From a virus, in IMG/VR virus record IMGVR_UViG_3300023192_001506, positions 1 to 33,393 of that record: 33,393 nt of DNA. One strand, given 5' to 3'. Under the pieces are notes generated by a model. It was not told the DNA's origin and searched no databases. It was given only the letters and a program-made list of their open reading frames with translations. Position 1 is the stretch's first letter; each line of letters opens with the position of its first letter. Shown piece by piece: positions 1 to 33,393 of this stretch. A program made the position numbers and the translations under genes.

Positions 1-45
1 ATAAATAATAAGTGTAAATCTATATATTTTGAATGGAGAAATTGA

Positions 46-1596
46 ATGGGTCGTCTGCAACAAGCAGTTCAACAACTGAAATCTAAAAATCAACTGATAC
101 TTAATAATACTGATAGAGCTTTAGGATTACTTTTTTTATCTGAAGCTACCATGAATCCTGATGATTTTTTTAAGAGAACTAATCAAGAAGACTTTGTAAA
201 GAAAGCAGTGACAGGTGAAATTATTGGAAAAGATGGTAAAAACTTTCCAGCAATATCTAGTCGAGATAAACTATTAATTAAATTCAAAGAACTTGATGGT
301 GAACCAGAAAAAGGTTCACAAGAAAAAGAAGATTTTAATGCACTAATGAAATTAATTACCAATGGTAAGTCTCACACTTCAATAGAAAAAGGTGCAAATG
401 GATTTGGTAAACCTTCGAGTGGTGAGCCGTCTGGTGAGGATTGGGAATCACTTATAGCAGTAGCAGTTAATAAAATTAATAAGTCTTCAAAATGGAATCA
501 AGGCGCCGAGTGGGAAAGAGCTGAAAAGTTTTGGGGAGATTATGAAACTCCGTCAATGAAACTTGGTAACACATTTATTACTGCATTTAAACTAAAAAAT
601 TTAAAACAATTAGGTGCATCAACATTACCGACAAACCCAGAATGGAAAGGAACAAATAAAACACCTAAAACAGATTTAATATCTGAGAAAAATAAAATAT
701 CATTAAAAAAAGCTGGGGGTTCTCAATTAATGAGTGCTGGAACAGCTGAGGCAATATCTACATTTGAGGCTGCAATGGGTATGTACTCAATAGATAGGAC
801 TGGTAGAAGAAGTGTTAATAATATGATAAACAATATTGAAAAAAGAATGGGTAAAATGTCTACAGCAACAACTATTACTAAATTAGAAAAATTAAGAGAT
901 AGTGGTAAAAAACTTTCTAAAGCAGATAAAGATGCTATCGAGGAAATGGAGGGTTTACAATTAGACGCAGATTATTTAAATAAAAAATTAGATAGTTTAT
1001 TTAAAGACCAAACATTTAAAGAATATTTTAGTTGGGAGGCCGCAACAGGTCAAATTAAATTTAAACCGTCACCTAAAGGTATATCAAACTTGTTAGTAGT
1101 ATTTTCTGAGACAGGTAATATTAATAATAGTTTATTATTAGATTCACCTAAAAAAGCTGGTAAAATTATTGCAGCTCAAAATTCTTTTTATGTATCTTTT
1201 AAAACTGGTGGAAGTAAATCAAAACCATATCTTTCTCTAAGAAGTAAAAAATTCAGTTCTGAAATGGTAACAGAACAAGTAACTTTTAGAGATATCGTAT
1301 TAGAAGAATTATCTAAATCTCAATATGGACAAAACTTTTTAATTGAAAGTGAATTAGAACAATTAGATGAGTTTCAAATATTTAAGAGACTTGCAACTAA
1401 AATTAAAGGTATTGCAGGAACTATTAAAAATACTGTGGTAAATATTTATAATGCAATCATGAAAAGAGTTACTCAAGCATTTAATTATATAAAAAAATTA
1501 GGTGCAAGATTGATTGAGGGTTTAATGAACTTTTTAGGTATAGAAGTAACAGATGTAAAAGTCAAGAAGGGTCGTGGAGATTTTGCATTAAGATGA
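46..1596 (+). CDS. Large late protein, possible PD-(D/E)XK-like domain plus amphipathic C-terminal domain
   Basis: A 516-residue protein that I cannot assign to a named family. A GGAG Shine-Dalgarno sits just upstream of the ATG. The first 33 residues end in LSE (31-33), an [L/I]-x-E site like those cut by the T4 prohead protease. The middle has an acidic stretch near residues 131-134, then TPKTDLI (206-212) and ISLKK (218-222) followed by a Gly-Ser-Gln-Leu-Met-Ser stretch. The spacing of acid, D210 and S-x-K resembles a PD-(D/E)XK nuclease core; this is inference. A second junction, QLDE (439-442), precedes a 74-residue C-terminal domain of amphipathic helices that could touch membrane or DNA. 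It heads the putative cargo block, so an internal head protein or a structural protein are both possible. Confidence 0.55.
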   Translation: MGRLQQAVQQLKSKNQLILNNTDRALGLLFLSEATMNPDDFFKRTNQEDFVKKAVTGEIIGKDGKNFPAISSRDKLLIKFKELDGEPEKGSQEKEDFNALMKLITNGKSHTSIEKGANGFGKPSSGEPSGEDWESLIAVAVNKINKSSKWNQGAEWERAEKFWGDYETPSMKLGNTFITAFKLKNLKQLGASTLPTNPEWKGTNKTPKTDLISEKNKISLKKAGGSQLMSAGTAEAISTFEAAMGMYSIDRTGRRSVNNMINNIEKRMGKMSTATTITKLEKLRDSGKKLSKADKDAIEEMEGLQLDADYLNKKLDSLFKDQTFKEYFSWEAATGQIKFKPSPKGISNLLVVFSETGNINNSLLLDSPKKAGKIIAAQNSFYVSFKTGGSKSKPYLSLRSKKFSSEMVTEQVTFRDIVLEELSKSQYGQNFLIESELEQLDEFQIFKRLATKIKGIAGTIKNTVVNIYNAIMKRVTQAFNYIKKLGARLIEGLMNFLGIEVTDVKVKKGRGDFALR

Positions 1597-1636
1597 GCAA
1601 TCTTGTAGTAAAATATAACGGGATAATCGTAAAGAA

Positions 1637-2878
1637 ATGACAATAGAATTTTTAACAGAAGATAAACAAGGAAAGAATTTACATCTCGAACATCTTGAAG
1701 ATGAAATAATTAATTTTGGAATTAAGGGTGGGAGAGCTTCAATTGATTTTCTTCGGTCACTTCGTAATATGTTATCTGGTGCTGCTAGAAGTTCTGTTAA
1801 TATGACAGTCAAGTGGGATGGTGCACCAGCAATCTTTGCTGGTATCGACCCATCCGATAATAAATTTTTTGTTGCAAAGAAATCTGTGTTTAATGTAAAA
1901 CCAAAATTATATAAAACAAATGCAGATATTGATGCAGATACATCTGGGGATTTAAATACAAAATTTAAAGTTGCTCTTAAAGAATTTCCTAAGTTAGGAA
2001 TCAAAGGAGTATTGCAAGGCGATTTAATGTTTACAAAAGATAGTGTTAATAACGAGACAATAGATGGTGTTAAGTATCATACTTTTCAACCGAACACGAT
2101 TGTTTATGCAGTTCCAGTTGATTCTGATTTAGGAAAAACTATTAAAAGTGCTAACATAGGTATTGTATGGCATACCACTTATAATGGAAAAGAACTTCAA
2201 GATATGAAAGCATCATTTGGTGTCAATATAAATTCATTGACTAAATCTTCAAAAGTATGGATGGATGATGCAAGTTATAAAGATACATCTGGTAAATCTA
2301 CATTTACTGCAAAGGAAACGAAAGCGGTTACAGCAATATTATCAAAGACAGGAAGCACATTTCAAAGGGTTAATGCATCTCTGTGGAATAAATTTTTAAA
2401 ATTACAGGATAGTCTTTCTGGAAAATTTGCGAGTGTAACTGTTAAGACATATAATAATAAATTTGTGCGACAGGGAGTGCCGATAACAAACCCAGCAAAA
2501 CATGCACAAGGATATTTACATCATGTGATAGACCAGTTTGACATAGAAATTAAAAAAGTAAAGACACCTGTAAAGAAAAAAGAATTTGAAACCAGAAAAG
2601 CAGAATATATTAGAGAATTTAAAAAACACATACCCAATTTAACACAGGTATTTACCATGCAAAAATATCTAGTTGAAGCAAAGATGTTGATACTCAAAAA
2701 ACTAAATAGTATTAAACAATTGACTGATACCTTTGTTAGGACATCAGATGGATTTAAAGTTACTTCGCCTGAAGGATATGTGGCGATAGATAGGATAAGT
2801 GGGGGTGCAGTTAAATTGGTGGACAGAATGGAATTTAGTCATACGAATTTTACGGCAATAAAAAGTTGGGATAGATAA
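1637..2878 (+). CDS. Nucleotidyltransferase-like protein with KxDG motif (putative polynucleotide ligase fold; DUF6267-like)
   Basis: 413 residues. The N-terminus is short and ends in LTE (residues 6-8). KWDG at 59-62 matches motif I of ATP-dependent ligases and capping enzymes, in which the Lys is adenylylated. QGDLMF (127-132) could serve as motif III. PEGYV (378-382) and VKLVD (392-396) resemble motif IV (EGxV) and motif V (xKxK-like, here degenerate). These motifs occur in the right order, but the spacing to motif IV is long and motif V keeps only one Lys. I recall related marine T4-like phage proteins being grouped as DUF6267. The stop abuts the next start (TAAATG). Predicted role: nucleic-acid end joining or another AMP-transfer reaction, possibly delivered with the DNA. 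The fold is moderately supported and the activity is not proven. Confidence 0.6.
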   Translation: MTIEFLTEDKQGKNLHLEHLEDEIINFGIKGGRASIDFLRSLRNMLSGAARSSVNMTVKWDGAPAIFAGIDPSDNKFFVAKKSVFNVKPKLYKTNADIDADTSGDLNTKFKVALKEFPKLGIKGVLQGDLMFTKDSVNNETIDGVKYHTFQPNTIVYAVPVDSDLGKTIKSANIGIVWHTTYNGKELQDMKASFGVNINSLTKSSKVWMDDASYKDTSGKSTFTAKETKAVTAILSKTGSTFQRVNASLWNKFLKLQDSLSGKFASVTVKTYNNKFVRQGVPITNPAKHAQGYLHHVIDQFDIEIKKVKTPVKKKEFETRKAEYIREFKKHIPNLTQVFTMQKYLVEAKMLILKKLNSIKQLTDTFVRTSDGFKVTSPEGYVAIDRISGGAVKLVDRMEFSHTNFTAIKSWDR

Positions 2879-3289
2879 ATGAAAATATTTAGTAACATCA
2901 CATCAGATATAGAAAAATCTAAAGGTTTACATGACTTAGAAGAAAGAAAACCATTAAATATTGCACAACGAAGAAAACTTGCGATACGAATGAAACGACT
3001 TTCAAAATCTGGTGCGTTTAAAAAGAAAAGAGAATTATCACTTCGTAGAGTTGCGTCAAGCGATAAACTTTGGAAACGTGCAATGAAACGTGCAAAACTT
3101 TTACTTATTAAAAAGTTTTATGGAAACATAGATTATAAGAATTTGCCTATTTCGGCAAAGATGAAAATAGATATGCAACTTCAAACTAAAGCATCTCTCA
3201 TACCAAAGATTGCAAACAAGTTAGTAAGGATAATGAGAAAACAGGAAATTGAAAGAGTTAGAAAACTAAAATTGGGTAGTGACACATAA
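2879..3289 (+). CDS. Small, very basic protein of unknown function
   Basis: 136 residues dominated by Lys and Arg, with several blocks such as KKKRELSLRR and KRAMKRAKLLLIKK and almost no low-complexity linker. Predicted mostly helical and positively charged, so DNA or RNA binding is likely, for example as a packaged internal protein. The start directly follows the TAA of the ligase-like gene and the stop directly precedes the adenylyltransferase-like gene, giving a tight translationally coupled trio. LEE at residues 20-22 is a weak candidate for a leader cleavage site. I recognise no catalytic motif. Similar Arg/Lys-rich proteins occur beside virion genes in marine T4-like phages, but I cannot name the family. 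Confidence 0.6.
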   Translation: MKIFSNITSDIEKSKGLHDLEERKPLNIAQRRKLAIRMKRLSKSGAFKKKRELSLRRVASSDKLWKRAMKRAKLLLIKKFYGNIDYKNLPISAKMKIDMQLQTKASLIPKIANKLVRIMRKQEIERVRKLKLGSDT

Positions 3290-4111
3290 ATGATGAAAGG
3301 GTTTAAACAGGTATTAACAGAAGCAAAAGAGAAAGTAGTTTTTGCGTTTGGAAGATTTAATCCACCTACTGTTGGACATGAGAAGTTGATTAATAAAGTT
3401 GCTAGTGTTGCAGGTTCTAGTGATTATAAGATTTATCCATCTTTTACAACTCGCCCTGCAAAAGACCCATTACCACATGCACTTAAAATTGCATATATGA
3501 GAAAGATGTTTCCAAAACATGCGAGAAAGATTATTGCAGACCAAGACGCAACTACAGCAATGGCTATTGCAACTAAATTGTATGATGCAGGTTATAAAAA
3601 TTTGGTAATGGTTGCTGGTTCAGATAGAGTTAAAGAATTTCAAAAATTATTAGATGATTATAATGATGTAAAAGGAAAAGCACATGGATATTATAAGTTT
3701 GCAAGTATAAAAGTTGTATCTGCAGGCGACAGAGACCCTGATGCAGAAGGTGTAACAGGAATGTCTGCTTCAAAAATGAGAGATGCAGCTGCTAGTGGAG
3801 ATTTAAGTCAGTTTAAACGTGGACTTCCAAAAGGATTTAAGGGTGCAGAGAAATTATTTAAAGATGTAAGAAAGCATATGAACATTCGTGATGAAAAAAG
3901 ATGGTTGGGTGAGATGAGTGATTATGAAGAATTTAGAGATGCATATCTTACAGGAAAGATATTACATATAGGAGAAATGACGAAAGTGGGTGAAATACTT
4001 AGACGTGGAACGAATTATGTAACAGTTCTTACAGAAAAGAATGGATATAAGAAAGTATGGTTAAAAACTTTACAAGAATATATGATTGAATCAGTTTTAA
4101 ATGACAAATAA
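3290..4111 (+). CDS. Nicotinamide-nucleotide adenylyltransferase-like protein (HxGH nucleotidyltransferase superfamily)
   Basis: 273 residues; the second of two adjacent ATGs (3293) is an equally good start. Residues 3-11 form a leader (KGFKQVLTE) resembling the T4 capsid-targeting peptide MKTYQEFIAE. The catalytic domain starts immediately after it: GRFNPPTVGH (21-30) is the (T/H)xGH ATP-binding motif and TGMSASKMR (156-164) is the ISxTxxR-type motif. This pair defines the NadM/NadR/CoaD superfamily. Likely reaction: transfer of AMP from ATP to a mononucleotide such as NMN, giving NAD; the substrate is not fixed by sequence. Residues from about 205 to the end form an extra domain. It could restore NAD in the infected cell or modify a target; both are inference. 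Confidence 0.78.
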   Translation: MMKGFKQVLTEAKEKVVFAFGRFNPPTVGHEKLINKVASVAGSSDYKIYPSFTTRPAKDPLPHALKIAYMRKMFPKHARKIIADQDATTAMAIATKLYDAGYKNLVMVAGSDRVKEFQKLLDDYNDVKGKAHGYYKFASIKVVSAGDRDPDAEGVTGMSASKMRDAAASGDLSQFKRGLPKGFKGAEKLFKDVRKHMNIRDEKRWLGEMSDYEEFRDAYLTGKILHIGEMTKVGEILRRGTNYVTVLTEKNGYKKVWLKTLQEYMIESVLNDK

Positions 4112-4144
4112 GATAAATATGATAAAGGATATAGGAACAAGAAA

Positions 4145-4807
4145 ATGAAAAGTTATTATAACGATTTTTATCAAAATTTTGGACGAATCATGCATGATTT
4201 ACGAGAACAACAAACACAAGATATTACCGAGTATATTGAGAATGGATTGTCTGAAGATGAAATAATGCGTATTACTGATATGGACAGACGGAGTATTCGT
4301 GATATTATATTGAAAATTAAAATAGACGAAAACCTGCAATTAAACGAAAGGTTTTGGTTTGATGTAAATATTAAAGGATGGGATTCTTTTAAGATGTATG
4401 CATCTGATGAAGATAAACTTAAAAAAGATGTTCAGAAATCATTAAAAAACCCAAAAGATTTGATATCTATTGAAAAAGTAAAAACACCTGAAAACCAGGA
4501 TGAAAAGGTTGTATTAACACCAAAAGAAACACAGATTAATGAAATGCAAGCTTTTATGCAACCATTGTTTAAAATTTCCAAAACTCAAAAGGGTACTCTT
4601 GAATTTAAAGGTGGTAAACTTACTCTTGATAGTAAATCTGCACAAATTATTTTAGATATTATTGACCACGAACAAAAATGGCCTCAATACCAACTTCGTG
4701 ATGCAATACAGAATCCAAAAAGATATACAACAAAAGATGTAGTTAAGTTAGTTAAACTTGCTCAAAAAGCACAGGGTGATAAGAGACCACTAACACAAAT
4801 GAAGTAA
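4145..4807 (+). CDS. Unknown protein with helix-turn-helix-like segment and an FW-type domain
   Basis: 220 residues. The leader ends in LRE (19-21). Residues about 31-58 (NGLSEDEIMRITDMDRRSIR) look like a helix-turn-helix. QLNE at 65-68 then marks a junction before RFWFDVNIKGW (69-79), which opens a roughly 45-residue domain also found twice in the 6079-7710 product: aromatic FW, a V-x-I strand, an Ala, a basic helix with K-x(3)-K-x-L-K, and a final L-x-IEKV. A C-terminal helical region with a Lys-rich end follows. The gene follows the adenylyltransferase-like gene after a 33-base gap that holds GATAAATA (4112-4119), one base off the late promoter consensus. No enzyme motif is visible. Possibly a processed internal virion protein. 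Confidence 0.55.
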   Translation: MKSYYNDFYQNFGRIMHDLREQQTQDITEYIENGLSEDEIMRITDMDRRSIRDIILKIKIDENLQLNERFWFDVNIKGWDSFKMYASDEDKLKKDVQKSLKNPKDLISIEKVKTPENQDEKVVLTPKETQINEMQAFMQPLFKISKTQKGTLEFKGGKLTLDSKSAQIILDIIDHEQKWPQYQLRDAIQNPKRYTTKDVVKLVKLAQKAQGDKRPLTQMK

Positions 4808-4816
4808 GGAACGATA

Positions 4817-5908
4817 ATGGAACAAGATATTTTAAATGAAAGGGAACGCAATTTATTGAAGAAAATCAAGAGATTGAAATCTAAACCTATAAGTCTTTCT
4901 AAATATTTAAAGACGAGATATAAAGATGTGAAAGATATAGACCCTGCTGATGTTGATGATGATGCGACAGCAAAAGATATTGCGAGTGCAGAAAAGAATA
5001 TAATGATACAACTTAAAAAACAAGTGGGTTTGGGTAATTCATTTAAAGTCGAATTTAAAGATAAGAAAAAAATAAGAGTTCCAGATGCAGTTGCAAATAA
5101 AGCAATTAAACTTTATGATAAACATAAAACATCTGGCCAAAAGGGCAATTTTCAAAGAGCGATTGCTAAGTCTTATAAAGATTTACTTTCTGTGGTTAAA
5201 ACGGGAAAGATACTTCCAATGGAAGAAATACCAAGAATTCAATTAAATGAAGATAGAGACCAACAGTATTCAATTTATGTTAAAGAGAAAAGTAAAGGAG
5301 AAACAAAATTTCGTAGATTTGAGAATCCAGAAGTTTTTCTTTATGACCCACGGTATAAATTAATGGATAAAATTATAGGACAAGCACTTGTAGATAGATT
5401 AAATAGAAGAATGAAAAGAGATGGTTATGTATGGAAACTTGAAAAAGGCACAAAAGATTTTGTTGAAGAATTAGAAGTTATTCAAGAACCACTCGACCCA
5501 GAAAAACATGATGTAAAAAAATATATTAGTGATTTTCAAAAATCTACTAATCCACAATTTGATGGGATGTCGCCAGAAAAACGTAAAGAGATGGCGATAG
5601 CTGCATATACAAAAGCAAAAGCAGATAATAAAAATGAAGCAGTTGATTGGGCATCTGTTGTTGCTAAAACCGATACGGAAAGACTTAATTTAGTGAAAAA
5701 ACATTATCCATTTGTTGCTGATATTACAAATAAGAAGAAAAAAGATAAAGTTACACAAGGATTTTATCATTATATAAAAAATAAAGATGAAGTTGGAATT
5801 AAAAAACTAGATAAAATAGTTAGCAAATTGGGAAAACAAAAGGCGATTGATTATATTAATCAATATCGTCAAAATTATTTAAGAATGGACACAAAGGAAG
5901 AAAAATAA
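4817..5908 (+). CDS. Unknown multidomain late protein with LNE junctions
   Basis: 363 residues preceded by an AAGGA Shine-Dalgarno. The first eight residues, MEQDILNE, end in an [L/I]-x-E site. A first Lys-rich helical domain runs to about residue 135. QLNE at 142-145 separates it from a second region starting DRDQQYSIYVKEK that looks like a short beta-strand module. Near residue 250 there is an MSPEKRKEMAIAAYTKAK helix of a kind I recall in other marine phage virion-associated proteins. The C-terminus is highly charged. No catalytic motif is recognised. It lies in the same directional run as the neighbouring LxE-bearing genes with only a few bases between them, so a shared late expression and virion role is likely but unproven. 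Confidence 0.55.
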   Translation: MEQDILNERERNLLKKIKRLKSKPISLSKYLKTRYKDVKDIDPADVDDDATAKDIASAEKNIMIQLKKQVGLGNSFKVEFKDKKKIRVPDAVANKAIKLYDKHKTSGQKGNFQRAIAKSYKDLLSVVKTGKILPMEEIPRIQLNEDRDQQYSIYVKEKSKGETKFRRFENPEVFLYDPRYKLMDKIIGQALVDRLNRRMKRDGYVWKLEKGTKDFVEELEVIQEPLDPEKHDVKKYISDFQKSTNPQFDGMSPEKRKEMAIAAYTKAKADNKNEAVDWASVVAKTDTERLNLVKKHYPFVADITNKKKKDKVTQGFYHYIKNKDEVGIKKLDKIVSKLGKQKAIDYINQYRQNYLRMDTKEEK

Positions 5909-5909
5909 A

Positions 5910-6074
5910 ATGGGAAAAAAATATTTAGATACAAAAAAAGGCTCTATAGAAGATGCTGTTTTGAATGTTTGGAAAAAAATATCTGGTATGAAAGTCGAAG
6001 AAGATAAAAAAGATATTAAATCCAAAGAAAATGAAAAGCAAAAAGTTCTTAAAGAGATATACGGAGAGGAATAG
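5910..6074 (+). CDS. Small protein with KGSxEDAVxxxW motif
   Basis: A 54-residue protein starting one base after the preceding stop. Its N-terminus, KKYLDTKKGSIEDAVLNVW, matches the N-terminus of the next gene product (DYFKPIEKGSVEDAVQKIW), so the two share a short helical module. The remainder is Lys/Glu-rich and probably disordered or coiled. The shared motif, the tight packing in the operon and the normal codon use support it as a real gene. It may be a truncated or split relative of the larger neighbour. Function unknown. Confidence 0.6.
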   Translation: MGKKYLDTKKGSIEDAVLNVWKKISGMKVEEDKKDIKSKENEKQKVLKEIYGEE

Positions 6075-6078
6075 AACA

Positions 6079-7710
6079 ATGAATCATATGAAAAATAACA
6101 ATGATTATTTTAAACCAATAGAAAAGGGCTCTGTAGAAGATGCAGTTCAAAAGATTTGGAATAAAGAAGTCGAACTTAATGAAAGGATTAGGGTTGATAA
6201 GAGAACTAAAAGTGTTACTCTTGATGTAAAAAAATCAGAATCAGGAGAGTTGCAAAGATATCTCAATTCACAACGGTCAAAGGAAAAATTTGAATGGAAT
6301 TCTACAAAAGATGGTAAAATAATAATATCACCTAAAGATGCTGGTAGAGCAACATTTCCCAAATTTATGATAGCTTTTATGAATGCGAAAAAAACAGGAA
6401 AGTTTGGGTCTGTAAAAATTGTGTCTACAGATGAAGGAGTAGAATTTGATGAGGTTTATACTGACTATAAACAACTTGCGAAAGACATCCAAAAAGAATA
6501 TCAAAAAAAATTGAGGTCAAAGAAATTTATTACTACAAATGATATTGATGATTATGTATCTACTAATGCAGACAGTCCACATAAAGTTGAGACAGATGAG
6601 ATTATTAAAGCACTTAAAAAACTTCGTGTAACCGTTACTGGAAAATTTCCACACAGAAGGGAAGAAGTAGAACTTGATGAGGCTTTTTGGAAAGTGAATA
6701 TTCCAGATATGCCACCTATATTTATAGAGGCAGGTTCTGCAGGAGTGATTAAAGCAAATCTGAGAAAGACATTGAAAGGTGATGCGTTTAAAGAACTTAA
6801 AATTGAGAAAGTATCAAGAAGTGATATGATTAAGAAATATCGTGAAATGGCAAAAGGTGATAGCGAATCTTCAGAAAGTACTGTACTGGAAGAAGTAGAA
6901 CTTGATGAGGCTTTTTGGAAAGTGAGTATTCCAGATATGCCACCTATATTTATAGAGGCAGGTTCTGCAGGAGTAATTAAAGCAAATCTGAGAAAGAAAT
7001 TGAAAGGTGATGCATTTAAAGAACTTAAAATTGAGAAAGTATCAAGAAGTGAGATGATTAAAAAATATCGTGAAATGGCAAAAGGTGATAGCGGTGGAGA
7101 AGAATCTTCAGAAAGTACTGTACTGGAAGAAGTAGAACTTGATGAAAATTTTAGAACACTTGCTACTAAGGGTATGGGTACAGAAACAAAGGCAAATGCT
7201 AAAGTAGGACAGGAATTGGATTTTTATGAACCTAAAAAAGGTGATAAGTTTTTGGGTAAAATTATAAAGACAAAGTATGGACCAGCTGGATTTTATCAGA
7301 TATTGGGTTTAGATAGACAAGTTAAAGGCAAAGTATTTACATTTAAATATTATGATAAAGACAAAGCAAAAAATCTTCTTAAAAACGAGAGCAAAAAACT
7401 TGTTGAAAGGGGAACTTCGCCTTCAAGGTATATTGAGATTTTAAATAGACTCCGAGAAGAAACAGAATATCAAAAGTTTTTTATGTCTGCACTTAAAAAG
7501 TTTGGTGTAAAAAGTCCTGCTGAACTTGATGGTGAGAAAGAAAAGAAATTTTATGATTATGTAGATAAGAATTGGAAGGCCAAAAATGAACCAAAAGAAG
7601 TTGGTGAAAAACATAAACCCAAACAAAATGGTAAGACATTGACGGGGAAACCTAAAGATAAGATTGATGTAAATCCACAAACTTCTGATATTAGAGCTGG
7701 CAAGTATTAA
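6079..7710 (+). CDS. Modular late protein with duplicated FW domain and ELDE junctions
   Basis: 543 residues from the ATG at 6079, chosen because GGAGAGGA lies 8 bases upstream; in-frame codons run back to 6031 but would overlap the previous gene. Order of parts: KGSVEDAVQKIW helix (16-27); ELNE (32-35); a first domain to about 190; ELDE (198-201) and an FW domain; ELDE (274-277) and a near-identical FW domain; ELDE (353-356) and a last domain containing a KVGQELDFYEPKKGDKF segment; then a charged tail rich in Pro, Lys and Gly. Every domain is preceded by E-L-[DN]-E, which fits [L/I]-x-E processing. The two FW copies are about 95 percent alike and arose by a recent in-frame duplication. No enzymatic motif is recognised. 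Possibly a capsid-internal polyprotein. Confidence 0.6.
   Translation: MNHMKNNNDYFKPIEKGSVEDAVQKIWNKEVELNERIRVDKRTKSVTLDVKKSESGELQRYLNSQRSKEKFEWNSTKDGKIIISPKDAGRATFPKFMIAFMNAKKTGKFGSVKIVSTDEGVEFDEVYTDYKQLAKDIQKEYQKKLRSKKFITTNDIDDYVSTNADSPHKVETDEIIKALKKLRVTVTGKFPHRREEVELDEAFWKVNIPDMPPIFIEAGSAGVIKANLRKTLKGDAFKELKIEKVSRSDMIKKYREMAKGDSESSESTVLEEVELDEAFWKVSIPDMPPIFIEAGSAGVIKANLRKKLKGDAFKELKIEKVSRSEMIKKYREMAKGDSGGEESSESTVLEEVELDENFRTLATKGMGTETKANAKVGQELDFYEPKKGDKFLGKIIKTKYGPAGFYQILGLDRQVKGKVFTFKYYDKDKAKNLLKNESKKLVERGTSPSRYIEILNRLREETEYQKFFMSALKKFGVKSPAELDGEKEKKFYDYVDKNWKAKNEPKEVGEKHKPKQNGKTLTGKPKDKIDVNPQTSDIRAGKY
6661..7146 (+). repeat. In-frame tandem duplication within the modular late gene
   Basis: Copy 1 starts at 6661 and copy 2 at 6889 (228 bases, 76 codons). 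A partial third start follows at 7126, 237 bases later, after a 9-base insertion. All three begin GAAGAAGTAGAACTTGATGA. The copies differ by only a few substitutions, so the duplication is recent or kept uniform by recombination. Confidence 0.9.
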
Positions 7711-7716
7711 AAACGT

Positions 7717-8271
7717 ATGAAACAATTTTATGATGTTAGGTATGCATATCTATCAGAACAGGAAAATTCTAAAGCATTACCAGACATCTATATTGATTTA
7801 GATGGTGTTCTGGTAAATATAGAAAAGGGTGCGAAGGAGGCACTTCTTCCAAAGTACCCAAAGATAAAACATTGGTTAGATGTTGATACGGAAAACAGAT
7901 GGAAGGTAATTAATAATACAAAAGATTTTTGGAAAAATTTAGAGTGGATGCCAAATTCAAGAAGACTTTGGAAGATAGTAAGTCAATATTCATCACATGT
8001 ATTATCAGCATATTCGCAACAAGATGACCGTTCTAAGAGAGATAAGTTAATTTGGGTAAATAAAAATATGCGAGAATTACCCAGAAATAGAATAAATATA
8101 GTAAAAAGATTAGATAAACAAAAATTTGCAGTTGATAAGGGAAACCCTAATATCCTTATTGACGACCATTCCAAAAATATAGGTGAATGGAAAAAAGCAG
8201 GTGGTATAGGGATTTTACATAAAGATATTGGAAATACTATACGACAATTGAAGAAATTAGGATTTAAATAA
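7717..8271 (+). CDS. HAD-family 5'(3')-deoxyribonucleotidase-like phosphatase
   Basis: 184 residues. The leader MKQFYDVRYAYLSE ends in an [L/I]-x-E site (12-14). The HAD domain follows: DLDGVLV (27-33) is motif I with nucleophile D27 and acid/base D29; SAYS (97-100) is motif II; a Lys-rich segment around 106-111 could give the motif III lysine; and ILIDDH (146-151) is the motif IV acidic pair. The size and the late KAGGIGILH strand fit the 5'-nucleotidase/deoxyribonucleotidase (NT5C) group. It would remove phosphate from dNMPs or a related small substrate. T4-like phages usually express such enzymes early. Here the gene sits inside the virion block directly before a late promoter, which is odd and fits the cargo idea. 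Confidence 0.72.
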   Translation: MKQFYDVRYAYLSEQENSKALPDIYIDLDGVLVNIEKGAKEALLPKYPKIKHWLDVDTENRWKVINNTKDFWKNLEWMPNSRRLWKIVSQYSSHVLSAYSQQDDRSKRDKLIWVNKNMRELPRNRINIVKRLDKQKFAVDKGNPNILIDDHSKNIGEWKKAGGIGILHKDIGNTIRQLKKLGFK

Positions 8272-8272
8272 C

Positions 8273-8280
8273 TATAAATA
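8273..8280 (+). promoter_or_regulatory. T4-type late promoter TATAAATA
   Basis: An exact match to the T4 late -10 consensus, located 31 bases before the ATG of the abundant-looking structural gene at 8312, with a strong AAGGAG site in between. Confidence 0.8.
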
Positions 8281-8311
8281 TAATATAGAATAAAATAAAA
8301 GGAGAAATAAA

Positions 8312-9052
8312 ATGGCTTTATGGGGAAAATCAACAACTGCAGAAAGCAGACCTAAATGGCTTGGTGGTGATGGTGCTCAAGGTGCTAGTGGTGCAAAAGA
8401 AGATGCTTTCGCTAACACAGCTGGTTGGGCTTTAAGAGCTGGAACAGCTGCTGGTGGAAATGATAACACAAGTGCTCAAGTTGAATTGTTGGCTGCTGTT
8501 AGTGGTCTATCTACTACTTTAGGAGTTGCAAACTGTTTATCAGTAGACTTTACTGCTGGCGAATATGCTCGTGCAGAAACATTTGATATGGTATTGACTT
8601 GGGATGAAGCAATTACGGTTGTATCTGCTGCTTGGTCAGCTGACCAAGTTATTACAAATAAATTATACTTTACAGTATTAAATTATGGAGTAACAGATAT
8701 GGTCAATGATGGTCTTATGCAAATGCAATATTATAGTGGTTCAGGAACTAACAAACTGACATTCAGAGGAACAATTCCAAGTACTGCTGTTGCAGGTGGA
8801 TTCATTGGTGATTCAGATTATGCATTTACTACTGATGGAACTTCAACGATTAAGGATGCTTCTGCTGTAGCAGTTACAGAAGGACATTTGGCAGGTAGTA
8901 GTGCAATTGGTGGACCAGCAGGTAATGCTGAGATATACGCTAACACTATTTACAAGACAGGTTCTACTACTGTCTTCACAGAATCAACCCAGGCTGGTTC
9001 AAGTTCGGGTTCTGAATCGATATTAACTGGCGTAACAACTGCTGTTAGTTAA
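8312..9052 (+). CDS. Ala/Gly/Ser/Thr-rich virion structural protein
   Basis: 246 residues, poor in charge and rich in Ala, Gly, Thr and Ser, opening MALWGKSTTAESRPKWLGGD. Short N-termini of this kind recur in marine T4-like phage structural proteins. There are no transmembrane segments; the pattern of alternating small and hydrophobic residues suggests beta-sandwich folds, as in tail, neck or capsid-decoration proteins. It has its own late promoter (8273) and a strong AAGGAG Shine-Dalgarno, so high late expression is expected. Base composition is visibly less AT-rich than that of its neighbours, as is common for highly expressed virion genes. The exact place in the virion cannot be told from sequence. 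Confidence 0.65.
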   Translation: MALWGKSTTAESRPKWLGGDGAQGASGAKEDAFANTAGWALRAGTAAGGNDNTSAQVELLAAVSGLSTTLGVANCLSVDFTAGEYARAETFDMVLTWDEAITVVSAAWSADQVITNKLYFTVLNYGVTDMVNDGLMQMQYYSGSGTNKLTFRGTIPSTAVAGGFIGDSDYAFTTDGTSTIKDASAVAVTEGHLAGSSAIGGPAGNAEIYANTIYKTGSTTVFTESTQAGSSSGSESILTGVTTAVS

Positions 9053-9102
9053 TAAATAATTAACGGATAATAAATTATATTAAGTGAGGTGAAATTAACA
9101 AT

Positions 9103-9336
9103 ATGATTGATAAAAAAAAGATAGAAGAAAGAAAGGTTGCATTGGAAAAAGATTCGCAAACAATGAGCGAACTTATTCAAAAACTCGATACCGAGAAGAA
9201 TAATGCAGTCACAAGGATAACAGCGTTATCTGGTGCGATTCAACAATGCGACCAATTTCTTCAAGAATTAGATAAAGAAAGTGATGTCGGTGATAATACC
9301 GACAGTAGCATTCCCACTAAGAAAACTAACAAGTAA
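9103..9336 (+). CDS. Small coiled-coil protein
   Basis: 77 residues with a GAGGTGA Shine-Dalgarno. Residues about 5-60 form a heptad-like Lys/Glu/Gln helix with Leu and Ile at regular spacing. The tail is short, acidic and Ser/Thr-rich. It sits between two structural genes, so it may be a chaperone or minor virion component. No family recognised. Confidence 0.6.
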   Translation: MIDKKKIEERKVALEKDSQTMSELIQKLDTEKNNAVTRITALSGAIQQCDQFLQELDKESDVGDNTDSSIPTKKTNK

Positions 9337-9363
9337 TTCTTAGGGGTTTATAGGAGAAAAAAA

Positions 9364-9825
9364 ATGGCTGATAAGAAAATTACGGCATTAACAGATTTAG
9401 GTACAGCGATTGCATCTGAAGATTTACTTCATGTTATTGATGACCCATCAGGCACACCTGTTAATAAAAAAATTAGTATTGCTAACATGTTTAACAATTT
9501 TCCAACATGGTTGGCGTTTGATTCAACACCACAAGCATTAACAGCTGCTGGTGCAGTAAATATTACTACACCTGTTACTACTGTTGCTTCAAGTGGTGCA
9601 ATTGCATTAACACTTGCAAATGGTGCTGTTGGACAAATTAAAATTATTGTTTTCATTACAGATGGTGGTGACGCTACTTTGACACCAGCAACTATGAATG
9701 ACGGTACGACTTTAACATTTGCTGACGCTGGCGATGCTGCAATTCTAATGTGGCTTGCTTCTGGATGGCAAGTAATTGGTGCTTGGGGACCAGGAACACC
9801 TGGTGCGGGACCAACAATAGCGTAA
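9364..9825 (+). CDS. Small virion or tail-associated protein, beta-rich
   Basis: 153 residues beginning [20 protein letters not shown], with [17 protein letters not shown] next. This N-terminal module (xKIxxLTxxxxxxxxDxxxxVDDPSGTP) is widespread in phage tail, fibre and appendage proteins. The rest is rich in Ala, Thr and Gly and looks all-beta, ending in a Gly/Pro-rich tail. An AGGAG site lies before the ATG. It is grouped with the structural gene at 8312 by composition and position, and is likely on the virion surface, perhaps a fibre or decoration subunit. Precise location unknown. Confidence 0.62.
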
Positions 9826-9839
9826 TGAGGATATAAGTT

Positions 9840-10052
9840 ATGAGTGAAAAACTGATTAAATACGGTGCTGGTGGAAAACCTATGATTGATGAGAAACAAA
9901 CATTAATTGAGGTCGTTCACGAAGATACCCCTGTGAAAAAAAGTAGCAGGAAGAAAAAGAAAGTTTTGAGTGAAGTAATATCTGAGGAATCTTCTGATAT
10001 AAAATTGGAAGATTCCAAAGATGATAAGGAAAAAAAAGATGAAAAGATTTAA
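9840..10052 (+). CDS. Small charged low-complexity protein
   Basis: 70 residues: a short ordered N-terminus (KLIKYGAGGKPMIDEKQTL), then a Lys block and an acidic Ser/Glu/Asp/Lys tail. Its end overlaps the next gene start by 14 bases, implying translational coupling. The GAGGAT before the ATG is a reasonable ribosome site. Function unknown. Confidence 0.55.
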   Translation: MSEKLIKYGAGGKPMIDEKQTLIEVVHEDTPVKKSSRKKKKVLSEVISEESSDIKLEDSKDDKEKKDEKI

Positions 10053-10815
10053 AAGTTTTATAAGAGAAAATAATCTTGTTGAAAAGCAAAATTTAGAACT
10101 GACAACATTAGATTTTGATAAGATGGCTGAGTTTAAGAAAGCAATAAAGTATCTTGAAAAACAAGGCATTGGCAAATCAGACCAAAGTGGTGGTGGTGGT
10201 CTGGAGTATAGTTATGATTTGGATATGTATGGAGATTCTCTATGGATTCATAATATGGATATGTTTTCACCCAAGATGAAGTCTAAAAGAGATGTTATCG
10301 CTTTCTTAAAGAAAGGAAAATTTAAACTTGATGTACGTTGGATTGGTGCAGAATCAACAGAACGTGAAGGAACACACCTTGATGAGACTCGTTCAGATTT
10401 AGGTGCAACTAGTCCTGGAGTTAATCCAGGTTTTGGTGGCGAATTGATTGGCGATAATATGAATCTTGCAGACCTTAGTAATGATATGGTTGTACGAGAA
10501 TTAAATTCATATGTAGGTTCAATTAGTGGAGAATATTTAAATCCATATCATGCAATCAAAAAATTGCGTGAAACATTGAATTCGGTAGGTATTGATTTTA
10601 ATATACCTACTTTCGCAGAAGATAATGGAGAAGTATCTGAAGTGTTAATTGTACATGGTGGAAGATTTGGAAAAACTGGAGAGGAATCACCAGAAGAAAT
10701 CACAAACGACCCAAGTGGACAAGCACATATGAGAGAAAATCCTATCAAGATTCACTTCACGCATGATTTAAGTCCTGCTGGTTCAACATTGTTGACTGCA
10801 AGACTTGGTGAATAA
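10039..10815 (+). CDS. Unknown protein with T4 capsid-targeting-like leader
   Basis: 258 residues from the ATG at 10039. The longer frame to 10021 is unlikely because AAGGA lies 8-12 bases before 10039. The first ten residues, MKRFKSFIRE, are a close analogue of the T4 internal-protein leader MKTYQEFIAE and end in the required I-x-E. A domain of about 100 residues follows, then HLDE (113-116), a Gly-rich linker and a second domain with the helix NPYHAIKKLRETLNSVGI and strand SEVLIVHGGRFG. The gene overlaps the preceding small gene. No catalytic motif is seen. I judge it the best sequence-level candidate for a capsid-packaged internal protein in the window. Confidence 0.62.
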   Translation: MKRFKSFIRENNLVEKQNLELTTLDFDKMAEFKKAIKYLEKQGIGKSDQSGGGGLEYSYDLDMYGDSLWIHNMDMFSPKMKSKRDVIAFLKKGKFKLDVRWIGAESTEREGTHLDETRSDLGATSPGVNPGFGGELIGDNMNLADLSNDMVVRELNSYVGSISGEYLNPYHAIKKLRETLNSVGIDFNIPTFAEDNGEVSEVLIVHGGRFGKTGEESPEEITNDPSGQAHMRENPIKIHFTHDLSPAGSTLLTARLGE

Positions 10816-10845
10816 GTTTAAATTTTAACGAATTGTGGTTTTATT

Positions 10846-11208
10846 ATGTATGAGAAGATAACACAGGATAATTGGATTATGTTTGCAATTAAACATTACA
10901 ATAATCCAGAGTGCGAAGGAGAAAAAGAATTTTATGATGATTTAAAGAAATTTAAATACATCAAACGACTTCTTCGCAAATATTATGAAACAGGTAAGTT
11001 GAAAAAGACTTTGTTATTGAACCATATAACACTTTTGATTAATGTGTTTGATGGTGAAGTAGCCGCAACTTTGTTATTGTTTAAGATAGATAGAAAATAT
11101 TGGAGTGCATTAAAAGCGTTTATGTTATTTTTAAATATATTAAGACCAGATGAATTGAATGATATAGAAACTGATGAGGTACTTTTGAGAGAATTAAAAG
11201 AGATATAA
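10846..11208 (+). CDS. Conserved all-helical marine T4-like phage protein, function unknown
   Basis: 120 residues, predicted all-alpha. MYEKITQDNWIMFAIKHYNN opens the protein; a basic segment, KKFKYIKRLLRKY, and a hydrophobic LLLNHITLLINVF helix follow. From memory, near-identical architecture (AIKHYxNP, RLLxxY, LLNHIIxLxNVF) occurs in many cyanophages and pelagiphages in structural neighbourhoods. It is soluble, with no membrane segment long enough to be certain. It precedes the 11211 gene by two bases, so the two are coupled. Confidence 0.65.
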   Translation: MYEKITQDNWIMFAIKHYNNPECEGEKEFYDDLKKFKYIKRLLRKYYETGKLKKTLLLNHITLLINVFDGEVAATLLLFKIDRKYWSALKAFMLFLNILRPDELNDIETDEVLLRELKEI

Positions 11209-11210
11209 AA

Positions 11211-11720
11211 ATGGACATGAAATCATTTAAAGAATATAGCATGCGAAGTGTAGGACTTTCACGACCTGGTACTTCTAAAAAAGTATTTCCTGTTTTAACA
11301 CGAAAAGGTTCTGATAGTAATATAGGACTTCAAAGAGGCGATGTGCCATTACAAAAAGCTATGAATGATGCTGGGAAAGTAGTTCGAGTTAGACTAACTC
11401 CGACCCAAATAAAACAATATATCACGGTTCTTAAAAAGAAATATAAAGAATATGGTGGTAAGGACAAAGACCTTTTGAATTCCTTTACAGAAAGATTGGA
11501 ACAAAAGATTATGGATGAAGGTAAGTCATTCTCTGGCAAAGAAGTTGCAAAAAGAATGAGAGCGATGAAAAAGAGCTCAGGAATGTCTGCTTTTGTAGGT
11601 AAAGTTGAAAACATGAAAACAGTTACACGAAAGCAATTGGAAAAGATGTTCTATAAATGGCCAGAGCATGTTGCTGATAGTGATATTACAAAAGTACTGG
11701 GAGAAGTTAGAGGAAATTAA
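11211..11720 (+). CDS. Basic helical protein with MKSFKEY-type N-terminus
   Basis: 169 residues; an alternative start is the ATG two codons later (11217), which gives MKSFKEYS. That N-terminus recalls the MKxFxEF pattern of T4 internal proteins, but no [L/I]-x-E follows within the first 15 residues. The body is Lys-rich and helical: RLTPTQIKQYITVLKKKY, then ERLEQKIMDEGKSFSGKEVAKRMRAMKK and a final KQLEKMFYKWPEHV segment. DNA contact or a head-core role are both possible. The gene lies between two conserved virion-region genes with 1-2 bases spacing. No family can be named. Confidence 0.55.
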   Translation: MDMKSFKEYSMRSVGLSRPGTSKKVFPVLTRKGSDSNIGLQRGDVPLQKAMNDAGKVVRVRLTPTQIKQYITVLKKKYKEYGGKDKDLLNSFTERLEQKIMDEGKSFSGKEVAKRMRAMKKSSGMSAFVGKVENMKTVTRKQLEKMFYKWPEHVADSDITKVLGEVRGN

Positions 11721-11721
11721 A

Positions 11722-12333
11722 ATGGGTTCAGCAATTGATTTATTTGTAGCATATCGTTTTTTGAGAATACTTACGACTTCATTCGAAAAATCAGATGCAT
11801 TTAAATTTGGTATTATTGATAAAAAAGGCAATAGAATTAGAAAACTAAATTCATCTAAACCTGCTGTTGAGTTAACAACTTCAGATTTAAAAAATTCATA
11901 TACTATTTTACATAAACTTGTTTTTAATATTAAAAAAATATTTGCAAAAGTACCTGGTTTAAGGACAAAAGTGGGTACATATGCAGCTGCATTATTTTTA
12001 CTTAAAGATACATTTAAAGAACATTTTGAAGACCCCCGATTTATAGAAAAAACATTTTTGGAATATTTAAAAGAAAATTATGAAATAGATGATAGTGTAT
12101 CTGAAGAAGTCATTGGGTTTGGAGAGATATTACCTAAAGGGGAATATATGCTTCAAAATGATATTTTAAGCAAACAATCTGAAGATATAGTTGCACAGAA
12201 AGGTGATAAAGTTTTTGCAACACAGGATACTTCGCCTATTGATACAATTTTAGGTGTAGAAATTTTTCCTGTTATCCACGAAAAATCAAAAGAGACATTA
12301 TATATAAGTTTAGAGGATATAAAAGAAAGATGA
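11722..12333 (+). CDS. Conserved virion-region protein, unknown function
   Basis: 203 residues from the ATG at 11722, chosen for the AGAGGAAA ribosome site just upstream; the frame extends back to 11668 inside the previous gene. MGSAIDLFVAYRFLRILTT is a strong amphipathic/hydrophobic helix. Then comes a domain with YTILHKLVFNIKKIF and TYAAALFLLKDTF helices, and a C-terminal region with short strands (EIFPVIHEKSKETLYISLED). I recall this arrangement from virion genes of T4-like cyanophages. It shares a 4-base ATGA overlap with the next gene. Probably structural; evidence is from position and remembered similarity. Confidence 0.6.
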   Translation: MGSAIDLFVAYRFLRILTTSFEKSDAFKFGIIDKKGNRIRKLNSSKPAVELTTSDLKNSYTILHKLVFNIKKIFAKVPGLRTKVGTYAAALFLLKDTFKEHFEDPRFIEKTFLEYLKENYEIDDSVSEEVIGFGEILPKGEYMLQNDILSKQSEDIVAQKGDKVFATQDTSPIDTILGVEIFPVIHEKSKETLYISLEDIKER

Positions 12334-12617
12334 ACAAAAAACCAAAATTTGCTGAAGTGATGAAACGATACTATAAAGATGAAAAGTTAGGTCTTCAAAA
12401 ACCGACTACCGTATTACCAGAAGATGTACCGACAACTGCAACTGGTACTGCAGTAGCGGGAACAGGTGATGATAGTTCGACTGTTCCAGTTCGCCCCAAA
12501 AAGAAGAAAAAATTTATTCAAATGGATGGCAGAGTGAGAGAAGCTAAAAAATTCGTTGAACGTATTATGTCATTAAGAGCAAAAAGAGAAGAATTAAAAA
12601 AACAAGTAAAGGTATAA
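12330..12617 (+). CDS. Small protein with Thr/Gly linker and basic helical end
   Basis: 95 residues. N-terminal MNKKPKFAEVMKRYYKDEK helix, a flexible middle rich in Thr, Ala, Gly and Ser (around 30-55), a KKKKKF patch, then a charged helix to the end. The start overlaps the previous stop (ATGA), so translation is coupled. Related short proteins with an AGTGDDSSTVPV-like linker occur in marine T4-like phages. Function unknown. Confidence 0.55.
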   Translation: MNKKPKFAEVMKRYYKDEKLGLQKPTTVLPEDVPTTATGTAVAGTGDDSSTVPVRPKKKKKFIQMDGRVREAKKFVERIMSLRAKREELKKQVKV

Positions 12618-12624
12618 CTACGAA

Positions 12625-13518
12625 ATGAAAAAAACTTTCAGGGAATATACCTACCCCTATCTTCCTATTGATTCGTACAAACCGATATCAGATTTGAATG
12701 CGTCTACAATGGATGCTTATGGTTCTAGTGGTGCGGGCTTTGATACTTTTAAACCAATGGTAACAGGGCAAAAAAGACAATTAGTATCTAAATCCCAATT
12801 AGACCAAGTTGAAAAGTATGCAGATAAGATTTTTAGGTCTTTAAAGATTGATATAGAATTTAGTAATCATTTTCTTGCGAGATTAAATGATGCAAGAAAT
12901 AAAGAACAAATCACAACAAACGAATTACTTACTTTATTTAAAAAATCACGAGAAAAATATGGAACTAAAATAAAATCTATGGGCTCAGAAGCACAAGCGG
13001 TAATCAAAGATATGAACAGCGATATTAATCTACCATTTGTATTAGCCGTAGATAAAAAAAATAATGAACTCGATTTTGTTGCAAAAACCATAATGAGAAA
13101 GAAAGATTTTAAGACGACTAATCCAATATTAAGAGTAGAAAACTTTAAGAATTTTCGTGACTTTCGAGAATTATTAGAAAAAGTTCGTGAAGTTGATGAA
13201 GCAAAGAAACCTAAAATTTCTGATAAAACTTTTGGTGCTCAAATTTTTATAAAAACGAAAGATGCTCTAAAATTAATACCTATACTTAAATCAGGTTCAC
13301 AAGTTACTGTTCAATTATCTGGTATTACTGGTGGTACGACTGATACTAGATATGCTACAAAAGGTAAAAAGAAGCTTGGTGCATCTTGGAAAGACGGCAA
13401 TATAGAAATTTATGACGTTAAACATGATGACAGTTTTCCACATTGGTTAACTAATCTTTTAAATAATAGAAAGTATTCATCTATAAAACTTTTACAAACT
13501 TATAATCGAAAAAGATAA
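12625..13518 (+). CDS. Two-domain virion-associated protein with conserved HFLxRxND domain
   Basis: 297 residues. MKKTFREY opens the protein, like other MKxFxEY starts here. Residues about 80-175 hold a domain I recall from many marine T4-like phage proteins: FSNHFLARLNDARNKEQIT, ELLTLFKKSREKYG, NLPFVLAVDKKNNELDFVAKT and MRKKDFKT. Its short strands and conserved His/Arg/Asp resemble RelE-like or colicin-like small RNases, but I cannot confirm catalysis. A hinge (REVDEAKKP, near 188-196) leads to a second beta-rich domain with KLIPILKSGSQVTVQLSG. The Arg/Lys-rich end is at 13518, just before the next late promoter. Could be a virion nuclease; speculative. Confidence 0.55.
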   Translation: MKKTFREYTYPYLPIDSYKPISDLNASTMDAYGSSGAGFDTFKPMVTGQKRQLVSKSQLDQVEKYADKIFRSLKIDIEFSNHFLARLNDARNKEQITTNELLTLFKKSREKYGTKIKSMGSEAQAVIKDMNSDINLPFVLAVDKKNNELDFVAKTIMRKKDFKTTNPILRVENFKNFRDFRELLEKVREVDEAKKPKISDKTFGAQIFIKTKDALKLIPILKSGSQVTVQLSGITGGTTDTRYATKGKKKLGASWKDGNIEIYDVKHDDSFPHWLTNLLNNRKYSSIKLLQTYNRKR

Positions 13519-13535
13519 TTCCAAACAACAGAAGA

Positions 13536-13543
13536 TATAAATA
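13536..13543 (+). promoter_or_regulatory. T4-type late promoter TATAAATA
   Basis: Exact late consensus in the 114-base gap before the spanin-like genes; it would drive the lysis/envelope cassette. Confidence 0.75.
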
Positions 13544-13548
13544 GATGT

Positions 13549-13617
13549 ATGGATAGTTATGCGATAGGAATATGTGTAGTAATACTCGTATGGTATGTTT
13601 ATACGGTATATAAGTAA
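13549..13617 (+). CDS. Possible 22-residue membrane micro-protein
   Basis: An ATG only 5 bases after the late promoter opens a 22-codon frame, essentially one transmembrane segment (AIGICVVILVWYVYTVY), with no Shine-Dalgarno. It would need leaderless translation. The hydrophobic content and lysis context make it worth listing, but chance is possible. Confidence 0.25.
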   Translation: MDSYAIGICVVILVWYVYTVYK

Positions 13618-13632
13618 AAGGAGTGATATGAA

Positions 13633-14016
13633 ATGGGATTAAAGGGAATGTTAATTATGGGTGTCTTGATGGTTGCTATGGCAGGTGGTTTTTATTTTTA
13701 TTATAAGGATACACAAAATCGTATTCGAGTGTTGACGGAGAACAATGCAAAATTAGCAACTGCAGTTCAAATTCAACAAACAGCAATAGATACTTTACAA
13801 GAAGATGCAGAGAAATTTAATAAATTAAATCATCAATTGCAAATTAAATTAGATGATGCTGAAAAGGAGCAAGACGCATTACATAAAAAATTACAAAGAC
13901 ATAATTTAACGAGAAATGCATTAAGAAAACCAGGTTTAATAGAAAAGATAATAAATAGGGCGACTAAAAGAGAACATAAATCTATAGAGGATTTAACACA
14001 ACGACCAACGAGGTAA
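13633..14016 (+). CDS. Putative inner-membrane spanin-like protein (Rz-like)
   Basis: 127 residues with an AAAAGGAGTGATATGAA ribosome region. Residues 1-24 form one N-terminal membrane anchor (GMLIMGVLMVAMAGGFYFYY), followed by a periplasmic coiled coil (about 28-92, Gln/Lys/Glu-rich with heptad hydrophobics) and a basic Arg-rich end. This is the architecture of Rz inner-membrane spanins, which link the inner membrane to an outer-membrane lipoprotein during lysis. The next gene encodes a short lipoprotein-like product, as expected for an Rz/Rz1 pair. Sequence identity to known Rz is not evident, so the call rests on topology and neighbours. Confidence 0.55.
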   Translation: MGLKGMLIMGVLMVAMAGGFYFYYKDTQNRIRVLTENNAKLATAVQIQQTAIDTLQEDAEKFNKLNHQLQIKLDDAEKEQDALHKKLQRHNLTRNALRKPGLIEKIINRATKREHKSIEDLTQRPTR

Positions 14017-14022
14017 TATGTC

Positions 14023-14406
14023 ATGGAAATAAAAGCGGTACTATTAATATTAGGATTAATTTTTGGAACAACTGGTTGTTCTTTTTTAAGTGGAACAAAG
14101 GCTTTAAATGTAAGAACCATTCGGGTTGATAGAACTATTCCCATTCAACCATGGCCAAAACCAGTATCAATGAATGGTATACATTTTTATGTTGTAACAG
14201 CAAAAAATCTTGAAGATTTTAAGGAACGATTTTTAAAGCAAAATTCTGACTTGGTATTTATTGCAATGTCTATAAGAGATTATGAAAATCTTGCGTTTAA
14301 TGTCCAAGATGTAAAACGATACATTAAACAACAAAAAGAAATTATTATATATTATGAGATAGTAGCAGAAGGTACAAAAAGAGAAATAAAAAAAGAGAAA
14401 GAATAA
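14023..14406 (+). CDS. Putative outer-membrane lipoprotein (spanin partner or virion-region lipoprotein)
   Basis: 127 residues. An N-terminal hydrophobic signal (KAVLLILGLIFG) ends in TTGC with Cys at position 19, a lipobox lacking the usual Leu at -3. The mature protein has a Pro-containing RTIPIQPWPKPV stretch and then a conserved helix, MSIRDYENLAFNVQDVKRYI, which I have seen in small proteins of T4-like marine phages near lysis genes. It follows the coiled-coil anchor protein by six bases with GAGGT as ribosome site. It could be the o-spanin, although it is longer than typical Rz1 and not markedly Pro-rich. Confidence 0.5.
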   Translation: MEIKAVLLILGLIFGTTGCSFLSGTKALNVRTIRVDRTIPIQPWPKPVSMNGIHFYVVTAKNLEDFKERFLKQNSDLVFIAMSIRDYENLAFNVQDVKRYIKQQKEIIIYYEIVAEGTKREIKKEKE

Positions 14407-14407
14407 A

Positions 14408-15202
14408 ATGCCAAGTTTAAAAAAATATTTTAATTATTGTCTAGGTATAACTTTTGAAAATGATGTGCAAAATAATTATTTTTTTGCAGAGTGTTCTTCA
14501 CTTGCTTACCACCGTGGAAAATTTGTCAAAGAACAATTTGACAATATAGGTTTTAAAAATCATACATATTTAAGTATTAAAAGTGCTCAAGTTCATATTG
14601 CAAGTAATACAGGACATATTATAATTGCATTTCGTGGAACAGAACCACAAGAATTGAATGATATTAAAGCGGATATATCTCTTTTTAAAAGACCAGCAAA
14701 AAGTGGTCAAGAAGGTTGGGTACATAGAGGATTTCAAAAAGAAGTTGATAAACTTTGGAATAGTATTTTAGAGGTATTGCCGAATACAACTAAAAAACAG
14801 ATTTGGATTACTGGACATTCACTCGGTGCTGCTATGGCAACTATTTGTGCATCAAGATTGGAACACCTAAATCCAAAATTATATACATATGGTTCACCCA
14901 GAGTAGGTGGTGAAATTTTTTGTAAAGGATTGAAAGTAGAACATAAAAGATTTGTTAATAATAATGATGTAGTTCCAAAATTTCCATTATGGATAATGGG
15001 GTTTTCACATCATGGGGAATTGTGTTATATCAACCATTACGGAAATATGAGGAATGGAGAATCATACTGGCAGAGATTTAAAGATAAAATAAGAGGCAGA
15101 TGGGCTGCTCTTAAAAAGTGGCAGTTTTTTGATGGATTTAAAGACCATTCATCTTCTCGTTATTCAAATAAACTAAGAAATCTTTGGTCTGCAATAGTAT
15201 AA
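14408..15202 (+). CDS. Class 3 lipase (alpha/beta hydrolase)
   Basis: 264 residues. AFRGTEP (74-80) supplies the oxyanion-hole strand, GHSLGAAMA (136-144) the nucleophile elbow with Ser138, YGSPRVGG (161-168) the following conserved strand, NNDVVPKFP (185-193) the catalytic Asp187, and FSHHGEL (199-205) the His (H201 or H202). This is the complete lipase_3 (fungal-type triacylglycerol lipase) signature, so the enzyme should be active on ester lipids. There is no signal peptide. It stands between the spanin-like pair and small membrane proteins, suggesting a role in membrane breakdown at lysis or in degrading host lipid during late infection. The start is one base after the preceding stop. Confidence 0.85.
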   Translation: MPSLKKYFNYCLGITFENDVQNNYFFAECSSLAYHRGKFVKEQFDNIGFKNHTYLSIKSAQVHIASNTGHIIIAFRGTEPQELNDIKADISLFKRPAKSGQEGWVHRGFQKEVDKLWNSILEVLPNTTKKQIWITGHSLGAAMATICASRLEHLNPKLYTYGSPRVGGEIFCKGLKVEHKRFVNNNDVVPKFPLWIMGFSHHGELCYINHYGNMRNGESYWQRFKDKIRGRWAALKKWQFFDGFKDHSSSRYSNKLRNLWSAIV

Positions 15203-15214
15203 AAGGAAAAAATT

Positions 15215-15466
15215 ATGTGGTATTTTTTATTAAAAGCAATCGCTAGTGGTATTATTGGTAGTGCAACGGCAAAATGGTTTGAGACAACTGCTTTAGGCAT
15301 ATGGACATATGCAAAGTTTTCTCAATTTTATAATTGGGCTGCAGATAGATATGATTTAAATATTCTTGAAACAGAAGAACAATGGAAGAAAAAGTATCCA
15401 AATATTGCAAAGAAAATAAATGATTTGGAACAAAAAATTGAACAAATGGAGAATAAAAATGTCTAA
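15215..15466 (+). CDS. Small membrane protein, unknown
   Basis: 83 residues. The N-terminal half (MWYFLLKAIASGIIGSATAKW) is hydrophobic and could anchor in the membrane; the C-terminal 35 residues form a Lys/Glu coiled helix. AAAAGGAAAAA precedes the ATG. Its last 8 bases overlap the next gene. Together with that gene it could form a holin-like set, but no family is recognised. Confidence 0.55.
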   Translation: MWYFLLKAIASGIIGSATAKWFETTALGIWTYAKFSQFYNWAADRYDLNILETEEQWKKKYPNIAKKINDLEQKIEQMENKNV

Positions 15467-15623
15467 ATGGATGAAAGATAGATTTGATGAAAGAACGACT
15501 TGGGATGGAACAACATTGATTTTATTCGGTATTGTTGTTATTTTTTTTAGTCCTATTGCTAAGTTGTGTGCATACGCAGCTATAATTTATGGTGCATGGA
15601 CTTTAATGACCGAAGAAAAATAA
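15459..15623 (+). CDS. Small two-helix membrane protein, holin-like candidate
   Basis: 54 residues from the ATG at 15459, chosen because GGAGA lies 8-12 bases upstream; a longer frame to 15420 would start deep inside the preceding gene. Topology: a charged N-terminus (MSKWMKDRFDERTTWDG), two closely spaced hydrophobic helices (TLILFGIVVIFF and LCAYAAIIYGAWTL), and a short charged tail. From memory this protein is widely conserved in marine T4-like phages next to lysis or tail genes. Small size with two helices fits class II holins, but function is unproven. Confidence 0.6.
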   Translation: MSKWMKDRFDERTTWDGTTLILFGIVVIFFSPIAKLCAYAAIIYGAWTLMTEEK

Positions 15624-15645
15624 TTGAATAAGGAGGGCTGTTAAC

Positions 15646-16137
15646 ATGGCAAATGAAACGACTAAAGGAAATTCATGGTCATCAAGTGTATCAATGGAAA
15701 AAAATTTACGTACAGAATTTGAAGTTTTGCAACGAGACGTTTCAGAGATGAAACATCTTCATATTAGATTAGATAAAGCGATTACAAAAATTATAGAAGT
15801 ATCAAGTTCTATTCATATCATGTTAGCAGTTCATGAAGAAAAGCTTGAAAGACAAGAAGAAATTATTAATGATAATACACTACAGATAGAAGCAAAAAGA
15901 AAAGAATTAGCGATAGATATCAAAGAAATTCATAGTAGAATTACTGCCATTAATAGCGAATTATATGATAGAGTTAGCAATACTGAAAAACACATTATAG
16001 AAAATACTAAAAAACATATTGACGATTTAAGAATTGGGTTGAATAATAGAGTTGGTGTTCTGGAAAATTGGAGATGGTTAATTGTTGGTGGTGCGATTGT
16101 GATAGGATTTGTATTGAATAAATTTATACAGTTTTAA
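15646..16137 (+). CDS. Coiled-coil protein with C-terminal membrane anchor
   Basis: 163 residues with a strong AAGGAGG ribosome site. A long helical coiled coil runs from about residue 20 to 135; then WRWLIVGGAIVIGFVLNKFI (143-162) is a single transmembrane helix at the very C-terminus. This tail-anchored arrangement suits a holin accessory, an antiholin or a membrane-bound scaffold. It is the last gene of the late lysis-like run; an early promoter begins three bases after its stop. No family recognised. Confidence 0.6.
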   Translation: MANETTKGNSWSSSVSMEKNLRTEFEVLQRDVSEMKHLHIRLDKAITKIIEVSSSIHIMLAVHEEKLERQEEIINDNTLQIEAKRKELAIDIKEIHSRITAINSELYDRVSNTEKHIIENTKKHIDDLRIGLNNRVGVLENWRWLIVGGAIVIGFVLNKFIQF

Positions 16138-16139
16138 TG

Positions 16140-16168
16140 TTGACTTTTCTATTTTTTTAATGTAATAT
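16140..16168 (+). promoter_or_regulatory. Sigma70-like early promoter before primase
   Basis: TTGACT at 16140-16145, a 17-base AT-rich spacer and TAATAT at 16163-16168 (4 of 6 to consensus), 17 bases before the primase ATG. It marks the switch from late to early genes. Confidence 0.6.
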
Positions 16169-16185
16169 ATAAGAAAGACTTTATT

Positions 16186-17187
16186 ATGTACAATCATATT
16201 GATGTAGAATTCATGAGAAGATTATCTTCTCAATTAAAATCATATAAAGAGAAAGGGAATAATTTATTCAATTTCAGATGTCCAGTTTGTGGTGATAGTA
16301 AAAAAAGTAAAGTCAAAGCAAGAGGATATGTCTTTCAAAAAAAGAATGACTTTTTTTATAAATGCCACAATTGTTCAGTAGGATTAACCTTGGGTAATTT
16401 AATAAAATATGTTGATATAGATTTACATAAACAATATATAATGTCGAGATATACATCTAATATACATTCATCGGAAAAACCAAAATTTGATTTTAAACCA
16501 CCAGAGTTTAAAAAACGTATTGATATAGATTTACATGAACTTAAAAGTTTTGATGTTTTAGAAACTTCACACCCAGCAGTAAAATTTTTGGAAGAAAGAA
16601 AAATTCCAAAAAAATATTATTCTAAATTATATTTTACATCTGGATTTTTTGAATTTACCAATACACTTTTACCTGATAAATTTCCATCACTTAAAGATGA
16701 CCATCCAAGATTAGTTATTCCATTTTTTAATAAGGAAAATATTTTATTTGGTTATCAGGGTAGAGCATTCGGGAAAGAAAATCCAAAATATATTACGATA
16801 ATGTTAGAAGAAAGAAATAAAATATTTGGTCTTGATAGAATTGATTTTAATAAACATGTTTATGTTGTTGAAGGCCCGATTGATAGTCTTTTTCTTGACA
16901 ATTGTCTTGCTGTTGCTGGTGCTGATTTTAAATTAGATATGGATGAAAAAAATTACACAGTTATCTATGATAATGAACCAAGAAACGTAGAGATAATAAA
17001 AAGAATGGAAAAGTCCATTAAACAAAATCAGTCGATTGTAATTTGGCCTGACAATATTAATGAAAAAGATATTAATGACATGGTGCTTTCTGGTAAAACT
17101 TCTGCAGAAATTCATGGAATTATAAGTAATAATACTTTATCCAATCTCCATGCCAAAACGAGATTAATAGACTGGAAAAAGATTTAA
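16186..17187 (+). CDS. 61: DNA primase (T4 gp61-like)
   Basis: 333 residues. A zinc-binding domain at the N-terminus has CPVCGDSKK (32-40) and CHNC (60-63), a Cys4 ribbon typical of DnaG/gp61 primases. The catalytic TOPRIM core has VVEGPIDSLFL (227-237) with E229 and D233, and IYDNEPRN (260-267) as the second acidic pair, which would coordinate Mg2+. It makes RNA primers for lagging-strand synthesis, working with the gp41 helicase; the gp59 loader is also in this window (29935). Length agrees with T4 gp61 (about 340). It is expressed from its own promoter with a leader of roughly 10 bases. Confidence 0.9.
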   Translation: MYNHIDVEFMRRLSSQLKSYKEKGNNLFNFRCPVCGDSKKSKVKARGYVFQKKNDFFYKCHNCSVGLTLGNLIKYVDIDLHKQYIMSRYTSNIHSSEKPKFDFKPPEFKKRIDIDLHELKSFDVLETSHPAVKFLEERKIPKKYYSKLYFTSGFFEFTNTLLPDKFPSLKDDHPRLVIPFFNKENILFGYQGRAFGKENPKYITIMLEERNKIFGLDRIDFNKHVYVVEGPIDSLFLDNCLAVAGADFKLDMDEKNYTVIYDNEPRNVEIIKRMEKSIKQNQSIVIWPDNINEKDINDMVLSGKTSAEIHGIISNNTLSNLHAKTRLIDWKKI

Positions 17188-17200
17188 GGAGTCATAACGA

Positions 17201-19144
17201 ATGCCTAATAATTTACCTACTCAATATCAACAATTTATTCATTTATCAAGATATTCAAGATGGATACCTGAAGAAAATAGACGAGAAACTTGGAATGAAA
17301 CGATATCAAGATATTTTACTTTTTTTGAGAAACATTTAAAGAAAATGCACAAATATAAAATGACGGATAAGTTGAAAAAACAATTGAGAGATTTTATATT
17401 AGAGTTAAAAATTATGCCTTCTATGAGATGTCTTATGACTGCTGGTGATGCACTTGAAAAAGAAAATATTGCAGGATATAATTGTTCGTATGTTGCAGTA
17501 GATAGACCACAAGCATTTGATGAAATTCTTTATATTTTAATGAATGGAACAGGAGTTGGATTTTCTGTTGACAGACAAGCAGTTAATAGTCTTCCAGTTG
17601 TTGCAGAAGAATTTCATCCAACTGATACAAAGATAGTTGTTGCAGATTCAAAACTTGGTTGGGCAAAAGCATTTAAAGACCTTCTTGCAATGGTATATCA
17701 TGGACAAATTCCAAAATGGGATTTAAGTAAAGTAAGACCAGCAGGCACACCATTAAAAACTTTTGGTGGTCGTGCATCTGGGCCAGAACCATTAGATGAT
17801 TTATTTAAATTTTGTATAAAAATATTACGCAATGCAGCTGGTAGAAAACTTACTTCTCTTGAATGTCATGATATTATTTGTAAGATTGCAGAGATAGTTG
17901 TCGTGGGTGGTGTAAGACGTTCTGCATTGATTTCTCTTTCTAATTTATCTGATGATAGAATGAGAGCTGCAAAGACTGGAAGATGGTGGGAAACAGAACC
18001 ACAGAGAGCACTTGCAAACAATTCTGCGATATATAATGAAACTCCAGATACGGGAATTTTCTTAAAAGAATGGAAATCATTATATGATTCTAAATCTGGT
18101 GAAAGAGGAATTTTTAATCGTGCTTCTGCTGTCAAGATTGCTGCTCAAAATGGCAGAAGACAAACTGATGGAATAGACTTTGGAACAAATCCTTGTTCTG
18201 AAATCATCTTACGTTCAAGAGAATTTTGTAATTTATCGGAAGTTGTAATAAGACCAGAAGATACTATGGAAACCTTAAAGGAAAAGGTAAGACTTGCGAC
18301 TATTTTAGGCACTTTTCAATCCACATTACTTAATTTTAAATATATTGCAAAAGAATGGAAAAAGAATTGCCAAGAAGAAAGACTTCTTGGGGTTTCTCTT
18401 ACAGGTATAATGGAATGTTGTTTTACGAATGGTAAAGAAAAGGGCTTGGATAAAAGATTACAAGAGTTAAAACAAGTTGCAATTGATACAAATAAAAAAT
18501 ATGCAAAGGATATTGGTATTAATCATTCAGTTGCGATTACTTGTGTAAAACCATCTGGAACAGTTTCACAATTAGTTAATTCTGCGTCTGGTATTCATGC
18601 GAGACATAATCCATTTTATATTCGTACAGTTCGTGGAGATGTGAAAGACCCACTTTCAAAAATGATGATTGATGCAGGATTTCCAAATGAAGAAGATTAT
18701 ACGAACAAACATAATGTTGTATTTTCGTTTCCACAATCATGTGATAAAGATGCAGTCTTTCGTAGTGATATGACTGCTATTGAACAATTAGAGGTTTGGA
18801 AAATTTATCAAGAACATTGGTGCGAACATAAACCATCTGTAACGATTTCTGTAAAAGAAAATGAATGGATGGAAGTAGGAGCATGGGTTTATAATAATTT
18901 TGATTTTATGAGCGGCGTGTCATTTTTACCATTTACCGACCATGTTTATAAACAAGCACCGTATCAAGATTGTACGGAAGAAGAATATAATGAATTTTTA
19001 AAGAAGATGCCTAAAAATGTAGACTGGCGAATGTTATCAAGATACGAATCTACAGATACGACTATTTCAAGTCAAGAATTGGCATGTGGTGGGCAAGATG
19101 GAAATAGTTGTGATATCACTTTTACCCCCGCTGGAATTTCGTAG
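17201..19144 (+). CDS. nrdJ: Class II (adenosylcobalamin-dependent) ribonucleotide reductase
   Basis: 647 residues; AAGGAG lies 9 bases before the ATG. The sequence follows the monomeric RTPR-type class II enzyme: YNCSYV with C95, a MNGTGVGFSV loop, TNPCSEI (329-335) giving the active-site N330, C332 and E334, and a C-terminal redox Cys pair (C629 and C637). It reduces ribonucleotides to deoxyribonucleotides using a B12-derived radical, feeding phage DNA synthesis. T4 itself carries class I and III enzymes. A class II type suits oxygen-independent, single-subunit function but depends on host cobalamin. It lies directly after primase. A stem-loop and an endonuclease-like remnant follow its stop, a typical site of homing-gene insertion. 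Confidence 0.92.
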   Translation: MPNNLPTQYQQFIHLSRYSRWIPEENRRETWNETISRYFTFFEKHLKKMHKYKMTDKLKKQLRDFILELKIMPSMRCLMTAGDALEKENIAGYNCSYVAVDRPQAFDEILYILMNGTGVGFSVDRQAVNSLPVVAEEFHPTDTKIVVADSKLGWAKAFKDLLAMVYHGQIPKWDLSKVRPAGTPLKTFGGRASGPEPLDDLFKFCIKILRNAAGRKLTSLECHDIICKIAEIVVVGGVRRSALISLSNLSDDRMRAAKTGRWWETEPQRALANNSAIYNETPDTGIFLKEWKSLYDSKSGERGIFNRASAVKIAAQNGRRQTDGIDFGTNPCSEIILRSREFCNLSEVVIRPEDTMETLKEKVRLATILGTFQSTLLNFKYIAKEWKKNCQEERLLGVSLTGIMECCFTNGKEKGLDKRLQELKQVAIDTNKKYAKDIGINHSVAITCVKPSGTVSQLVNSASGIHARHNPFYIRTVRGDVKDPLSKMMIDAGFPNEEDYTNKHNVVFSFPQSCDKDAVFRSDMTAIEQLEVWKIYQEHWCEHKPSVTISVKENEWMEVGAWVYNNFDFMSGVSFLPFTDHVYKQAPYQDCTEEEYNEFLKKMPKNVDWRMLSRYESTDTTISSQELACGGQDGNSCDITFTPAGIS

Positions 19145-19192
19145 GATGATTGACGAAAAATCCGCTGCCAGGCGCATTTTAAACCCCCTTTT

Positions 19193-19219
19193 AGACACTT
19201 TCGAAGTGTGTAAGTGTCT
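19193..19219 (+). terminator. Stem-loop after nrdJ, possible terminator or switch
   Basis: AGACACTT (19193-19200) pairs perfectly with AAGTGTCT (19212-19219). A competing hairpin uses ACACTT (19195-19200) with AAGTGT (19204-19209) and a 3-base loop. A short T-rich run (CTTTGCTTT) follows. The two structures exclude each other. Confidence 0.5.
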
Positions 19220-19232
19220 TTGCTTTAAATGA

Positions 19233-19343
19233 CCTAAAAATTATAGTAAAGAATATTATGAAAAACCAGAACAGAAAGAAAAGAAGAAAGAATATATGAG
19301 AGAATATATGAGAGAATATTATGCGAAAATCCAGGCCGGGTAG
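19233..19343 (+). pseudogene. Remnant of an HNH/homing-endonuclease-type protein
   Basis: A 36-codon open stretch with no start codon, immediately after a TGA and ending in TAG. It reads with repeated aromatic-basic units: YSKEYYEKPEQKEKKK, then EYMREYMREYYAK. This Lys/Glu/Tyr repeat is characteristic of the linker region of phage HNH and related homing endonucleases. The DNA shows tandem copies of GAGAGAATATAT. The catalytic part is absent. It lies between nrdJ, a common homing target, and the resolvase gene, whose start codon falls inside it in another frame. Confidence 0.45.
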
Positions 19344-19905
19344 CGAATTCAACCCAAAAGCTCTAAAAGTAGGAATAGATTACAGCATGACATGTCCCGC
19401 CATTTGTCTCTCGTTTGCTGAAGACGTTTCTTGGGACACCTGTAAAGTTCATTATCTTACGGACAAGAGAAAATATATAGGTAGTTTTGCTGATGGAAAG
19501 ATTGTTGGAGAAATTCTTTATAAAGATTGGGACTGCCAGCAAGAAAGGTTTCACGCACTAAGCAATTGGATTATGATTCAGCTGAAACTTGATAGTTGTA
19601 TCAAAGTATATTTGGAAGACTACTCTTTGGGAAGCAAAGGTAGAGTTTTTTCTATCGCAGAAAATACTGGTATTTTAAAATATAATCTTTATCTACAAGG
19701 CAATCCTGTGAAGTTAATACCACCCAGTATAATAAAAAAATATGCTACTGGAAAAGGAAATGCCAATAAAGAATTAATGTATGAGGCATTCTATAACGAA
19801 ACAAAAGTTGATTTACAAAACATATTAAATTGTTCTATCACAAATCCTTTGACTGATATAGTTGATGCTTATTTTATTTGTAAATATGGAAAAAAATATG
19901 AATAA
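19321..19905 (+). CDS. RuvC-like Holliday junction resolvase (RNase H fold)
   Basis: 194 residues. KVGIDYSMTCP (16-26) gives the first catalytic Asp on strand 1, VYLEDYSLG (about 96-104) the Glu, and LTDIVDAYF (near 180-188) the final acidic pair; NPVKLIPPSIIKKYATGKG and NANKELM are typical of RuvC-type resolvases. It would cut branched DNA at Holliday junctions during recombination-dependent replication and before packaging, a job done in T4 by unrelated gp49. The only possible start is at 19321, so the first 14 residues derive from the upstream endonuclease-like remnant and may be dispensable. No good Shine-Dalgarno is visible, only GAGAG. Confidence 0.75.
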   Translation: MRKSRPGSEFNPKALKVGIDYSMTCPAICLSFAEDVSWDTCKVHYLTDKRKYIGSFADGKIVGEILYKDWDCQQERFHALSNWIMIQLKLDSCIKVYLEDYSLGSKGRVFSIAENTGILKYNLYLQGNPVKLIPPSIIKKYATGKGNANKELMYEAFYNETKVDLQNILNCSITNPLTDIVDAYFICKYGKKYE

Positions 19906-20155
19906 AGATAAAATTGATGATAACAAGAGAAAGATGAGGCAATATATTTTCATTATCACAAAAATTAATAAACTGGTTATAGAATTAGAGACTGCAGTTC
20001 AACAAGTTTTTGCAGAATTATCTAAAGAAGAATTAGAAGAATTGATTGAAAATAATTTGGGGGCAATCATCTTCGATTGGAAAGGTCAAGCACAGGAAGA
20101 ACTGGGTAGAAGAAATGAGCAGAAATTAATTGATTATACTTTAGGAAAGATATAA
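19898..20155 (+). CDS. Small helical protein, unknown
   Basis: 85 residues if started at the ATG at 19898, which overlaps the resolvase stop; an in-frame ATG at 19886 is the alternative. Helical throughout: RQYIFIITKINKLVIELETAV, then a Glu/Leu-rich helix, then an FDWKGQAQEELGRRNEQKLI end. Coupled to the resolvase, so it is likely expressed early. Not recognised. Confidence 0.5.
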   Translation: MNKDKIDDNKRKMRQYIFIITKINKLVIELETAVQQVFAELSKEELEELIENNLGAIIFDWKGQAQEELGRRNEQKLIDYTLGKI

Positions 20156-20181
20156 TAAGTGTTTTATTGATGTTCTGATTG

Positions 20182-20189
20182 TATAAATA
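20182..20189 (+). promoter_or_regulatory. T4-type late promoter TATAAATA
   Basis: Exact consensus 32 bases before the ATG of the first secreted protein; a strong AAGGAGAG ribosome site lies between. It separates this late unit from the early genes on both sides. Confidence 0.8.
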
Positions 20190-20221
20190 TCAGTAATAGA
20201 AGGTAAGGAGAGAGCTTCTAA

Positions 20222-21061
20222 ATGGATAAAATATTACTTTTTTTTCTACTATTATCGCTGATAATTACGCCTTTAAATCCTGTTTTTGCAGATGACAATT
20301 CTGATTCTACACAAACCAACACAAGTGGCAGTAACACTTCTATAAGTGGTGGTTATACATCTGAAACAACAAATACTTTTGATGGTGGGCAAACAAATAC
20401 CACGACTACTACATCTACTAATACATCAAGCACAAACCAAAAATCAATACCAGTTGGGAATGCAAGTGCTCCTTCAATGTCGAGTTACTCACAAGACCTT
20501 TGCACCGTTGGTCTAGGATTTGGTATTCAAACACTTGGACTTGGTATATCGGGTGGAACATATTTTACTGACCCGAATTGTGAAAGAATGAAATTATCAA
20601 AACTTCTTTATGATTATCAGATGAGAGTTGCTGCTGTTGCGATACTCTGCCAAGATGATAGAGTGTTTAGTGCAATGGAACATGCTGGAACTCCATGTCC
20701 ATTTGAAGGTAAGATTGGACGAGATGCTAAAAACCAATGGAAAAAATATGATATAGAAAGACCAGATTATGATAGATATACTGATAAACTTAAAAAGAGA
20801 GAATATATTAATGAAAAATTAAGTAAAGAAGCACAAGAAAAAATTGATGCGATTAAGAGAGCAGAACAAAAGAAAGCTGAAATAGAAACTAGAAGAAAAA
20901 TGAAAGAATTATATGATGTTGAAGCAAAGAAAAAAGATAATCAATCTTCCAATATAAAAGAAAAGGGTAAAAGTTGGTTTAAGTTTAATTTTAAACATAT
21001 GGAAAGTAAACCACAAGATTTTTCAAGACACAAAAGTGTAGGCGGAATCACCATAGATTAG
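20222..21061 (+). CDS. Secreted or periplasmic protein, Thr/Ser-rich N-terminal region and cysteine-containing core
   Basis: 279 residues. A clear Sec signal peptide (residues 1-24, Leu/Ile-rich, ending VFADDN) is followed by a 55-residue Thr/Ser/Asn/Gly linker. The core then has SSYSQDLCTVGLGFGIQTLGLG, DPNCERMKLSKLLYDYQ and VAAVAILCQDDRVFSAMEH with GTPCPFEGKIG. The four Cys suggest disulfides after export. The C-terminal third is a Lys/Glu helical region. I recall this core from other marine T4-like phages, where its role is unknown. It has its own late promoter and precedes a second secreted protein by 13 bases. An envelope or surface function late in infection is likely. Confidence 0.68.
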   Translation: MDKILLFFLLLSLIITPLNPVFADDNSDSTQTNTSGSNTSISGGYTSETTNTFDGGQTNTTTTTSTNTSSTNQKSIPVGNASAPSMSSYSQDLCTVGLGFGIQTLGLGISGGTYFTDPNCERMKLSKLLYDYQMRVAAVAILCQDDRVFSAMEHAGTPCPFEGKIGRDAKNQWKKYDIERPDYDRYTDKLKKREYINEKLSKEAQEKIDAIKRAEQKKAEIETRRKMKELYDVEAKKKDNQSSNIKEKGKSWFKFNFKHMESKPQDFSRHKSVGGITID

Positions 21062-21074
21062 TTGGGAGAATATC

Positions 21075-23231
21075 TTGTCCAAATTTATTAAAACTATATT
21101 AAAATTTGTTGGGATACTTTTTCTGATTTTCTGGTTAACACCTATAACCGTAAAATCAGATGTTACTTCTACATCGACATCAGCTGATGTTGTTCAACAG
21201 AATATCCCACAACAAGGTGATATTTCCACAACAACTACTACAACAACTACTACGATTACCACGACAACCGTGCCAGGGTATAATCAAAATATAGTTTCCG
21301 AAGATACAACACAAACAGGAGATGTTTTAACTAACTCTACATTTGGTACAGGCACATCATATTCAAATGATGGTTGGACGATTACTGGTTATAGTTGTGG
21401 ACACAATAATTCATCGCAAGCAGGTGGCAATTCACCTGGTGGTTCTTTTTGTTCAGGTTATGATTCTAAAATAGAACAAACCATATCTGTTAAAGATGAT
21501 GCTGAACTATCACAAGCAGAAATCAATAATGGATTTTCATCTAAGATGTCAGCAGATTTATGGTATTGGCATAATCTTACAGGTAATACTACCAAATTAA
21601 CACAAACCATAACAGGTGCTAGTGGGAATGTAACGACACAAGAAAGAATAATATCTGGAAAGAATTATTCTAATACTGGTAATACTTATATTAATTATAC
21701 TGATACTTATATTAATACTGGAAATTCAGAAACAGATTATAGTATCAAAGTAACTGTATCAAATGCTGGTAGTGGATATACTGCTTATCATTGGGGACCA
21801 GATATTGATGATGTAGAATTAGATGTAGGATATAATGAAATTACTGTTGAATGGGTTGAACCAGTTACAACATCAAGCACAGCTGTAACGGAATCGGTTA
21901 ACACATTAATTTTATATTGCTGGGAACAAACACCATCAACTTGTCCTGATGAAGGTGTATCTGATATAATAGAGAATATGGATGATGACCTTAATATCGT
22001 TCAAAATTTAATTGAAGATGAAATTGAAAGTGAAAATATGTATGTTGGTCAAGAAATAGGATATTATGAAGAAATTATTGAAGAAACATTTTATATAGAA
22101 GATAATGAAATCTTTACAGAAAGTTTTGCAACAACTTCAATTGAAGATGATATTGAAGATATGTTTGCTGGTGTTTTTGAAGGAATGGAAAATATGTTTC
22201 AATTATTTGAACCTGATGAAGATATGATAGATGTGCCTGATTATACGGAAGAATCGTTGGGTGATATGGAATTTGAAGAACCAGAAATAATGGAAGTTTT
22301 TGAAGAAATAGAAACAGAAATGTATGAAGAAGTAAATTCGGGAATGGAAATGGATATGGAAATGGATATGGATATGGATGAAGAACCACCTACTGTAACA
22401 TTTACTAATATTGGTAATAATGAACCAGAAGAATTTGATGGAGATGAATCTGTTGGGGAAAATGAAGAATTTATTGCAGAATCGCCAGAAGAAATAAATG
22501 ATGAACCTGTTATGAAAGAAGAAAAATCTACTACACAAACATTTACAAGTATAGCAAAAGAAGAAGTGGTTGAAGAAGAATCTGCAACTACACAAACATT
22601 TACAAGTATAGCAAAAGAAGAAGTGGTTGAAGAAGAACCTGAAGAAACACCAATTGCGAAAACAGATGATGTTGAAGAAGAAATAGATACTCCAACTGAG
22701 GAGAAAGAAGAAAAATCAACTATCGTATCCAAAGAAGAATCTGATGAAGAAGAAGAAGATGAACCAAAAGAGAAAAAAGCAGAGGTAAAAAGTAAGGTAA
22801 AGATAAAGGATAAAAAGGCAAAAGTTGATAAAGAAAAGAAACAGAAGAAAATTGAACTTAAAGTAGATGTAGATAAGATTGCTCAAAAGATTGGAGAAAG
22901 AATTAAGGGATTGGATAAACAATTGGAGGCGGTGCATCATATTCTTGCTGCTGTTATGATAAAAAATCAGATTGATATAGGAAAAGAATATGGCAATATA
23001 AATGCAAATTTATTTGATACTCGACAATTATATGATAATCAAAAACCGATTTACCAAGATAATAATGTAATGTTGGATACTTATAAATTTAACATATATG
23101 AAAATGAAAACAAACTACTCGCATTAATAACTGCAAACGACCCAGTTCTCAAATACCAAACCGACCTGAATAATGCGATAAATATAAGGAAGCAAAAAGA
23201 ATGGGAATTATATATTCTCATGAGGAAATAA
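21075..23231 (+). CDS. Large exported protein with beta-rich N-terminal domain, acidic repeats and basic coiled coil
   Basis: 718 residues starting at TTG (21075), supported by TTGGGAG upstream and a good signal peptide (KTILKFVGILFLIFWLTPI). A Thr run follows (about 52-65), then a domain with NSTFGTGTSYSNDGWTITGY and SGYDSKIEQTI that looks like a carbohydrate-binding-like beta-sandwich (to about 260). The next 280 residues are very acidic, with a Met-Glu/Met-Asp run and two 19-residue repeats. A Lys-rich segment (about 560-605) and a helical coiled coil to the end complete it. The charge switch from acidic to basic is striking. It probably acts in the periplasm or on the cell surface; the partner is unknown. 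Confidence 0.62.
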   Translation: MSKFIKTILKFVGILFLIFWLTPITVKSDVTSTSTSADVVQQNIPQQGDISTTTTTTTTTITTTTVPGYNQNIVSEDTTQTGDVLTNSTFGTGTSYSNDGWTITGYSCGHNNSSQAGGNSPGGSFCSGYDSKIEQTISVKDDAELSQAEINNGFSSKMSADLWYWHNLTGNTTKLTQTITGASGNVTTQERIISGKNYSNTGNTYINYTDTYINTGNSETDYSIKVTVSNAGSGYTAYHWGPDIDDVELDVGYNEITVEWVEPVTTSSTAVTESVNTLILYCWEQTPSTCPDEGVSDIIENMDDDLNIVQNLIEDEIESENMYVGQEIGYYEEIIEETFYIEDNEIFTESFATTSIEDDIEDMFAGVFEGMENMFQLFEPDEDMIDVPDYTEESLGDMEFEEPEIMEVFEEIETEMYEEVNSGMEMDMEMDMDMDEEPPTVTFTNIGNNEPEEFDGDESVGENEEFIAESPEEINDEPVMKEEKSTTQTFTSIAKEEVVEEESATTQTFTSIAKEEVVEEEPEETPIAKTDDVEEEIDTPTEEKEEKSTIVSKEESDEEEEDEPKEKKAEVKSKVKIKDKKAKVDKEKKQKKIELKVDVDKIAQKIGERIKGLDKQLEAVHHILAAVMIKNQIDIGKEYGNINANLFDTRQLYDNQKPIYQDNNVMLDTYKFNIYENENKLLALITANDPVLKYQTDLNNAINIRKQKEWELYILMRK
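22531..22636 (+). repeat. Two 57-base direct repeats in the exported protein gene
   Basis: CTACACAAACATTTACAAGT begins copies at 22531 and 22588. The core, about 49 bases, is identical and encodes the TTQTFTSIAKEEVVEEE unit twice. Just upstream (22341-22383) is a GGAATGGAAATGGATATG-type microsatellite encoding alternating Met-Glu/Met-Asp. Confidence 0.85.
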
Positions 23232-23234
23232 CAT

Positions 23235-23501
23235 ATGGAAAACATTGTATCAAAAGCACAAAACTGGATATTGATTATTGGTTTGATTACGACATTGGGT
23301 GGTGGATTTTACGCCTGGGGACAGTTTAATAGCCGTTTGGAAACCATAGAATCATTACAAGGTTCAGATTTTACAGAAAAACTTGAAAAAAGAGTTGCGA
23401 CACTTGAAACAGCGAATGAAGTGTTACGCAAAACAATTGAAGTTTTAGATGCGAAAATGAATGAATTAGCTTTAAAGGTCAGTAATCCTTTGGGCAACTG
23501 A
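23235..23501 (+). CDS. Membrane-anchored coiled-coil protein
   Basis: 88 residues with an AGGAAATAAC ribosome region. Residues 11-30 (WILIIGLITTLGGGFYAWGQ) form a transmembrane helix; residues 35-82 form a coiled coil with regular Leu/Ile spacing. It resembles small anchor proteins common in marine T4-like phages, and topologically also an Rz-type spanin. It follows the exported protein gene by three bases, so the three genes from 20222 are one late unit. Confidence 0.6.
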   Translation: MENIVSKAQNWILIIGLITTLGGGFYAWGQFNSRLETIESLQGSDFTEKLEKRVATLETANEVLRKTIEVLDAKMNELALKVSNPLGN

Positions 23502-23563
23502 CAAAAAGCGTCATTTAGAAATCCAAAGAAAAGAAAATAAATCTGCCTAAATATAGCGTACTA

Positions 23564-23592
23564 TTGACTTTTTGGACCAAAATGGTTATACT
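23564..23592 (+). promoter_or_regulatory. Sigma70-like early promoter
   Basis: TTGACT (23564-23569), exactly 17 bases, TATACT (23587-23592). It lies 27 bases before the ATG at 23620, which has a strong AGGAGG site. Confidence 0.75.
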
Positions 23593-23619
23593 ATATAATA
23601 TAATTGCAGGAGGACTGAT

Positions 23620-23883
23620 ATGTCGGATATGGATACTTTCATTGTAGATATCGAGCATACGATACACGACTATTGTTATAGTAGAGAACTTGAATACGAT
23701 TGGGATGGTGATGAACTTGTTCTTTCCAATAATGACGAAAAAGGTAAAGAACATAGTGAAGAAATTATTAAACTTATCGATAGCGCAGAATTAATACCTG
23801 GCGCAAAGGCATATTATTATGAAGGCAAAGATGAGGATAAACAATCTGTTTATAAGGTTGGAATATTTCGATTAGATTCTTAG
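23620..23883 (+). CDS. Small acidic early protein, unknown
   Basis: 87 residues, acidic, alpha/beta in appearance, with YDWDGDELVLSNND in the middle and YKVGIFRLDS at the end. The strong GCAGGAGGACTGAT ribosome site and an own early promoter suggest high expression soon after infection, the profile of a host-takeover factor. No family recognised. Confidence 0.55.
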   Translation: MSDMDTFIVDIEHTIHDYCYSRELEYDWDGDELVLSNNDEKGKEHSEEIIKLIDSAELIPGAKAYYYEGKDEDKQSVYKVGIFRLDS

Positions 23884-23929
23884 AAAATATAACATGGAAT
23901 GACAAGGTTATATAAAGGAGAGCGGATAT

Positions 23930-24367
23930 ATGAAAAAGAGCCAAATGTCAGTTAGTTATACCACACTATTTGACGAATTTCAAGATATAAGCAAATATAT
24001 TAAAGAAAAATTTAATAAAGATGGCATACTGAAAGCATTATTAATAGAATTCGAAAAACCATTCGAAGATGGATTAATATCAGATGTAAGAAGACTTAAA
24101 CATTTAGATGAGTTAAACATTTCGACTGATGAGCATGAGATTAAGATTGAAAAATCATACCGTAAGATTATTGATAACTTCCATAAATTGAATACACATA
24201 TATTTAAGGAATACCATGAAGATAGGAAATTAAAAGAATTTCGAATCCATATTTTGATGGTTATTCAGGATTTGGGAGAACACTATTATTGGAAAGCTAT
24301 TGAACGAAGGGATTCAGGGGATATGGTCGCAAAAGAAAAATCTAATAATGACAGGGTGTTACAGTAG
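23930..24367 (+). CDS. Helical early protein, unknown
   Basis: 145 residues, predicted all-helical and charged, preceded by AAAGGAGAG. Helices include LFDEFQDISKYIKEKF, RRLKHLDEL and RIHILMVIQDLGEHYYWKAIERR. It is probably co-transcribed with 23620 and ends just before the bS21 promoter. I cannot assign a family or role. Confidence 0.52.
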   Translation: MKKSQMSVSYTTLFDEFQDISKYIKEKFNKDGILKALLIEFEKPFEDGLISDVRRLKHLDELNISTDEHEIKIEKSYRKIIDNFHKLNTHIFKEYHEDRKLKEFRIHILMVIQDLGEHYYWKAIERRDSGDMVAKEKSNNDRVLQ

Positions 24368-24382
24368 TTTTTTAACTCCGAT

Positions 24383-24410
24383 TTGACAAATCTTTGTGAT
24401 ATGGTATAAT
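24383..24410 (+). promoter_or_regulatory. Consensus sigma70-like early promoter before bS21
   Basis: TTGACA (24383-24388), 16 bases, TATAAT (24405-24410): both boxes are perfect. The -35 is followed by AAT, as in three other promoters of this window. Confidence 0.85.
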
Positions 24411-24425
24411 ATTTACTAATATATT

Positions 24426-24674
24426 ATGACAAGACCAGAATATAAAAAAGACGATAGTGATTACTTTACTGTTATTGTAAGAAATGATAATGTAGATGGA
24501 GCGTTGCGTATTCTAAAGAAAAGACTACAAAAAGATGGTCTATTATTTGAATTGAAGAAAAGAGAATCTTATATGAAACCGAGTGAGAAACGCAGAGTGA
24601 AAAAAGCTGCTGCTATTCTACGACAAAAAAAGTTACAGAACAAAAAATTTGTATCCAAAGGGTATAAGAAATGA
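24426..24674 (+). CDS. rpsU: Ribosomal protein bS21 homologue
   Basis: 82 residues matching bS21 along its length: TVIVRNDNVDGALRILKKRL (16-35), KDGLLFELKKRESYMKPSEK, then RRVKKAAAILRQKK and a basic tail. bS21 is a small subunit protein at the mRNA exit side near the anti-Shine-Dalgarno, and helps initiation. Phage copies, which I recall from SAR11 phages, are thought to replace or supplement the host protein and bias translation. Only about 15 bases separate the -10 box from the ATG and no Shine-Dalgarno is visible, so the mRNA should be nearly leaderless. The stop overlaps the next start. Confidence 0.88.
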   Translation: MTRPEYKKDDSDYFTVIVRNDNVDGALRILKKRLQKDGLLFELKKRESYMKPSEKRRVKKAAAILRQKKLQNKKFVSKGYKK

Positions 24675-25066
24675 TGGATGATAATGTTGATAATGTTATA
24701 AAAGGTCCATGGAAAACTCCTATCAAAGTTCCAGAAATAACTGAAACTAATAGATTGAGATATAATTTGATGTTTGCCGAAGATTTAGCAGAAGCTATTA
24801 TACTACAGGCAATTCATGTTCTTGACGAAAATGATATTGCGAATAGAGAAAAACATGAATTTATAAAAGATTTTGGTTTGGTCAATGAAGCTTTGAAGGC
24901 ATGTATTTTTCGACATTTCGGATTTTTTCATCCCATCCAATTGATATCAGATGTAGCGATGATTTCTAATGTTGATGAGGAAACAAAAAGGATTTATTCA
25001 CAGTTTGATTTATCAAAATTAAACAATAGGCAATTCAATATAAATAGTGATGATAATAAGGAATAA
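24671..25066 (+). CDS. Conserved small protein of marine T4-like phages, unknown function
   Basis: 131 residues; the ATG overlaps the bS21 stop (ATGA), giving coupled translation; a second ATG follows directly. Mostly helical: LMFAEDLAEAIILQAIHVLDEN, then EFIKDFGLVNEALKACIFRHFG and HPIQLISDVAM. I recall the same helix pattern (a long helix, an FxxDxGxxxEALKxxxxRxxG core, then HPLQ) in cyanophage proteins of unknown role. It lies between bS21 and RNase H in a compact early operon. Confidence 0.6.
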   Translation: MMDDNVDNVIKGPWKTPIKVPEITETNRLRYNLMFAEDLAEAIILQAIHVLDENDIANREKHEFIKDFGLVNEALKACIFRHFGFFHPIQLISDVAMISNVDEETKRIYSQFDLSKLNNRQFNINSDDNKE

Positions 25067-25068
25067 TT

Positions 25069-25917
25069 ATGGTATTAGTTGATATGAATCAGGTTACTCT
25101 ATCTTCATTAATGATACAGATAGGACATGCAAAAGATTCAGAAGTGAATGCAGATTTGGTTAGACATATGGTATTGAATTCTATTCGTATGTATAGAACG
25201 AAATTTGTTAAAAATTATGGAGAATTGGTCTTATGTTATGATAGCAAACACTATTGGAGAAAAGACTTTTTCCCACAATATAAATCCAATCGTAAGAAAA
25301 TGCGAGAAGCAAGTAATTTTGATTGGGAAACTATATTTGATACACTTAATTTATTAAAAGAAGAACTTAAAGAAAATTTTCCATACAAAATTTTAGAAGT
25401 ATATGGTGCAGAGGCAGATGATATCATTGCGATTATTTGTGAATCGGAAAAAGAAGATATTATGATTATTTCTGGTGATAAGGATTTTATTCAATTACAC
25501 AAATATAAGAATGTAAGACAATGGAATCCTGTTCAAAAGAAAATGTTGAATGGTAAAAATCCAGAATTGTATTTGAAAGAACATATCATCAAAGGTGATA
25601 GAAGTGATGGAATACCAAATGTTCTTTCTGCCGATAATAGTTTTGTGGAGAAGATTAGACAAACACCACTTACAACAAAGAAGATACAAGCATGGATAGA
25701 CCATGATTTTATGGATGTTGCACCTAATGAAGAAGCGAAAAGAAATTATCATAGGAATACGACATTGGTAGATTTATCTAAGATACCACAAGACCTTAAA
25801 GACAAGATTAAAGAAACTTATAGGACGACATCTGTTATTGGTAAGAGAAAAAATCTTATAAATTACTTTATAAATAATAAGTTGAAAGACTTAATAAATA
25901 ATTTAGGAGATTTTTAA
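25069..25917 (+). CDS. rnh: T4 RNase H-type 5'-3' exonuclease/flap endonuclease
   Basis: 282 residues. Acidic residues of the FEN-1/T4 RNase H family are all in place: D5 in LVDMNQ, D58 in LCYDSKHYWRK, the EADD cluster (115-118), SGDKDF (135-140) and GDRSDGIPN (176-184). The basic patch PQYKSNRKK (69-77) is also conserved. It removes RNA primers and some adjacent DNA from lagging-strand fragments, working with gp32. The T4 protein is 305 residues, so this is slightly short. It follows the 24671 gene by two bases and precedes the 25920 gene by two, so it is in an early replication operon. Confidence 0.9.
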   Translation: MVLVDMNQVTLSSLMIQIGHAKDSEVNADLVRHMVLNSIRMYRTKFVKNYGELVLCYDSKHYWRKDFFPQYKSNRKKMREASNFDWETIFDTLNLLKEELKENFPYKILEVYGAEADDIIAIICESEKEDIMIISGDKDFIQLHKYKNVRQWNPVQKKMLNGKNPELYLKEHIIKGDRSDGIPNVLSADNSFVEKIRQTPLTTKKIQAWIDHDFMDVAPNEEAKRNYHRNTTLVDLSKIPQDLKDKIKETYRTTSVIGKRKNLINYFINNKLKDLINNLGDF

Positions 25918-25919
25918 TT

Positions 25920-26387
25920 ATGGTTGTAGAAACATATGTTCCACTTTTTCATGAAATTCTTGAACGAGTACATAAAGCAAAGACAAAAGACGAAAAGGTT
26001 GAGATTTTAAAACAATACAATACTGATGGATTGCGTTGGTTTTTAAGAGCTGCTTTTGACCCAGATGTAGACTGGTTATTACCAGAAGGTAGTGTTCCGT
26101 TTAGAGCGAATGATGCTCCAGAGGGTACAGAACATACAAGATTACATAGAGAATTTAGAGTTCTTGATAATTTTATATCAGTTCTTGGCATTCCTGCTAA
26201 ACCTGCTCTTTCGGAAGCTCGTAGGGAAACACTTTTTATTCAATTATTAGAAGGATTGAGTGCCGGCGAAGCAGACTTGTTAGTACTAGCAAAGGAAAGA
26301 AGATTAAGTAGGGTTTATAAAGGTTTATCAATTCCAGTTTGCAAAGAAGCATTTAATTGGAATGATAACTTCATGTTAAAAAAATAA
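25920..26387 (+). CDS. Conserved T4-like phage protein (DUF6433-like)
   Basis: 155 residues. It begins with a helical region and a WFLRAAFDPDVDWLLPEGSVPF segment, then has LFIQLLEGLSAGEADLLVLAKERR and LSRVYKGLSIPVCKEAF. I recall this module from T4-like cyanophages under the name DUF6433. The end pattern (LLxxLxxxEAxLLxxxKxxxLxxxYKGLT) also appears in phage DNA ligase N-terminal regions, so contact with nucleic acid enzymes is possible. It sits directly after RNase H in many relatives. Not assigned further. Confidence 0.6.
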   Translation: MVVETYVPLFHEILERVHKAKTKDEKVEILKQYNTDGLRWFLRAAFDPDVDWLLPEGSVPFRANDAPEGTEHTRLHREFRVLDNFISVLGIPAKPALSEARRETLFIQLLEGLSAGEADLLVLAKERRLSRVYKGLSIPVCKEAFNWNDNFMLKK

Positions 26388-26468
26388 CATGAGAACTAAG
26401 GTAGAAATACGAGCAACAGATTTTTAACTTAGTATAAAAAAATGAATTGAGTTGCAGGAGATTATATC

Positions 26469-26714
26469 ATGGCGAAACAAACTATGACGAGAACTAAAAA
26501 GTTCTTAAATGCGCTTATCAGAGGCGAATCCATTTCTTGGATGAATGTCCAAAAAAAATATGGTTTCAAATCCCCAAGAACTGTCGTAGATGGTTTTAGA
26601 AGACAAGGTTATTGCATATATGCAAATGCTGATGCAACTGGTACTTCTTATAGAATTGGCACACCAAGTCAAGCTATCATCACAGCGGGATTAGAATCAG
26701 TTTATGGGTTATAA
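26469..26714 (+). CDS. Small winged-helix DNA-binding protein
   Basis: 81 residues with a GCAGGAG ribosome site. TRTKKFLNALIRGESISWMNVQKKYG and SPRTVVDGFRRQGYCIYAN make a helix-turn-helix, followed by a short beta hairpin (TSYRIGTPSQA), as in small winged-helix proteins of T4-like phages. It could bind phage or host promoters. It is followed by a two-hairpin terminator. No specific target is visible. Confidence 0.7.
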   Translation: MAKQTMTRTKKFLNALIRGESISWMNVQKKYGFKSPRTVVDGFRRQGYCIYANADATGTSYRIGTPSQAIITAGLESVYGL

Positions 26715-26717
26715 AAC

Positions 26718-26735
26718 CCACTAATCGGTTAGTGG
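26718..26735 (+). other. Anti-terminator-like hairpin overlapping the terminator
   Basis: CCACTAA (26718-26724) and TTAGTGG (26729-26735) form a 7-bp stem with a TCGG loop. Its 3' arm shares TGG (26733-26735) with the terminator stem, so both cannot fully form together. Confidence 0.55.
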
Positions 26736-26766
26736 AGTCTTGTACCTAAGAGACTCCATTTTCATT
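26733..26766 (+). terminator. Rho-independent terminator after the winged-helix gene
   Basis: TGGAGTCT (26733-26740) pairs perfectly with AGACTCCA (26751-26758), followed by TTTTCATTT (26758-26766 region). It closes the operon begun near 24426. Confidence 0.75.
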
Positions 26767-26795
26767 TACTAAAGATTTTATAAAGTTATTTGTAA

Positions 26796-26803
26796 TATAA
26801 ATA
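26796..26803 (+). promoter_or_regulatory. TATAAATA box 5 bases before the SprT-like gene
   Basis: Exact late consensus, but so close to the ATG (26809) that the mRNA would be leaderless. In such AT-rich DNA this may be chance. Confidence 0.4.
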
Positions 26804-26808
26804 ATATT

Positions 26809-27378
26809 ATGAGATTATTTATAAGAGGATGTGATGCCGAAACCAAAATAAAAACTAGATTATCTGTAAGATGGTATCTTGACCATCTTTTATCCAAACG
26901 AATTCAATCTAAACTTTCAATTTCTATTTTTTATAGTGATACTCTTTTTAAAAAACAAAAAATAGAAGGGGAATGTATATGGAATGATGAAATTGATACC
27001 CGTAGACCAAAAAAATTTACTATCAATTTAGATAATAAAATAAAACTTAGAAATAAACTTATAGCATTAGCACACGAACTAGTACATCTTAAACAATGGA
27101 CAAAAGGTGAAATGTATGAATATGTCAGAGATGCGAATAGATATAAATGGCAAGATACAGTATTGGATATCAAAGGATTAGATTATTATGATTTGCCATG
27201 GGAAGTAGAAGCACATGGTAGAGAAATCGGCATGTATGTGCGTATGTGTGAAAAACTTAAATGGTCAAAAGAATCTTGGACACAAGAAAGCACCATGTAT
27301 AGTGATATAAAATTTGGATTATCTGATGTAATTCGAAAATATGGAAAATATGATGACTTGACAAATCCACTTAGATAG
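26809..27378 (+). CDS. SprT-like zinc metallopeptidase
   Basis: 189 residues. LAHELVHLKQW (87-97) carries the HExxH zinc motif (H89, E90, H93), and PWEVEAHG (130-137) holds the third-ligand region. The size and order match the SprT-like domain proteins of T4-like marine phages. In cells SprT/Spartan proteases cut DNA-protein crosslinks; in phages the substrate is unknown. There is no obvious Shine-Dalgarno and a TATAAATA box just upstream, so expression may be leaderless. Its 3' end carries the -35 element and the first bases of the spacer of the next promoter (27358). Cysteines for a zinc ribbon are absent at the C-terminus. Confidence 0.78.
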   Translation: MRLFIRGCDAETKIKTRLSVRWYLDHLLSKRIQSKLSISIFYSDTLFKKQKIEGECIWNDEIDTRRPKKFTINLDNKIKLRNKLIALAHELVHLKQWTKGEMYEYVRDANRYKWQDTVLDIKGLDYYDLPWEVEAHGREIGMYVRMCEKLKWSKESWTQESTMYSDIKFGLSDVIRKYGKYDDLTNPLR

Positions 27379-27386
27379 AGTATAAT
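27358..27386 (+). promoter_or_regulatory. Consensus sigma70-like early promoter
   Basis: TTGACA (27358-27363), 17 bases, TATAAT (27381-27386); both boxes perfect, -35 followed by AAT. It overlaps the end of the SprT-like gene and drives the gene starting at 27419. Confidence 0.85.
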
Positions 27387-27418
27387 ATTATAATATTTTA
27401 TAATAAGGAGATATAATT

Positions 27419-27733
27419 TTGCCAACTTACGACTTAATAGATTCAAAAACGAATAAAATAGAAGAAGTTTTTATGTCTATTTCAGAAATGGAAGAATATT
27501 TAGAACAAAATCCACATATCAAAATAGTACCTGCTGCTCCAGCAATCGTGTCTGGTGTTAATATGGAACATAAAATGGATTCGGGATGGAAAGAAACTTT
27601 ACAAAAGATTTCAGAAGGACATCCGAATAGTCCACTTGCAGGTAGATATGGAAATAACAGGACAATTAAACAAAAAAAGGGTGAAAGAGTGTTTCAACGA
27701 CATCTAAATAAACAATTGAAAGATAAGGAATGA
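27419..27733 (+). CDS. FmdB-like small protein lacking the zinc cysteines
   Basis: 104 residues from a TTG start (27419), placed 7 bases after AAGGAG. PTYDLIDSKTNKIEEVFMSI and the following SEMEEYLEQNPHI match the N-terminal half of FmdB-type zinc-ribbon proteins, which usually read PTYDYRCxxCG, yet there is no Cys in the whole protein. The second half (GWKETLQKISEGHPNSPLAGRYG) fits what I recall of cyanophage FmdB-like regulators. It may have lost metal binding while keeping the fold. Likely a regulatory or adaptor protein expressed early from a strong promoter. Confidence 0.65.
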   Translation: MPTYDLIDSKTNKIEEVFMSISEMEEYLEQNPHIKIVPAAPAIVSGVNMEHKMDSGWKETLQKISEGHPNSPLAGRYGNNRTIKQKKGERVFQRHLNKQLKDKE

Positions 27734-27741
27734 TATAAATA
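27734..27741 (+). promoter_or_regulatory. T4-type late promoter for a candidate small RNA
   Basis: Exact TATAAATA right after the preceding stop codon; the transcript would begin near 27747 and meet a strong terminator at 27844-27871. Confidence 0.6.
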
Positions 27742-27746
27742 TTACA

Positions 27747-27871
27747 ATGATACGAGCTAGAAATTTCAGCATGACCTTCGATATTAAAGTATCATCAAAA
27801 AAGGGTTTGGAAGCTTTGAAATCAATCAGCTCATGTATCAATGGGGGTTGTTGCATGACAATCCCTTTTTT
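27747..27871 (+). ncRNA. Candidate structured small RNA upstream of phoH
   Basis: About 125 bases between a late promoter and a terminator. GATAC plus GAGCT (27749-27758) can pair with AGCTC (27828-27832) and GTATC (27835-27839), a 10-bp closing helix with a 2-base bulge. A competing pairing of ATGATAC (27747-27753) with GTATCAT (27789-27795) is also perfect. The one reading frame here (42 codons from 27747) has no ribosome site and poor protein character. A cis-acting phoH leader is the alternative. Confidence 0.45.
27844..27871 (+). terminator. Rho-independent terminator before phoH
   Basis: GGGGTTGT (27844-27851), loop TGCATG, ACAATCCC (27858-27865, one G-T pair), then six T. Canonical form. 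Confidence 0.8.
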
Positions 27872-27888
27872 ATAGAGGGTTTTAGATA

Positions 27889-28602
27889 ATGGCGACACAA
27901 AAGAAAGTAAAAGAAATTACAGATTCTCAATTGGTTAATATAAAACCAGTTACGGATAATCAAAAAGTAGCATTTGATGCATTTAAAAAAGGACAAAATC
28001 TTTTTCAATATGGTGCTGCTGGAACAGGAAAAACTTTTGTTGCATTATATCTTGCACTTAAAGATGTTCTGGATTTAAAAAGTCCATATCATAGAGTATG
28101 TCTTGTTCGTTCATTAATGCCAACAAGAGATATAGAATCTGTTTCTGGTGATGAAGAAGATAAAACACTTTTATATCAAACGGTATATCAAAATATGGTG
28201 CAGTTTATGTTTGAACAACCAAATGAAGTTGCATTTAGTTCGTTGTATGATAGATTGAAAACACAACAAACTTTATATTTTCTTTCAACTTCTTTTCTTC
28301 GAGGATTAACTTTTGATAATTCTATTATTATTGTAGATGAATCTCAAAATTTAAATTTTCATGAATTAGATACTATTATTACAAGAGTTGGTCAAGATAG
28401 TAAAATAATTTTCTGTGGTGATATAGACCAAACTGATTTAGTTAAGACACGAGAGAAAAATGCTATTTTAGATTTTACTAGAATTCTTGAACAAATGGAA
28501 GAATTTACATTAATTGAATATAACCTCGGTGATATAGTTCGTTCAGGATTTGTTAGAAATTATTTGATTAATAAAATTAAATTAGGACTTGTTGGTGGTT
28601 GA
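27889..28602 (+). CDS. phoH: PhoH-like ATPase
   Basis: 237 residues. GAAGTGKT (42-49) is Walker A and IIIVDESQN (146-154) Walker B with D150 and E151; IIFCGDIDQTDL near residue 175-186 matches the conserved sensor strand of PhoH. PhoH proteins are P-loop ATPases of the superfamily 1 helicase type, very common in marine phages. The cellular role, phosphate-stress linked in bacteria and possibly RNA-related, remains unsettled. GAGGG lies 10 bases before the ATG. There is a terminator just upstream, so either read-through or an unseen promoter drives it. The neighbouring nuclease gene follows after 19 bases. Confidence 0.9.
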   Translation: MATQKKVKEITDSQLVNIKPVTDNQKVAFDAFKKGQNLFQYGAAGTGKTFVALYLALKDVLDLKSPYHRVCLVRSLMPTRDIESVSGDEEDKTLLYQTVYQNMVQFMFEQPNEVAFSSLYDRLKTQQTLYFLSTSFLRGLTFDNSIIIVDESQNLNFHELDTIITRVGQDSKIIFCGDIDQTDLVKTREKNAILDFTRILEQMEEFTLIEYNLGDIVRSGFVRNYLINKIKLGLVGG

Positions 28603-28621
28603 TAACGAAAAAATATATATT

Positions 28622-29335
28622 ATGAATAAATTATATGAATTTAAAAGAGAAATAAAATATGTTCCAGAAATTTCAACAAAGAATGTAGATAGAAAACGAT
28701 ATTATATAACTCCAGAAGGAATTCTTTATCCGTCTATAACGACAGTTTTATCCAATAGAAAAAAAGAAGGATTATTTGAATGGCGACAACGAGTTGGAGA
28801 AGATGTTGCGAATCATATTGCTAGAACTGCAGCTAGTCGTGGTTCTGCTGTTCATAAAATGTGTGAAGATTATTTGATGAACCAACATATTTATAATTCA
28901 ACCGATTTTGCAAAACATTCACAAAGAAATTTTCTTGGATATTGTTTATTTAATAGATTAAAAGACCAAGTATTAAAAAATATTGATAACATATATGCAC
29001 AGGAAACTTCATTATGGTCAGATAAATTAATGGTTGCTGGTAGGGTGGATTGTGTTGCGAAATACTATGGAATACCTACTGTAATTGATTTTAAGACATC
29101 AAGAAGTGAACGAAATGATGAATGGAATGAAAATTATTACATACAAGCAACTGCATATTCTGAGATGTTTGAAGAAAGAACTGGAATAAGTATAGACCAG
29201 ATTGCGATTTTGGTTGTAACTGAAGATGGAACTGTTCAAGAATTTGTTAAAGATAAAAAAGATTATCTACACCTACTTGAAGAATCTTTAAAGATTTTTA
29301 CTCAAGAAGATAATATGCAAGGCCTTAATACATAA
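28622..29335 (+). CDS. PD-(D/E)XK (RecB/Cas4-like) exonuclease
   Basis: 237 residues from the ATG at 28622; the frame runs back to 28589 inside phoH but the later start gives the usual MNKLYEFK-type N-terminus. Motifs in order: H78 in GSAVHKMCEDYL, E128 in YAQETSLW, D143 in AGRVDCVA, VIDFKTS (154-160) with D156 and K158, and QATAY (175-179) with Q175 and Y179. This is the complete RecB-type nuclease signature. T4-like marine phages carry this gene near phoH. It probably resects DNA ends during recombination-dependent replication or degrades host DNA. The tRNA gene begins four bases after its stop. Confidence 0.85.
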   Translation: MNKLYEFKREIKYVPEISTKNVDRKRYYITPEGILYPSITTVLSNRKKEGLFEWRQRVGEDVANHIARTAASRGSAVHKMCEDYLMNQHIYNSTDFAKHSQRNFLGYCLFNRLKDQVLKNIDNIYAQETSLWSDKLMVAGRVDCVAKYYGIPTVIDFKTSRSERNDEWNENYYIQATAYSEMFEERTGISIDQIAILVVTEDGTVQEFVKDKKDYLHLLEESLKIFTQEDNMQGLNT

Positions 29336-29338
29336 CGA

Positions 29339-29411
29339 GGGGCTATAGGCTAATCTGGGAAACCATTTCTCTTGCACAGAAAAATTACGGGTTCAAATCC
29401 CGTTAGCTCCA
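29339..29411 (+). tRNA. tRNA-Ala, anticodon UGC
   Basis: Acceptor GGGGCTA (29339-29345) pairs with TAGCTCC (29404-29410), including the G3-U70 wobble (29341 with 29408) that identifies tRNA-Ala. Anticodon stem TTTCT/AGAAA with loop CTTGCAC gives TGC at 29373-29375. T arm ACGGG, TTCAAAT, CCCGT. Both ends resemble bacterial tRNA-Ala(UGC). The D stem has one mismatch (C-A) and CCA is not encoded. The variable region has only four bases. Confidence 0.88.
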
Positions 29412-29414
29412 CAC

Positions 29415-29443
29415 TTGACAAATTATTTTTTTTATGTCATACT
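29415..29443 (+). promoter_or_regulatory. Sigma70-like early promoter of the tmRNA gene
   Basis: TTGACA (29415-29420), 17 bases, CATACT (29438-29443, 4 of 6). The -35 is followed by AAT as in the other early promoters; it begins three bases after the tRNA-Ala discriminator base. Confidence 0.6.
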
Positions 29444-29451
29444 TATAAATA
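29444..29451 (+). promoter_or_regulatory. T4-type late promoter of the tmRNA gene
   Basis: Exact TATAAATA adjoining the early -10 box, which would allow expression in both phases. Confidence 0.6.
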
Positions 29452-29452
29452 A

Positions 29453-29660
29453 CCAAGTAATCCGTTAAGTAGGATTGTAAGACGGAGATTCGATTTCTCC
29501 CGCCTCCATTGATTAATAACGATATGAGGGGGCGCCATGGATTCGATTGCAATACGAAAGGGTTATGGAAAAAACAACTGATAACTTTGATTATCAACTA
29601 GCCGCTTAAAAAAAAGTGGTGGGAGTTTGGTGGTTTTCTTAGCAACAGAAAAACCACCGC
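29453..29660 (+). ncRNA. ssrA: Circularly permuted (two-piece type) tmRNA
   Basis: The gene order is acceptor piece, intervening segment, coding piece. Acceptor piece: GAC then T arm GGAGA-TTCGATT-TCTCC (29484-29500), CGCCTCC (29501-29507) and discriminator A (29508). A 19-base spacer (29509-29527) follows. The coding piece starts GGGGGCG (29528-29534), which pairs with the acceptor strand over 7 bp including the G3-U70 Ala identity pair. GGATTCGA (29539-29546) is the invariant D-loop analogue. TTGCAAT (29547-29553) pairs with ATTGTAA (29474-29480) as helix P2. The tag frame ends DNFDYQLAA then TAA (29607-29609). A 9-bp hairpin (29629-29658) follows. A tmRNA rescues stalled ribosomes and tags the product for proteolysis. 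The outer ends are approximate. Pseudoknot PK1 is not evident, as only about 20 bases separate P2 from the tag. Confidence 0.92.
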
Positions 29661-29678
29661 TATTAGAATGAAAAAGTT

Positions 29679-29930
29679 ATGCGAGTGAATATTATGTTAG
29701 AGTCAACAATGTCATTTAAAACACAAAGAACATTCGAATTAGAAATAGAACAGATTGTTAAAAATTATGAAATGTCGCATATGCAGGCGGTGTTACATTA
29801 TTGTGAGATGAATGATATTGACCCATCATCAATTAGTCGATTGATATCTAAAACATTAAAAGAAAAGATAGAATTAGATGCGAGAGATTTAAATTTCTTT
29901 CCAAAGGCAGGGAAACTTCCTGATTTATAA
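29679..29930 (+). CDS. 33: Late transcription co-activator (T4 gp33-like)
   Basis: 83 residues; the ATG at 29694 (MLESTMSF) is an equally likely start. IEQIVKNYEMSHMQAVLHYCEMNDID (23-48) and SSISRLISKTLKEKIELDARDLNFFPK are the diagnostic core of gp33, which bridges the host RNA polymerase flap and the sliding clamp to activate late promoters. The C-terminal acidic/hydrophobic end that binds the clamp in T4 is represented by AGKLPDL. The presence of this gene agrees with the TATAAATA promoters here. The late sigma factor gp55 is not in this window. It follows the tmRNA and precedes gp59 by four bases. Confidence 0.85.
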   Translation: MRVNIMLESTMSFKTQRTFELEIEQIVKNYEMSHMQAVLHYCEMNDIDPSSISRLISKTLKEKIELDARDLNFFPKAGKLPDL

Positions 29931-29934
29931 TACA

Positions 29935-30558
29935 ATGGATTCATATGATGCATATAAATTATATCTTGGTATGAAGGCACATTTTGAGAAAGGTAATTAT
30001 GATTTTATTCAATATGGTGGTAAGACAAAATCGACCAAAGAATCTTTTTTTAAAAGAAATGATAGAAAGATTTTTTACAAGGCATCTAAAGCACATTCAA
30101 ATCCAACAGATTTAAAAAATTATTACATTGCAAATTTTGTTCAATCACATAAAGGTTGGATTGGTGAATTTTCTGAAAAGAATTATTCTGATTGGAAAAA
30201 AAGAATGGAAAGTTTATCTTACACTTTCGAACAAAATATTTTATTGTTGATAAATGAGATTTGTATGGATAAAAATGATTATAATATAAAAAATTTTGAA
30301 TACATTTTTGAATGTGAGAAAGGAAAACATCCAATTCTTTTAAAGGGATATCTTGCAAAAAGGATTTTTCCAGAAACTTTAATTATCTTGGATGATATCC
30401 TTTCTTATTTTAAAGAATGGGATAAGATGCTGAGTGACGATATAGTGTGGCCAGAAACAAAAATCTTTCTTGATAAGTATCGAAGATTTCTGGAATTTGA
30501 TAAGACTAAATATAAATTTACTTTGCAGAAATTGGTAAAATCAAATTTGGGAGGTTAA
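29935..30558 (+). CDS. 59: Replicative helicase loader (T4 gp59-like)
   Basis: 207 residues. DSYDAYKLYLGMKAHFEKGNY followed by FIQYGGKTKSTKESFFKR and YYIANFVQSHKGWIGEFSEKN matches gp59: YKLYL, a basic Arg/Lys segment, FxxNxxxxxxxWIGEF. In T4 it loads the gp41 helicase onto gp32-covered forks and blocks premature synthesis. Length is close to T4 gp59 (217). It is all-helical, with LQKLVKSNLGG at the end. The gene lies in order 33-59-small ORF-32, close to the T4 order of genes 33, 59 and 32, which strengthens the assignment. Confidence 0.85.
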   Translation: MDSYDAYKLYLGMKAHFEKGNYDFIQYGGKTKSTKESFFKRNDRKIFYKASKAHSNPTDLKNYYIANFVQSHKGWIGEFSEKNYSDWKKRMESLSYTFEQNILLLINEICMDKNDYNIKNFEYIFECEKGKHPILLKGYLAKRIFPETLIILDDILSYFKEWDKMLSDDIVWPETKIFLDKYRRFLEFDKTKYKFTLQKLVKSNLGG

Positions 30559-30563
30559 CAAGA

Positions 30564-30740
30564 ATGAATAAGATAAAAAAGTTATCGGAAAATGAGTGGT
30601 TATTGACATATACTTTAACTAATAATATCAATAAAACTAAGGAAGTACATGTTAGTTTTGATGTATCTAATATGAATCAAATGGGTATCTGGAATCTTTC
30701 AGATGAGAATTTTCGAGACTTGACAAATGCTAAGAAATAA
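30564..30740 (+). CDS. Small protein between gp59 and gp32, unknown
   Basis: 58 residues with GGGAGG just before the ATG. Opens MNKIKKLSENEWLLTYTLTN, then strands KEVHVSFDVSN and a NLSDENFRDL helix: a small alpha/beta protein. Its last 21 bases carry the -35 box of the gp32 promoter. The position between 59 and 32 is conserved in several T4-like genomes for small open frames, but I do not recognise this one. Confidence 0.6.
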   Translation: MNKIKKLSENEWLLTYTLTNNINKTKEVHVSFDVSNMNQMGIWNLSDENFRDLTNAKK

Positions 30741-30748
30741 AGTATAAT
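30720..30748 (+). promoter_or_regulatory. Consensus sigma70-like promoter of gene 32
   Basis: TTGACA (30720-30725), 17 bases, TATAAT (30743-30748). The roughly 65-base leader to the gp32 ATG ends in AAGGAGAAACGAT and could hold translational control, as in T4. Confidence 0.85.
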
Positions 30749-30819
30749 ATATTAAATATGTTTTATATCATGAAAGAAATTGGATAAGACAAATATAGAT
30801 ACACATAAGGAGAAACGAT

Positions 30820-31683
30820 ATGTCGTTAGAGTCATTAAAACGAAATAGTGGTTTAGATAAACTACTATCTGCAGTCCAAAAAGAAAGTGCGCCTGCAGAT
30901 AAACAAAGTTTTGTTGATGAAAGATTTTGGAAACCAGAACTTGATAAAACAGGAAATGGTTATGCTGTTATCAGATTTTTACCAGCACCAGATAAGGAAG
31001 ATATGCCATGGACTAAAGTTTGGAGTCATGCATTTCAAGGCCCGACTGGACAATGGTACATTGAAAATTCATTAACAACTTTGACTCAAAAAGACCCTGT
31101 CTCTGAAGCAAATACACTTCTTTGGAATACTGGAAATGAACCAGACAAAGAACTTGCAAGAAAGAGAAAGAGGAAACTTAATTACTATTCTAACATTTTA
31201 GTAATAAGTGACCCCAAACACCCAGAACATGAAGGTAAGGTAAGACTTTTCAAATATGGAAGAAAAATTTTTGACAAATTGATGGAAGCAATGCAACCAC
31301 AATTTGAAGATGAAAAACCTATTAATCCTTTTGATTTTTGGAAAGGTGCTAATTTCAAATTGAAAATTAGAAAAGTTGATGGTTTTTGGAATTATGATAA
31401 ATCTGAATTTGAAAAACCTAGTGCTGTGATTGACGGAGATGACAAGAAATTGGAACTACTCTGGCATCAACAATACCCACTTGCTGAATTTACTTCAGCA
31501 ACTAATTTCAAATCATATGGTGAATTGAAAGAAAGGTTTGAAAGAGTAACTGCAGGCACTACTACTGTCGGTAATGTTGCTGATTTAACTGAAGTTTCAG
31601 AAGCACCAGTAGTTGATAGCGATACTACATCATCTAATGATGAGAATGCTATGTCTTACTTTGAGAAACTTGCTCAAGAGTAA
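30820..31683 (+). CDS. 32: Single-stranded DNA-binding protein (T4 gp32-like)
   Basis: 287 residues. N-terminal LKRNSGLDKLLSAVQK contains a LAST-like basic motif for cooperative binding. The OB-fold core follows: YAVIRFLPAPDKEDMPWTKVWSHAF, QWYIENSLTTL, DPVSEANTLLW, RKRKLNYYSNILVISDPKHPEHEGKV and LFKYGRKIFDKL, all typical of gp32. The acidic C-terminal tail (SDTTSSNDENAMSYFEKLAQE region) would contact gp59 and other proteins. There is no cysteine in the protein, so the zinc site of T4 gp32 is absent, as I recall for cyanophage gp32. Its own strong promoter and AAGGAG site suggest abundant early expression. Confidence 0.93.
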   Translation: MSLESLKRNSGLDKLLSAVQKESAPADKQSFVDERFWKPELDKTGNGYAVIRFLPAPDKEDMPWTKVWSHAFQGPTGQWYIENSLTTLTQKDPVSEANTLLWNTGNEPDKELARKRKRKLNYYSNILVISDPKHPEHEGKVRLFKYGRKIFDKLMEAMQPQFEDEKPINPFDFWKGANFKLKIRKVDGFWNYDKSEFEKPSAVIDGDDKKLELLWHQQYPLAEFTSATNFKSYGELKERFERVTAGTTTVGNVADLTEVSEAPVVDSDTTSSNDENAMSYFEKLAQE

Positions 31684-31694
31684 GTCTTAAACAT

Positions 31695-31721
31695 AAAGGG
31701 GAATTCTTTGAGTTCCCTTTT
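31695..31721. terminator. Bidirectional terminator between gp32 and minus-strand genes
   Basis: AAAGGGGAATTC (31695-31706), 3-base loop, GAGTTCCCTTTT (31710-31721) with two G-T pairs. A-rich and T-rich flanks let it work on both strands; its right arm overlaps the stop of the convergent gene. Confidence 0.82.
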
Positions 31722-32532
31722 ATACTCCATATAAAAATTTACCATAAATTGGGTCTGTATTTTCGATACTTTGATTATTTTTGAATGTGTTTTCTGTACT
31801 TTGTGTGTTGATAGTTCCACCCTGTGATATGGTTGTGATAGTTGGTGAAACTACTACTGCCTTTTCGAGTGCATTATCATTTACATCTTTAGCAAGGGTT
31901 TCATTTTTTGCTATTGCACTATCTTTGAGTACATTATCATTTTTTTCTTTTAATCCTGCAACAGATTTTTCATCAATCACAGCATTAGTTGGTTCTATAA
32001 CTTCTACTATAACTTTTTGTTTGTCTTGTTCAATCACTTTACCATTCTTAGTTGATTTTTTTTCTTCTGATGGTTCTCCATTATCTTTATCTATAAATTT
32101 TTTTAAGTGTTTTGGCACTAACCAACTTGGTAGCCAATTTACTATTGATTTTATTATATTCACCATGGTAGTGCTTATTTTTTCTTTGATTCTGGTAAAG
32201 GTGTCACCTATAGATTTAAAAAACTTCACTACTGGGTCAATAACATTGTTGTAATACCATTTGAATACAGAAGTCACACCATCCCAAAGTCCTTTAAATG
32301 CATCAATTATCCATCCTATTGTTTTTCCTATCGTATCACTTATTGCACCAAAGAATTTACCTATGCCTTCTGCAAAAGGTACTAGGAATTTACCTAGAGC
32401 TTGAATCATTTTTCCTATCCATTCAAATATTTTGTCTTTGAATACAAAAATGAGAACTCCAAGAATAACTAGCCAGGCTACAGGGTTCAGGAGTATACCA
32501 AAAAATCCGAGTATCATGGGACCAATGGCCAT
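31720..32532 (-). CDS. Membrane/amphipathic virion-type protein, unknown
   Basis: 270 residues. A strong hydrophobic N-terminus (ILGFFGILLNPVAWLVILGVLIFVF, about 7-31) is followed by a run of amphipathic helices with regular Gly and Trp (IGKTIGWIIDAFKGLWDGV, FFKSIGDTF, IVNWLPSWLVPKHLKKF), resembling segments of tail tape-measure or pore-forming virion proteins. The second half is polar, Lys/Asp/Asn-rich and probably disordered. The ATG overlaps the upstream gene stop (TAATG), with GGGAGG as ribosome site. Likely a late tail or ejected protein. No named family. Confidence 0.5.
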   Translation of the reverse strand: MAIGPMILGFFGILLNPVAWLVILGVLIFVFKDKIFEWIGKMIQALGKFLVPFAEGIGKFFGAISDTIGKTIGWIIDAFKGLWDGVTSVFKWYYNNVIDPVVKFFKSIGDTFTRIKEKISTTMVNIIKSIVNWLPSWLVPKHLKKFIDKDNGEPSEEKKSTKNGKVIEQDKQKVIVEVIEPTNAVIDEKSVAGLKEKNDNVLKDSAIAKNETLAKDVNDNALEKAVVVSPTITTISQGGTINTQSTENTFKNNQSIENTDPIYGKFLYGV

Positions 32533-33254
32533 TATCCTCCCATCAGACCTCCAAGAAAACCCCCGCCTCCTTTTTCATCTGTTTTAACAGAAGATTTAAA
32601 AGCTGCTTGTGGGTCATCTTTCTTTTCTCCTAAAGCTTCTCTTTGTGCCAATGCCGCCAATTCATCTGCTGTGCTTTTTTTTATTCTTGCCTTTTTTGTT
32701 TCTTCGTTTATTTTTTCATTTAGGTCTAGCGTATCTATCGCTAAGTCTTTTAATTCTTCACTAGTTTTATCGCTGTTAACGAGGATTTGTATCATTTCGT
32801 CTATTTTTGATACATCCATGGCTACAGCAAGTTTTTGTTCACGGGTTAAATCTTTGAATAGTTCTTCAAAAGCTATATTTCTTTGAATATCTACCTTATT
32901 GAGTTCTAATTGGCCTGAAATAAGTGATTCCATTGCTTCTATCAATGTGGTTTCAGCGTCAACATCAAGGGTTTCATTTATTGCGTCCAATCTTTTATCG
33001 CCAAGCATAAAAGAACTTACGTCTTTGACTGCGCCGACCACTTCTTTAGTTCTATCTACACTATCAGAGAAGAATCCGACCATATCGCCCAAGAATGGTA
33101 TAGGTTTGCTTAGTTCTGCTAGTTTTTTTAGACCACTCAAGTTTCCTTTACTACTATCGCTAATTCGCTGTTGCAGTTTTTTAATCTCAGTTAATGTTTT
33201 ATCTGACTTTTCTTGTAATTTCTGTGCTTTCTCTCCGGGTTTTCCATTCGCCAT
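32532..33254 (-). CDS. Helical virion-type protein with Gly-rich tail, unknown
   Basis: 240 residues: a Lys/Gln N-terminal coiled coil, a PIPFLGDMVGFFSDSVDRTKEVVG hydrophobic segment, then long acidic helices (IEAMESLISGQLELNKVDIQR and ELKDLAIDTLDLNEKINEE) and a GGGGFLGGLMGG end. The pattern resembles tail assembly or baseplate-associated proteins that pair with the product of the next gene. Starts overlap in a TAATG arrangement on both sides, so the three minus-strand genes are translated together. GGGGGTGA precedes the start. The role is inferred only from context. Confidence 0.5.
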   Translation of the reverse strand: MANGKPGEKAQKLQEKSDKTLTEIKKLQQRISDSSKGNLSGLKKLAELSKPIPFLGDMVGFFSDSVDRTKEVVGAVKDVSSFMLGDKRLDAINETLDVDAETTLIEAMESLISGQLELNKVDIQRNIAFEELFKDLTREQKLAVAMDVSKIDEMIQILVNSDKTSEELKDLAIDTLDLNEKINEETKKARIKKSTADELAALAQREALGEKKDDPQAAFKSSVKTDEKGGGGFLGGLMGG

Positions 33255-33388
33255 TATTCACCCCCTTTTTTTGGTGGTTTAGATGCACTTCCTGTGCTAT
33301 TCACATAAAGACCAAACCATGCTGCTCCAGCACCAACTACGATTGATACGAGACCTGCTTGTTGTGTGTTTGGGTTCTCTAATGCCAT
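33254..33388 (-). CDS. Small single-span membrane protein
   Basis: 44 residues (MALENPNTQQAGLVSIVVGA onward). One hydrophobic helix (AGLVSIVVGAGAAWFGLYV) is followed by a short Ser/Lys/Pro tail ending in PPKKGGE. The stop overlaps the next start (TAATG). Only five bases lie upstream of the start inside the window, so a longer upstream frame cannot be excluded. Not recognised; expected to be co-expressed with the next two genes. Confidence 0.5.
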   Translation of the reverse strand: MALENPNTQQAGLVSIVVGAGAAWFGLYVNSTGSASKPPKKGGE

Positions 33389-33393
33389 GAACC

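Follow-up and report, generated by a model that had tools for sequence, protein, structure and literature searches.

A circularly permuted two-piece tmRNA gene without PK1 in a marine T4-like phage

Two-piece tmRNAs, in which the acceptor part is encoded 5' of the coding part, are an established component of some phage genomes. The OM43 phage Melnitz carries a published example, and a survey of phages found 133 unique tmRNA structures in 402 genomes, of which 53 were two-piece, 50 of these 53 being marine or aquatic (PMC9004378). A pseudoknot upstream of the tag, PK1, is typical but not obligatory for two-piece tmRNAs (PMC3985003). In the Melnitz and Mosig records, the tmRNA is annotated between a nuclease gene and the gene for the late-transcription coactivator gp33. 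The HTVC008M sequence (our locus L003) also holds a permuted tmRNA, at positions 4500-4709, which is absent from the annotated features shown for that record.

Here we analysed a 33,393-nt virus fragment from IMG/VR (IMGVR_UViG_3300023192_001506), the whole of which we refer to as the window. Its genes include relatives of gp33, gp59, gp32, RNase H and PhoH, which mark the phage as T4-like. An initial annotation, made from the letters alone, had proposed that this phage encodes a permuted two-piece tmRNA, and the gene is real: the general Rfam model for permuted tmRNA, RF04321, matches window positions 29456-29609 with 55.2 bits (gathering cut-off 47, E 2.6e-8), and the remaining two sequence variants of the clade described below also exceed the cut-off, with 55-61 bits. 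The acceptor part is encoded 5' of the coding part and joined to it via the acceptor stem and P2. The gene is of a known kind, in a reduced form without PK1. Carriage of a permuted ssrA by a phage, which had been singled out in the annotation, is therefore confirmed for this genome but is not novel, two-piece tmRNAs having been reported in phages already (PMC9004378).

ARAGORN, run on the window, called the upstream tRNA-Ala and missed the tmRNA gene, which means that phage tmRNAs of such reduced type can be overlooked by this program. The alphaproteobacterial model, RF01849 (alpha_tmRNA), with which the annotation had suggested a comparison, did not match the window at its gathering threshold. 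When the threshold was loosened, the best lineage-specific models were the cyanobacterial one for the window (44.6 bits) and L109 and the betaproteobacterial one for L104 (49.6 bits) and L110, with both of these scores below cut-off; RF01849 was outscored and does not appear for the reduced clade in this listing, which hides lower-scoring members of the model clan.

The features of the locus are collected in Table 1. The acceptor piece comprises 52 nt and the coding piece 131 nt, giving a mature RNA of about 183 nt before CCA, which is not encoded. This falls below the 230-400 nt that a review gives as the range of tmRNA sizes (PMC3968760). All elements named in the initial annotation, namely a 7-bp acceptor stem with G3-U70, P2, a TTCGATT T-loop, a D-loop analogue, a tag ending in QLAA and a 19-base spacer, were found where it had placed them. 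Beyond these, we identified a second P2 helix (P2b), helix 5, a putative terminal pseudoknot and promoter motifs. The G3-U70 alanine identity element of the acceptor stem is invariant across all variants. The tag contains a 6-bp hairpin (29579-29584 with 29591-29596) that is largely kept. An alternative hairpin in the acceptor piece, AATCC/GGATT, was rejected, as it is broken in the L109 group, where P2b is kept. The tRNA-Ala directly upstream of the tmRNA has a G3-U70 pair as well.

Table 1. Features of the tmRNA locus (positions are those of the window).
Feature	Position	Strand	Basis
PD-(D/E)XK exonuclease, left syntenic neighbour	28589..29335	+	protein search
tRNA-Ala(TGC), directly upstream of tmRNA	29339..29412	+	ARAGORN, Rfam
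Sigma-70-like promoter TTGACA-17-CATACT, 5' of tmRNA	29415..29443	+	10/12 matches
T4-type late-promoter-like octamer TATAAATA	29444..29451	+	motif; ATAAATA at identical spacing in L109 group
Acceptor piece (3' tRNA half, no encoded CCA)	29457..29508	+	RF04321 match, pairing
P2b strand GTAATCC, partner 29560-29566	29457..29463	+	100% paired cells; one-sided change GU/AU
P2a strand ATTGTAA, partner 29547-29553	29474..29480	+	94% paired cells
T-arm GGAGA-TTCGATT-TCTCC	29484..29500	+	L104 group: 3/5 pairs changed on both sides
Acceptor stem 3' half CGCCTCC (29501-29507) and discriminator A29508	29501..29508	+	invariant
Intervening spacer, 19 nt	29509..29527	+	19 nt throughout clade; sequence varies
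Coding piece	29528..29658	+	RF04321 match, alignment, fold
Acceptor stem 5' half GGGGGCG, 7/7 pairing with CGCCTCC, G3-U70 wobble	29528..29534	+	pairing
D-loop analogue TGGATTCGA	29538..29546	+	sequence, RF04321 match
P2a strand TTGCAAT	29547..29553	+	alignment pairing
P2b strand GGGTTAT; PK1 missing directly 3'	29560..29566	+	alignment pairing
Tag frame TTDNFDYQLAA* (from 29574, homology) or DNFDYQLAA* (from 29580, upstream AYAA motif)	29574..29609	+	alignment
Helix 5 GCCGCTT/AAGTGGT (29601-29607 with 29614-29620), contains stop codon	29601..29620	+	CG/UG/UA at one pair, GU/GC at another
Putative terminal pseudoknot: 9-bp stem 29629-29637/29650-29658 and GUU-AAC 29625-29627/29644-29646	29625..29658	+	pairing; motif also in alpha-type tmRNAs
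gp33 late-transcription coactivator, right syntenic neighbour	29679..29930	+	PF16805 E 4.6e-20; phrog_254

The structure is conserved among relatives of the window. In an alignment of seven distinct sequences, which represent three main sequence variants, 97.8% of the paired cells are standard pairs, compared with 43-67% when the partners were slid by 1-3 columns as a control. Changes on both sides with pairing kept were seen at three T-arm pairs and one helix-5 pair. The acceptor stem is invariant and therefore gives no covariation evidence, and the terminal pseudoknot keeps its position but varies too little to show covariation. In the L109 group, P2a contains a G-G mismatch. Folding by energy alone, which excludes tertiary contacts and SmpB, prefers another structure by about 5 kcal/mol (-55.8 versus -50.4 for the tmRNA-like fold).

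Relatives were collected through the neighbouring nuclease and by pattern scans. A search with the nuclease yielded 80 loci, and those nearest to the window (L101-L107 and L109-L113) hold the reduced tmRNA. Apart from the window, a second pattern scan recovered it from 12 contigs, and a further contig (L205) contains its 3' part. Across the three variants of this clade, the nuclease proteins are 79-100% identical to that of the window; the tRNA-Ala that the other variants have at the same place differs in sequence and, in one of them, in its anticodon. At most other nuclease loci with enough sequence, the exonuclease and gp33 genes flank a full alpha-type tmRNA, so the exonuclease-gp33 locus of these marine myophages commonly holds a tmRNA. 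In two cyanophages of the same family, the nuclease and gp33 genes overlap and RF04321 found no match. The nuclease tree places the reduced clade as the sister group of Melnitz (98/94), inside a set of phages that have the full form; long branches make some placements in this tree unsure. A model built from the reduced clade alone recovers the tmRNAs of many full-form relatives, and a pattern scan of viral contigs returned 96 stretches matching a permuted tmRNA. In three of the nuclease loci, a manA RNA motif (RF01745) lies directly 3' of the phage ssrA (L142 3110-3316, L147 3849-4022 and L151 4138-4344), comparable to the glutamine riboswitch of Melnitz.

These data bear on where the gene came from. 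The initial annotation had proposed capture from the host lineage, for which we found no support as a recent event, since in relatives the place between exonuclease and gp33 is occupied by a full alpha-type tmRNA. A pattern scan of bacterial genome contigs for a source gave three matches only (Treponema, a deltaproteobacterium and a Saprospiraceae MAG), and a blastn search of phage records with the tmRNA region returned no homologue, only 26-base matches at chance level. Given the full alpha-type tmRNA of relatives at this locus, it is simpler to assume that the gene was inherited vertically and then reduced. It is unlikely, though it deserves some weight, that a permuted tmRNA from a different lineage (beta-type, for instance) instead took over the whole gene or its tRNA-like half, which would leave the working of the RNA the same and change only its history. 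The TTCGATT T-loop and the missing CCA, both unlike the alpha-type relatives, would agree with such a replacement, as would the best sub-threshold models; the tRNA-like part fits the beta and cyanobacterial models better than the alpha model, so replacement of this half from another source is conceivable. However, the ranking of models is weak evidence here because the alpha model penalises any ordinary T-loop, and the locus, the terminal pseudoknot and the DNF core of the tag are all shared with alpha-type relatives.

What is unusual about this phage is a clade tmRNA that has neither PK1 nor an encoded CCA. The annotation had already noted that the RNA looks minimised, and the alignment bears this out: between the last base of P2b (29566) and the earliest plausible resume codon (29574) there are 7 nt and no PK1. 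From the 5' end of the acceptor stem in the coding piece to the end of the stop codon we counted 82 nt in the window and 81 in the L109 group, whereas the same segment measures at least 107 nt in other viral permuted tmRNAs with a readable tag, making the reduced clade the shortest in this comparison, from which loci without a readable tag were omitted and script values below 82 nt were discounted as artefacts of false early stops. Loss of PK1 does not exclude function, because E. coli tmRNA in which PK1 was swapped for single-stranded RNA retained efficient tagging in vivo, according to a passage of PMC4236655 that cites this work. The clade thus looks like a natural counterpart of the engineered PK1-less E. 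coli tmRNA, and the need for PK1 becomes testable with a natural RNA.

The tag frame ends in ...DNFDYQLAA with the stop codon TAA at 29607-29609, and ...QLAA* is common to all variants; the L109 group reads ITDNINYQLAA. Insertions and deletions are located 5' of the frame and just past its stop, with none inside. The start of the frame is ambiguous. Alignment with the ANDNF... of relatives gives the reading TTDNFDYQLAA, while the resume-codon rule, which calls for an upstream tetramer AUAA or AUAG (PMC4236655), suggests that the tag could start at GAU and read DNFDYQLAA. The resume codon would accordingly encode Thr or Asp, not the usual Ala. The LAA end is compatible with recognition by ClpX. 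We also considered a small protein gene, an ordinary short ORF that starts with ATG, at this place and rejected it: the in-frame ATG of the window is out of frame in the other variants, and in one variant an in-frame TAA immediately precedes the tag.

The conserved tag also speaks to what an RNA without PK1 may do. We regard it as quite improbable that the RNA is a decoy, entering stalled ribosomes or binding to SmpB and AlaRS, tagging poorly without PK1 and so dampening trans-translation of the host. Such a role would fit the absence of PK1 and has a parallel in the tag-less tmRNA-like RNA of phage DS6A, whose expression in E. coli is reported to inhibit the endogenous tmRNA (PMC11915505), but a pure decoy would have no need of the tag frame, stop codon and helix 5, which are kept here with compensatory and synonymous changes. 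Very improbable indeed is a decaying, non-functional remnant of the full alpha-type tmRNA. The loss of PK1, the encoded CCA and the alpha-type T-loop relative to the neighbours would fit it, but in all three variants the pairs are maintained, with two-sided changes, as are the end of the tag and the terminal pseudoknot.

Two promoter motifs precede the gene. TTGACA is invariant in all variants, and the alignment shows a perfect TTGACA-17-TATAAT in the L109 group. The TATAAATA octamer that follows we take to be a T4-type late motif, from which a transcript would be predicted to start 6 nt downstream, near 29457, the first base of P2b. Of the 8 plus-strand copies of the octamer in the window, 7 lie no more than 120 nt 5' of a gene, against a background of 17.5%; none of the five opposite-strand copies lies within this distance upstream of a gene. 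The tally counts the tmRNA among the genes and was drawn up once the motif had been seen. ATAAATA is not enriched in number in the window. Because plus-strand copies sit upstream of genes, we keep the octamer as a likely promoter rather than pure chance. The plus-strand copies just upstream of genes begin at 8273, 13536, 20182, 25039, 25869, 26796 and 29444. In pelagimyophages, prediction of late promoters was reported to be unsuccessful (PMC7029224). Elsewhere in the window, a perfect sigma-70 consensus (TTGACA-17-TATAAT, 30720-30748) is found 5' of the gp32 gene, and positions 6031-7710 encode a predicted protein with a tandem repeat (FWKVNIPDMPPIF...KYREMAKGD and a near copy).

Gene, anatomy, conservation and synteny are observed, and from them we infer that the gene probably encodes a functional, reduced two-piece tmRNA that acts with host SmpB and goes back to the full alpha-type tmRNA of an ancestral phage. 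The route from transcription start to a role in infection can be proposed as follows. One transcript would arise from the sigma-70-like promoter, the late promoter or both, just upstream, and would be cut at the acceptor ends, probably by RNase P at 29527/29528 and by tRNase Z near 29508. CCA would be added after cutting, because none is encoded. Acceptor stem, P2a and P2b would hold the two pieces together, and AlaRS may charge the RNA via G3-U70. We found no smpB in the window, two other clade contigs, one related contig or the complete records of Melnitz, Mosig and HTVC008M; host SmpB is therefore presumably used and, with EF-Tu, would bring the charged RNA to stalled ribosomes. With a short A-rich strand standing in for PK1, the ribosome would resume on the tag frame and append ...DNFDYQLAA, and ClpXP could then degrade the tagged protein. 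The full alpha-type tmRNA of the phage ancestor would have been inherited at the same locus and then reduced. More tentatively, and with somewhat less confidence than doubt, we propose a naturally PK1-less, tag-encoding tmRNA of this size, kept by a phage clade and working with host SmpB, whose 5' end would be set directly by a late promoter starting at P2b.

Compared with known systems, the RNA shares gene order, acceptor stem, T-arm, P2 and tag with the alphaproteobacterial, betaproteobacterial and cyanobacterial permuted tmRNAs (RF01849, RF01850 and RF01851), but none of these models was seen to reach its cut-off on the reduced clade, which is without PK1. Some plastid tmRNAs reportedly have lost pseudoknots, including upstream of the tag (Gueneau de Novoa and Williams 2004). 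They have pseudoknot loss in common with the reduced clade, but are organellar and not from phages. The ssrA genes of the pelagiphages Mosig and HTVC008M are alike in their exonuclease-ssrA-gp33 locus, permutation and short tags (GEDNFALAA and ANFNEYALAA); unlike the window, they encode CCA, and their coding piece, counted up to and including the stop codon, measures 108 rather than 82 nt, with enough room for PK1. The ssrA of the Methylophilales phage Melnitz (MZ577096), sister in the nuclease tree, is also permuted and two-piece and located between a PD-(D/E)XK nuclease and gp33. It differs from the window in being a full alpha form (RF01849, 106.7 bits) with an encoded CCA, an alpha-type T-loop and a 145-nt spacer, and in its tag, ANDNYVPVDYALAA, and the glutamine riboswitch 3' of the gene; the window has none of these features. 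Phage-borne two-piece tmRNAs were thus already known, and what is new here is the reduced variant without PK1.
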